DNA of 64,000 nucleotides from Polyodon spathula. Lineage: Eukaryota > Chordata > Actinopteri > Acipenseriformes > Polyodontidae. Positions 1 to 64,000 of the stretch are shown here, one piece after another. The stretch is taken from positions 14,375,628 to 14,439,627 of the forward strand of contig NC_054558.1 in the NCBI RefSeq assembly GCF_017654505.1. The letters run 5' to 3'. The position numbers were made by a program, and so were the translations under genes. Position 1 is the stretch's first letter; each line of letters opens with the position of its first letter. The notes below the pieces were generated by a model, which saw only the letters and a program-made list of their open reading frames with translations, was not told the origin of the DNA and did no database searches.

Positions 1-486
1 GGCTGAGATCACTCAGCATGAAACAAAGTTGTTTGGAAAAGCCTCAGCCAGCATCAGTTATGCTAATATCCTTAGGAAATTATATGTATTGGCCTGCCCT
101 TTTTGGCATGAGATCCAGAAATTTTTCCAGCACTCTGGAAAAGGTGGATTGGGCTATCCATCAAGACATTCCAGCTGTGGTCTGAAAGGAACCAGAGGCT
201 AAGTAGCGCAAAGAACATAGCACTTTCACATGTACAGGGATAGCAGTCTCTAGATTGGTGCTGGGGTCTAGCTCATCCCTCAATTCAGTATTAGGTCTAG
301 GATGACCTGCAGAGTGAGACGATAATGCTTTAGCATCGCATCCTCTGGCATCGCAAACAAAGTGACCCTTGGATTGAATATGCAGGGTCTTCTTTGTCTT
401 GCCCTTCTCCTCCGAACATGTTCCTGCCTCTCCTCAACAAGAGCCAAGTGTCGGCGCATCAGGATGTGAACCACAGCAGCCATCAT
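1..486 (-). pseudogene. PIF/Harbinger (HARBI1-like) transposase pseudogene, running off the window edge
   Basis: The 5' part is an open frame from an ATG at 486 down to 280 (68 codons). It is basic at the N-terminus (RRRRARQRR), then has the RVTLFAMPED and HYRLTLQVILDLI stretches typical of the start of Harbinger-type transposases in fish. After the stop the homology continues in another frame towards position 1, including the hallmark SLRYLASGSFQ, then a TTAGMS-like and an STFSRVLEKFLDLM stretch. Within it are an in-frame TGA near 152 and a TAA near 81. So there is at least one frameshift and several nonsense codons, and no functional product. The C-terminal catalytic part lies outside the window. 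The family integrates beside TWA-type targets, but the ends are not visible here. I am confident of the family and less so of the exact break positions. Confidence 0.8.
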
Positions 487-1690
487 GAAGCCAAAAGCTC
501 TTAGTTACTTGCTTCTACAATGGTTTGCACCTTGTAAGAAGAAATGTAAAGTTTTTGGAGGATCGCAATTGCCTAAGTGCATGAAAAAATCCTTACATCA
601 CATTATAATGTTTCAACCTACCTAGTATCCAAATCCCATCCAATTCCGTGCTCTTTTCTTCATTGAATGCTTTTCAGTATAATTGTAATTGATTTATGAT
701 GGCAAGTGCATATTTGATAGCAGGTGAACAATGCCAGGTGAATACCATTCTTTACATATGTGCATTTTTAGCGGTTGATAAAATCAGACTTTACACTGGC
801 TGAACACGATTTAAGACAACATTATGGGGAGTTTTGCACCCGCAAATCACTTTGTGTGTAACCTTACATCTACTCCTAAAGGTCATCTTATTTATGTTAC
901 CTCTGTTTCATAGTTGCATTAAAGAGAATCTGTGCTACAAATCAATATTAACACACCCACACACCAGCAAAGTAAATTTCCTTGTTCTACTTCACTCATA
1001 AATGTACCATCATGCACATTAAATATCCAGTAACTGCAATAATAGCAATTGATTCTTTTAAAATAATCTTTAAAAATAGAGATTATAGAGTTACTGTGTA
1101 TCTCAACCTAATTACACTGTCCATTCCATTAAAACCGCAGCAACTTCTTCGTAATTAGCGGCTAATTAGATAATTGCAGGACATATTTACCATAACAAGT
1201 TTAGCCAGAATGGAATGTGACTAATACACACTTGAACTGAAAGATATCAATGCGTTGGGTTAAGATTACTGCAAGATATCCTGGTGAAACAACAGTGACA
1301 TTCAGCAAAGCATAGTGAATAACAGACTTAGCCCTGGGCTTAATTCATTAAGGCTTCATCAGGACTTGGACCACATATTTATGTCTGTAACCCCGTTCAT
1401 GTTTGCATTTTTAAGGCGCCTTTGCGCATGCACATATTTGACTGAAAAGCAGGTCTAAAATGTGTGCAAACTGCTTTCGATTTTACTTTAAATGTGCATG
1501 GTATGGAGGTTGCCCATAAAAAATAATTGACAGACAAAAGTTATTGCAGCAGTGTTTACATAAAACACATTTACCACAAGAGTACCAAGTATTTGGAGCC
1601 GCCTTGGTTTTGTTTTCTCGAATTAGGCTGGTTGTGGACTTGCCTCTTATCCTCGTCTAAATATCCACTATCGCTACCTGACCAAGTTAA
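487..1690. other. Non-coding stretch with a homeodomain-type palindrome
   Basis: No gene or repeat is recognised. The part around 1110-1200 stands out. It contains a perfect palindrome of two TAATTAGC half-sites around a central G at 1152-1168, followed by another TAATT core. It reads like a conserved non-coding element, but this is inferred from composition only. Confidence 0.35.
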
Positions 1691-1693
1691 ACT

Positions 1694-2052
1694 GTGGCAG
1701 ACCTCAACGGTTCATACAAGGTCAGGCAAAATACTCAGGAAATGTATTTTCAATACAAAATACAAAGTACTCAGAAGATAATTTATCAAAATACAAATTA
1801 CTTTGGAATCGCTGTATTTCCAATACAAAATACAACTGTATTTGGAAAATACAATTTGAAATTACAAAATACATTTAATAATCAAAACAGATTTATATAT
1901 ATATATACTCAACAACATGCACAATACATAATAAACCAAACAATTTTTTCACTTTCAAATACACTTTATAAGCAAGATACAAGCTTACCAGTGCCAACAA
2001 TCAATAAAACAAACACACCTTTTTTTTCTTTTTTTAAGTATTACAAATAGTT
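1694..2052. repeat. Low-complexity repeat built on ATACAAAATAC
   Basis: The motif ATACAAAATAC and its complement recur in both orientations between about 1730 and 1885, followed by A-rich sequence. Open frames here are by-products of low complexity. It may be part of a non-autonomous DNA transposon with internal palindromic repeats, but no clear terminal repeats or target duplication were found. Confidence 0.45.
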
Positions 2053-2327
2053 CCCTGTTGTAAATAAATAAATGAATAAAATATTCATGTTAATTCAACT
2101 CAGAGTCTTCTTCATCCAGATGGCTATTGTAAAATAGAGCTTCAGCATTCTCCAGTCAGATTGTCATGAGACGCTGGCATTGAGCACAGACAAGAATCCC
2201 AAGTTTGCTGTTGTTAAAGTTTCGTTTCATTCAATTTGTGATTAGCGCTTCCCATTATACAATCATCTGCCTACAAGTGTAATCTACAGCCTTGCTGCAC
2301 GGAGTACAAAACAACACATTGTCATTA

Positions 2328-2567
2328 GGAGGCTTTGTGGTCCAGTGGTTAAAGAAACAGGCTTGTAACAAAGAGGTCCCCGATTCAAATCCCAAATCAG
2401 CCACTGCCTCACTGTGTGACCCAGAGCAAGTCACTTAACCACCTTGTGTGTCATCTTTCGGGTGAGACAGCTGATGCATAGTTCACACCCCCTAGTCTCG
2501 TATCTTGTAAAGTGCTTTGTGATAGTAGTCCACTATGAAAGGTGCTATATAAAGATTGGTATTATTA
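2328..2567 (+). mobile_element. tRNA-derived SINE, family A, copy 1
   Basis: The head carries a pol III A-box-like TGGTCCAGTGG (2338-2348) and a B-box-like GATTCAAATCC (2382-2392). A body with GTCACTTAACC follows, and the 3' tail GAAAGGTGCTATATAAAG plus ATT repeats resembles L2/V-SINE tails. Other copies are at 41233, 44812 (minus) and 47490. The ATT tail runs directly into another element at 2567. Confidence 0.85.
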
Positions 2568-2875
2568 CACTATGTAACACAATTTTTGTTCCTGGGTAGT
2601 AAGTGTTATTTCCTAATTGCTTATGCCTCAAAAGTATAGAAAATGGCTATTATTCCCCACAAACTTTGCTTTTGTGACCAGGACAGTGATATTTCAAAAT
2701 ATCACTATTTCCAATGGGAAAATGGGAAAATGTGTGTCTTTTCATTCACATAAAGTCAGAAAAAAACAACATATAAATCCAAATGAACATGTATTTATAC
2801 TAATGTAATACAAAGATGACTACAAAAGATTTAGAAGTGAGTAGTTTTTCTAAATTTACAATTATACTGTAAATA
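2567..2875 (-). mobile_element. 3'-end fragment of the same transposon family as 20084-21381
   Basis: Reading the minus strand, the last codons of the ORF, the 3' untranslated part and the terminal repeat match the right end of the 20084-21381 element. They share ACACTATG at the tip, then TAGTAAGTGTTATTTCC and GACCAGGACAGTGATAT. Homology stops near 2875, just inside the coding end. At the position where the larger copy has a TAG stop, this copy reads CAG. The fragment abuts the ATT tail of the SINE, which may have served as the insertion target. Confidence 0.85.
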
Positions 2876-4187
2876 CGGATCGAAACGGTGACCTAAATCT
2901 AGGCTGGCCCTGGGGCTGCCTTTTCTTTTTTGGAGTGTTCACATATGAGAAAAGGTGGCCCTGAAGTGGCCCCGGGGTCTTGGATTTGAATCAAAGGTGA
3001 AACACTAATGCACAGAGGACACTCCTTGAACATGAATTAATTGGTCTACGGCTATGAGTAAAATAAGCTCAGCATTCCATAATTATTCATGGATAGGGCT
3101 GTACTTTTTGGCTGTACTTTTTAGCGTGTATCATTTTGGCTGTGTGTGTCATTCTGTCTGTATGTGTCTGTGTGTCATTCTGTCTGTGTGTGTGAGTGTG
3201 TGTGTGTGCGTGTCATGTTGCTTGTTCAACTTCACCGCACCATGTAACAAAATCCCAATATCATCAACGTGTCCAGTTCAGCTTTGACAGGAACAGATAA
3301 AGAAATCTCAGTGTCAGTCAAGAGGATTGAGGACTGAAAACTGAGCTAGAAATTGCTTAAATATCTTAAAGATTGCAAATATGGTAGATAGAAATAATGA
3401 GTGTGCATCATTCTGAACTAATTATTTTGATATTACATTTTCATTGATTGAAAGTGAATGAATATCCTTGCATAAGTTTATACTAGAAACGCTAAGCAGA
3501 GAGCTGATCAGAAGAACATATCATGAAGGTTAATTGAAGTAACAGCTCCCACTTTAACAATGCTACTGCTGCTGATTGTGTTGTTATCATCTACACATGC
3601 TCAGCATGGTAATACATGGAGAGTGTTTATTTTGTGTATGAAGCATGTTGTCATCCTAGTCATTGCAAAAATAATTCCATGCAGTCCAGTTTAATACCTG
3701 AACTGAGCCATTTTCTGATTTGTTCATATTCTGAAGTGCCCACTTGAAGACCCCAGAGATGTACCCTACTTGGTTGTGGGGAGACTGAACTGTGGTTGAT
3801 CCCCAGAGCCAGCATCGCAGCCATTGTGTGTGCCGGGAGGCAAAATAAACTGATCCCTGGAGCTAGCATTACACTTCAGCCATCAACACCAGGCATCTAC
3901 ATCATCAGATGGAAAGAAACGCAAATGGATGGAGGTGCAGATGGATCACATTAGTTTACTGTAAAGCCACGTCTTAGTTGGTGCTTATCTTAGCAAGAGC
4001 AGAGTTCAAATCAGCATGAAGTTTTAACATCTAACATGCTTAATATGGAAATCATGGTCAGAATTGACATGGTGTCACAAATATAAAGATACTGGCTGTT
4101 CCCCTTGTGGACAGCCCGCATGTAGAACACATTTACTCATTTACAATTCAAACAAACAAAAAATACAGACTAAAATAGAAGCAGAGT
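2876..4187. other. Non-coding stretch with a TG-rich microsatellite
   Basis: No gene is recognised. At 3139-3215 there is an imperfect TG repeat with a repeated CATTCTGTCTG phrase. The short frames here encode low-complexity Cys/Val/Ser sequence and are not credible genes. Confidence 0.5.
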
Positions 4188-4440
4188 TTACAAATGGAGA
4201 TCATTCAGTCAACCAATGCTCATCTGGTTCCTATTAGCTGATTGATCTCAAAACTGTCAAGTTGGGTCTTAAAGGATCTCAAAGATTCAGCATCAGCAAC
4301 ATGGCTAGACAATAATTGTGGAGCAAAACTCTTCAAGACTTAAACTCAAAAAATCTAAAGCTGTGTGATTTATCAAATCTGTTCGTATCAATAGCACAAT
4401 TGCGAAATATCTTTCTACTGGTTTCACTGGTTTTAAGATT
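4188..4440 (-). mobile_element. LINE 3'-terminal fragment (CR1/L2-like)
   Basis: On the minus strand the sequence resembles the end of a LINE reverse-transcriptase ORF and its 3' end. Shared phrases with the plus-strand copy at 42155-42425 are CATGTTGCTGATGCTGAAT, TTTAAGACCCAA, TTTTGAGATCAATCAGCTA and GGAACCAGATGAGCA. It is 5'-truncated, as is usual for LINEs, and is not coding. Confidence 0.7.
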
Positions 4441-4533
4441 GGTGCTTAAGTGATGGAGAAAAACAGAAACAGTGAACTTAATAGTTAACCTCACCAAGCC
4501 TACTTGTATGCTATAGTGGGTTTATATAATAAA

Positions 4534-4962
4534 GATGTCTGGGTAACACTTTATATTAAGGTGCTGCTTAGTAATGTTTTATAAATGTATAATATATGCA
4601 TAATAACCATGTTATAGAGTGTTAATAATGCATTGTATATTGTTTATAACAATGTAATAGCCTTAGACAGAATTACGTTTTAAACATCCCAAAGTACAGT
4701 GGGTGGCTAAAACTGTCCCCTTTATAAAAATGTAATTCTGTTTATGGCTATTGCATGGTTAAACATCCCAAAGTAGAATAGTTGGCTAAAAACTGTCCCC
4801 TTTAAAAAAACGTAATTCTGCCGATGGCTATTGCATGATTATAACACATATATAATGCTGTATTAACACTTTATAACATAGTTATTAAGTATATATTATA
4901 TGTATAAGGCGTTTATAGAGCTTAATAAGCAGCACCTTAATATAAAGTGTTACCGATGTCTG
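4534..4962. mobile_element. MITE with 8-bp target duplication (hAT- or P-type)
   Basis: The element is 4542-4954 (413 bp). Its ends are inverted copies of GGTAACACTTTATATTAAGG, continuing through GTGCTGCTTA. It is flanked by a perfect 8-bp direct repeat GATGTCTG (4534-4541 and 4955-4962), a length typical of hAT or P superfamily insertion. The arms are largely palindromic (GTTATAGAGTGTTAATA against its complement). The centre holds a direct duplication of about 79 bp (4681-4759 and 4760-4839) starting TAAACATCCCAAAGTA. There is no coding capacity, so it would have been moved by a transposase supplied in trans. Confidence 0.9.
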
Positions 4963-7845
4963 TTCTTTGTTATAATGCAGCCTAGGGCAACTATGAACAA
5001 TAGCAAGTGTGCCATTAGAAGCAAATAAACACGTTTATATAGTTAGGAGCCTGATTTGATTTATTTATTATCTTAAACTCAGCATACAATTCTCATCTTA
5101 ATCCCGAGTGTTTCACAAAACAACAATACAATTCACCACTGGCAGCTTGATTGAGGCCAATGACTGAATAGCTTTGGTGTTCAGGTCAGGAGGGAGGTAT
5201 TCTTGGATGTGGTGAGTTGAATTTCACAGACAAAGTTTGACTACAGTTTTCTCAAGATGTTAAAATACCATACAGATAACCAGTGACTTCTGCTGCTCGA
5301 ATCGACTGTTTGATTATTGAGATTGAGCTGTCCACAGGAATCAAGTGTCGACAATCAGATGAGGGTCATTGATGTAGTGAAAAAACAGCAGCTTGGATTT
5401 GTGATGATAGCTGTTTTTGGAATGGTAAATTTGCCCCATCAGCACCATTGAGAGGTATAATTGGTTTGTGCTGCTCTACCAGCTGCTGTATAAATCCATG
5501 TTATAGTTTGGTACACTGTCTTCAGTAAGCTATCTATAACAAACATGTATACAATTTGAAGGGAATACAAGTATTGGTTCGCTCCCAGCCTTGCCTTGTT
5601 AAAACAAGGCCATGTTCTCCAGTTGCATTCCCTGTAAACCGTGTGCACTTTCAAAATGCCTTCTTAACACTGAAGACTGAGTTTCAAAACAAACTAGAAC
5701 ACCTGCATGCAGTGTACTTGTTCCTCAATATATAACACATTGCTGTTTATGTCTGAGCAGTGATGTGGTTTTCGTTCTTTTTATTTTCATTAAAAAAGAT
5801 TTCATATTCATGAAAGGAGAGAGGCAATGGTGTCACCAGGTGCAGTCGCACAAGAGCTTCCATTACAGCAGAACTGTCAAATTGCCTGCAGATTTTGTGA
5901 TGTGGAATAGTGTCCACTGTCCAGACCGGAGCTGGGTTCAAATCCAGGCTCTAGTAAATCCATTGTGCCTGTTTCAACACAGACTCTTTAATGCAGAAGC
6001 AGAAGTAGATAGAGAGCCCGACCCAATCTCTGACTATTCTTACTTTCTCTGTTAAAAGCCCTGTCTTCTGGGAACACTGTCAAAGTACTCCACCAACTAA
6101 ACTGCATTAGTGTAATTCTTCCTGAGGAAATTAGCAAGAGCTGAGCGGCGCCAATTAGCAGTCAATAGCCGGCTTCATTAATCGCACTGGCCTTCACACT
6201 GGATTAGATTAAAGGAGGGGGGGGCGCAACTCTCTGGTGCAGAGTCTCTCTGCCGCTGTCGGCAGTCCACTCAGAGCTCACTAACATGTTTATATTGACC
6301 TGGATTACAAACGCTTTGAGAGAGACAGAGAGCAAGGCCAGGGGGAATGTCCTTATTGACATGCTGTCTGTTATCTAATTGTGGAATTAAACTGGGGAGG
6401 GGGGGGGGGGTGCTGCCTCTCTGTCTGCAGAGGTGCTCATCTGCTTCTTGCTGCAAATATAAAACATATGGCTATGCTGGTGCACCAAATATTATACAGA
6501 CAGTTACGTTTTTCTATCCATAATTTGGCATAATATTATAGTTAGGCATGCTCCTTTCAATGCCGTAATAAATCACCTTTTAGAGTAACATATTTGTTTG
6601 TGAGACGACTCTGGTTCTTTATTGAAACATCATGAAACCTTTTAATTTCAGGTGCTTTGCTTCTCAATGTGATCATTTCAATGTGTTCTTTGCTTCTGAC
6701 CAGCAGTGGAGTGGAGCCTGGACAGAGATATCCAACTTAAGAAAAACCACAGCAAATGAAACAAGTGTCACTCATATCTGACACTTTCCTACTGTTGACC
6801 TTAGATACCTCCAGCCCACTCAATCAGAGGTGTCATCAGCTGGTCAATAACAGCTTTCATGGGTTCCAATGCAGAACCACAATCAAATATCTAAAAGGTC
6901 AGTGATTTATTTTATGATCCCCTGAAACTGAGTAACCCTAATTATAGTTAGCCTTTCTTCCGTACTAAAATGAGCTTATTCAGAGGAAGTGCTTTACTCA
7001 CTTGGCTGCAGTTTGGACATTAAACAATTATACACATCTCTGCACTTCCAAAGTAAAAATCAGCAAGCAGTAAGTACACATGTATTTACTAAGTAACTCC
7101 TATGTAAATACACAGTAATTAGAGACATTTCATGTAAATGTTATGGCAAACATATATTTTCATTTCAGGACAAGATATCAGGTACTACCCTAGGTTAAAT
7201 ACAACTCTGCTTACAAGCCATGTTTTTATTTCCTGGGTCATTTCACCTGGAGAGTGGAAGTATTTGCTACAATTACTTTAAGACTACTTTCAAGCCCTTA
7301 TATCTTTTTTTTTTTCAGAGCCTTCAGTAAACAGTAAACTTACTAAAATGGATTACATTTTAGTTCTAGGGACACCATGAGTTCTAAACCCATCTAATAC
7401 AAGAGTCTGTACAATCTGTTCTATCCAAATATATTCTTCATTGTCCTCATTGTGACCCAGTTTACATTCTTTTTATATATTGAATCCTTATGTGCAAGTG
7501 CATATAACAAAGGCCCAGAGACTGAAACTCCTAGCACATGTATTTGTACAGCTACTAACCAGAACACAGGTGAATCAGTGTGGTCTTTTCTACACATTCA
7601 ATTGCCTTCATATTTAATTTGAGTTCCACTTTGAAAGAACTACCTAATTGAGCGCTGGCTGCATTTGAGTCCATGTAGAAATTGAATCCTAAAATGTATT
7701 TGCAACATAGTAAACAGGATTTTGTATCTTTGTTTAGACTTGCTACCCCAAGTCCAAACAAATGTATTGCTTGAACTAACATCACAGAGTAAAAAATAGG
7801 TTGATAACCTGAAATGTGCAGTTCAGAACATGTTTTAACAAAATA
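4963..7845. other. Unique non-coding stretch, with a regulatory-like block near 6.12-6.25 kb
   Basis: No gene is recognised. At 6120-6250 a GC-richer block contains CCAATTAGCAGTCAATAGCC and CATTAATCGCACTGG, which look like conserved enhancer sequence by composition. G-runs occur near 6216 and 6398-6410. A GGGTTCAAATCCAGG near 5933-5947 looks like a tRNA T-arm but has no matching A-box. Confidence 0.35.
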
Positions 7846-7925
7846 ACTGAATCGATTTAGCCTAGAACAAAGAAGAATTCAGCGGGACATGACTGAAATC
7901 CTAAGAGTCAACAAACCAATAAGCA
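7846..7925 (+). mobile_element. Short LINE ORF2 C-terminal relic
   Basis: Translation gives a RFSLEQRRIQRDMTEIL stretch, similar to the LFSLEQRR region of the LINE at 51290-52600. It is too short to classify further. Confidence 0.5.
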
Positions 7926-8032
7926 CAGAAACCAGAATGAGACGACACTGACGACATGTTGTTGAGGCAGTCACTGGGATTCTCTGAGACCCAATTTGAC
8001 AACATTTTGAGTTCAGTCAGCTCCTTTCAGGG

Positions 8033-8162
8033 TAGGGTGTCTCTTATTGTACAAAACATGTCATCTCATGCAGTCTGGGTGTGGGGACCGCGAAGCGAAA
8101 CTGAGCGGTTCTGACCTCACAAACTGTGCGAAATGTTGTCTCTTATTATAAGAGACACCCTA
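8033..8162. mobile_element. 126-bp MITE flanked by TA
   Basis: The ends GGGTGTCTCTTAT (8035) and its complement (ending 8160) form a 13-bp perfect inverted repeat bordered by TA on both sides. This matches Tc1/mariner-type integration at TA. The interior contains a smaller hairpin (GGACCGC / GCGGTTC). There is no coding capacity. Confidence 0.75.
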
Positions 8163-8964
8163 CACATGACGTATTAAGTGATTAGAAATCACACAAAATG
8201 AAGATTGTACTGAGAAATAGCTTTAATACAACAAATATATCCAGTCGTGAAATGGTTCAGTGCAGAATAAACTGCCGTAGTGCCTGAGTAATGTGTGTAG
8301 GCCTACAGATGCGTGTCATGGTGAGACTATTTATTAAAAACAAAAGTGCAGCCGGAGAAACTTGTGCCATTAGCATCAAAGGATTAAACGCCTTTTACCT
8401 TGTTCAGATTGTAGATATTTAATTTCTTGCTTTTCTCTTTCTGCAGTTTCGGAAACAGTACCAAGTAGGTGTGTGTTTTTTTTTTTATTTGTTTAGACTG
8501 AACATTGGAATTAGGTGTGGTATTCTATGCAAGAGATGGCATCTGTACACAGGATGAGATGCACTGGAATTTTGTCAGTTGTGATTATAATAGGAACTGG
8601 ATCCGTTTAAATGGGCTGAATAGCACCCTATTGTTCATACATTTTATTCTGTTCTAATTTCATTTTAATATGTTTTGCCTGCCGAAACAGGCAAGACTCA
8701 GAATGACAAAATCTTGTTCTCATGCTAGCGTTTTTAAAAAGAAATGGTAACACTTCACATTAATGTCTATAATTGCTTAATGTGTAAATCTTTTGCACAA
8801 TTGTATTGGAAAAGAGTTATGGCTAGGTTTAAAGTTAGGGTTAGGGATATTGAGTGCATTGTAACTATGACATTTGCTGACTGCTGCCCTAGACTTAAAC
8901 TCTGCTATATATCTGGAGTCTCTATTTCATATCACCTTTGTGCTATACATGACTAGACTTCTTT
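8163..8964. other. Non-coding stretch
   Basis: No gene is recognised. GGTAACACTTCACATTAATG at about 8746 resembles the left tip of the 4542 MITE, but no matching right end was found, so no element is called. Confidence 0.3.
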
Positions 8965-9056
8965 CTTTTAAATTAGAAAGGTGTGCTAACAAGGGACGAA
9001 CCTTGATGGGCCGATTGACCTTTTCTCGCTCTCAAACTTTTCTTATGCTCTTATGG
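8965..9056 (+). mobile_element. LINE 3' end fragment
   Basis: Contains GATGGGCCGATTGACCTTTT followed by TTCTTATGCTCTTATG. It corresponds to the 3' untranslated end of the LINE family also seen at 42155-42425 (GATGGGCAAAATGGCCTC, TTCATGTTCATATTC). Confidence 0.6.
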
Positions 9057-9726
9057 TCAGAAGGATTTTTCTGACAACCTTTTTTGTTCATTGAACACTC
9101 CAAAAAAAACAACATATGTTTGCAATTGTACTCCATCACAACAAGGTCAACCAGGCAAATAACTCCAAAAGAATAATCCAACTGTGCCGTTTTTTTTTTT
9201 TTAATATTTGAAAAAATGGCTCACTGATCTGATAATTAAACAAGGAGAGAGGGGGTGCAGGTATGGGTGTTGGGGGGTCAATAATATCCGATGAGGAGCT
9301 CTGGGGAGCAGCTATTCAGCACCCTGCAGCTGTGGAGGCCCCCATTTTAGGCCCCATTCAGCACCAGCAGGCTTTATTAGAAGTCAGTGGCCCAGAATGG
9401 AGAGTTCCCTCCTGGCCATGTCTGGCAGCAAGCTGCTAAACAGCTGTGACAGCTACATGGTTTTGCAGTGGCATTTCCCTCCCTCGACGCTGTGCGGATG
9501 TGACTGACTCTACTGGGACCGGACCCTAAGGTTGAATGGCTTGGTATTTCAGTATGGTAGCGTACAGCAGTAGCTGGCGGGCATACCTGTCTCTTGTTGT
9601 AAATCACAAACAGGGATTTGTGCTTTCATTAAAGTGAGGATTTTTTCAAAAATAATTTTTTAAAGAGTTGTCGTGCAATATGCTTTGGGAGTTGGTATTG
9701 TATCTGAATATGTGGATACTGTAGAC
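9057..9726. other. Unique non-coding stretch
   Basis: No gene is recognised. A GC-richer block at 9290-9500 (CAGCACC and GGCCC motifs) could be regulatory. This is not supported beyond its composition. Confidence 0.3.
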
Positions 9727-10271
9727 AGATAGATAGATAGTGTAAACAGATTGGATGTAAGTTTGGGTTCGTGCCCCTTTAAAAACGTGACCCAGAGATA
9801 AAACTTTGATTTTTAAAGACGCTCTCGTGCACTTTTATTTAAAAATAAATCAAAACAACAAATAAAAACAAACAAACACCTAGTTCTCATTGAGCACTAA
9901 CCAAACGTATGCAGGTCCCTGACTAACACGCAGGACAGATAAGCTGTTTACCTGCCATATAACCCAAAACAAACTCTAATACACATTTTTATAAAAACCA
10001 AACGTAGGTTTTTACCTCATCATAACACCTCGATCTCCTCACTCTACAGCACACACACTCCTGAGCAAACTGGCTGCTTTCCTTAAATACCCTGCACCTG
10101 GCTCTAATTTATAATGTTAGCCAGGTGCAGGGGATAATTAACAATAAAACAATTAATACAAATAATACAATTAAACAAATTAAACAAAAGCAATTCAATT
10201 AAACAATATGTGCATTTTCACATGTTTTTTTTAGGCAGGGAGGAATCTGACCCTCCCCCTGCCACCTGACA

Positions 10272-10359
<88 letters not shown>

Positions 10360-10360
10360 G
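9727..10360. repeat. GATA microsatellite split by an LTR insertion
   Basis: A short GATA tract at 9727-9740 and a long one of about 22 repeats at 10272-10360 flank the solo LTR. The two tracts have the same unit and strand, so the LTR probably inserted into one original microsatellite. The right part may have expanded since. Confidence 0.85.
9741..10271 (-). mobile_element. Solo LTR in a GATA repeat
   Basis: The 531-bp segment has TG...CA ends: TGTAAACAG on the left, CACCTGACA on the right. On the minus strand it shows the usual LTR order. A TATTTAAGG TATA-like box lies at about 10081-10091 and an AATAAA signal near 9840, close to the 3' end. The target duplication cannot be separated from the surrounding ATAG repeats. 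It shares the terminal CCCTGCCA phrase with the LTRs at 17245 and 39850. No internal retroelement sequence adjoins it, so it is a solo LTR. Confidence 0.8.
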
Positions 10361-10851
10361 AGCCTGCTAAAGATACAATTATTTCTACTATGTATCATCT
10401 ATAGGCATTTTAGATTCATTATGCCATTATACTATATGTCTCTATTTACATTAAAGTATATTGATATATCAATTTATATACACTGTGTATTCAATTCATA
10501 TTTTATAGACAGAAATACACTAAAGAGGCCTGCACCATTATGTTTAATAGATTAATAGATGTTTATTAATATTTAGATCCTTTGCTATTCCATTTGATTA
10601 AATAGATGCCTGTTGCATTGCTGTTTTTTGTGTGCTGTATTTGTTATCTGAATAACTCATGTGATATTCATATGAAATGTTCTATGGCTTGAGCATAGTT
10701 TCTTTTTCTGAAGGGTTATCTGTTTCATTCTCGGGGGGCATGAATGAAAAATTATGTCACCAAATGATGTTGAAAAAGATATTGTCTGTAGAGGAACATC
10801 TACTAATAAGACACACAAGATGAAAGTGGATGGTCTGTTATGGTGGTACAA
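10361..10851. other. AT-rich non-coding stretch
   Basis: I see no gene or recognisable repeat here. Confidence 0.4.
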
Positions 10852-11163
10852 TCAACAATCAATCTTAACTTCTAGGTCTCTTAAGAAGGCCATGTGAAAG
10901 TATTCCTCTGCTTGTCCTGCAACAAACCCAGATGAAACATCCCCAAAACCAAAGAAATTCATTAAAATATCCATGTACACTATAGGAGTACCAGTGACAA
11001 TGACTTGTTTGGTGTTTTCTGGGCTTGTAAAGATGCTTAAGTAATATGAAGTATTTTCCATGTACTGTGATTCTTGCTCTGCTTCACTGAAGCAGCTTTC
11101 CAGAGACCTCAAAACATCAAACTCGACTTTATTTTTTTTAGTTCCCTGGACACAATGTTCCAT
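10852..11163 (-). CDS. Uncharacterised 103-codon open frame, coding status uncertain
   Basis: The open frame begins at an ATG at 11163 and has a balanced composition, with stretches such as NTKQVIVTGTPIVYMDILMN and FGFGDVSSGFVAGQAEEYFH. These look more protein-like than the other short frames nearby. I do not recognise a family, signal peptide or catalytic motif. It could be an exon or a transposon gene remnant, or it could be chance. A second frame downstream on the same strand (10657-10851) starts where this one ends but shows no homology either. No promoter or splice context is convincing. Confidence 0.2.
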   Translation of the reverse strand: MEHCVQGTKKNKVEFDVLRSLESCFSEAEQESQYMENTSYYLSIFTSPENTKQVIVTGTPIVYMDILMNFFGFGDVSSGFVAGQAEEYFHMAFLRDLEVKIDC

Positions 11164-11609
11164 AAAACCACAAAATCTTAGTCCTACTGTGTATTTTCCC
11201 CTGTGGGAATACTGCTCACATTATACATGTACTGTGAAGTGGTCAATTTGTCCACATTCAAAAACACAGGCCCTTGTGTTGATTAAACTAAACTAAACTA
11301 AACCAAACAAGCACATTTTGGATTGCATGTCTAATATTCCAAACTGAATACTGATTTAGAGACGCGGAAGGAAGCTTTGATCGGAGAGCAGCTAGGCACA
11401 GTGCCACCAAACCAACCTCTGCTTTGTAAAGACTATTCAGGACCAGCAAACACCCATTGTGCAAATAGATTAAGGGACTCTTCCATTTGATAGGAATGGT
11501 TCTGAGTGGGGTAAAACTCGTACAAAATACATTACCCCTTTTCATTTGTCCCAATACTAACGTATTGTGTATAAAACAGGTAAGACTGCTACTGCAGATT
11601 CAAACAGAG

Positions 11610-12740
11610 AGGAATTCAGTACTGGGTGCTCAGTACTGTGCTGGTTTTCTGAACTCAGTGCTATGCTGGGGATCTGAGAGCCAGTATATTCAATGCAGTA
11701 CAATATACCAGTTAGAGGATTGTGTATAAAATATGTTAGAATACAATACAGTATATATAAAAAAATAAAAAAAAAACTCTACTAAGTATATAGTACTAAA
11801 AGTACTATACTGGGCATCTGAGAGCCAGAAAATACAATAATGTGCTGTATATAGAACTCAGTACTGGGGATCTGAAAGCAAGCACACTCAATATAGCACA
11901 GTACTGTATATAGCACTCTGTACTAGGTACCCAAGATCCAGCCAGTACTGTATTATCTGTGATAAGCATCATTGGCTACATTTACAATGATTTATGGTAC
12001 CCAGAATGGAACATTCTTTTTGTAGAATTTTGATGTCATCATACCGTCTTTGTACTATACTTTTCTAGATTTTGTAAATGCTTATTCCAAGCCAGTACCT
12101 ATTTGGTACAATTAACATTGTTCAATGGAAAAGGCATCAAATTCAAGCGACAAATTGTCCTTCCTCCAACAAATGCTGGTACTCTAATTGAAATGAGGAA
12201 TTATATTTCTCTATATTTAAAGCTGGGATGTTAAAAAATATATTGCTGCAATACTGGCACCACCTTATACAGCAAAGGTCATTTTTTTCATATAAAAAGA
12301 CATTCTGTAACCCTTAACACCCCACGTATAGTTTGAATCGGTGCACTGATGAAAGCACCGGAATACAGTAAATGTCTATCTACTTTTTTCTTATATTTTT
12401 CGCCTTCTGAAAGCCAGCAATACTGTTTGTGGAGAAGTCAGCACTATACTGAGATAATGAGAGCCAGCAAATTCAATCTAGTATAGTACAGAGAACTCGG
12501 TACTCTACTGGGGATCTGAGAGCCAGCTAATTCAATACAGCACAAGGAACTCAGTACAGCACTACTGATCGAGAGTCTGAACATTTAGTAAATAGATGTT
12601 ATGGCTGGAATTCTCTGAGCCAGCAAATTCTATACAAAGAACTCAGAACTATTATTTTAGAGCTTGCTAATTTAATCTATAGAACTCACTACTAAGCATG
12701 TTAGTGTCACCAAATCCAATACAGAATCTCCGCCATTGAG
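11610..12740. repeat. Degenerate tandem array with CTGAGAGCCAG units
   Basis: A phrase of the type AACTCAGTACT, CTGGGGATCTGAGAGCCAG, then TTCAATACAGTACA recurs at intervals of roughly 65-90 bp. Examples lie at about 11670, 11815, 11865, 12465 and 12510, with weaker ones to 12720. The array is interrupted at about 11955-12410 by an unrelated repeat. The units are strongly diverged, so the array is old. Confidence 0.7.
12005..12165 (+). repeat. Dispersed repeat R1, copy 1
   Basis: It matches 46925-47105 in the order AATGTTGATGTCATCATAC-like, then AGATTTTGTAAATGC, GCCAGT, and finally ATCAAATTCAA followed by GACAAATTG. The element class is unknown. It interrupts the tandem array. Confidence 0.6.
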
Positions 12741-15477
12741 TCTTTCAGCCTGTAAATTGAAATATGAAAAGACTGAGCTAACAGCTCAATACGTTTGCTT
12801 TCAGCCACTTACATGGCTTCAAACTGTTTACTAACAGAGCAGGCTCTGGACACTACTTTAACACTAGAGAAACCAAGGGGTCAACCTGATCCCTTTTAAA
12901 AACGTTTTTATTCATACAACTTGGTATTAAATCATCCCACTCAGTGAGATTTTTCTTTAGCTCATAGTCTTATATGCACTCACAGAACATTTTATACATT
13001 TATTTGGAAAAAACACAATTCCTACCTACAAGGACCATCAGTTCGTTTTGACCCCTCATTGAATGGCATTTGAAAATGTTTTTTTTTTTCTCCTTTTGAA
13101 TGCAGTACATCGTGTGAACACATTTCCTGTATAATACATTTTACAGTGACTGAGATGATGGTGGTCCTCTAGTGATTCTGTTCAGGAGTGTGATACCTCC
13201 AGAAAGTCTGCATTGTCAGTGCAGCCTGCTTCAGCTTGCAAGAACGTACAGTAGATCCTCGGTTACAAACAACTTGGGAACGGAGGTTGTTTGCAAGTCT
13301 GAAATGTCTGTAACTCTGAAAATCAGTTTTCAGTAGTTTTAATAAATGTGCACACCTGCTATCTACACCGTCAATCTGGTGAGTAATACACGGATACAGC
13401 ACAGTAATGCTCATATTGTTATGGTTCTAAAGTCTTTAAAATGAAAACTTAAATTAAACAAGGCTATATTTATGTTGCCATTGAAATTGTTACTGTAGCA
13501 AAAACACATATTTAAACATCCAGGAAAACATGGGTTTTATTTTAAACAAAATGTATTCATGCAGTCATTCAGCCTCCATTGGCTTGAAAAACTGTTCCTG
13601 GTAATATTGCCTGTACTTACTTTGAAATCTGCCTCACCTTTGCGTGGATACATTTGTTGGTACTTATTTTGCCCTCCTCATGTCCAGCTCGCCACTTATA
13701 AGAGTGCCTATCTGGTTCCATTGCACGCATGGTTGAGTGATAACATACTTCCAGTCGAAAACAGACCAATAACCACTCCATCTCCTCAAGAGGAGAAACT
13801 GATATTATTGGTGGCACAGCATGGGTATGTGTAGACATGACTGGACAGAGTGTGCTGAAAGATACACCGTAGACCAGACCCAACTTCCTTTCCCAAGCGT
13901 TCTGTACTTGAGAAGACTGTTATGTCCATAACCTTCAGTTGGTTTATGAGTTGTTTTTTTTTTATCCTGAAAGAATTCATTTTCAGAAGAGAACATGTCA
14001 GTAGTAGATAATGGTGTTTTAATAACATAGAAAAACAAAGTAGGGGTAAAAAAAAAATAATGGTCCTTCTAGATAGGCATTTTTTTTTTTTTTATTTTGG
14101 GGCTGTTACTGTATTTAAGTTTTACAGAACACTGAAGGCCTATCTGTCTTCATTTTGCTCCAGATAACCATGCTAATCCCCTAGCCTGGTCCAGCTAAAA
14201 GGATTACATCTCTGTGCTTATGTTCTGATTTCACACATCTCGATGGGGGAAAGCTGTTCTGAGTTATGACAGACCTTTCAGCTGTGGTCTGCTCAACAGT
14301 AAGAGTCATTCAGGTTCTCTTGACATGTGAGCAACACGCCTTTGAAACTCCTAACCGCCTGATGGCCCCGAGTGAATGACTCTCGAGTCTCTAACTGAAG
14401 ACGTTTGTGCAATCATTCCAGCATTAATTGTTACCTATTCTTCTTGCTGCAGAATTGACGAGTGTGTATACTAACACACCAGAAATAGCTAGACAGGATA
14501 TTCATTTTGTAATAAAAAACATTTATTCAGATTTAGAGAGCCCACTTCTTTTATTAATTTTTTCCCCAGTTTGTAAGGTCCAATTACGTTACCTCACTTC
14601 CCCTCAACATCTTAAGAGAACTGAATGTCAGTGCGCGTCCAGTGATCCTACAACCAAGCTAGATGCCTGGTTATGCCTGACTCGATTACATTTCAGTAGA
14701 TTCCTGCCCTTCTTTATGGCCCAAGACTCCGCACTGCCCTGTTCTTCAACACTCGCAGTGAACTTACTTGAGCTATAAATACAATGGTATAGTAAATTGT
14801 GTTGAATTTGAAACAAACATGTTTTGATGTTGATTGATATATAACAGATGGCACAGTAATACAATGATTGACACCATGTCCTTTTAATAATATATTTGTC
14901 ATTGGAAATGAACACTAGTTTTGAAGTACTAGATTTATTAGTTTCCATTGTTAATTGAAACGTAAAATATATTTTTTGCATTGCTTGGGGCTCTACTATA
15001 TAGAGCCATATGCTATAATTAAATGCCTAACATTAAAGGGAATGTATATGTTAGGATAGTACTTGTATATTTCTTTAAAAAATACAGTGTAAGTTACCAC
15101 TTTGAGTAGAAGAAATGATGTAGGATATATACAAGAGCAGTTTAACTTCACATATTATTGTCTGCTTCCTTAGATTCCTATCCCACCCAATCTAGGTGCA
15201 CGAAGCAAGATCCATAGTATATATTATTATATATATATATATATTAGATAGATATATCTATTATATTATATATTCCTGCTTATAATATATAGATAACTAC
15301 ATATATATTACACACATATATTATATGGAAACGTATTGTCGGGACCACTGCATTCTTGGTGATCATTTCTCTGGTTTTACTATTTTCTTATAGCGTATGA
15401 TGTGGGTAAATATTTATACAAAATGAACATTTTTGTTTATTTCTATAAACTACTGACAACATTTCTCCCAAATTCCA
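12741..15477. other. Non-coding stretch with a possible pogo/Tigger-like end
   Basis: No gene is recognised. At 13246-13320 TACAGTAGATCCTCGGTTAC followed by GTTTGCAAGTCTGAAATGTC resembles a pogo/Tigger-type terminus, but no partner end was found. An AT-dinucleotide region occupies about 15217-15325. Several overlapping short frames at 13559-14038 show no recognisable homology. Confidence 0.35.
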
Positions 15478-17038
15478 AAGTGGCTCTCAAAAGTATTCAC
15501 CTGCCTTGGACTTTTCCACATTTTATTGGGTTACAGCATGGAATCAAAATGGATTTAGTTAGGAGTTTTTACCACTGATCAACACAAAAAAAGTCCACAT
15601 GTCAAAGTGAAAAATAAAATCTACAAATTGTTCTAAATTAATTACAAATATAAAAGAGAAAATAATTGATTGCATAAGTATTCACCCCCTTGAGTCAATA
15701 TTTGGTAGCAACTACAGCCATGAATCTATTTGGATAAGTCTCTACCAGCTTTGCACATCAGGACACTACAATGTTTGCCCAGTCTTCTTTGCAAAATTGC
15801 TCAAGCTCCGTCAAGTTGGATGGGGACCTTTGGTGAACAGCAATTTTCAACTCTTTCCACATATTCTCAATTGGATTGAGGTCCGGGCTTTGACTGGGCC
15901 ACTCCAGGACATTGATCTTTTTATTTTTAAGCCACTCCAGTGTGGCTTTGGCTGTATGTTTTGGGTCATTGTCCTGCTGGAAGATGAATCTTCTCCCAAG
16001 TACCAGATCTCTTGCAGACTTCAGCAGGTTTTCCTCCAGGATTTCTCTGTACTCTGCTGCATCCATTTTGCCCTCTATCTTCACAAGCTTTCCAGGCCCT
16101 GACACAGAGAAGCATCCCCATAGCATGATGCTGTCACCACCATGCTTCACGGTGGGGATGGTGAGGTTTGCACCAAACATAGCACTTAGCATTGAGGCCA
16201 AAAAGCCCTATTTTGGTCTCATCAGACCATAGAATCTTCTTCCACTTGGTCTCAGAGTCTCCCACATGACTTCTGGCAAACTAGCCAAGATTTGATTTTT
16301 TCAACAGTGGCTTGTTTTTTGCCACTCTCCCATAAAGGCCAGTTTTGTGAAGCACCCGGGCTATTGTTGTCATATGCACAGTGTCTTCCAGCTTAGCCGT
16401 GGAAGACTGTAACTCCTTTAGAGTTGCCATAGGCCTCTTGGTGGCCTCCCTGACTAGTGCCCTTCTAGCCGGATACTCAGATTTGAGGAAGGCCTGTTCT
16501 AGACAGATTCACAATTGTGCCATATTCTCTCCATGTCTTGATAATGGACTTTACTGTGCTCCGGGGAATATTCAAGGTCTTGGAAATGTTTTCATATCCT
16601 ACCCGATTGGTGCTTTTGGCTTTGCTTTGAATGTTCCTTCGTCTTCATGATGTAGTTTTTGTTAGGAAATGTACTAACCAAATGTGGAACCTCCCAGAGA
16701 CAGGTGTATCCAACCTGAAATCATATGAAACACCTTAATTGCACACAGGTGGACTCCATTCAACTAATTATGAGACTTCTAAAGACAATTAGTTGCACCA
16801 GAGCTTATTTAGGTGTGTCATAGCAAAGGGGGTAAATACTTATGCAATCAATTATTTTCTGTTTTATAATTGTAATTAATTTAGAACAATTTGTAGATTT
16901 TATTTTTCACTTTGACATTATGGACTTTTTTTGTGTCGATCAGTGGCAGAAATTCCTAATTAAATCCATTTTGATTCCATGTTGTAACACAATAAAATGT
17001 AGAAAAGTCCAAGGGGTGAATACTTTTGAGAGCCACTG
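15478..17038 (-). mobile_element. Tc1/mariner element with IR/DR-type ends
   Basis: The 1561-bp element has inverted ends starting AGTGGCTCTCAAAAGTATTC on the left and mirrored at the right end (GAGAGCCACTG, 17028-17038). Inverted repeats of about 215 bp each carry two direct repeats of the AAGTATTCAC type. On the left these are at 15491-15500 and 15676-15685, and on the right at 16832-16841 and 17016-17025. This is the IR/DR arrangement of Sleeping Beauty-like elements. The flanking TA duplication is no longer intact. The transposase on the minus strand is broken (next entry). Confidence 0.9.
15758..16648 (-). pseudogene. Tc1-like transposase pseudogene (DD34E)
   Basis: The original start is probably the ATG at 16646-16648. 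The N-terminal paired/HTH domain is recognisable only in pieces, interrupted by frameshifts and stops. From 16201 to 15758 a 147-codon frame is still open and covers the C-terminal catalytic part. It has [18 protein letters not shown], then the second acidic residue in [10 protein letters not shown] and the final Glu in [15 protein letters not shown], exactly 34 residues apart, as in Tc1 DD34E enzymes. The first catalytic Asp region lies in the disrupted part upstream. The terminal DNA repeats are present but no complete enzyme can be made. The relatively intact 3' half suggests moderate age. Confidence 0.9.
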
Positions 17039-17239
17039 ATTATATAATCAGAAACTTAGAAAACTATACTCAAAGTTTTTTACTTCTAGTTGTAATTAGT
17101 AAAAACAATTTGAATTTTAAAATGAAATTCAAACTATATTAGCAAACCTCTAAATTAAAAGTAGGTTATTTCTCATAACTTGCATTTCCCCTTTCAGAAA
17201 AAAAAATGTGTTGATGACAAATTGATGTAAAGTTAATAG

Positions 17240-17677
17240 GTACCTGTGGCAGGCTGGTGAGTGGATAGAGGCCCAGAGACAGTCTGTAGTTCAAAAAAAA
17301 TAACTATTTTATTATAAACACAAAAATGAAAGGGCACAAGGGCCAAAACAAAGCAATGTAAACACAAATAAAGCAAAAATACACTCACAAAAATAAAGGT
17401 TTCCAGGCTGGGCAATGCCTTCACTGGATTCACTGGATTCAAAACATTCAAAAATCACAAACACCAAAACACCAACCTGCTTCCTCAGCTCCCTCCTCCT
17501 AAATGAAAAGCAGAGGCCTCCTTTTATGTCAGGTGGCTGGGCGCTGATTGATCATTAATTAAACTAATCATCTAATCAACCCCAGCCACCTGAACACAAT
17601 GAACCAAGGCAGGTAGGGGAATTTAACCCCATCCCTGCCAATTTCTAAAGAGCAGAGCTGTGGTCTGCCACAGTACC
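17240..17677 (-). mobile_element. Solo LTR with 5-bp target duplication GTACC
   Basis: The LTR is 17245-17672 (428 bp), TGTGGCAG...CTGCCACA, flanked by perfect GTACC repeats (17240-17244 and 17673-17677). The minus strand has LTR order: a CATAAAAGG TATA-like box (about 17519-17532), then an AATAAA signal near 17305-17312, then the 3' end. No internal retroelement sequence remains, so it arose by LTR-LTR recombination. The AATTTAACCCC...CCCTGCCA phrase is shared with 40218-40239. Confidence 0.9.
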
Positions 17678-18474
17678 CCTGACCCTGTCTCTTATGGTAC
17701 AGTATATTCTTTTGAGACTTTCTGGTGGCCAAGAGGACTAAAGCAAAGCTGACGCTGCTTTACAATGTAACTTATATATTATCTGTACATAGGAACATGT
17801 GTATTTTAAATCATGTTGAATTTAATAAAGAGCACAGTGTATAGTTAATGGTGTGCACAGCCTGGAAATATAAGGTGTACTGGCTGGGGTTTGAGTGGAT
17901 TCCTCATTCATAACAAGCACTTACTGTGCTTTACAAACATCTCTATAATAAACTGTGCTTGCCTGTGTTCAGCATGATTTCACTACAGATATGCTTTTAC
18001 CATGGCATACCAGTCTGGCTATCTACGACCAGCTCAGCCCCAGCGACAAGCAAGCCTCTGCTGGGTTTGTAAGATCACACTAACTTCCCTTTAAATACAA
18101 ATTAAATCAGTGTTGTGAGACGCACCGAGATGTGAGCACCCTGACTTTCGCACTGTGATGATAAATTATGAAAACATTTCTGAAGAAATGTTTACCAGCT
18201 CAATGCAGTTCAGTGTTTGCAGTTCACTCTATTGTTCATGCTTATTTACTGGGTTGATATTATAAGATATGTAGAAATTACAAATATTGTAGGCATTCCC
18301 CACCCAAGAAGCCTCAAGTCTGTGATTAAGAGGGAGATGCTAATTTACAGGGCAGTATAGTCAGTTTCTTTTTCTAGCAATGAAATTGCCATTTGCAAAC
18401 TACTTTGCTTTGAAAATATGTACGTTTCTCAAGGACATTCTAACTGAAAGACATTCCTAGTATCTAAAAGACAG
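17678..18474. other. Non-coding stretch
   Basis: I see no gene or assignable repeat here. Confidence 0.4.
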
Positions 18475-18870
18475 GGATGTAAAACTTTGAAAAATAAATA
18501 TATACTACTGATTACTGGTTTAAAAAATTAGAACATAACAACTAAAAGTAATTTGTTACATATGACTGATTACCTTCTTACAGAACATAAGAACAAAAAG
18601 TAATCTGTTGCATATTATTGATTACTTTCTTTAAAAAGTAAAATATTACTGATTACTTTTGCCAACAATAGTAATAATAACCCATATACAGTACTATATA
18701 CTACAAACAGCATGACACATTTTGCACAGTACAATGAGTTTTACTTGCCAGTATCTTAGTTTTAATACTAGCAAGGTAGGAAAAATAAATTAAGGAAAAG
18801 CTATCTTCCTGTAATAAGTTACTCAAAAAAGTAATCTGATTACAAGCATCTAGTTACTTTTCCCATCGGT
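18475..18870. repeat. Degenerate TIR element with GTAATCTGATTAC motifs
   Basis: GATTACTTTT, AGTAATCTG and GTTACTTTTCCCATC recur in both orientations. The ends (ACAGGGATGTAAAACTTT on the left, AGTTACTTTTCCCATCGGTG on the right) resemble diverged inverted repeats. It is probably a non-autonomous DNA transposon, possibly hAT-like from its CAGGGATG-like tip. No clean target duplication was found. Confidence 0.5.
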
Positions 18871-19294
18871 GTCTAAAGCAAGTGCACTTACCCTCCTGTT
18901 TTGAATCATTTCAAGCATTTCAAAGGTGTGACAACCACAAGTTAAAATCCCTTTTCTTACAACACATTTGAATGAGCACCATTGTGACAGGACCTTCTTG
19001 TCTTGTAGTGAGGATCTATTGTTTATTTAAATGGATTATTATGCTCTTGCTTCTTAGTACTGAGTCCATTCACGGGTTGTGGGTCTGATTCACTGCAGAG
19101 GCCTATTTACAATCAATTAGGTACCAGCTGTAAATAAGAGAAAGACATATCCTGAAAAGCAATGAAGGACCAAATGATATTCATCCCAACAAAAGGAAAG
19201 GTACCAATAAAGATCAATGCTTAGAAAATACATTTGAAAGCTTATGAGCTGCTATCCTACTTTACAAAGCTCAGCTAAGGTAAGTAGCTTATAT
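18871..19294. other. Non-coding stretch
   Basis: No gene or recognisable repeat is seen. Confidence 0.4.
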
Positions 19295-20001
19295 AGCATT
19301 GTGACAAAGTGATTTGTTTTGCACAGGTGTAGAGGTCATGCAGTGCTTAGTGACAACAGTCCAACAACAGTTCAATGGTGGCTTTATTAATTGCTTAAAT
19401 AATAATACTGGCTATAAACAGCGATGTGTAAAGCCAGTCAAAGCCACATGGGCTCAGTCACAAAATGATAATAACGCACACATTAAAATGCCTACATGAT
19501 CACCAGTCCAACAGGGAGTGATCCAGGTACAAGCAGTGTTGTGAATACACGAAACAGTGCTAACAGTGGTGCAGTGCAGTTCAATGCTGTCTTAACAGCG
19601 ACAGCTCCCGGATATTTAGCCATCTACAATGACAAATAACAACAGTTAAACAGACAGACAAGACAAGATGAAACACTCATGGTTTCTTTTTATTCCTCCC
19701 AGTCGTTTGGTAAACATAACAGAGGAACAGATTGCTTGGCCATATCCCCTGATATACCCTCAGTCCCGCCCTCTTCAATCACGTATCCTCCAGTCCATGA
19801 CTGACACATTGCCTACCGCACTGAGGCGATGACTTCTGATATTGTGACTCCGCCACCTTTCTGGGTGGCCAACTTCCAGCTGACCCTGAAATTAACTGCC
19901 AAACCATCCAGTCCGGGGTGCACTGTTCCTGTTACACAGCGCCCTCACAGGTCGGGAGGGAGATTTTTGACTCGGATTAATTTGCTCTTTGTTACAAGCA
20001 T
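19295..20001 (-). mobile_element. Solo LTR with 5-bp target duplication AGCAT
   Basis: The LTR is 19300-19996 (697 bp). The ends TGTGACAAAG and CTTTGTTACA are inverted repeats matching at 9 of 10 positions, flanked by perfect AGCAT copies (19295-19299 and 19997-20001). On the minus strand an AATAAA lies about 85 bp from the 3' end (+ strand TTTATT near 19383). Open frames inside it are incidental. Its termini are of the type seen in Ty3/gypsy LTRs, but the superfamily is not proven without internal sequence. Confidence 0.9.
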
Positions 20002-20297
20002 ACATCCTTTTGTTATTACTCCTTTAATGAGACACTCCCTCATCCTCTACAAACATGCACCTGCATACACAAGCACAAATATTACACCGTGTAACAATTT
20101 TTTATTTATTTTTTGGTTCCTGAGTAGTAAGTGTTATTTCCTAATTGCTTGTGCCTCATTATTCCCCACAGACTTTGCTTTTGTGACCAGGACAGTGATA
20201 TTTTGAAATTTACCTATTTTCCAGAACATTCCAGATAGATTCAGTGCTGAGTAAACTTGGAGTAACTTCTATAACTTTCCAGTAATATAAATAATAG

Positions 20298-20334
20298 TAT
20301 AAATACAGGGGCCTTAAGCCCACCAGTTCAGTTT
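20298..20334 (+). promoter_or_regulatory. Putative TATA box and initiator of the TIR element
   Basis: TATAAATA at 20298-20305 is followed by an initiator-like TCAGTTT (YYANWYY) with its A at 20330. This gives 32 bp from the start of the TATA to the presumed start site, the usual spacing for pol II core promoters. It lies about 65 bp upstream of the ORF start. Confidence 0.45.
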
Positions 20335-20396
20335 AGTTCCAGCTGCCTAAGTGGATACATATCTGCATTTTTCTGAGATGACATCAAGAGGCTGCA

Positions 20397-21092
20397 ATGG
20401 TGGCATTCCTAATGGGTCTCCAAGGTGGTTTTACCAAGTTTCCCTGCTATCTTTGCCTTTGGGACAGCAGGGACACCAAGGCACACTACCACAGGCGGGA
20501 CTGGTCACACTGGACTGAGTTCTCTGTGGGGAGGAACAACGTCAAGTGGGAGCCACTGGTGGACCCCCGGAAAGTGCTGATGCCACCACTGCACATCAAA
20601 TTGGGCCTTATGAAACAATTTGTCAGAGCTCTAGATAAGGAGTCGTCAGCCTTCAAGTACCTTCAAGACTTCTTCCCTAAGCTGTCTGAGGCAAAGGTCA
20701 AAGCCGGTGTTTTCGTCGGACCACAGATAAAGAAGATCCTGGAGTGCAATGAATTCCCCAAGAAGTTCACTAGTAAGGAGAAAGTGGCTTGGAACAGCTT
20801 TGTCGCAGTGGTTCGGGGCTTCTTGGGCAATCACAAGGCCGAAAACTATGTGGAGCTGGTTGAGACTCTGTTGAAGAACTACGGCACAATGGGCTGTAGG
20901 ATGTCCCTCAAAGTCCATATCCTTGATGCTCATCTTGATAAATTCAAGGAGAACATGGGAGCGTACTCGGAGGAGCAAGGCGAGCGCTTCCACCAGGATA
21001 TACTGGACTTTGAACGCCGCTACCAAGGACAGTATAACGAGAACATGATGGGAGACTACATTTGGGGGCTGATTTGTGAAAGTGATTTATAG
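20397..21092 (+). CDS. Putative transposase C-terminal part, 231 codons (uncharacterised family)
   Basis: The longest open frame in the window. Visible blocks are a Cys-rich GGFTKFPCYLCLWDSRDTK (C-x2-C), the PPLHIKLGLMKQFV block, KAGVFVGPQIKKIL, NSFVAVVRGFLGNHKAENY, a SLKVHILDAHLDKF block and SEEQGERFHQDI...YQGQYNENMMGDYIW. From memory, similar proteins of unknown function are predicted in many animal genomes, including insects, and are longer at the N-terminus. I could not check this. A TGA lies in frame 18 bp before the ATG, so the N-terminal half is missing here. The frame ends at TAG, but the same frame stays open for 11 more codons (to a TAA). The related copy at 2567-2875 has CAG at the equivalent position, so the TAG is probably a C-to-T nonsense change. 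Its position between long TIRs suggests a transposase. The catalytic residues are not established. Confidence 0.6.
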   Translation: MVAFLMGLQGGFTKFPCYLCLWDSRDTKAHYHRRDWSHWTEFSVGRNNVKWEPLVDPRKVLMPPLHIKLGLMKQFVRALDKESSAFKYLQDFFPKLSEAKVKAGVFVGPQIKKILECNEFPKKFTSKEKVAWNSFVAVVRGFLGNHKAENYVELVETLLKNYGTMGCRMSLKVHILDAHLDKFKENMGAYSEEQGERFHQDILDFERRYQGQYNENMMGDYIWGLICESDL

Positions 21093-21381
21093 TATAATCG
21101 TAAATCCCGAAAAACTACTCACTTCTAAATCTTTTGTATTCATTTTTGTATTATTTTAGTATAAATACATGTTAATTTGGATTCATATGTTGGTTTTTTC
21201 TGACTTTATGTGAACAAAAAGATCGTTTTCTCATTGGAAATAGGTACATTTCAAAATATCACTGTCCTGGTCACAAAAGCAAAGTTTGTGGGGAATAATA
21301 GCCATTTTCTATACTTTTGAGGCATAAGTAATTAGGAAATAACACTTACTACCCAGGAACAAAAATTCTGTAACATAGTGT

Positions 21382-22100
21382 TATGTATCAACTTTAGTTT
21401 GTATTCACTATTCCCCCTATGGGCTTTTTTCATCCTATGAATATCTCAAATCCCTGGTCTTGTAAATCACTAAGTGCACAATAAGAGGTCTGTATAACAA
21501 CGTCTTGTGCTAAAACGAATCCTGTACAGCTTGAACCATTCCCACAGTATTTCCAAGATAGATTTCATGTCATGTTCTCAAATACAAGCCCATGTTTAAC
21601 TATTTCTCTTTTTACCGCCATCGCAGTTAACTGCTCTCTTTGTTAGTGACTGCAAAGTTTAATGATAGCTGGGGGGTGATTTCATTTCTAACTGTCATTG
21701 GGAGACATTCCTACACTTGTGAGCTGGTTGAAATCAAGGTCAGTCTCCAAACAGAGCTGTCATTATTTAGTCAAAGTCACTGCTACACGAGTGGTATTGC
21801 TCTTTCTACGATGGGGTCCCAAGTCACCTTGTTGGTGTTGCTATACTACTGCACAATCAGCTCTGAAACAAATTTTATATTTACTAATCTGGTGTGGGTG
21901 TGGGCAGTTACACACAGAACTGGGAATGGGGCATTTATTTCCACTTTTAGCCGACTCCATTGTTTACTATCTTAAGATCCCTAAATCATCTCCTCTTCCA
22001 ATACACACCAAAGATGAGCAATGAGCAATGTGTGCAGTGCTTCCCCAAAATGGGACATTGACATATTATGAAATCCCTAGTGAAAGTGATGGAAGGGATC
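21382..22100. other. Non-coding stretch
   Basis: No gene is recognised. The overlapping frames at 21640-22024 have no family features that I recognise. Confidence 0.35.
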
Positions 22101-22119
22101 ATTCATCTATGTGTCACAC

Positions 22120-22260
22120 TTTACATTTGTCCATTTGGAAAACTTTTCAACCAATTGTGATGAAATTTGGCATAAACATTATTTAAGCTAGGCAATGTGG
22201 AGTACTATATTCTGGGGATTTGTGGGGGTGTCTGTCTGTCCGTACATTTCTCAGCCTGCA
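22120..22260 (+). repeat. Dispersed repeat R3 (TCTGTCTGTC type), copy 1
   Basis: It has the order TTGTGATGAAATTTGG, then GGGGATTTGTGGG, then TGTCTGTCTGTCCGTACA. Similar phrases occur at 37060-37430 and 59770-59955. The class is unknown. Confidence 0.5.
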
Positions 22261-22639
22261 TGACACACATTTTGGCATGTATCTGGAAAATCGTGCATAT
22301 GGAAGCTATCCCACATTCTTTAAATCATGTTTATGTACTTAAACACGATACTAACCTCATTTGCTTACCTAATGAAATCTTAGTCTTAAATACCAGATTT
22401 TTCAATAAACTATTCATTGTACTGTATAAAGACAGAATACTTATAGTCTGCATGACACACATTTTGGCATGTATCTGGAAAATCGTGCAGATGGAAGCTA
22501 TCCCACATTCTTTAAATCATGTTTATGTACTTAAACACGATACTAACCTCATTTGCTTACCTAATGAAATCTTAGTCTTAAATACCAGATTTTTCAATAA
22601 ACTATTCATTGTACTGTATAAAGACAGATTACTTGCAGT
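22256..22639 (+). repeat. Near-identical 192-bp tandem duplication
   Basis: Units start at 22256 and 22448 with CTGCATGACACACATTTTGG. They differ at only a few positions, so the duplication is recent. The 192-bp period is a multiple of three, so a 187-codon frame spans both copies. That frame is a by-product and not a gene: the repeated protein segment has no recognisable domain. Confidence 0.9.
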
Positions 22640-22729
22640 CACTTACCATTGTGATGTGAAAGCCATTGTGAAAACCAATGGTGAACCTGTTTACAGATAT
22701 TATATGACATTAGTGACGCAAGGTGGGAT

Positions 22730-22978
22730 GGTTCCTCCAGTCCAGGCTAGAATATTGTGATTGAACTGCTCCCTCACCCACAAAGAGTAAGATTTTTCCT
22801 CCAGTCCAGAGTAGGCTTGAAGCATGGAGAGAACTGCTCCTTCACCCCCAAAGTGAAAGGGTAGAGCCTCTAGTCCAGGCTTAAACCATTAAGCAAAACT
22901 GCTCCCTCACCCCCAAAGAGAAAGGGTGGTTCCTCCAGTCCAAATATGACATATGGACCCCCAAATAGAAAAGGTGGC
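22730..22978. repeat. Minisatellite, about 65-70 bp unit, about 3.5 copies
   Basis: TTCCTCCAGTCC recurs at about 22731, 22796, 22865 (as GCCTCTAGTCC) and 22930. Each is followed by AACTGCTCC-TCACCC-CAAAG and a GAAAGGGT block. It starts about 90 bp after the 192-bp duplication. Confidence 0.8.
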
Positions 22979-24409
22979 ATGCTAACCCTCATCTTTAAAT
23001 CAACAAAACTTTTCATTCTGTCCATCTCAAATGCAAATCTAGCACTTTTCATGAGCACAAATAGGTATATACAGTATAATAGTCTTGCTCAGCCCCCACA
23101 CCTCTCCCTTATCAGTCTGCTGCACTGCAAGCAAGAGGCAAGGTAACCTGACCTAGTGTCAATGAAGTCATTGTTCCCGCTGCTTAATTAGCCGTGACAA
23201 CTCAGGCGCGAACAGATTCCCATCATTACAGCCTAAAAAGCCCATTAGAATCAATTCCATGCTTATGGTCAGACTTGCAGTCTGCCAGCCCGGAGCTTAC
23301 TGCCACTGTATATGGTTACAGCGGTTTAGAAAGGGAACTCAATAGCTACACTAGCACCCTGAGTAATGCAGCTGATGCCATGTGGGAAGGCCTGGCGACA
23401 CCCTGCGGTAAACTGCCGCTCCGCAGGAATTAAAGATCACTCAGGAGTATAAGTGGCTTCATTAATAAAGGGATGAACTGCCCAATTGCCTCATTGATCT
23501 GTTGTCTGGCTGAGAGTGAGAGTGTGTGTGTGTTTTCCCATCTCCTGCGTAAGTGTTGTGGAGACTCTTGTAGGACTGTGAAGGGAGTAGCTTGAGTGCT
23601 AATGATAACACTGCAAAGTGACTACGGCTCTCAGTTGTGGTTCTCGGGAAGGGCTTCCATGTTTTCTACTGACCAAACCAGGACATCATCCACAAATCAT
23701 TTCTGACAAAACAGAGACCTTTTGTAAACTGTAGAAATAGGACAAGCTGTAGTGTTTGTGTGATTCAGTTCTACAGTCAAATATAGCACATAGCTTCAGC
23801 CTTGAGGTACTTCTATCAATCCCTTATGGTTATGAAGTACCACTCACTGCTAGGGAAATGTTTCTGATGAATTCACACAATCTCAAGGCATATAGAAGTA
23901 TAATGGGAGAGGAATCCCTTAAAATCTTCTAAAAGTTCTATGAATTAGCCACTGACAATAAAAAAACACATCTTAATTTAAAGAAATTAAACTGTTAATT
24001 TCTTGTTCCTGTATTCTGAAAATTGTCAATGTTTGAACAGGGATAACATGATGGTAATGTGAGAATGGCTGCCCTAGACATTAGGTAATACCCTTTTGAG
24101 AGGAAGCAGTTCAGTCTCTATGCCTGCCTTGGAGTGAAAGGATTGTCCTTTCTCTATGCCCCTTTAACATTGACACAAGTGAACCCTAGGTGTATTTGTA
24201 CTGGCCTTTTTAGCTGGCTATACCAAAACCATGCTGCAAAATTACAGTTACATGGTTTAAACTGTGGCAGTGAGCTGTATTTTAGCTTGACAAAATGAAC
24301 TTGGTAAATCTAATTTCACTATGAAACCAAATTCACAAATGTGATTGTAGCTAAAATAATGATAATAATAATAATAATAATAACACAACTCTACATAAGT
24401 CTTAAATGA
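22979..24409. other. Unique non-coding stretch with a regulatory-like block
   Basis: No gene is recognised. 23180-23480 is GC-richer and has TTAATTAGCCGTGACAAC, CATTAGAATCAATTCC and TTCATTAATAAAGG, resembling a conserved non-coding element. An ATA triplet run lies at about 24359-24382. Confidence 0.35.
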
Positions 24410-24690
24410 GCAGTTTTGAAAGAAGCACATGCTATAGCAGACATCTATTTTCAACTGAAAATGGCCTCTGGTACTACATTAGGTTACCAGAAGTTTTCAG
24501 TTTCCATGCCTTGCTCTCAGGAAATCTGTTACTTTCTGGGTCCTTTCCTACCTCCGACCTCAGCAGTGTCTTCTGGGTCAAAGCATGTTACTGGCTGAAA
24601 GCAAGTCAGTCAATATGGGAAGCTGCTGGTTGGTAAATAACAGAAAAGAAGCCGTTCAAAGGATGAGGACAATTTTGGCTTCTTGGTAAA
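24410..24690 (+). repeat. Dispersed repeat R2, copy 1
   Basis: Shares the order TGGTACTACA, AAGTTTTCAGTTT, TCTGTTACTT, GGGTCAAAGC-TGTTACTGG, AAGTCAG-CAATA with 53455-53830. Parts also match 48270-48490 (AGCAGCTTTGG, GTGGGGACAATT), 36660-36720 and 58888-58975. The class is unknown. Confidence 0.6.
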
Positions 24691-26387
24691 ATGATCAAGG
24701 TAGCACAACATTATCAGAAAGGCTTGCAAACATTAAGTCCTGAGGTACTACAATGTGTTGTAAGTTCTTTTAAAACTGCACATCTGAGACCAAGATTAGA
24801 ATGGCGCACATCTGGTAAGATTTATGAAATAATTGTGCTAGCTCTTCAACATGAGCCCCCTGGGTCCTTACTGGAGGACTGTGCTGCTAACACACGTCCT
24901 CACATTTAATTGACATTGTGCACTCACCATTCACCTACTCAGTCCAGCACAGTTGCGGCTGGTCAGTTACAAGGTAAACTGAAAGATCTCAGTAAGTGAG
25001 AAAGCCTTTGGAACTTGTTACATGGTTAACAGGCTTCACACTGTTTCAATGAAGTGCCTGCATACTTCTAAAAGGTTTTGGGTACTCATCAAAAATAAAT
25101 GCTGACTGGTACAAACCCTGTATACAGGGATTCAAGTGTCTTTCATTTTCATTTTCACTCTTATAATACTCGTATGCTACTGTTCAAGAAACAGTTTGTC
25201 CAGTGATCAAGTCCATGTATGACTTGACAACACCGTTGCAAAACATTTAAAAAATGAATGCGTGGTACTAAAAAGGAAATTATTAGTTTTATTTACACCC
25301 CAGTGAGTGAGAAATGTGGCAAAACAAGTGATAAACCCTTTCATTCCAATGTAGGGAGGTGGCATCAGTACATCATGTTGGAGCATAAATATATACTGTG
25401 TTTCTAAGCTCTTGAGTGCACATAGTGATAATGCTTAGCTGAGGAGCTAGCGTGGAGAGCTGTCTTTCAGCATGTTGTCTTGTTGTGAAGCCAGCTTCAG
25501 TTGCTGCAGGCTGTAAAAAGGGTTAACAGGAGCACATTCCCTTTATCTGATGGCCTGAGACATTCGACTGGATCTTTATGAATTTGACAACGTCTTCAAA
25601 CAACACGGACAGGGACGCCAGCTGTCTTCCACGGGCTGTCTCGGGCATTAAAAGGCACTTTACCTTTCTGCAGAATTAGCAAAAATGGAAAACCTACAGG
25701 CAGACACACACACACACACAAACACACTCCTCATTCAGCTAGTCTCAGGGAATGTGGCACTACCTGGAACACAAAAACAAACAGCTTCTCTTTTGTTCAA
25801 ATCAAAATAACATCAATTCTTGTTAAAAATAACAACTATGCTAATTTTAAAAGGAGTGGAAAACAAAGTAATTTAAGTACATTTATTAGCATTAGCATCT
25901 TTACTAGTCTTTTATTTATTTTTGGTTCTGTGTTTGTGTGATATTGGGTTATTGGTTAATTTCAGCTCTGTGTTACCTACAGCAGAGGAAGTCATGAGGA
26001 ATATGAGCATTTAGTTCATCACTGTGTGATTTTCTCTGGTTTTTAAATTCTATAGCAGACATCAAAATACAGCACATATACGACAAGAATGCAAAGAGAA
26101 CCAAGCTCTGCAATCGACCTGGCAATATTCTTACCCTTTGACAGGCTCTCAATATTAAATAAAGGAAAAGTATATATAAGATGGACATTTTGCCTACATG
26201 TAAAAGCCATCAACTAAATATTTAGTATGGAAGTTAAATCAACTTGAATTCAACTTAAATGTAGCTACCATAGAGAATATATTTGCAGAATTAAATAGTT
26301 TATTGCTACATGATTTCTGTCCGTGTGTATTAAATACTATGTAGGTTATTACTGCAAAAATAAGTCACACAGGCAGGGGATGCAAGT
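24691..26387. other. Unique non-coding stretch
   Basis: No gene is recognised. 25500-25690 has regulatory-like composition (CCCTTTATCTGATGGCC, GGCATTAAAAGGCACTTT). A short CA repeat follows at about 25702-25720. Confidence 0.35.
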
Positions 26388-26750
26388 AGCCGGTCTTTGC
26401 TGGGGATTCTGGAGGGAGTGTCTCATTGGCTCCTGCATGTTAGGGAGGCAAAACCGGTAGGGGCTGTTTCTCCTCATCGCTCTACAGTAGACCTAGCGGC
26501 CAGGCATTTAGTGATCTCAGTGGACACCTGCAGGGCTGGCCTTTGTCCTCCAGAGGCTGGTAGCTTTCTGATATCCGCTCTCAAGTACCTGGGTGAAAAA
26601 AGATGAAACTGGCGTCGTCATGAGATTGGAGGACGCCAACCGAACCTCCAGTTCTCCTGAGCTATATGGGGAATTACTGCAATGAGGGGGGAAAAAATAA
26701 TTGGGAAGACAATCAGGGGTAATTGGGCACTTTAAATAAAATAATAAAAA
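26388..26750 (+). mobile_element. SINE family B, copy 1 (5'-truncated)
   Basis: The body GTCTTTGCTGGGGATTCTGG, GTGTCTCATTGGCTCC, then CTCTCAAGTACCTGGGTG and AATTGGGCACTTTAAA matches the complement of copies at 27801, 40825 and 57255. The pol III head is missing here. The 3' end is A/T-rich. Confidence 0.7.
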
Positions 26751-27800
26751 CATAAAAATATCCTATGGTAGTTCCATTAAAGATGAAACAACTACCAGAG
26801 TAAATATTTAATCATGCAAACCTCAAAAAAGATATATTTAAATAGCATAAATCTCCTTTTTTTTTCTCAACCATAACATTGAAAAAGTCCACCCAACATT
26901 ATTTCAAGATACATTTCTTGACCTGCAGTTCATTGAAGTATTCTTGGCAGAGTCTTTTCCTGACTTGGGCCAAATGGTAGCCAGGGCTTTAACCCCAGAA
27001 TTCATATCCACACACTGATGTACTCGTCTTACTATACAATGACCTCGCTGTAGCCCCAGAGTGGAGCAGGGACACTCTGGTTGGCGCCACTGATTTTAGG
27101 ATAGCCCTTGGATTAGCAGATAAAGACTGCTGAATATTTCATGCCCTGATTGACAGATCTGCAGGGTCTCAAGTGGGCTCTGGCGCCCAGTTTTGCAACC
27201 TCCAGTAAAAACATTGAAACAAGAAAACTGACTCCCAGGTGAGCAGTTATCCCAAATGCCAATCTTGGTCACTAATCCTGGAATTCTACATTAGTAGCCC
27301 TGTGTCTAGGCTAGACAGATGAAGATCCTGGTTTTCTGCGACTGAGAGAAAAGTCATTTTTCCACTATGGTGACCAGAGGTGGGAAAAATATAATGTAGT
27401 TTACATTCTTGCACAAAAAGGTTTATTAGGGGAATGAGGGTGTGGTTGATTCTGTGGTATCTATTTGAAACTCAACAGCTGCTGGACTTCAACTCTATAC
27501 TAATCCAGTCAGAATTTGTATTGATTTATTAATATAACTGAAGTATAAACAATAACAATTTGGTGAAATGAGGATCGAATCAGAAAAATGCAGAAATTTG
27601 TTCTTGTGAGTAAAAAAACAAAACAAAACAAAAACATGATGTGTTTGCTTAACAAGGCAAATGATGTAAAAATGTGTAAATGTTATGTCCACAGATTTAT
27701 AAATAACCAGTGTGTGTTTTTTGGGTTTTGTTGTAACAATCTGACATTGTGTGTGTGTTGTTCCTTGCCATTATGTAAGTGTACTTCATAAAACAAAATG
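26751..27800. other. Non-coding stretch
   Basis: I see no gene or assignable repeat here. Confidence 0.4.
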
Positions 27801-28000
27801 TATTATTATTTAGTGCCCAATTATTTTATCCATGTTTAGAATGGCCAATTATGTTTTCTCCTCACCACAGCAATTCCCCACATAGCTCAGGAGAATTGAA
27901 GGTTCAGCGGACGATTTCCAATCCCACGGCCAAGCCAGCTTCCTTTTCTACACCCAGGAACTCGAGAGAGAATGTCAGCAAGCTGCTGGCCTCTGGAGAA
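27801..28000 (-). mobile_element. SINE family B, copy 2 (5'-truncated)
   Basis: The minus-strand copy begins at its tail (TTTAGTGCCCAATT on +). It contains CAGCAATTCCCCACATAGCT, shared with 40825-41182, and runs to about 28000 before homology ends. Confidence 0.7.
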
Positions 28001-29667
28001 AATAACATAAGTGTCAGGACTTTGTGTCAAATTTTTCAAGCTTCCTGATTATCCCCCTATCTGAGTAATGTATGTAAATAAGATAGAGCAGTGGTTCCAG
28101 CAATGAGTATATGACTGTAACTAGAAGTTAATCTCTGCTTTCTGTATTTCAACAACCTATGAATCCATGTGCACCACATTTTGATTCTTACTGATTTGAT
28201 AAGTAGGGTTGGCCTTTCGCACTGGACTCTGTTGAAGCCAATTTCAAAGTCCAGACAGCCACACAGAACCTGATTAATCAGACATGAGCTGTCTTTTCTG
28301 AACCAATATTGGCTGTCTCCTTTAATGTATTTGTTAATCCTCTAGTTTACCCCCATTCCATGATTTTATATGTTATGAAATTAATCTCCTGTCCCCCCTT
28401 GTCTCCTGTCTTAAAATATCAGTACTGCACCATCAATCAGATGGGATTCTTGTGTCCACTACCATGGAAGATTATAATCAGATTAAAGATATTTCTTAAA
28501 CAAGTTATGTATAAGGCAATGTTTTTACTGTAATCTTTACATTTAATATTAAACTCAAATACTATCTTATGTGCGCATGCTTTTCAGGGGGGAAGAATTA
28601 ATTTAGTAATGCTAAACCGGCATAATGTACAATACCCAAATTCATTAAAATGAATCTACTCCTCTTGAATTGATTTTAATACTGGGCTGGATGAGAGTCA
28701 CCTGATCCATTGTGAATTGAAAAGGGAAAGACAAAAATAAAGTAGGTCAGGTCAAGAATTATAAATGGACATAAAAATGATTCTGTTTGTTCAAAACAAG
28801 GTTGGTATGGGAGTTAAACAAAGCCTTTATCTAAATCTTTTTGATTCATTTTACATGTTTTAAATGTTTAAAATTAAAAAAAAAAAACTAATTTTTAATG
28901 TCTGTTAAAAATAAATAAAGCTTTAAATCTTTTTTACAGTATTCCATAAATTCATCTTGAGAAATTGTGAAAATGGACCTTGTTTTCCAGTTCCCCTCCA
29001 TTGGAAAAATGAGTCAGGGCAAGACTTGACAAACCAAGATGGAACTGTTTCTTCAGGGATATACAGTAAATATTTGAATAACTGTATGAGCACAAAACTA
29101 GATTCCAGTTTATATTCAGAGGTCCTTGCACACAGTGAGAACTTGGCAGGTCAACATCATCTTAAGGCCAACCCTGCTTTCACTGTAAGCCGTCCCAAAC
29201 GCTTCAAGCCCTTGTAAAATGTCCTCTGTAATACTGCAAGACAGACATGCTGTAATCCATTTGCCTTAATAGCCTTTCTAAGACACATATAAAATATATA
29301 AATCTAAAAAGTAAAAAAATAAATAGCCCAGGGTAAGTAACATTTAAGCTAGCTGAACAGAAACAAAATTGATGTAATGTATTATAAAACTGAAACGTGT
29401 TTAACTAAATGCAAAGTTCAATGAAATCTAAAAGTCTATTGCATTTGCAGTAGTCATTTATTACACATCAGTTGTTATATATTCTCAATCAACCTGCAGC
29501 TTACTATACCACAAAAGGAATAGCCGTGTATTGATTAAAAAAAAAAAATAGTAAAAAACATAATGGTTTGGTCAATATTTACTATATAGAGGTTTTATTT
29601 TGTAAACTTGTGTGTCCATTTGACAGTATTACATGTACTATGACATGTTACATAAAAACAAAAATAG
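28001..29667. other. Non-coding stretch
   Basis: No gene is recognised. The 86-codon frame at 28957-29217 has no known domain and no splice or promoter context. Confidence 0.35.
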
Positions 29668-29692
29668 ATTACTGTGATGAGTCAAAGGGATT

Positions 29693-30370
29693 GGGTAAGG
29701 GTAGAGTGAAACCGTTGGTTTCAAAAGTTCAGGCTTTGTTGGATTCACCGGTACCTACCACGAAAACCCAGGTGAGATCACTGTTAGGGTTGGCTGGTTA
29801 TTACCGCCGCTTTATTCCACACTTTTCCACTATAGCCGCCCCTCTCACTGATCTCACTAAAAAGAACGCTCCAAATAAAATTAAGTGGAGTGCAGAGTGT
29901 CAGACAGCCTTTGAATCTATTAAAACTAATTAGAGTCAGGCCCCAACATTAATAAGCCCGGATTTCAGCCGAAAGCTCGTCCTGCAGACAGATGCATCTC
30001 GAAAGATGGTATAGAACACCCGATACTATACATCAGTCGAAAGTTACTGCCCAGAGAACAGAGGTATTCGGTAGTGGAGAAAGAATGCCTGGCAGTGAAA
30101 TGGGCAGTGGAATCTTTAAAATACTATCTTCTGGGACAACCTTTTGTACTCATCACAGATCACACTTCTTTAAAGTGGTTAGACATGATGAAGGATTCAA
30201 ACGCTATGATTACACGGTGGTACCTGGCGCTCCAACCCTTCGCCTTTCAAATAAGGTATCGTGCGGGTAAGTTACATCAAAATGCTGATTTTTTTTCCCG
30301 GGAGGAAGGGAAAAGGGAAGGGTTAGAGGTTTCCGAGTGTTCCTTCGGCTCCACTCTGAGGGGTGGGATA
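29693..30370 (+). pseudogene. Ty3/gypsy pol remnant (end of RT plus RNase H)
   Basis: The remnant starts in the thumb/connection part of the reverse transcriptase: KTQVRSLLGLAGYYRRFIPH is the diagnostic block. The polymerase FxDD motif has been deleted. A TAG interrupts the frame at 29931-29933. RNase H follows in pieces: LVLQTDAS (first Asp), then a small deletion and frameshift, then a re-opened frame with KECLAVKWAVESLKYYLLG (Glu), LITDHTSLKWL (Asp) and NADFFSREEG (last Asp). No integrase is present: sequence runs from RNase H straight to the polypurine tract and LTR, so integrase was lost too. The copy cannot be functional. Confidence 0.9.
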
Positions 30371-30957
30371 TGTGATGAGTCAAAGGGATTTCGGTCTGTG
30401 ATTCAGCCTCCCGACAGTAGATGGCATCAAACCAACTCGGGACTTCCCTTACCAAGATCTCGTGACCATGGCAAAAGTCATCTTTTGAGGGGCGACACCT
30501 TGGTGAGGGGCGGAAGTACGAGTATGTAAATTCCAGCCACTGGAGTCAAGTGAAGGATAAGGACACTTGTCAGTTGGGGATTGGTGTTCCACTGACTACA
30601 GAGGCGGGACATTACATACTAAAGGGAACATACTACTGTGTTCGGGGTTGGTCCGAAAGTAAAATAGGAGGAGTAACGGGTGGAGGGAGAAACTAGTTTG
30701 GTGCAGCGGGATTTAAAAAAAAAAAAAACATTTCTTTTGTCTTTTTTTGTTTATGTATGGTTTGCCACAAAGACGATTAAAGACGAGTTATTACGGTCTG
30801 TTTTGGATTTCACCCCTGCACTCCTTCCCTCACACCATTTTGTTTTCTTTTGTTATTTAATTATTTTGTTGTGTATAGATAATAAAAATAAATTATTTTA
30901 TTTCTGTACACATAAATTACTGTCTGGACATTCCATTTAATACACTCTCGCCTCACA
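30371..30957 (+). mobile_element. 3' LTR of the gypsy element
   Basis: The LTR is bounded by TGTGATGAG on the left and GCCTCACA on the right. It contains a poly-A run (about 30716-30728) and AATAAAAATAAA-like signals about 70 bp from its end. The intact right-hand target duplication defines its end. Confidence 0.85.
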
Positions 30958-30962
30958 ATTAC

Positions 30963-33900
30963 ACAGTCATATTAAACAAATTATGAATGATGGGCTTTTC
31001 CTACTAATTTCAGTCACTCTACTCTGGGGTGACCCACAAGAAATGTAAAAGTTTGGATAGGATTACAGTTGCCGATTGTTTTAGATTTTGTTCTGCTGCA
31101 TGAAAAAACATGCCATAGAAAATCTGCACATTTCAAGTGAAAATCATTGGATTTGGTACAGAATTAAAGTCATACCAATAAGGCTGCCACCTTTAAACTC
31201 ACCCATTTAGATTACTAATAATAAACATTTAAAAATGCAGATAACTATAGACTAACATTCATCTTAACAGCATGCTGTAATTGAGAGTTCTACCTTAACT
31301 GAAAAGTGCATCAGCTTCTGCTTGGTAGCAAATAGGAAATATTGTATAATACCAAATTAAAAGGTATTTTTATATACCAAGATTTATTTTTTTCTTGTTA
31401 AGACCTTGTCCATTGGTTAAACCTTGCCCTTCCGTTTACTGAATGTGGTCAACACAGTACAAAAAAAATGGCAATTGGTGCTGATAAATATGCTTTATCA
31501 CACTTTTTCATTATGAAAACAATTAATTTAATCCCTTCCTGGAAAGCTTTGGGTTGTGCATTATAATAGAATATAAAATGACTTCAGATCTCAACACATA
31601 TCAAATCTGGGCTAAAAGGATTGCCATAACAAAAGGTAAGGCTCAGAATAGCAGATTACCAGCAGTGTAATCCCTCGCTCAGTAGCTTCCAGCACATCGA
31701 GCAGAAGGAGCCATCCTGCCAAATGGGTCCCAACCAACACATCTTCATTAACACTTTGCTGACAGCTGCATGGCCACACAGCTGTCCCAACACAGGAAGT
31801 CTCATAATGGCTGGCCCATTTCCAGATCTGAATCCTCCGGTCTCGAGCATGCCCAGAAGGAACCTGGCCTTCACAGGAAGTCCACCCCCGTCAGCGCTGA
31901 CAACACTTCCTTCAAAAAGCAGAGTACTACCTTTGTGTCTGTGATGACACTTGATCCCACTGAGGTGAAAAGGTTATTTTGTTTTTAATAAACTGCCTTA
32001 ATTCCCCTGTAATTAAACCTGGTTCTCAGGAAGTTACATTGCTCATTAGAAGAGAAGATCCAATTCAGTTGAGTAAACAGATGCCTCAGTGCTAAAGGAT
32101 ATTTTATTAGTAGGATTTTTTTTTGTTTTGTTTTTTTTTTTTGCAAAGTCACCATTTGTTGCACCTGTGTTGGGGAGGAAGGAAGTCTGCTTTGCCTGCT
32201 AACTTTTTCATGATCTTCTTCCCAGACTTGCAACCGACATTGGTGAATATTTGCAATAGTTTAAGGAAATGATTTTCCATAGCTATTAATGTATTTTGAT
32301 ACAGTTCTGTTATAAATGAAGAGAACACTTAAAAATCTAACATTTATGTCTTTTTATTTATAAATAGAATGATGTTTTGAAAAACTAAAAGACAGTAATT
32401 GATTGATTTCTTAAAGCTTCTTAGTGGTTAATAGGATTCAGCCTGATTATTCAAGATAATATTGCTTCAAATAAAAAAAATGAAAAAAATATTCTCCCTT
32501 TGCTATAGTGTTTGCAATTATTTAGAGAGGTTCTTCTCACAATTAATGAAATATTACATTAGTGTGTTAAGGTGTTTTGACCATGAGTTCAATAGCTGCT
32601 CTTCAGTTCCAGTTGCCTGCCATAAACATATGCAATGTAGGTTAGATTATCCAAAGTGTCTTAGTATTAGTAATCGCTATCACACAGCATCAAATATGAA
32701 CTGACTGGTTACTAGATGATGTTTTTTTGTTGGCTGATCCAGCCTACATTTGAAGAATCTGTAACATGCAACTATAATTGAAGAGCAGCTATTGGGCTCA
32801 GCTTAGAGCACAGTAACACAGCCTGATCAAACAACAGAAACACACGGTATCTGAGTAGATTTAACTTTTTAGTGTTGTTCTGGCTTTCCTCCATTTCATT
32901 TTTTTTAAAGCTAGACCTTCTATCTTAATGTTTTGGGGTTAGGGTTTAGGGTTAATAGGGTTAGACTCTTATGTGATAGCATCATCTAATGGAGTTCCCT
33001 GATTAGTGGATGAAGGTTCTGAGGTTTCTAATATTAGTTATAATGGTTCTAGGCATGTACCTGAAATGACATTAGATCAGGTCTGTGGCTGATAGAAAAT
33101 TGCTTCCATCACCCTCAGAGCCCCAGCACATCTGTGCACATCCAGTGAGAGTGTATGTTCAGACAGGGTCCTATATGTACCTGCTGCACAGGAACTACAT
33201 TTGGGCAAGAAACCAAGGCTGATGTATAAGGCTATGCTGCTTGACAGCCTGAGACATAATAAAATGACCTTTATCGAAGTCAAATGTCTGAAACAACAAA
33301 ACAAAAAGCTAATATATTTGTATTATTGCAGACGTTGTATTTTTTGTTACCTGACTCCAGAAGCCCCAGTCAACTCTCCCCAACCCTACCTTGTCATACA
33401 GGGCTCATATGATCTTTTAAATACACATGCTGGCTCTCGTCATGATTCTGCTGTACCACCTGACCCTGGATCCTGTCCAACTGCATCGCTGAGAACTGAT
33501 TTCAGCACAAAGGGGCTCTTCAGAAAATGGGCCAGTCATCCATCTCTATCATGCTGAAGATCAAAGAATTGCATAACATTGTGTGTGTATATTTATAACA
33601 ATCTCAATAATTACAACTAAAAGGTGGATAGTTATTCCATATATCCGTTAAAAGTGTTACAGAACCTCAGGCAAAGTTTACAAAAAACACAGATGTTTAA
33701 AGATATTGTTGACTTTTGAAATACACTCAGAAGGTTTTTGCCAGATTAAGCTCCCTCCTTCAATGATGCTTTATTCTACATATTGGTATGGTTTGCGTCA
33801 CCTTTAAAAAAAAACATATCTTAGCCATTAATGCAAAGACACCTATATAACCTGCAGGACAGGGGCTTTCCAGGACAGTACACTTGTAGAGCCTAAAAAG

Positions 33901-35220
33901 ATCTTTCAACCTCGATCCGTTCAATTCTGTGTGCCGATATTCTCTCACACAATGGCGCTTACCCTTCTTGTGACCCTAAAGTAGTGTTAATAATTCTTGT
34001 TTAATGTTCAGGGTTATAAAGAGGTCTGCTCTTTGCACTCCAATGACAAGTATACCAGCCAAATCATTGCACTGAAAATGTAATGGCTTTGTGCCATGGT
34101 CTCTCAAGCTGTGGTGTAGTTGAGCTGGAACACACAGGGATGCCATTCTGGTACTATTTTCTATAGGTAGCAGTGGTGTAGAACTTGCGTAATAGGCCAA
34201 CTAAGTCACATGACTCAAATCTCCCACACAACTGTGATTCCTATTAATGCAATGAAAAGAGCATTAGGAACCTATTTTTCGAATAAAAATGCTGAAGAAG
34301 ATAACAAGAACAGTACATCGACTATGACTGTGGACACAAACACAAACAGAGGAATCCTCTCAGCTACGTCAAAACCTGGCTCAGATATCGTGCCACTGAC
34401 ACGCAGATGTCTTGTGCCTGTCACCTGGGTTTACATCTGTCTCAAGTGAGTTTGCTGGTATCAGCTTGGCTCCTAGAGGACAAAACAAAACACACAAATT
34501 TCAGAAAATTTTGGCAGGAGGTGTTTAGATAGGGACTGAGGTGAGCTTGTTCTGTTTCATTTTTCTATTAGAGAACCTCTCATGGAAATATAACCCACCG
34601 TCCCTCACTTTGTATAAGCACTACATTCACACGCACTAACTTAAAAAAGATTACATCCTAACAGAATAAAATGATGGTTACATGTTCAAAATATTTAACT
34701 TTCATTTAGAATTATTACTACTCAAAGTGAACTTTTGTATTGTGCAATAATGCAACATAAAGCAAATCTATAAAAACTCCAGGCTTCACCACATTCCACT
34801 ACATCTTATTTGCCACAAGTGTTTTCTCATGCACTGGACCAGCTGGCAATAATTCTAGTTATGGATAACGGCATTAACTACGTATTGTGTTCTTTTCTAT
34901 TGAAACATGATTATAATAAATACATATGTATAATTTTCCCTAACACTTCTGCTATAAGAGTGTTTACTTATTTCCCACTTGACAGAACTGTTCAGCTTAC
35001 TATGCAGCCATCCAAGTGCTAAAAATATATATTCTTATCCTATAAGAGACAGGGTCAGTTGTACATATTAACTTAGACATTACTTAGAACTCAAAGCACT
35101 CAATCATAAATTATCAGTTATAACTAAATTAAGCAGACAGATACAACTTTACCACAGTATTTTTGAATGGCATTTTTGCAGTTCTCCCATACTTTTTTGA
35201 TGGTTATACTATGTAGTTAC
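30963..35220. other. Mostly unique non-coding stretch
   Basis: No gene is recognised in 4.2 kb. A short telomere-like GGGTTA cluster at 32934-32964 is listed separately. The frames at 31656-31988, 33077-33557 and 34210-34449 have no recognisable domains. Confidence 0.4.
32934..32964 (+). repeat. Short interstitial telomere-like repeat
   Basis: Four degenerate TTAGGG units (GGGTTAGGGTTTAGGGTTA and AATAGGGTTAG) occur in 31 bp. It may be a repair scar or chance; it is too short to be a telomere remnant block. Confidence 0.5.
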
Positions 35221-35315
35221 CACACTGAGTAGCATAGCCAGCAGAGCCTAACACATACGGCACACTGAATAACATAGCCAGCAGAGCCCAACACATACTG
35301 CACACTGAATAACAA
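35221..35315. repeat. Short tandem repeat of about 44 bp
   Basis: CACACTGA.TA.CATAGCCAGCAGAGCC.AACACATAC.G units occur about 2.3 times. They differ at few positions. Confidence 0.7.
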
Positions 35316-35517
35316 ACAACAATGGGAGATCTGTACTTTCAAAAACAAGAAAAATATTGTAAAATTTCTAGGTTAGAAAATATGGGTTCTGAGTATATTG
35401 AAGAATTTCAGGACATGCAATGATTCTTTTTTGTACGAACTAAAAGCTGCAGTTTCCACAATCTAGTGTTACAAAATATGAATCCATTCTTGTCTGGTTT
35501 ATAATGCTGCCTTCTGT

Positions 35518-35520
<3 letters not shown>

Positions 35521-35553
<33 letters not shown>

Positions 35554-35692
35554 CTCCATATGTTTCAAGATTCTGATACTCTTAAAAACAAGACAGCGTC
35601 TATATCTACCCAGAACTTACTGTCATTACAATTAATCATAAAAACATAATCATCAATCCAGGTGGCAAACAGGACATTCACAACAACTCCCC

Positions 35693-35723
<31 letters not shown>

Positions 35724-35725
35724 AA
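35521..35725. repeat. CA microsatellite and C/A homopolymer run
   Basis: A CA tract lies at 35521-35551. A run of 25 C at 35689-35713 continues directly into 12 A (35714-35725). The run lengths may be inaccurate in the assembly. Confidence 0.9.
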
Positions 35726-35929
35726 CCAATAATGCACAGCCCTCCACCCTCATTGGCATCCCAGCATTCTCAAGAATTCCTCTGCTGTATTTCTAATGAA
35801 GCAGGGTTCCCAAGCTCCAAACACGGCCAGGGTAAGCTGCCCTGAAGGGTTTCAATCACAATTCCATCTGGGCTGACTCAACCCAGCTGGGGAATCATGT
35901 CAAACACACCCCATTATTGACATGCCTGG

Positions 35930-36180
35930 ACTAACCTCTTAACCACGAATTTAGAAGCCGAGTTGCTAAGAACAGTACCTTTTAAATAAATATTAACTAA
36001 TGCTGCCGAAATGAGCCCAAATAGACGCTCCGAACAGAAAATGTTCCAATTATAACCGTAAAAATAAGTTCAAGATAATTGAATTATTGGCCTTTAGCAT
36101 ATGGCTTTCAGCCCAGGAGAGGACAGTAATTCATCATAAATAATTATTTTAACCCAGGACAAAAAAAGTTCTGGCTTCCA
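35930..36180. other. Regulatory-like unique block
   Basis: There are no repeat features but a high density of ATTA/TAAT cores (GATAATTGAATTATTGGCC, AATTCATCATAAATAATTA) and a CCTTTAGCATATGGCTTTC stretch. It is a candidate conserved non-coding element, inferred from composition only. Confidence 0.35.
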
Positions 36181-36226
36181 TGAGCCACTGTTGTATCCCT
36201 GGGCTGCTGGGAGAGCGTGTCAAGTT

Positions 36227-36248
36227 GGGGGGGGGGGGGGGGGGGGGG
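36227..36248. repeat. Poly-G run
   Basis: A run of 22 G. It is potentially G-quadruplex-forming, and its length may be unreliable in the assembly. Confidence 0.9.
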
Positions 36249-36934
36249 TCTGCTTTTCCATCTACCAATGAAATCTGAAGAGAAGATCTGGCCAAGTACA
36301 TTCACTTACAGTTCAGACCCTCCACGATTCCTCTGGATGCTGAAAATCCATTTCGAACTGCTTTATGTTTAGGAAGAGGATAGTCTTTGATGAACAGGGT
36401 CATTTTATGTTCCTTTGATGAAAAACACACGTGGCTCCTGCATAAAAAAACAGGTTGATATACAGCAGGTTATGTAGTAAAAGTATGTATTAATGCTTCA
36501 ATCAGCTAATAAATAAACTGGGAGATAACTGAATGGTTCCCTCTCAGGGTGCTCATGTGCAGTAGGTGTCCTTCCTTTTGAGCACATTCATTAACTGGTT
36601 GACACACTTTATTTATTTTGTCTATTATTAGTATTAGTAGTAGGAACTCAGTTATAGCTTTTTGTTCTTCAGCCCAGCAGTGTCTTCTGGGTTAAAGCAT
36701 TTGTTCAGTTTTCTCTGACTTGTTTTTATTGCTGTCTTTATAAACTGCATTATTGCTACTATTTATTGTTGTTCACCAATGGTATCCTTTCTGTCTTTTA
36801 AATACAAGTTGTTCAGCTTTGTTTCTTTGTTGAACAGGCTTCAGTGGATAAATCGTTATGAATGTGGGTCAGGCACTTGCCACAGGTGTTACATTTTGTA
36901 AAATAACATTAATACCATAATTGTTGAGAGCTTT
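36249..36934. other. Non-coding stretch with a small R2 fragment
   Basis: No gene is recognised. 36668-36712 (CAGCAGTGTCTTCTGGGT, AAAGCAT) matches part of dispersed repeat R2 at 24555-24590. Confidence 0.4.
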
Positions 36935-37050
36935 CAGGTGCCTGCATGAAAGGCACTCCCTGGCTAAGGATTCAAATCCCTGCCGGGAGATATATTGGAT
37001 ATGGCCCAACGTCATGCATTTGTGCATTCATCAGAAGACTATTGGGGTAA
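36935..37050 (-). mobile_element. Penelope-like element relic with hammerhead-like motif
   Basis: On the minus strand CTGATGA (37034-37028) is followed by a perfect 5-bp hairpin, ATGCA-CAAA-TGCAT (37027-37014). GACG comes next where a hammerhead core would have GAAA. Further on are TTGG and CCAA segments able to pair. Hammerhead ribozymes are known in Penelope-like retroelements. The core here is damaged, so activity is unlikely. The class assignment is inference. Confidence 0.4.
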
Positions 37051-37059
37051 AAAAAAGGC

Positions 37060-37430
37060 AGTTTGCCTTTCTGCCCCTCTGTCTGTCTGACACATTTTGA
37101 TGAAGCTAGCTAGACCCTGTTTAGTACATTGAGTGTGTCATAATCTGAGAATATGGAGGATGTCTGTCTGTCTATTTGATCATCTGTTTTAAGTCACACT
37201 TACATTTTGACATATCTAGAGAACCGCTTATCTAGTCATAAGATACTGTATCAGTATCAGGTTTTATAAAGGCCCCTTGTCTGTATCTCTGTATCTGTGG
37301 ATCATGACATTATGCAGTTACATTCACATCTAAAAATCCACTCATCCATTTAATGTAATGACATTCTTCAGCACAATGTGTTGAGCATTTCTCAATCTGG
37401 GATTTATGGAGAAACTTGTCTGTTTGATTG
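37060..37430 (+). repeat. Dispersed repeat R3, copy 2
   Basis: TCTGTCTGTCTG-type phrases recur (37080, 37160, 37280) with GATGAAGCTAGC, TGACATATCTAGAGAACCGC and GGATTTATGGAGAAACTTG. They are similar in layout to 22120-22260 and 59770-59955. Confidence 0.45.
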
Positions 37431-37944
37431 GGAATGCTAGTGATGAAGCACAAACAAATTTAACAATCTGGTGTTTTCTTATAAATCATTTAAAAATACT
37501 TTCTTTGAGATCTGTTAGATCTGTTTTCCTGTGGCTTATTTACCAAATATGAGGAATTTAGAGCAAACGTTTCTAAGAGCTTTTACAAGAACATTTAGAG
37601 TCAAATATAGTACACTACTTTCATTGGGGTATATTTATGTGGATATGGATCAAATACTGCGAGGACAAACTTTTATGATCCCTGCTGGCATTCTGTCTGA
37701 CTGTGCCCTGTGCCATTGTCCTTCACCTCTCAAGACAACTGAATTCATAAGTGGTAAAGAGGGCCCTCAACAGGCATGATATATAAACAGCTTTGTTTAA
37801 ACGGATGGGAGTTTCAGGGCCAGTTGTAAATCTATGAACTGTCCCTTTAATGTTCGGAATGCTCAATCAATGTATAAACAATCCGACCTCTTCTGAGAAG
37901 AAAGGGCCACATGGAGGCCTAGATATATATAGACACACACACAC
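37431..37944. other. Non-coding stretch
   Basis: I see no gene or assignable repeat. The 82-codon frame at 37531-37779 has no recognisable domain. Confidence 0.35.
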
Positions 37945-39045
37945 AAAGTTGTAGTCAAAAAGTTTACATAGCCCAATGGAAATTTACAATAATTCATACC
38001 CTTTGATGCTATGATAGTATTGTCTATAAGGAGCAAGAAATTTCAATATGATAATGCTAAACCTAATTCTAGAAAAGTCTAGAAAATGCTGGATTGCAGG
38101 TGAACGTTCTTAGAGTATAAACGAGTTAGGCATAGGATGATTGCTGGCATCACCAATAAGTCAATAAGGGAAAAAGTAAAGAGCTCCCTGAAGATCTTAG
38201 GCATACAATTATTTACTGTCATAAAGCTGGAGAAGGATACAAGAAGATTTCCAAGCATTGAGTATCCCAATTTCAACTATTGTTCCTATTATCAAGAAGT
38301 ACAAGAATCATTGTACTCTCCCAACGCTCCCTGGGTCTGGAAGAAAGAAGTATCAAGAACAAGCAGAGGAAATCTGAAGAAGGTTAATAACAATCCAAGA
38401 TTGACTGCCAAAGATATTCAAAGTGAATTGACTGCAAGTGGGACTGGGGTTTCCATTTCAACCATAGGTCGAGTATTGCATGGTGGAGGTCTCAATGGTC
38501 GCAGGCCAAGGAAAAAGCCACTCTTAGGAAAACATCACAAAGATAATCACTGAAAGTTTGCAAAACAGCATCTGAATGATGAATATGAGTTCTGGTCAAA
38601 GGTTTTGTGGAATGATGAAACAAAAATCAATTTATTTGGTCATACTGATAATCGTTACGTTTGGAGAAAGTCTGGTGAGGCGTACAAAGAAAAGAACACC
38701 ATACCTACTGTCAAGCATGGAGGTGGTAATATCTTTCTATGGGGATTTTTTCCTCTAATGGCACAGGAACTTTAGTTCCAATACATGGTAGAATGAATTC
38801 CATAGCATACCAACAGATATTGTCCAATCATCTGAAACCCTCCGTTACAGAACTTAGTTTAAAGTGCAACTGGACATTCCAACACAACAACGATCCAAAG
38901 CACACATCAAAATCTACTTCAGAATGGTTAAAGAAGAATAAAATCAAGGCTCTGGAATGACCTAGTTAAAGTAACGATCTAAACCCGATTGAGAATCTTT
39001 GGTGTGAGTTGAAGAAGGCTGTGTATAAGGGAAATATATCTATTT
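37945..39045 (+). mobile_element. Degraded Tc1-like transposon, 3'-truncated
   Basis: The left end has AGTTGTAGTCAAAAAGTTTA, like the terminal repeats of fish Tc1 elements. The transposase region follows (next entry). Similarity ends near 39045, with no right terminal repeat found. Confidence 0.8.
38137..39040 (+). pseudogene. Tc1-like transposase pseudogene
   Basis: An open frame at 38137-38553 (138 codons) covers the DNA-binding region, with an RLTAKDIQSELTASGTGVS and STIGRVLHGGGLNGRRPRKK second-HTH block. After a stop the same frame continues with LWNDETKINLFG (first catalytic Asp) and [16 protein letters not shown] frameshift within the run of T near 38750 follows, and then a frame with QHNNDPKHTS, in which the second catalytic Asp is replaced by Asn. 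Next come two nonsense codons and NPIENLWCELKKAV (final Glu). The catalytic substitution and multiple stops make it inactive. It is a different and older subfamily than 15478-17038. Confidence 0.88.
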
Positions 39046-39845
39046 AAATCATAACAGTACAGCCATTGTAGGAAATCATTCCCACTTTATGAATCTGTTC
39101 AATATGGTAGCCGTATATCTTAAAAAGCATCACTATTGCATGCAGGGCTTGTAAAGCACTACTGTAAAGGTGGGGGGTTGATATGGAGCCTGGGCTTGAG
39201 TTGACGTTTGCCCATAGAGGCGTGGCTCTCACGTCAGACTAGCCAAAGTGCCGCTTGCCTTTGATCAGCCATCCCAGGTCAGGCCCAGAGCTTTTAAAGT
39301 ATGGCTTTCCCCTCTGCCGTCGGGCTGATTTTCTGAAGTGTGGCTGCTTGAGAATGTTTACATTTTGGAGGCTTCCCAATTTCCTCTTTTAATCATGACA
39401 TCATTCCCAGCTTAACAAGTTAAAGATGTTGCCAGGCCTCTCTGTGGTTCCCTGCTCTTTGGACTCTGCCGAGCTGAAATTAGACACATTTGTCCAGCTT
39501 TTCCTGTTAACCCTAGCCTTGCCCCAGCAATATTAAATTGGCCCATTGCCCTGATTGTAAAGGGCAGATTTTAGTATAATCACCCAATATTTTCTTGATC
39601 CCGAGACACTCAGATTAAGACCAATTATTTATGATTAATGCACAGGCATTTTCATTAAAAAAAAAAAAAAAAAAGATTTGCTGACTTACATTGGACAGTT
39701 TCACTATCTCCCTAAGTGCTGTGGAGTGAAAAGATTATTAAAATGTGTTTTATTTTGGTCTGTTTTGTGCTGAGGGACAAAGGCACTGGCAGGGACCATG
39801 ATAGCATCCCATTGTTCAATTACATTGTGTGTTGTCATAGAAATA
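39046..39845. other. Unique stretch with a regulatory-like block
   Basis: No gene is recognised. At 39350-39655 composition and motifs (GACCAATTATTTATGATTAA, GCAATATTAAATTGGCCC) suggest a conserved non-coding element. A poly-A run at 39657-39674 follows. Confidence 0.4.
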
Positions 39846-40246
39846 CTAAAAGAAAAGTAATAAATTCAATGACAAACAAATGTTTAAATTGAGTTTGAGA
39901 AGCTGCAGTGAAGTGCTATCACACATGTTTAATAACAAAGAAGCAAACACTAAACAAAATACACTAACAAATAAAAAAGCACAAGAGCCAAAGCAAAAGG
40001 TATACACAAAAAACTCACAGGCACAGCACGGCATGACACAGCACAGCACAGCACAGCACAGCACAGCACAGCAACACAACATACCCTCACTTTCACTAAC
40101 ATTAATTGTAACATTAACACCCATGAACACCCTTTTTATACACCTGTGACTGGAGCCTAATTAAGCATCATTTATTCAATTTACTCCAGCCACACTCCCA
40201 TGTGATTTCTGGTAGGAATTTAACCCTCTCCCTGCCAACCCAATAC

Positions 40247-40263
<17 letters not shown>
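39846..40263 (-). mobile_element. Degenerate LTR-like sequence with an expanded GCACA repeat
   Basis: The minus strand has the order GGCAGGGAGAGGGTTAAATT, GTGTATAAAAAGGG (TATA-like) and downstream A/T-rich sequence, parallel to the LTR at 17245-17672. The GAATTTAACCC...CCCTGCCAA phrase is shared. A GCACA repeat occupies 40030-40073. A run of C (40246-40263) and a CA tract to 40280 have obscured the right end. The ends and target duplication are not determined. Confidence 0.5.
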
Positions 40264-40277
<14 letters not shown>

Positions 40278-40824
40278 ATAAGTGCTTTATTCCGTTAAGA
40301 GGAGTGTGTGAATGGCTAGTCAGTGCAAGTCATGCAGGCAAGAGATTTAATAAAACAATGTCAAACTACAAATAAATGAATTAAAATTTGAAAATGTAGT
40401 AAAAAAAAGTTTGTTTTAGAAAAAAAAATGAGAAGATAGGCGACAATCATTAACTGTGTGAGATCTTAAGTGGGAAATATTTTCTGGTACAGTGGTGTTA
40501 TTTTGTTAATTGTTATTAATTATTATTTGTGACATTGCTTGTTGCCCTATAGTTTTTCTTTCTTGGAGAGTTATGCTATTCTCACTCAAGGATGCCTCTG
40601 GTTTCAGTACACAGTACACATGCTGAAAAAAGAAAGTAAAATAAATCAGAAAGCTGAAAACTTCAACTCCACAACAATCAATACTAAAGGTACGATTCTC
40701 TACACAGTTGTGATCAAGAGACTGGCGTTTCGTACTGCAGTTCCCTTGTTAAACTTGAACATTTCAAATGAAAGAAATATGTCAGGATAATTGTTTTTCC
40801 TATTTTATTTACTTTTTTTTTACT
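40264..40824. other. Non-coding stretch
   Basis: No gene is recognised. It starts with the CA tract to 40280 and is otherwise AT-rich. Confidence 0.4.
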
Positions 40825-41182
40825 TTGTCCAATTATAATATTTCCCCTAATTTTCTCCCAATTTGGAATGCCCAATTGCTTTTATCCTCACCCCAGCAAT
40901 TCCCCACATAGCTCAAGAGACCCGAAGATTCAGTGGGCGTCCTCCCATCCCACAACCAAACAACCAAGCCAGCATCCTTTTTCACCTAGGAACTCAAGAG
41001 TGGATGTATTCACTCAGGTATCCACACGGAGCTTACTGGGTGCCTGGCCAGCAGGGTTGAGAGCCAATGCGATTCTCCCCTCAGAGTCCCCAACGAAGAC
41101 TGGCCTACTTCGCACAGCCTGGACGTGAACCTGCACCATATGACTCACCCTGCACACCACACAAATGTGCTTCTACCAGGTG
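40825..41182 (-). mobile_element. SINE family B, copy 3 (longest)
   Basis: The minus strand reads from a head with ACCTGGTAGAAGCAC and GGTTCACGTCC (B-box-like, about 41113-41123), then a GCATTGGCTC body, to a tail with CAATTGGGCATTCCAAATTG. Other copies are at 26388, 27801 and 57255. It appears to be tRNA-derived. Confidence 0.75.
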
Positions 41183-41232
41183 TCCCTCTAGGTCTATACA
41201 ATCAGATTTCTCAATATGTAAAAATGTGCTAT

Positions 41233-41479
41233 AGGAGGCAGTGTGGTCTCTATAGTCTCAGGCTTGTAACTAGAAGATCACCGGTTCAAATCCCACCTCT
41301 ACCACTGACTGACTCACTGTGTGACTCTGAGCAAGTCACTTAACCTCCTTGTGCTCCATCCTGCGGATGAGATGTTAAATCAATGTCCTAATGTAAGTGA
41401 CTCTGCATATAATGCTTTGTGCTTTGTGATGGTGGTCCACTATGAAAGGTGCTATATAAAAATAAAGATATTATTATTG
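41233..41479 (+). mobile_element. SINE family A, copy 2
   Basis: A-box-like region GTGTGGTCTCTATAG, B-box GGTTCAAATCC (about 41283-41293), GTCACTTAACCTCCTTGTGC, and the 3' tail GAAAGGTGCTATATAAAAAT with ATT repeats. Full length compared with copy 1. Confidence 0.85.
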
Positions 41480-42154
41480 TACAGAAAAGGGTAACCGTGT
41501 CTTCTGTAACAAATACCTCTGCAATTCTGTCCATACAGTTCTAGAAATTGAAATTTCAGTTCTGGGATGTAACATACCCATCGGGGTACAACATAACCAT
41601 AGAAATACTTTAGCCTTCCTAACATAAATGGATGCCAATCAAATCTCAATTAAATCCATAGCAGAACTATTAGCAGACAACTGCAAATACTGTATTGCAC
41701 AGGTTCACTTGTGCATGTGTGTCATATCAAGAATGGATTGCCAGTGTACACTGTGTGTTCATACTATTGTGATGTCATTGGCACGTCAAACTTGCCTTAC
41801 CCATATGGTGTTACTTCTACACTGGTATTTTCAACAACTGTCCCTGTGGGACTACTGTCTCTCAGTACAAGACCATTGTATTGTCCCTGGTCTTCCACAG
41901 GGAATATAATTTGGTAAGGATTATCAGATTAAGTAGCCATCATTCCTAAATGCTGATAATAAAACATCATTTACCTATAGGTACGGACAGGCAAATTTTC
42001 ACATGACTTGGCCATGGTCATGTACATTTGGAAACCTACTGTTCCACCCTAGATGTTTTCAATTTTCTCAATGCATTTTACCCCAATATAAATTTCTACA
42101 AGGATGACTACCAAGACTGGTATCAGATCACACGATTCTATTTAGCCCAGAAAA
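41480..42154. other. Non-coding stretch
   Basis: I see no gene or assignable repeat here. Confidence 0.35.
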
Positions 42155-42425
42155 AAGAAGAATTAGAGAGGTGGGGCTTGATTGAAGTCTTTGCATTCGT
42201 AAAGGGGATTAACAATGTAACACAGTTGAAAATTAAGCGAGGACAATTCTTTATAGAGAGGCTATGGAATGGATTACCTAGTCATGCTGGTGATGCTGAA
42301 TTAGAGGGATCTTTTAAGACCCAAGTAGACAGCGTTTTGAGATCAATCAGCTACTAGGAACCAGATGAGCACTGATGGGCAAAATGGCCTCATCGCGTTC
42401 ATACATTTCATGTTCATATTCAAAG
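42155..42425 (+). mobile_element. LINE 3'-terminal fragment
   Basis: Translation near 42165-42355 gives WGLIEVFAFVKGINNV...FFIERLWNGLPSHAG, the C-terminal end of a CR1/L2-like LINE ORF2. The 3' end GATGGGCAAAATGGCCTC follows. It is strongly 5'-truncated and non-functional. Confidence 0.75.
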
Positions 42426-43460
42426 CACATCTGCAAGAGGTTCTGTGTTTATTCATCTGTTCCAATACTTGTTGAATTTTGTACAAAGTGTACAAACTGC
42501 CTCTATCGCTGCCATTGCTTTCATATGGTGTTGGACAGATCAGCAGTACCATCGTGGATTAACCAATCACAGCCATGTGCAGACAACACGTGCTTGCCAG
42601 GAAAAATCATGAACTGAACTGTTGTCTACGGAGGTGTCCAAGCACCCTGAAGTGTTTGATCCCTTCCATATTTCATACAAGGACAGGCAAGTCAGTATTT
42701 TATACATCGCCCCTGATAAGCATCCTTCCTGCCTTTTTTTATTATTTCTGTAGTTCACTACTATTTTTACAAAATAACTGCCTGTAAAAGGATATATTTT
42801 CTAACACTTTAGTAGTAGGCAATGTATGTATGTGTCTTTGCTAAGCTCAGATCGCTCATTTCATACACCAGCATATAGATGACAGAAAAGCAACACTGAA
42901 AAACAAAACAGTGTTTTTATTTTGTAAATTATATGGGGGATCATTACAGCTACAGCCAAACGTTTTGCATCACATCCTATAGAATTTATACTGTTATGTA
43001 GACATATTGAAATTACATATCACTTTGTAGTTCTCAAAAAAACTGAAAAATGTGATATTTTGAAATCTAATATGAAACACTGTACTGCTATTGTAGTTTC
43101 CAGTACTTTTGAGATACCATTTTGTAGTTTCTTACATTGCTTGATGTAAAATAAAATATCGAAATTATGTTTATATATATTTTTTAATTATTAATATTCT
43201 ACTAAACTTTTGGCCATATATGTGAATTATATTCAAGTACATAGCCTACGGTGTGATACTGAACTACTTTAACTCGTAGTGCATACCGTGTCCGGGTGAA
43301 GGCTAGCGGTACTGAACTGTGGAAATGCTCAGCGGTGCCACGCCGTGCCTGTCTGTCCCGGGTTAAGGATGCCAATATTGCTGCCACTCTTACATTAGAG
43401 CCTTGATACTTGTACAGTAACTACACCCCAAATAAAATAACATTAAATACATTCATCCTT
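42426..43460. other. Non-coding stretch
   Basis: No gene is recognised. Confidence 0.4.
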
Positions 43461-43542
43461 AACATGTCTTTGTTGGTGATTAACATGTCTTTGTTGGTGA
43501 ACGGGAGAGAGGTGAAGACTTTTTTAATTGTGAAAGCTTGGC

Positions 43543-43607
<65 letters not shown>
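43461..43607. repeat. Short 21-bp duplication followed by a GT microsatellite
   Basis: AACATGTCTTTGTTGGTGA occurs twice in tandem (about 43461 and 43482). A GT tract of about 31 repeats covers 43545-43607. Confidence 0.9.
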
Positions 43608-43608
<1 letters not shown>

Positions 43609-43619
43609 CAAGAAAGAAG

Positions 43620-43965
43620 GGAAAGAATAGCTGTAAGGAATTTAATTGTTTATGGCCTGCTGTTCGCAGCCCCTATCCAGCAGACAGCTGGGCGCCCCGG
43701 TACAGTTAAGATCAGAGGCCTTGATAACCTGGGCCTTGATTTATGGACAGCATGGGCTTTTGCGATCACCTAATGAGGGAAACTAAAGTGTCAACATGTT
43801 TATTAAATACCCAGAACCATCTGTGGCTTTCACCCGGACAACATTAATCATAATATTTCTATTTCCATTAAGAGCTCATTTAACCCATTTGGCACTTTCA
43901 GACTCATTTTTCTGAATCAAATGTCCTTGCTGTGTTCTCTGCATTAGTTTCACTCTTTAATTGCT
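43620..43965. other. Regulatory-like unique block
   Basis: About 340 bp without repeats, mixing GC-rich (CAGCTGGGCGCCCCGG) and ATTA-rich parts (CATTAATCATAATATTTC). It is a strong-looking conserved non-coding candidate by composition. No coding frame is supported. Confidence 0.4.
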
Positions 43966-44168
43966 AGTACTGGTTTAACAAACTGGATTTACTGTGTTTC
44001 TAACAAAACCCTTCCTCTCAATGATACCTCTATCATAGATGTTGCTAATAAGTGTGTCAGTAAAACACGTCCACTGCCCCAGCTGTGAATTCACAATTAG
44101 AACCATCACTATGGTAAATAGATGGTGGCCATGACATATCTCAACAGAATTACAGAATAGTGAAACAA

Positions 44169-44171
<3 letters not shown>

Positions 44172-44234
<63 letters not shown>
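44172..44234. repeat. AT microsatellite
   Basis: About 31 uninterrupted AT units. Confidence 0.95.
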
Positions 44235-44237
<3 letters not shown>

Positions 44238-44635
44238 TCCACTGTATCCCCTTCACAGGGGATGATAATAGGAAAGAAAATGAGGGAAGAAAAAAAATGT
44301 TTTCTAACGTTAGCATAACAACATTGCCTCACTCTTATATTATGTTTTCCAGATTTGTATTTAATTTATTTGATTTTGGTGCAGCCCAATGATACAGTCA
44401 CAGTGCTGTGAATGTGGTGGAAGGGTTTACAATGTTTTTTCCATTCACCTAGGCTTGGGGCAGCACAGACAGAGGGTGTAATTGACAGGTTGGGTCCTAC
44501 AAACTAGAACACAGGAAGTCAGTTTAGTTTTGTGCTACAGAAAAATCACTTGACTCAAAGCAAACATAAAATAAAATAAATCAATGTCCTTTTCTACTCC
44601 TTTCAAACAAGTGAAGCAGTAATATTATTGCTCCC
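44235..44635. other. Non-coding stretch
   Basis: No gene is recognised. Confidence 0.4.
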
Positions 44636-44666
44636 ATTATAATTATTATTATTATTATTATTATTA

Positions 44667-44704
<38 letters not shown>
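44636..44704. repeat. ATT microsatellite
   Basis: About 22 ATT/TTA units with one phase break. It may be the expanded tail of an otherwise unrecognised retroposon. Confidence 0.9.
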
Positions 44705-44811
44705 CAAAATATTTGACCTAGAACCCACTGAGATCTCCTTTTCAGGGGTTTCCTGTGCTGAACATATTTTAATACTAACATATTCAGATTTCTCCAGTAC
44801 ACCATAGACAC

Positions 44812-45087
44812 TATAATAATAAATAATAATCTTTATTTTTATATAGTGCCTTTCATAGTTGATCACCATCTCAAATCTCTTTACAAGATACGAGACTAGG
44901 GGGTGTGAACTATGCATCAGCTGCAGAGTCACTTACAACAACGTCTCACCCGAAAGATAGAGCACAAGGAGGTTAAGTGACTTGCTCAGGGTCACACACA
45001 GTGACTCAGTGGCTGAGCTGGAATTTGAATCTAGGTACCTCCTGGTTACAAGCCTGTTTCTTTAACCACTGGACCACATAGCCTTCT
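44812..45087 (-). mobile_element. SINE family A, copy 3
   Basis: A full-length minus-strand copy. Its tail (AATAATCTTTATTTTTATAT) is at the left. The complementary B-box (GGAATTTGAATCTAGG) lies near 45020 and the A-box (CCACTGGACCACATAG) near 45066-45081. Confidence 0.88.
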
Positions 45088-46750
45088 ATATAGAACCACT
45101 GCTTCCTGTGCTTAGCTTCAGCATCCCACATACTAGACTAAAAGATGGAGCTGCTAGCTATACAGTGGATGTACCTATTCCACTGCCATGGTAAATGAAT
45201 GTGTACTATACTAAAAATAACACGTTTCTATTTAATATAACATTACATGCTGACAGAATCTGAAACACAAAATAGTATAATTACCCAATACAGTCAATGA
45301 TTTTTTATATGCCTAATGTAACATTGTGAGCAATAAAAGATAGCAAGGTTCTGCTTCTGTATTACAGTTGTGCTGGTTTTCTTATTTGGTACATCTTTAA
45401 AGGTGCTATAATGATGCAATGCCTAAAACTACATTTCAGACTTGATTTCTAAGTCATGTCATATACTACTTTCCAAAACAGTCCAGAGCTGGCTGACTGT
45501 GCACACAGATTTGTTTAGTATCTCTAAAAAGAAAAATATTTGAGCAATGCATCTTCTCCAGTTTCAACAATGCAATCTAAACATATACAGTGTATTGTAT
45601 TAAATGTCCTGTAAATATTTGTATTAAAAGAGAAACAAGACTTTGATCCAACATTTCACCCTACAAATCTAGATGGAGTGCATTTTAGGAGGTGGTGTTC
45701 CTCTCCTCTTTAGGTGTGTTTGACACTGTCAAAGAAGCATGAGGTGTCAGGTTTGAACTAGAATTGAATTTAAAAGGGTAGTGTTCCCTTTGAAAAGACA
45801 AACAACTTTCCCTAACTGCTTAAAAAAACAACCACAAAGCAAACAACAAGAGCGAGAGAGAGCAGCATTCCTTTCATGAAACACTCTGAAGATGACAAGT
45901 GGAGCTTAGACTCACACTGGCAACCCTTTGAGCTCTATATACTTTCCCTGAGGCCTGACTTGTTTAAATTATTTAAAGAATAATTGCATCACATAATGAA
46001 TGTGTATTAGGGAATATTTATATGAAGACCCTAATGCTATATAAAGTGTGGCACTAAACATGAATCTGACCCTTTGTAGTTTTATATATGCTGTATTACA
46101 ATTCAGTTGTGTATACAAAGCTTTCTCAAGCTGTGCGACTCCTTCAGTTTTAAGTGTCATTACCTCTTGCCTCCTTCTTATACTAATACTAATTCTTACA
46201 AATGGAACTTGCTTTAAAAAAAAATGAGGTCATGTAACATGTAACTGTAGCTACTGGTAATTGATATTGCTTTATTTAGAGAAGTAGAAATAAATAATAC
46301 TAATACAGCTATCATCACTATTATCACTACTTCTTACATTTCTTCCCGATCCTGATCTCTTTGTGGTGCCTGTCCTTGGCTCACCAAGACAAGAGAGCTC
46401 CTGGTGAGTGCTCTGGGTGAATGCTCTTGGTTCTCAATGGAGAAGGTCTCCTTGATTGTGGAGCCAGGTTCTGATTGATTTGGAGCAGGCCCAGGAGGAG
46501 TCCACTGTTGATATGGTGGTCTTTGTCAATCAGTCAGCACTAAATTGAGTGGTCTGCACCGTTCCCTTTGGTTTATTTATACACCTTAACATTTCATTTA
46601 CAGACCCTCTTGACACACTGTTTCATTTTATTTGGTTAAATATCTGTCCTTGTTAGCAACACTCTGTTTAAAGGTGCAAAATACTTTTTTTTTTTTGTTG
46701 TCCTTTGACAGCTGATGTTGTCACTAAATGGATATTTAAATATGACTACT
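45088..46750. other. Non-coding stretch
   Basis: No gene is recognised. 46340-46560 is GC-richer, with CAAGACAAGAGAGCTCCTGG and GGAGAAGGTCTCCTTG. No coding frame is supported there. Confidence 0.35.
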
Positions 46751-46752
46751 AC

Positions 46753-46799
<47 letters not shown>

Positions 46800-46832
46800 T
46801 AATAATGATAATGATAATAATAATAATAATAT
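46751..46832. repeat. ATA/ATG microsatellite
   Basis: About 27 triplets, mostly AAT, with a few ATG variants near 46805-46813. Confidence 0.9.
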
Positions 46833-46924
46833 ATTTGTTTTAAGGATAGTAAGCCTAGTTGCATCATCCTGCAAATTGAGAAGATTTTATCATTGGCTTT
46901 GTTTACGACTGTCCACCCCACAGT

Positions 46925-47105
46925 GTAATGTTCTTTTTCTAGAATGTTGATGTCATCATACTGTTACTATGCAATACTGTTGTAGATTTTGTAAATGCAT
47001 GTTGCCAGCGTGGAATGCCTGGAGGGGGTAGGCCAGTGCCAGTTTGGTCAGATAGACATCGTTCCATGGGTCAAAATTCATCAAATTCAAAAGACAAATT
47101 GAAGA
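46925..47105 (+). repeat. Dispersed repeat R1, copy 2
   Basis: Matches 12005-12165 over about 160 bp, with a short extra segment (CGTGGAATGCCTGGAGGGGG). Confidence 0.6.
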
Positions 47106-47489
47106 ATCATCAATTTACAGATACAGGAATACACATCCTTATTATCCCCTGTAATCCTAATCCGCTGTAAAGTCTTGTGCTGAGTAATACTTATCGTACA
47201 ACATCAGAAAAGATAATACATAGTTGAAATATACACACCTCTAGACTGTCACTGATAAAACTCTGAAATCTTAGCTGCAAGCCGAACTCTGTGTGTAACT
47301 TAATCAATAAAGCCTTCGCTTACAAACCTTAAGATCAATGAATCCCACTGATAAAATGATTTTATTACTATTGTAAGTATAACCCTTAGTACTTATAACT
47401 CTTTACAAATGTAATTGGAGTTAAGAATTGTATATCTTTTAAGACATATTTCACTTTCATTTGAAATTCCTATTACCGTGAAGTTATTA
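47106..47489. other. Non-coding stretch
   Basis: No gene is recognised. Confidence 0.4.
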
Positions 47490-47620
47490 TCCTGGTCCAG
47501 TGGTGAAAGAAACAGACTTGTAACCAGCAGGTCCCTGGTTCAAATCCCTAGTCTTGTATGTTGTAAAGCGCTTTGTGATGGTGGTCCACTATGAAAGGTC
47601 CTTTATAAAGATTATTATTG
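47490..47620 (+). mobile_element. SINE family A, copy 4, with internal deletion
   Basis: The head (CTGGTCCAGTGG, GGTTCAAATCC) is joined directly to the tail (TAGTCTTGTATGTTGTAAAG, GTCCACTATGAAAGG). The roughly 100-bp middle present in other copies is missing. Confidence 0.85.
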
Positions 47621-48269
47621 AAGATCACATTGCTGAGTGAGGAAGGGTAATTGCATGAAACTGATTGTAATAGAACATAGCGCACAAAATAAACTTCAAT
47701 GGAATTAATAGTGAAAGCCTCTTGGTGCTAATTTTGCACAGTACATCCCTCACAAGGGAAACATTTAACATCCTTGGAAAACAAGTAAGGAGGACAAGTG
47801 AAAGTATCAAACACACCTTTTATAAACCCAGTGGCCATGGTTCGGTAAGTATAATTGTAACGTTTCTGTAATATCAATCTAAAACCTTACAAAGTTGTTG
47901 TAAACAATATTTTTAATACAATGTATGTTGAATGTACAGTATGGTTTCTTTGATGGATGACATCCAAGATATTAGCATAGCCCCTTAATTAACAAGAAAT
48001 GACACCCACTGACTTGCACAGCCCTTAGGTACTTGCAGGAAACCCATGTCACAACAAAAAAGTGCAGGACTTTCATGAAGAGTAGCCATACAATCATAGC
48101 GTGCTAACTCTATTTCTGTTTTAAACATAACCATTGTTATCTAGAAATTATTCATTTGTGTGAAATAACATTTTTAAGGTAAATCATATTAGGAACTAAG
48201 TTAAGCGGGCAAACATTTTGGCTATTGCTTTCTTCAGTGTGTGTAACAATGAACATCTTTTGACCCGTA
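47621..48269. other. Non-coding stretch
   Basis: No gene is recognised. Confidence 0.4.
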
Positions 48270-48490
48270 TAGCTACATATGAACCAGTCTTTACTGGGTG
48301 AAAGCATCAGTCAATAGGCCAAGCAGCTTTGGTTAACGTGTAGAGGTGGGGACAATTACACACTCCGAGGAAGTGCAATGCTATCTGAAACCATGGCTTG
48401 CAAACAGAGATTTCTTTAACCTTGTATAGTACCATATATCATCTTTTTTTAAAAAGAAAATGTTTACTATAACATGTTTCTTTAAAAACT
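48270..48490 (+). repeat. Dispersed repeat R2, copy 2
   Basis: Shares GGTGAAAGCAT, GTCAATAGGCCAAGCAGCT, GTGGGGACAATT, CATGGCTTGCAAACAGAGAT and TTTTTTTAAAAAGAAAATG with 53600-53830. Confidence 0.55.
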
Positions 48491-49116
48491 GAAGTGATTT
48501 ATGGAATTATTTTGTTGGCTGGACTTTTAGTATAACGCAGTTCTGTGGTAAGAAGTTAGTTAAATGTCAAGCACACTCAGGGCAGTGTTTGAAGAGGTTT
48601 ACCACAGTGCACATTGACATAAAATGTACTTCCTCTTTACATAATTCTGGATGTCTCCCAACATTCTTGGCAAGGTGGAGAAAAAAAGAAAATCCCTTTT
48701 GCAAACAGATTGATAGTCACTTTGAACTGGTATCAAAGCGGCTCTTTCCCCTGCAACCCTGTTCAAGCTTAGGGATACACCAGTTTAGAGAAACCAACAA
48801 AACTCTTCATGTAAAACACAGTCTTGTGTTAACTACAAAAACAATCCCACCCCTTATTGTAAACCTGTTCTCACGTTATTTCTGACTCAAGGTTACTTCA
48901 CACCCTATTGTAAGCTTTTGTGAATGTAGTGCTCATAAAAGTTGAAAGACAATGGCTCTGGGTACAGAGAGGCACGATCCCATCACAACAAGGGAGTGAA
49001 CTGACCTGAATAACCCCTGCCTGCTGTTCCAGAGATTGTAGCGAACCAAAGAATTCCATAAATCAAACAGTTCTGTGCACTTCCTACACTTACTGCAACA
49101 CTCTGTGTGTAAAGGA
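48491..49116. other. Non-coding stretch
   Basis: No gene is recognised. The 98-codon frame at 48589-48885 has no recognisable domain. Confidence 0.35.
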
Positions 49117-49310
49117 GGGTCTTACCCTCTGTCCTAAATCTATTTCCACTTAATTTAAAACTGTGTCCTCTGGTTGTATTTTTTGTTCTGTGTTTAATGC
49201 AGTGATTTGGGTTAACTTTGTCAACTCCCTTTAAAATGTTAAAGACTTTAATCGAGTCCCCTTTAATTCATTTTCTTTGGCTGAGCAGATTCAGTTCTTT
49301 AAATCTGCCG
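49117..49310 (-). mobile_element. LINE ORF2 C-terminal fragment
   Basis: The minus strand resembles the end of LINE ORF2: a region equivalent to RRDLIKVFNILKG and then the conserved Arg-rich block before the 3' end. It aligns in layout with 52200-52400 and 54235-54450. Confidence 0.65.
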
Positions 49311-51289
49311 GTCACTGTTGGACAAATGTTGTATGTAAAATGATTTTACAGGGATTGCTTCAGAGTAATACGCTATATGAACATTAGCAATGCTTTTATC
49401 AACAAGCTATACTTTTTGCAAACCGCTCAAAAGGTTTTCTATAAACTGTTTTAAACACCTTGCTGTACAGGCGCTGACTTCACGGTGCTCCAGAGCTCAA
49501 GCACCCATGGATTATGATAAATAGGTGCTCAGCACCCACCCCAAACACTGTTTTATGCAATAAATGTGATTCATGATCTGTCATGTTAAAAACGTTGCCC
49601 TGAAATCAAATATTAAAAAACCATTAGATTAAGAGGTCGTGCATAGAGCAAATACTCCGTCCATGCTTGTACAATATAGTCAGTGTGGCAGTTTCACAAT
49701 CAGATTTGTGCTGTTAAAAAGTAAAATGTTAAAGTCAATCAAGTAATGGAGTTTTAAGCAAATGACTTTGATGTGCAGAGATTAAAACTTCACGAGACGT
49801 GTGTTTATAGAGAACTCAGCAGAAACATATCCCAATATCTAGCGTTCATAACATCATCGCATTTCTACTCACTGAAGGTAATAAAGACTTGGGGAATATG
49901 TTACCTGAGTACTGCAAATTTTGAAGAATCTGTTTCATCCTACATTGCTCATTCTCCAGCCTCAGAAGATGAGGCTGAATCATGTTGCTGTCCATTTCGA
50001 AGCACCTGCTAGCAGAAACAAGCCTATGCCTTGCTGATTTTCTCAAGTGATTGATACAATTTGAAGATGTTGCTACAAGGCTTTGACGCTATCCCAGTGG
50101 CATTTTTCAACCTTTTCTATAAGGGTACAGGAAGCTTGCTTTCTGCATCACCACTCTTTATGGAAAAGGTACTTCCACCTCTCCCCCCTAAGATGTCTGG
50201 TATATTTTTTTTAGTAACCCGAACAGCTCTGTTGTGTGTTTTCGTAAATACCTTACAGTTTCCATTACATTTCGGGCATGCAAAGTTTTCTCAGTGGGAT
50301 CTCTTTCTGCCTTAGGCCCTTTCTCAGCCACGGAAGCCTGGAACTTGCATGATCTTCACAGCCAGTCTTTGGCTTCAGTTACCAGGACTTAAAATATTTA
50401 ACAGCCCTCAGCTTTCTTACATGTGCAAACTGCTAGGAATCACTTTTTGTGACAATGCCCTTTTAGAAAGAGAGTTCACCAGGGAATTCAAAACTCTTAA
50501 TCCCTGCCAGTCCTGTTCTTGAAAGGGGTAGAAATGAGGCACGTGGAACCCTTTTTTTGAAGAAATCTTTTTTTTTTTTTTTTGGCACACTCTTGTGTAT
50601 ACAATTGCAAATATCACTTCCTCAGCTGGTAAAATAGCAAATTAGTATTAATGTACCTCCCCACCCAGAGTCTCTTATACTTTACCACCTGGGGAACATT
50701 CTGTATGATGTTAAAAGCAAATGTACTCCAGAACTGTCAATAGACCATCATTGTTACCAGCGTCTGCTTATAAAGAAACAGCACATGTTGTGATTCCCCG
50801 TGAAAGCATTAAAATGTATCAGATCTGCATGAAGTGATTCTACAAGGATAAACTGTCAATGTTCACTGGAGACTGCTGTCCAGCAAGTTTACCTTGCATT
50901 CATTCAAATCTAATAATAGTATGGCGGGCAAATTATATTGTTCCAAATTACATCGCTAAGCAAATTCAGAGCTTGAGCTAAAGAAAGTCATTGTCAGATT
51001 TCTCTTTTTTTTTTTTAAAATTCAGATTTTGCACCAGTGAGCACAATACTCCCTGAACGTTCATTATTTCTCTCATGAGGATATACAACCCTTTGGGGGC
51101 TCGTGGATTATTCGGCTCCCCTCACTCATGGAATAACTGCAGTACTCCATGATTGATGTTCCTCAATATTGCTTCAAAATATATGTCAACTATTTTTTTT
51201 TTACTTAAATGTGCAATATGCAGATTTTTTTTTTATAAAGCACCACTCAGTAATCGCAAAAAGTTTATACTTTCTTCTACCTGTTACTG
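49311..51289. other. Mostly unique stretch
   Basis: No gene is recognised. T-runs occur at about 50568-50582 and 51005-51016. 50870-51000 (AAATTACATCGCTAAGC, GGCGGGCAAATTATATTG) looks regulatory by composition. Confidence 0.35.
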
Positions 51290-52484
51290 AATCACTTCCT
51301 TCACTATATGGTAACAGTATCCTGGGAGACACTCAACATGGTTTGAGGAAAAGGAGATCGTGTCTAACTAACCTGCTTGATTTTTTTGAGGATGCAACAT
51401 TGATAATGGATAATTGCAACGCATATGACATGGTTTATTTAGATTTCCAGAAAGCTTTTGACAAAGTCCCACATAAAAGATTAATTCTCAAACTGAACGC
51501 AGTAGGGATTCAAGGAAACACATGTACATGGATTAGGGAGTGGTTAGCATGTAGAAAACAGAAAGTACTGATTAGAGGAGAAACCTCAGAATGGAGTGTG
51601 GTAACCAGTGGTGTACCACAGGGATCAGTATTAGGTCCTCTGCTATTCCTAATCTACATTAATGATTTAGATTCTGGTATAGTAAGCAAGCTTGTTAAAT
51701 TTGCAGACGACACAAAAGTAGGAGGAGTGGCAAACACTGTTGCAGCAGCAAAGGTCATTCAAAATGATCTAGACAAGATTCAGAACTGGGCAGACACACG
51801 GTAAATGACATTTAATAGAGAAAAGTGTAAGATACTGCACACAGGAAATAAAAATGTGCATTATAAATATCATATGGGAGATACTGAAATTTAAGGGACT
51901 GTGAAAAAAACCTAGGAGTTTTTGTTGACTCAGAAAGGTCTTCATCTAGACAATGTGGGGAAGCTATAAAAAAGGCCAACAAGATGCTCGGATACATTGT
52001 GAAAAGTGTTGAATTTAAATCAAGGGAAGTAATGTTAAAACTGTACAATGCATTAGGAAGACCTCAACTTGAATATTGTGTTCAGTTCTGGTCACCTCGC
52101 TACAAAAAGGTTATTGCTGCTCTAGAAAGAGTCCAAAGAAGAGCGACCAGAATTATTCCGGGTTTAAAAGGCATGTCATATGCAGACAGGATAAAATAAT
52201 TGAATCTATTCAGTCTTGAACAAAGAAGACCATGCAGCGACCTAATTCAAGCATTCAAAATTCTAAAAGGTATTGACAATGTTGACCCAAGGGACTTTTT
52301 CGACCTGAAAAAAGAAACAAGGACCAGGGGTCACAAATGGAGATTAGACAAAGGCGCATTCAGAACAGAAAATAGGAGGCACTTTTTTACACAGAGAATC
52401 ATGAGAGTCTGGAATCAACTCCCCATAATGTTGTTGAAGCTGACACCCAGGGATCCTTCAAGAAGCTGCTTCTGGGATCAATAA
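51290..52484 (+). pseudogene. LINE ORF2 reverse transcriptase pseudogene
   Basis: The first open part (51169-51804) contains DTQHGLRKRRSCLTNLLDFF, VYLDFQKAFDKVPHKRL (finger/palm, first catalytic Asp), TSGVPQGSVLGPLLFLIYIN and KFADDTKVGG (the FADD active site). The frame is then broken by a TAA (51802-51804) and, after further decay at about 51880-51920, resumes in other frames. These give KKANKMLGYIVKSVEF, LYNALGRPQLEYCVQFWSPR, ERVQRRATRIIPGLKG and, after a TAA at 52197-52199, NLFSLEQRRPCSDLIQAFKI and the FRTENRRHFFTQRI block. There is no endonuclease domain because the copy is 5'-truncated. The polymerase residues are intact but no full-length enzyme is possible. Confidence 0.9.
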
Positions 52485-52600
52485 GATACTAACAACCAAA
52501 CGAGCAAGATGGGCCAAAAATCTGCATATCGCTACAACTAAAAGACCTTCAGCACAAAGATGGGCTGTAAGAAAATATAATAAGCAGTAAGAAAATACAA
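51290..52600 (+). mobile_element. LINE (CR1/L2-like) 5'-truncated insertion
   Basis: The largest LINE piece in the window, covering most of the reverse-transcriptase domain, the C-terminal part and a decayed 3' end (AACAACCAAACGAGCAAGAT then GGGCC). Related smaller fragments lie at 4188, 7846, 8965, 42155, 49117 and 54235. Confidence 0.88.
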
Positions 52601-53454
52601 TGGATTTTAAAGCTTAGTTATCACTCCTTAAGGTATGTGAACATCCAATGTCATCTACTCAACACACACTAGGTGAGTCAAACAGCCATAGGGGTCACAG
52701 ATTGCCCTTTTAATTCTGTAGAGCATACAGCCACTGCCAGCAGTGCAGACCTCTGAAAATACAGCACCATGCTGGGCAGAGCCTGCAGCACTGGAACAAA
52801 CAAGAACATCCTTATTAAACACCAAACAAACAATGTCCTTATGGAAAGGCTAACCTAGAAACCAGGAACCACTCCTTTGAGATGTAGCAGCGGAGGGTGC
52901 TGCAGTAAAGAGCCAACATTCATGACAAGTTAAAGTGACTATTGTAGGAAAAGGCTCATAGTCATACAAACTGCTTCCTCTCCCTCCCTACACGTTGTAC
53001 AGTGTTGGACCCTCCTGACTGCCTGGCATTGTGTGCTAAATTTAGCCCCATTATTATGTGTGTAGGGCAGAACCACTTTCATATCAAATACCTCACTACA
53101 GAAAGTCTTCCCAGGGGTACAGGATCAAAGGTCTCCCCTATTGTAACTCACTTCCCGTTTCCTTTTTTTAGCTTTTACAGGTTTTCTTCTGATATTATTT
53201 TTTCAATGAATATCGCCACCTACAGGCCCCTTCATGCACTACACTGGCCCAGCCTGCGACCACCACCCCCCCCTCCACAATTGTAAACAGGAGGATTTTG
53301 CCTTGGAACCCTTGTCTTAGAGGATACAAATGTCACACTTTTTAAAGTTTTAAATATATAGAGAGAACTGCTTGTCAAATTGTGATTAAATTAGCTGTAG
53401 TTAACAAAACAATGTCATAAATGTTGTGCACATTTTGCACTTCTATTAGCTACA
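52601..53454. other. Non-coding stretch
   Basis: No gene is recognised. Confidence 0.35.
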
Positions 53455-53830
53455 TAGGTCTCAAACGTGAAGTTTTTAAAGAAAGACGTGTTGTAGCAAA
53501 CATGTATTTTCATTTTAAAACAGACAACTGGTACTACACTAAGTTTTCAGTTTACTTGCCTTTTGCCTTCTTTGGAAGTCTGTTACTTCTTCTGTTACGG
53601 GTCAAAGCGTGTTACTGGATGTAATAAACAAGTCAGCCAATAGAGGAAGCAGCTCATTGGTGTTGAGAACAATCCAGTGAAAAGTAGTGGGGACAAGTTC
53701 ACTTTCCAGGTGACCCAGGAAGTACAGGATAGTCTAAAAGCATGGCCTGCAAACAGATATTTCTTTTAACCTAGTGTAGTAACAGATAACCTGTTTTTAA
53801 AGAAAAATGTTTCAAATGTTTCAAAACTGC
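53455..53830 (+). repeat. Dispersed repeat R2, copy 3 (longest)
   Basis: About 375 bp matching 24410-24690 in its first half and 48270-48490 in its second half. It shows that those two partial copies belong to one repeat. Confidence 0.6.
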
Positions 53831-54234
53831 ACATTTACTAACTGGACTACCAAAAACAAAGGGATATGTGTTACATGTATGGCTAATTAAACAATTGATA
53901 TATGTTACAGGTATGTGAAAAAGTTGTTAAAGATTTAAATAAACAACTACAACAACAAAATGCCATACCTGTCACTGCAGTTAAACTGTTTATTTTACAA
54001 GCTTTTTATATGGACTTGGAGGAAGCCAAATTATCTTCCACAACACTAGGATGTTTTTCCTGTCCAACATGCAACTGCACTGCCATGATACTAGTAGGAA
54101 ACTATGGGGTGCTACTGGAGGTCCAATACAATCAAACCTCTACTGACACCCTGTGCACTTAATTTCCTTGTAGCCTTAATGAAACAAAAGAACATCCACC
54201 AAATTATGTGGCAGGATAAAGGGGATTCCAATGG
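53831..54234. other. Non-coding stretch
   Basis: No gene is recognised. The frame at 53902-54162 (86 codons, with CFSCPTCNC) has no family I recognise. Confidence 0.3.
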
Positions 54235-54450
54235 ATTTAAGAACATTTTCAATTCAGTGGAGGCCCATTCAGTTGATCTCAGAACTTTGTCCCTTTGGGC
54301 CTTAAAGAATACCAATGATCCTGTATCAACAACATGGTTAGGTAACCCATTCCCTACCCTCACCACACTTTGTGTTAAGAAGTGTCTCCTACCCTCTTTT
54401 CTAAGTCTATCTCCCATTAATTTCCAACTGTGTCCTGAGTCTGAAAATCA
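54235..54450 (-). mobile_element. LINE ORF2 C-terminal fragment
   Basis: The minus strand encodes RLRKEGRRHFLTQSVVRVGN and GLPNHVVDTGSL, the end of a CR1/L2-like ORF2 parallel to the 52330-52450 region. Confidence 0.75.
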
Positions 54451-55010
54451 AAAAGGTTAACAACAAAACAGGTCAGTTTTAAAAAAAAAAGTAGATTACC
54501 ATACAAAATATGAAAAATACAGACATACAAACAGGCACCTCCATATATCTCAATAGGCTCATTCTCATTATTTATAAAGCAACTTCCATCATATCCCCAT
54601 GACAAAATTAAAGCCATCTGTATCTTGATAAAGCAGATCACCATAAGCAATATAGGTGCATCTACAGTGCTTATTCCACTTAATAACCTTTTCAATATTT
54701 TAATATTTTGGTATTAATCTAGCGTTCATTGCACAAGTCACTAAGCAGATGCTTGATCTAAGGATTGTCATCTTACACATTCATGGAGTGCTGTGTATTT
54801 GTTTCAATAATGAGGACACTCGTCGCTTTTCTCTCTAGGGGCATAGCTACCATGCTTCATAAAAGTTCATGGAATATCCCTTACATTTTAACGTGACCAT
54901 ATAGTGTTTCCAGTTGTGCATTTGGGCAGCATGGCTGAAGCAAGTTCTCAATGGGGGACTAAGCTGTCAGGCTTGTTTGGTGTAAGGCTACATCAGCCTG
55001 GGAGCACACT
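54451..55010. other. Non-coding stretch
   Basis: No gene is recognised. Confidence 0.4.
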
Positions 55011-55430
55011 GTCACGTTAATAATTGGAAGGGTTCCTCTGCTAAATGAGTTCCAGTTTACCTTCTGTTATTGGGCTGTGCTATTTTTACTAGGGTGATCA
55101 CGTGGGGCCATGTAGGGGGATGGCGGGCAAGTGACTGGGTTGTAATCCTGTCTGTCAGGGATGTTAGTTGTAAGAAGGAAGGTGATAAATACAACAGGGT
55201 GGCCTGTGCTGTTCAGAAAAGCAAGTTACCAGTTTGGTGAGGCACCTCGCACAGCTATGGCATGGTGCTCAGTATAGCGACATTGTGGGTTGCTCCTGCC
55301 TATTCTCTGAGACATTGTAATAAATGAAAGCTCTTTCACCTGCCTGGGTTTGTTTCAGGCAGAAACTCGGACTCCTGTGTGTCTTGATATCTGTACCACG
55401 AGCCGTCCTGAAAGACCCCACTAACTATTT
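55011..55430 (+). mobile_element. Possible LTR-like segment
   Basis: It begins TGTCACGTTAATAATTGG. It contains a GATAAATACAAC possible TATA region and an AATAAATGAAAGC signal near 55319, followed by about 100 bp of CT/GT-rich sequence, as in an LTR R-U5. I could not find a matching right end with a target duplication. Confidence 0.3.
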
Positions 55431-56914
55431 CAGTATGCGCCTCTCTATATGCTGATATTCTCAGTACATCTTTCTAAAGAATCCTCCACTATATCCCCAT
55501 CACAGGGTGGGAATATTGTTAATGGAATGTTATATAGAATCAAGTTAATAAACTGCTGACCTCATTATTAGCATTGCAGTTCAAGCTCTCTAGAACGATA
55601 ATAACATTTACATATAGACAAGGTTTTTATTCATTCTTGCAGTTTTAAAAACATAAGTGGTTTTGGTCAATTAAGCAACCAACATGAATTAATAGTAAAA
55701 GCCCAAAAACTTTCTAAATAAAAAGAAAATATCAATTCTTAAATAAGAATATTAATCAGTGATCCAAAAACACTCATTTGATTTATTGCACACTGCATTG
55801 TGGAGCCAATACCCCCTTCAACTGGTACAAACAAAACTGAGACCCATGTCAACTAAATAAAGTACTAAAGATAATCCACCCTTCTCTGACCTTAGGCACT
55901 ACAAACCGAAATGTATCAGCTGATCGTGAAGAGTAGTTTATTTGTTCTTTACAGAACAGGTCGCAAAGATAATTGGACAGACCAGCTCATGCGTTGCCAA
56001 CTAAACAAAAGTGAAAGAGAATTCTCCAGCCTCTAAGGTCAGTCCCATCTCACTCTGCTCTCCTCCCAACAATGGCATGTTTTGTAGGCGCATAAAGGAA
56101 TGAACCCACACAAATGATTGCCAACAACACAGAGCTTCGAGGGGTTTATTTTGAGAGAGATATGAAGCACAAAGTCTGCTTTCTTAACCCAGAGCCACTG
56201 CAGTTGTGACACAGTCTTTCAGGATTTAGATCTAAAAACAATGCTGTTGTAGCATGATTACAAGCCAAAATAAAAGACGTTACTCTAACTAAACTACAAG
56301 GCAGGAGGGCACACATCCAGTGCTCAAGGTCTGGAGTCCTGCAGGTCTGGTAAGTATCATTAAATAATGGTCTGGAAGGAGATTCAATTGGTTGAAATTT
56401 AAGTCATTTGGGGTACAGTGGAACAAAGACTAGGCTGCAGACCTCTATGACCAGGATTGTACCCTCTTGTACTGATTCAATGGAATACGAACATTCCCTG
56501 TTTCTGCAGCTATTCATCAAACTTCCACACATATGAAGACCTGAATCTGCAGCAGGGGTATATCCATGGCTCACCCAGTTAGCAAACAGGCCCATCCAAA
56601 TCTGTGCCTATCTGAATGTCAAGTTTAAGTAAACAAATCATGTGCAAGCCATGTTTGATGGACAGCTTGTGAGGCAGTTGGCACGGATCTGTTGTCCCAG
56701 ACATTTTCATATTTCAACTTTATTTAAAATGTGCAGTTTTTTAAGCAAACTTGCAGACTAATTATTAGTAGTGCGGCAATCAACATGCCAAAACAATTGA
56801 GTATTTCAGATAATGAAGCCACAAAAACAACTCACTCTATCTACTTCAGCAGTGGAAATGAAGACTACTAGATACTACTTTGTGAATTGAACAGCCGCTT
56901 TCAAAATTACATTG

Positions 56915-56917
<3 letters not shown>
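55431..56917. other. Non-coding stretch
   Basis: No gene or assignable repeat is seen. Confidence 0.4.

Positions 56918-56995
<78 letters not shown>
56918..56995. repeat. AT microsatellite
   Basis: About 39 uninterrupted AT units. Confidence 0.95.
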
Positions 56996-56999
<4 letters not shown>

Positions 57000-57254
57000 C
57001 TACTTCAAACATTTTAAATGCAATATTTGATGTATTCAGGGTTTTAATGGATTTCAATTATTTTTACAATGTTAACTATTTCCTGTGATGTCAGACCTTT
57101 GGTCATTGCCCATCTACCCTAAGTTGTGGCCCACCCACATTTCCAAGCCTAGCCACGCCACTGATCTGCAGTAACAAACATGTCAACTTGTGTTAACATT
57201 CAATAAGACTTTCAATGATAATTATACAGCACATCTGTAAACATACTCACCCTC

Positions 57255-57571
57255 ACTTCAGCAACGCCCCACAACTGCCCAGAGTACCAAGACTGCCCAG
57301 CTAAATTTACACCCAGGAGCTCCACAGAGCATGTCAGACCATCACTGCAGGTGTGCTCTTGAGTTCACAGGGTGCCTGGCCAGTAAGTGGAGCACTGGAT
57401 TGAAACAGTCCCTGAAGAGCTTGGCTCTCTAAAGTGCCAGAGCCAATGCGATGCTCCTTTTGGAATCCACAGCGAAGACCGACCGAACTTCTCACAGCTG
57501 GAACACAAACTAGCAGTCTCCCGATTTCATGACTTAGTCTGCACACCACGCAACCATGCTTTTACCAGGTG
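57255..57571 (-). mobile_element. SINE family B, copy 4 (tail missing)
   Basis: Minus-strand copy. Its head (complement of CACGCAACCATGCTTTTACC) lies at the right, near 57547-57571, followed by the GCATTGGCTC and GGCCAGGCACCC body. The CAATTGGGCA tail present in other copies is not found at the left end. Confidence 0.65.
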
Positions 57572-58887
57572 AGGCACTCAGGACCCTGCCACTGTGTTCT
57601 TATATAGTAATTTACCAAGACACACAGCAGAATGCAGCTTGTGAAATGATCTGGCCAGAGAACTCTCCAGAATAGAACCCCTTACAAGACAGTCTGAACT
57701 GTCCCATTGGGCTTGCTTTTTTATCCCGGTGCAGCCCTCTGAAGAAACCAAAGCATAGCCAACACTAGAAGCACAATGGAAATGGAACCAATATTGCACA
57801 GTGGTTCTGATATAGAAGCACACAGGTATGGTGGCATGATACTGCAGCAGACAGTGCATGGGTTGGGATACCATTGCTAAGGTGGTTCTATTCTTCTAAT
57901 GGTTACTTTTTCTGTCCAGGTACTACAATTGCCACTTAGGGCACAACCATTTTTGTTGAAGATAAGAGAAACAATCACAAAGCAAAAGCATGATGGTGTT
58001 CTTCAAACAAATGTTTTTGTTTGTTTTGTTTCAGACAATGGGTGCAATGTATTTTTCAGACGTCCAGCCTTTCCTAGGTTTAATAAGGCTGGAACGTTAT
58101 GTTCTACATTTATAGGTTTAACTAGCTAGGAAGCTTAATAGCCCGACAAACATGATGATCTGTTTAGAGCTACCCTTTCAAGTGGTTGCTTTCTCCCTCA
58201 TTTAGGCTTTTGTTCTCCAACCACAGCTTACGAAAAACGAGAACATAAAGCGAGTAATGAGAGAGCTCACGGAAGCACCACGTGAGGGAGAAAAACCTTT
58301 TGCGTGGCTGACTTTGAGCTAAATAGAATTGGAAGAAAGTCTGATTAATGGACGCAAGAGGACAAACTACAGAAATGTCTTCGGGCTCTGAATTAATAAC
58401 AAGCATAAAGTTGAAAGGCATCTTTTATCCAAACATCTAATTAAGAAGCAGTGCATTATTTCTCGATAAGGACACGCATCCCAAACTTGTCATCTAGCTT
58501 AAGGTCAGATCAGAAGCTCATGTGTAATAAGCTTTTAAGAGTGCTGTTTACTTGTTGGTACCCAAGAGGTCCTGAAGGCTTAGCGGAAAATGCCAGAGGA
58601 TTTCAATGGAATGAGGAAGGTGGTTCAGACCTGGCATTTAGGATTTTTCTGACAAGTTCAAAGCAAGCTCAGTCAGGTAAAAGTAAATTTAGGAAAAACA
58701 ATACTTCAGTATTGGAGCAACACAACCCAGGACTATTTAGAATGATTGCAACCATACTAAAATAGGAAGAGAAATGTTTAGCCAACCAACTGCTTCCCAT
58801 CATATTGACCCTGAAATCCTTGCTGAGGTAAAATAACCAAGGAAGTTAAACTATAAAAGACTGCCTGAAAGTAAGACATAACAGTGA
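57572..58887. other. Unique stretch with a regulatory-like block
   Basis: No gene is recognised. 58140-58500 (GAATTAATAACAAGC, ACATCTAATTAAGAAGCAG, CTGATTAATGGACGC) is a candidate conserved non-coding element by composition. Confidence 0.35.
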
Positions 58888-58975
58888 GAATGTTTTTTAA
58901 CCTATTATAGTACCAGATATCAGTTATAAAATGACATTTCAAAACTGTCTTCCAGAACAGATTTTTAAACAAAAG
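58888..58975 (+). repeat. Dispersed repeat R2, short fragment
   Basis: TTTTTTAACCTATTATAGTACCAGATATC followed by AAAACTG matches the end of R2 at 48415-48440. Confidence 0.45.
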
Positions 58976-58985
58976 GCAAACTAGC

Positions 58986-59391
58986 CTCCTAGCCAGGGTT
59001 AGCATATATATACATGCAAGTGTGAACTAGTCTAGCCAGGGTTAGCATACAGATAAATGTAAGTATGAACTAGTCTCCTAGCCAGGGATAGCATATAGAC
59101 GAATGCAAGTGTGAACTAGTATCCTAGCCAAGGCTACCATACAGATAAATGTAAGTGTGAACTAGTCTCCTCGCCAGGGATAGCATATAGACAAATGCAA
59201 GTGTAAACTAGTCTCCTAGCCAGAGTTAGCATATAGACAAATGCAAGTGTAAACTAGTCTCGTAGCCAGAGTTGGCATATAGATAAATGCAAGTGTGAAC
59301 TAGTCTCCTAGCCAAGGCTAGCATATACACGAATGTAGGTGTGAACTAGTCTCTTACCCAGGGATAGCCTATAGATGAATGCAAGTGTGAA
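58986..59391. repeat. 46-bp minisatellite, about 9 copies
   Basis: The unit is of the form CTCCTAGCCAGGG(T/A)TAGC, then ATATAGAC.AATGCAAGTG, then TGAACTAGT. One unit is 4 bp short. Units differ by scattered substitutions, including GCCAAGGCTA variants, so higher-order sub-families may exist. Confidence 0.92.
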
Positions 59392-60019
59392 GATGTGGAA
59401 TCATATACCAGATCTTGAAGATATTTGATTATAGTGCAAGTCAATGACAGTACTGCGGTTCTATGAGCTGTAGATCTGGTACAAGGTCAAAACTGGTATA
59501 AGGCAAAGTTCACAGTCAAGTGGTGTTCAGAAACAGACTCTGGTAAACCAGCAAATACTCAATGTAGGACATACTTCACTTACCAGACATCTAAGTTCAG
59601 TTATTTTGAAAGATGGAGCTGGGCTGTTCCGGATATTATTATGATTTGTTTGTGGTTAAACAGATTAAACACCCAGTCGTCATCATGCAGAACAGCTTGT
59701 AGTGTTGTCTAGCTAATTGGTAATTGGGGTCAAAAAGAATGATCTGTTTTCTCAGAGTTTTAAGTGTAGAAGATCCAAGATTAAGGAAGCCGATTGTCTG
59801 TATGTCACTTATATTTGTACAAGGTGGACAAGCACTTATTCAATTGTGATGACACTTGGTAGGACTTTTTTTTTTTTTTTTTTTTTTTACATATTTGAGA
59901 GTATCAGAATCTGGAAATACGAACGCTTGTTTGTTTGTCTGTCTGTATGTTAAATGTACATTCGGTGACGCTTTACTTTATTCTGTCTATAAGCTAGCAT
60001 TTGCAGCTATCTGCAGTAT
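59392..60019. other. Stretch with R3-type repeat and poly-T
   Basis: No gene is recognised. 59770-59955 resembles repeat R3 (AATTGTGATGACACTTGG, TTTGTCTGTCTGTATG), split by a T-run (59866-59888). Confidence 0.45.
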
Positions 60020-60761
60020 AACTTTGTGGAAGGGTGGTGGGTAATTTGCTGACACAGGAGACAGACAGGTGGATTTGGCAACACCGCACAGGTGCCCAGT
60101 TTTATTTTGGGGTGCTCGTTTTCTTTTAGCCCGCAGAGGGCGCTGTTGGTTCGTGGTCTGCTTACCAACGATGGTAAACAGAACCACGGGAATGCCAAGC
60201 AATGGTACACAATACCGGCGCACTTGCAGGTGCTTCGAAATAATAATTCAAAACAGAAGGCACAAAGAAACAGGGAAAATAAAACAGTAACAAAACTACA
60301 AAGAAAAGGTGCTGCACTTGACAGCTATATCCCGGCCGCCGCTATCCGTGAGACCCGGATCACCGACCTACACTGCTGGCTAACTAGCCTGCTTAGTTTT
60401 TTTTTTTTTTTTTCCAGGGTCTGCCCAAGGGTTCCCCGTCCTCACAGTCTCGCTGTGAAAAGTTTTGTTTCTTTTTATCTCCCGACTGGTTCTCGGTCCT
60501 GGACCAGCGCTTCCGCACTCTCGGCACGTCTATAAGGGCAGACCTGAGGAAACAGCAGAGCGTTAACTTATAGGGCTAACAATCTCCCCAAGACTCGCCT
60601 ACCAGCCATTCAGAGAGGGGGAAAGTCCACACACCCACTTTCCCACCTCCCCGTGTCGCTGCCATGACTCACAGGCGATTGTTGGACGACTGCCGCCCTC
60701 TTCCTGCAGCACTGTGAACACGCTAGCAGAGTCAGCACAGATCTCCCCCTGCTACAAACTT
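60020..60761 (-). mobile_element. Solo LTR with 5-bp target duplication AACTT
   Basis: The LTR is 60025-60756 (732 bp), TGTGGAAGG...CCTGCTACA, flanked by perfect AACTT copies (60020-60024 and 60757-60761). It is GC-richer than its surroundings. On the minus strand an AATAAA (+ strand TTTATT at about 60101-60106) lies near the 3' end. A T-run at 60399-60414 (+) interrupts the middle. The 147-codon plus-strand frame inside it is incidental. It is probably a younger insertion, judging from its composition and perfect duplication. Confidence 0.92.
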
Positions 60762-63289
60762 ATTCAACACTATTTAATGCTTGCCCTGAAAATGTCGCAA
60801 TACTGTAGCTATTCAGAGAGAACAAAATACTGGCATGTCATCTAAAACAGTCTGACCTTCAAGTGGGTCTCTTTTGTATTGGGTTATTTTTTATTTAGTG
60901 AGCTTGTAAATTTTTGAGGAACAACTCCCAACATGCAATGTGTCACTCTTTTAATTAACAACTGACTTCCATTGTATTTATACTCATTGACAATCCAGCA
61001 TTTCCCTAATCTTCGTCAACGCCTCCCGCCTCTCAAATTCATTCTCCAAAAAAGGCAACAACCCCTCTGACACATCCAAGCCATCCTGAGGCAAAGTTTA
61101 AATATAATTTGCACAACAAGTCCAATACAACTGATTCTGGTCGCATTCTTTTATTTTATAAAACTTCAGAAGCACATTTCACATTGCGGGGAGCACAGAG
61201 CTGGACTGAATGAGGCCAGCCCTGCAGCAAGGTAGAGATGGAGGCAGTGCGAGCGGGCAGCAGAGTTAATTGCTACTTTAGGGGATGACGGTGAGCCGGG
61301 GCGACAGTAAGAGCATCCGGAGCCAGCTAGCTCCTGCTGCATATTCACTCTGTCCAAGATGATAATGACAGCTGTCATCTCCCTGAGGAATTACACAGTA
61401 TGCACGTAGGGGGGCAGGAACAACCACAAAGGATCACTGGAGTCCAGGGGTGAAACAGAGGAGACCTCGGTAAACCGTTCACTTATAGTCTATTTGCTCT
61501 TGCCAGTCGAAGCTGAAAGTCCTGCTGCCTTGAAGATGTGCTCAGTTACTTCACACAGCTCTTCATTAACAGACATTTTAGCAACAGACACTGTGAAATT
61601 GGTTGTACCACAATTAAAAGGGACCAAAGTTTATAAGATGGGAATTTAACCTACAAGTGACGGCTATAAGTGAAATATTTGCTACAGAACTGTGTCACCG
61701 TAAACTAGGTTTTGGTGGGTATTTTTGCAGAAGTTAACTTGTCTATTGCCACATTCTTATTTTTTTCTGGGTGTTATTGAATCCCATGTAGGTCCAGTTT
61801 TGCAAATAAGGTTATTTTTACAGTTTTGCATTTCTTCTAAAATACCCTATGGGAGTTGTGGTCAAAATTCCCATGTTACAGAGCCTTGTCCTTTTTATTA
61901 AATTACCTTCTTCATCCACTATCATTTTGTTGTGTTTCATGTTCAAGATGTTATTTTTACTTTAGCTCATGTGAAGCCAACTTATCTTGCCATCTCAACA
62001 ACGTGCAGCTGGTATCCAATACTTGCTGCATAGGAAGTGAATTTATATCTGATCCATATATCGTTGATAAAAAAACAAATGGTGTCACAGTATTACATGT
62101 TAAAATCATGTTTTGTGTATAACTAACTTTAATTAAGTGCCGCCTTCAAAGCTATGCTGAAAGTGTATCAAACAGGGCCTAGCCTCACAGTAAGCCTGGA
62201 TGCAGAGTGACTCAGATGTGGTCTGACTCTAATTATGCCTTTGGGATGTCTTAGTTCTACAAATCCAGGTCAGCCCTGGCTGAGGAAGGTCACACTGGCC
62301 CTCCTAAACCTGCTGTTATCCAGTACTTCATTAAAATAACACTCCATAACTTTCCCTCAGGAGGGAGAGGCTTTGAAAGGGTGTAGCTTTGGCCCATGTA
62401 TAACCTTCACTTCACAAAAAATACTACCTAGATAAATATCCCTTTTAAATGAACTGTTTTCAAATAAACATACAATTTATATTGCATTAGAACTGCTCAG
62501 AAATGTTCTTAAATGTTGAGATCAATTATGCTCACTAGAGTTGACAATGGAAATGTTTTGGGGTACCCCTTCATTGGACAGAGGTGGGCTATTGTATATA
62601 TGTTTATGGTTTCCGATTTTACTAAATTCAGTGGGAAAACTGGGAAAATGTTTATTTTCTAACATGTTTAACAAATTAACAGCATTTTCAGGTGAAACAC
62701 GTTAAACTTTCAAAAAACAGGCTATATTGGATTTATAGTTCTGTTGAAATTTCTAACAGTTAAGATTTTTATTAATATAAATTACATTTGTACATCACCT
62801 TTCCTACAGTAGTAGCTCAGACCATGTTACGATTGTAGTTAATCGAAACAAACAATTCAATTTATAAATGAAAACATAACCATAAATAATGATAAATAAT
62901 TTTAAAAAAAAGAATGCACCTATCAAGGTTAAATAAACCCTCAGCAATCTTTCAAATTCAATTAAATAAACATATGAACAGCATATATAATATAATTTAA
63001 AATAAGATTAAAAAGCTAGTCTGTAATATAATTTCTTTAATTAAAAAATAACAGATATTAAGAAAAAACAGCTAAGCATTGCCCAAGAAGCCGTTTCTCC
63101 CTTCTTTTTCACATTGATCTTGAGAATACACAAAGAACCAGCTTCCGCTTCTTTTTTTTTTTTTTTTTAAAGTCATTTGTGCATCAAAAGTTTAACGTGA
63201 CAAGGTGCTTACCATAAAGGAATAGAATAGAATGTCTCTGATACAGCTGGGTGTAGTATCCACTTGTCCCCAGTAACAGAAACTAGTAA
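60762..63289. other. Unique stretch with two regulatory-like blocks
   Basis: No gene is recognised. 61160-61400 (GAGTTAATTGCTACTTTAGG, GATAATGACAGCTGTCATC with an E-box palindrome) and 62120-62420 (CTCTAATTATGCC, CTTCATTAAAATAAC) look like conserved non-coding elements by composition. A T-run lies at about 63151-63168. Confidence 0.35.
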
Positions 63290-63420
63290 GGTAGCACACT
63301 CCTGCAGATCCTTTACATTGTGAACGGTTCAATAAGGCGAAATACTCGTCATCTCATTAAAAGCGTAGAACAGCACATTTCGACACATCAGTGTCTTCAT
63401 CAGGTTACATGATAGTTTGG
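63290..63420 (-). mobile_element. Penelope-like relic with hammerhead-like core
   Basis: On the minus strand CTGATGA (63403-63397) is followed by a bulged A, a perfect 5-bp hairpin GACAC-TGAT-GTGTC and GAAA (63381-63378). These are the two invariant parts of a hammerhead ribozyme with a stem between them. Stems I and III could not be confirmed. The extra A after CTGATGA departs from the canonical fold. Assignment to Penelope-like elements is inference. Confidence 0.4.
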
Positions 63421-64000
63421 ATCGGTCTGATGAAAAAAAGTCAATGACCATGACATATATTAACAGTATGTACAGAAGAGTGTAGAACAAGAAATGCCAA
63501 TGGATAGTTCAGTCACAACTAGAGAAGTGGTTCTCAAGTTATATGCAAAAAGTGTGACAGACACTCCACTATACCCACAGAATCAGAAACTCTTCAATAA
63601 CGTACTAAATGTTTATACTGAGTTTCCTGACAACAGGATAAGTCGTAGTTATGCTAAAAACTGTTAATGCCAAGTTTCAGAACAATTGGGTAAGTAGATA
63701 ATCCCCCATACTGTGCACTGTTTAAAATCTTTTACAAGGAAATTTTAAGTTCTAGTTTCGTAAAGCATTAAAAAGCAAAAGCTTTTACCCAAAAGAGACC
63801 TGTTTACGATTCTTATTATTATTATTTTAATAGCAAGACACATACAGCGTTTAAATATTATGAGTGATGTTAAATTATTTTATCGGATTTCCATACTCAT
63901 TGCCCATAGAATTTGTTGATAGAGCAAAAGGAAATCTGGATAGTTGTGTTGTGTTTGTTTTTGTAATGTAACCTTGCAGCTGTTTTGCACATTGTTTGTT
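63421..64000. other. Non-coding stretch to window end
   Basis: No gene is recognised. 63540-63720 includes TGCCAAGTTTCAGAACAATTGG, similar in style to repeat R3. Confidence 0.35.

Follow-up and report, generated by a model that had tools for sequence, protein, structure and literature searches.

An amplified, non-autonomous deletion derivative, probably of the Merrow family (Chapaev3 group), in the genome of the paddlefish Polyodon spathula

Merrow elements and the family of the paddlefish copy

Merrow (Repbase Chapaev3-1_PM) has been described as an element of approximately 2.45 kb with two exons and a 562-amino acid transposase, having CAC ends and an A-TWA-T target, and has been reported in lampreys, white sturgeon and paddlefish (Zhang et al. 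2014, PMC4079192). Its sister family, Garfield, measures 2,289–2,291 bp, with exons of 77–78 and 477–478 amino acids (PMC4079192, Table 1), and the C(2)C, LH and H(4)H motifs are named in the same paper for CMC/Chapaev transposases. Two short derivatives of the group are also described there, the tuna MITE MerrowN1_TO, with 577 bp and 18 copies, and GarfieldN1_BM of the silkworm, with 468 bp and 97 copies. For the paddlefish a 304-bp match is given, and neither a deletion junction nor a copy number was found in the parts of the text consulted.

In the window, the whole 64,000-nucleotide stretch of P. spathula DNA analysed here, the element at 20085–21380 (+ strand, 1296 bp, CAC...GTG ends, delimited by aligned copies and scored termini) is almost certainly an amplified, non-autonomous, internally deleted derivative of Merrow, from the Chapaev3 group of the CMC superfamily. 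It is approximately 1.1 kb shorter than Merrow, with ends and target of the same type. Similar to MerrowN1_TO and GarfieldN1_BM, it is short, amplified and non-autonomous; however, those two are much shorter and carry no exon according to Table 1 of PMC4079192, while the paddlefish element has 1.3 kb, a C-terminal ORF and 1,439 junction matches. No Merrow derivative in paddlefish was found in the open-licence papers searched. Merrow itself and its transfer are already known, as are derivatives from other hosts; this derivative is new.

The original prediction had held that the superfamily could not be named, but the Merrow family of the Chapaev3 group (CMC/Chapaev) fits, and the protein blocks then listed are the diagnostic motifs of this group. 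C336-x2-C339, L384-H385 and H493-x4-H498 are conserved, all three motifs being present in the window ORF. D263, D317 and E515 are invariant in 74 relatives and are also found in the full-length paddlefish copies, the window copy keeping the E alone; from their conservation and from the predicted fold, these three are the putative catalytic residues. The TWA target site duplication (TSD) of Chapaev3, flanked by A on the left and T on the right, was found, as was the two-exon anatomy of Merrow (78 + 484 amino acids, about 2,451 bp), since the protein P0121 has 562 amino acids and M79 opens a 484-amino acid stretch, although the GT-AG sites in copy L014 place the end of exon 1 at about residue 70, earlier than residue 78. 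The dimensions of Garfield do not agree with the 484-amino acid reading of exon 2, nor with the 2,340–2,464 bp measured in 13 of 14 copies. The name Merrow would thus apply by anatomy compared with PMC4079192, and not by alignment to a Merrow sequence.

Regarding the similarity searches, neither the ORF nor the two exon parts had a significant Pfam match, the PDB sequence search returned chance-level matches, and the peptide string had no match in the literature. Foldseek alone returned weak, mixed matches (IS110-type, glucokinase and others), with a best E of 5e-3 and none at or below 0.001; in a realigned second look at its own top 1000, the catalytic domain is predicted to have a RAG1/Transib-type fold. 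In this predicted fold the transposase would resemble HzTransib and RAG1/ProtoRAG, which are families different from Merrow. RAG/Transib proteins carry C-x2-C and H-x4-H between the second Asp and the Glu and act on CAC-type ends, but the TSD of Transib has 5 bp, compared to 3 bp in the Merrow element here.

The 3-bp TWA duplication would also suit a PIF/Harbinger element, as this TSD is common to both groups. This assignment is extremely improbable given the CAC termini, the C(2)C, LH and H(4)H motifs and the RAG1/Transib-type predicted fold, and Pfam, searched to E = 10, gave no Harbinger transposase domain for either protein part. An IS3EU or CACTA/EnSpm element was also considered and dropped, as the TWA TSD and the Chapaev3 description fitted better.

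Ends, target site and internal deletion

The left terminal inverted repeat occupies 20085–20219 (+, approximately 135 bp) and the right one 21238–21380 (−, approximately 143 bp). A repeat search pairs 20111–20219 with 21238–21365, the identity being 97% over 62 nt and 92% over 48 nt, and alignment with other copies extends the arms to the element ends at 20085 and 21380. A 19-bp block is missing from the left arm, being present in the right arm of the same copy and in two other aligned copies. The TSD copies, both TTA and both placed by termini scoring, lie at 20082–20084, after an A, and at 21381–21383, before a T, giving the target site A-TTA...TTA-T. The alignment of copies thus defines CAC...GTG ends and a 3-bp TWA duplication. 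As originally predicted, this is a DNA transposon with a transposase-related protein, bounded by inverted repeats of about 140 bp that are its termini, as seen by the TSDs at many copies and by an empty site; the coordinates then given, 20084–21381, locate the element correctly but miss each of its ends by one base.

Scoring of both ends was possible in 24 of the first 30 (best-scoring) loci and not in the other six; 17 of the 24 have an identical 3-bp TSD, in all cases TTA or TAA, and 13 of these 17 TWA copies lie in an A-TWA-T context. Two of these loci, L003 (contig C3737) and L029 (C6), share the same flanks, which probably reflects double assembly of a single locus, or else a duplication, so that one locus may be counted twice in this sample. 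A second sample, the first 30 loci listed by exact junction alone, all on contig C1, gave 22 scorable loci (eight unscorable), with 16 identical TSDs, 13 of them TWA and 12 in A-TWA-T. An identical TSD is missing in 7 of the 24 and 6 of the 22 scorable copies, respectively. A 7-bp TSD (TGTAACA) had been considered and was dropped, as this string belongs to the terminal repeat. When the flanks of copies were joined into 39 queries, three matched across the junction: L006 gave a clean single TTA (against L010 and L058), so that two empty sites related to this insertion carry one TTA, and the matches for L002 and L058 were imperfect.

Downstream of the left repeat lies the putative core promoter of the transposase gene (20298–20333, +). 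TATAAATA is present at 20286 and again at 20298–20305, and the A of the initiator-like TCAGTT (20328–20333) is 32 nt downstream of the second copy, in agreement with the TATA-initiator spacing originally predicted. Of the first 30 loci, 29 carry the 83-nt block from the TATA to the ATG, as do 26 of the next 30, when at most eight substitutions, two insertions and two deletions are allowed. Next comes the remnant of exon 1, a start codon and 16 nt (20378–20396, +); this old ATG stands 19 nt upstream of the ATG of the 231-codon ORF and in a different frame, and the same spacing occurs in 26 of 30 junction-selected copies.

At the deletion junction (20396/20397), the intron is gone together with most of exon 1 and the beginning of exon 2, and the window copy passes from codon 7 of exon 1 to a Met that lies three residues beyond the GD motif in exon 2. 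The missing stretch measures 1102–1126 bp against seven of eight full-length copies and 1019 bp against the eighth, and by eye, in the printed sequences, two bases (AA) are common to both sides of the join. The ORF that follows (20397–21092, +; stop codon at 21090–21092) is the C-terminal half of the transposase, corresponding to P0121 residues 320–550; it retains the C(2)C, LH, H(4)H and E motifs and is without D263 and D317. The majority form of the short ORF has 243 codons, the 231 found here being due to a stop at codon 232, one of 17 differences from the majority over 732 sites. The single conserved-looking ORF originally noted does lie at this position, but it is what remains of the C-terminal part of a longer gene and no intact gene. 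By internal deletion, the window copy has lost approximately 1.1 kb, including both putative catalytic aspartates.

Copies in the genome and status of the short ORF

In a protein search of the paddlefish genome, the first look returned 4,462 candidates; 150 of them were scored, at 93–100% identity. The 30 best-scoring loci were fetched, 12 having the junction of the window copy and 18 the undeleted site. In the whole assembly, the junction string at up to two mismatches has 1,439 matches (728 + 711; reversed control, none), and the undeleted site has 1,199 (610 + 589; control, none), a number that may include other derivatives keeping that site. Among the scorable junction copies, 17 of 22 are 1,227–1,358 bp long. 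The others (L036, L058, L038, L041 and L052) have 892, 988 and 2,052–2,266 bp, by further deletions or nested insertions. Both ends, an internal deletion and a single amplified junction, the marks of a non-autonomous derivative, are thus all present. Full-length copies start with MASRGCK, have a GT-AG intron (in L014) and an exon 2 that ends in the ORF of the window; in 5 of 11 translated copies this exon stays open over 499 codons, and 13 of 14 copies scored at both ends are 2,340–2,464 bp long, the remaining one having 2,100 bp.

The window itself carries a second, 5′-truncated Merrow fragment at 2568–2874 (−), consisting of the 3′ end and the right terminal repeat, with 93% identity to the full-length L014. 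Its terminus abuts a repeat (2326–2567) that recurs at 41259–41476 and 44824–45088. Other features of the window are an ORF with a reverse-transcriptase RNase H domain (30074–30529, +; PF17917), likely left by an LTR retrotransposon as a remnant, and one with a reverse transcriptase domain (51169–51804, +; PF00078), likely a LINE remnant, a similar sequence being seen by eye beside the Merrow copy of L028. A tandem direct repeat of approximately 195 bp at 22253–22640, its two copies 97% identical, sits in a 187-codon ORF without Pfam match.

A full-length Merrow of approximately 2.4 kb, with its two exons, would make a RAG1/Transib-type DDE transposase, and the short form would have arisen when approximately 1.1 kb, from exon 1 to the middle of exon 2, was lost from one such copy. 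Because both ends were kept, the transposase of full-length copies could move the short copy in trans; this copy multiplied to more than 1000. An autonomous element of an unnamed superfamily, with the 231 codons as its whole transposase, could be proposed from the single long ORF inside terminal repeats, with a promoter and no Pfam match. However, this ORF begins three residues past the second conserved Asp of the protein of the full-length copies, which have the same ends; the old start is out of frame, the deletion junction is common to many copies, and of 30 copies picked by junction alone, six carry the frame through to the C-terminus and 24 do not. Hence, this proposal has practically no probability. 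The same region is open in 11 of 30 copies picked by the undeleted site alone.

The substitutions of the short ORF also look near neutral. The ratio of nonsynonymous to synonymous changes (N/S), observed over expected, is 0.89 in short and 1.03 in undeleted copies, and that of nonsense changes is 1.17 and 0.68, respectively, after exclusion of copies covered by less than 70% or diverging by more than 10%, which were 5 of the 30 short and 2 of the 30 undeleted ones; with misaligned copies included, N/S is 0.94, with 69 nonsense changes against 56 expected. Singletons give 1.02 (short) and 1.11 (undeleted), and variants in at least two copies give 0.79 (short; 35 N, 20 S) and 0.91 (undeleted). 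The lower value for shared variants in short copies, 0.79 against 1.02 for singletons, may reflect weak constraint before these copies spread. No selection on the short ORF was detected from the N/S and nonsense counts of junction-selected copies, and the idea that it is selected finds no support in these counts, which overall are close to the neutral expectation.

P elements are known to encode truncated repressors, and by analogy the short form could have been kept because its truncated protein regulates transposition in trans. Such a protein would retain the Zn-binding motifs and the helix of the catalytic Glu, a single deletion has reached high copy number, the ORF is open in the window and in the six copies above, and the shared-variant N/S points the same way. 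This regulatory role is nevertheless very unlikely, as N/S and nonsense changes are near neutral overall, nonsense changes are not rarer than in undeleted copies, and the first ATG, 19 nt upstream in most copies, opens another frame. The loss of the putative catalytic Asp residues, the decaying frame, the neutral-looking substitutions and the out-of-frame start argue instead that the ORF is a relic carried in a non-autonomous subfamily and would yield no useful protein. Median divergence from the majority is 2.5% in short and 1.8% in undeleted copies, with no majority difference between the classes over 732 nt and one site more than 0.3 apart in frequency. Sharing its majority letters with the undeleted copies, the short form branched off recently within the same family.

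Relatives in other animals and significance

The ORF has 2,355 protein database matches, the best named one from Acipenser ruthenus. The exon-2 protein has 96% identity to its relative in Myxocyprinus, 95% in Acipenser and 80% in mantis shrimp, and 87–92% to three partial Lethenteron proteins. A tree of 20 selected rows places the paddlefish copy with Acipenser, Myxocyprinus and lampreys, a weak grouping, as its support is 80/81 and it is drawn open, and Serrasalmus and Metynnis group with frog (98/98). Relatives in distant animals had been expected, and are found in Myxocyprinus, lampreys, mantis shrimp and frog; the transfer then proposed agrees with the departure of this tree from the host tree and with what PMC4079192 reports. 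The distribution of Merrow relatives therefore suggests horizontal transfer, adding little to the case already published for the family (PMC4079192).

P0001, a 243-amino acid protein of A. ruthenus leading a cluster of 14 members, starts at the Met of the short ORF and differs from the paddlefish majority form in 4 of 243 residues. From these sequences, the presence of the same deletion derivative in the sterlet is conceivable but rather unlikely, and the protein cannot separate the short from the undeleted form, since both have the same majority letters. Were the sterlet to share the junction, a non-autonomous form together with its helper would recently have reached two lineages that separated long ago, which would be an uncommon instance of a deletion derivative being transferred horizontally. 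In the same species, an isoform model of PEX7 (P0013) runs into the C-terminal half of Merrow at VIGDFKMVAFL, by exonisation or as a gene-model artefact.

With the Merrow assignment, the unnamed ORF, and similar "uncharacterized proteins" outside Pfam, gain a transposase family name, and gene models beginning MVAFLMGLQGG are probably transposon relics and not host genes. In addition, a very abundant and well-defined short subfamily, found beside many undeleted copies, is useful for dating the invasion.
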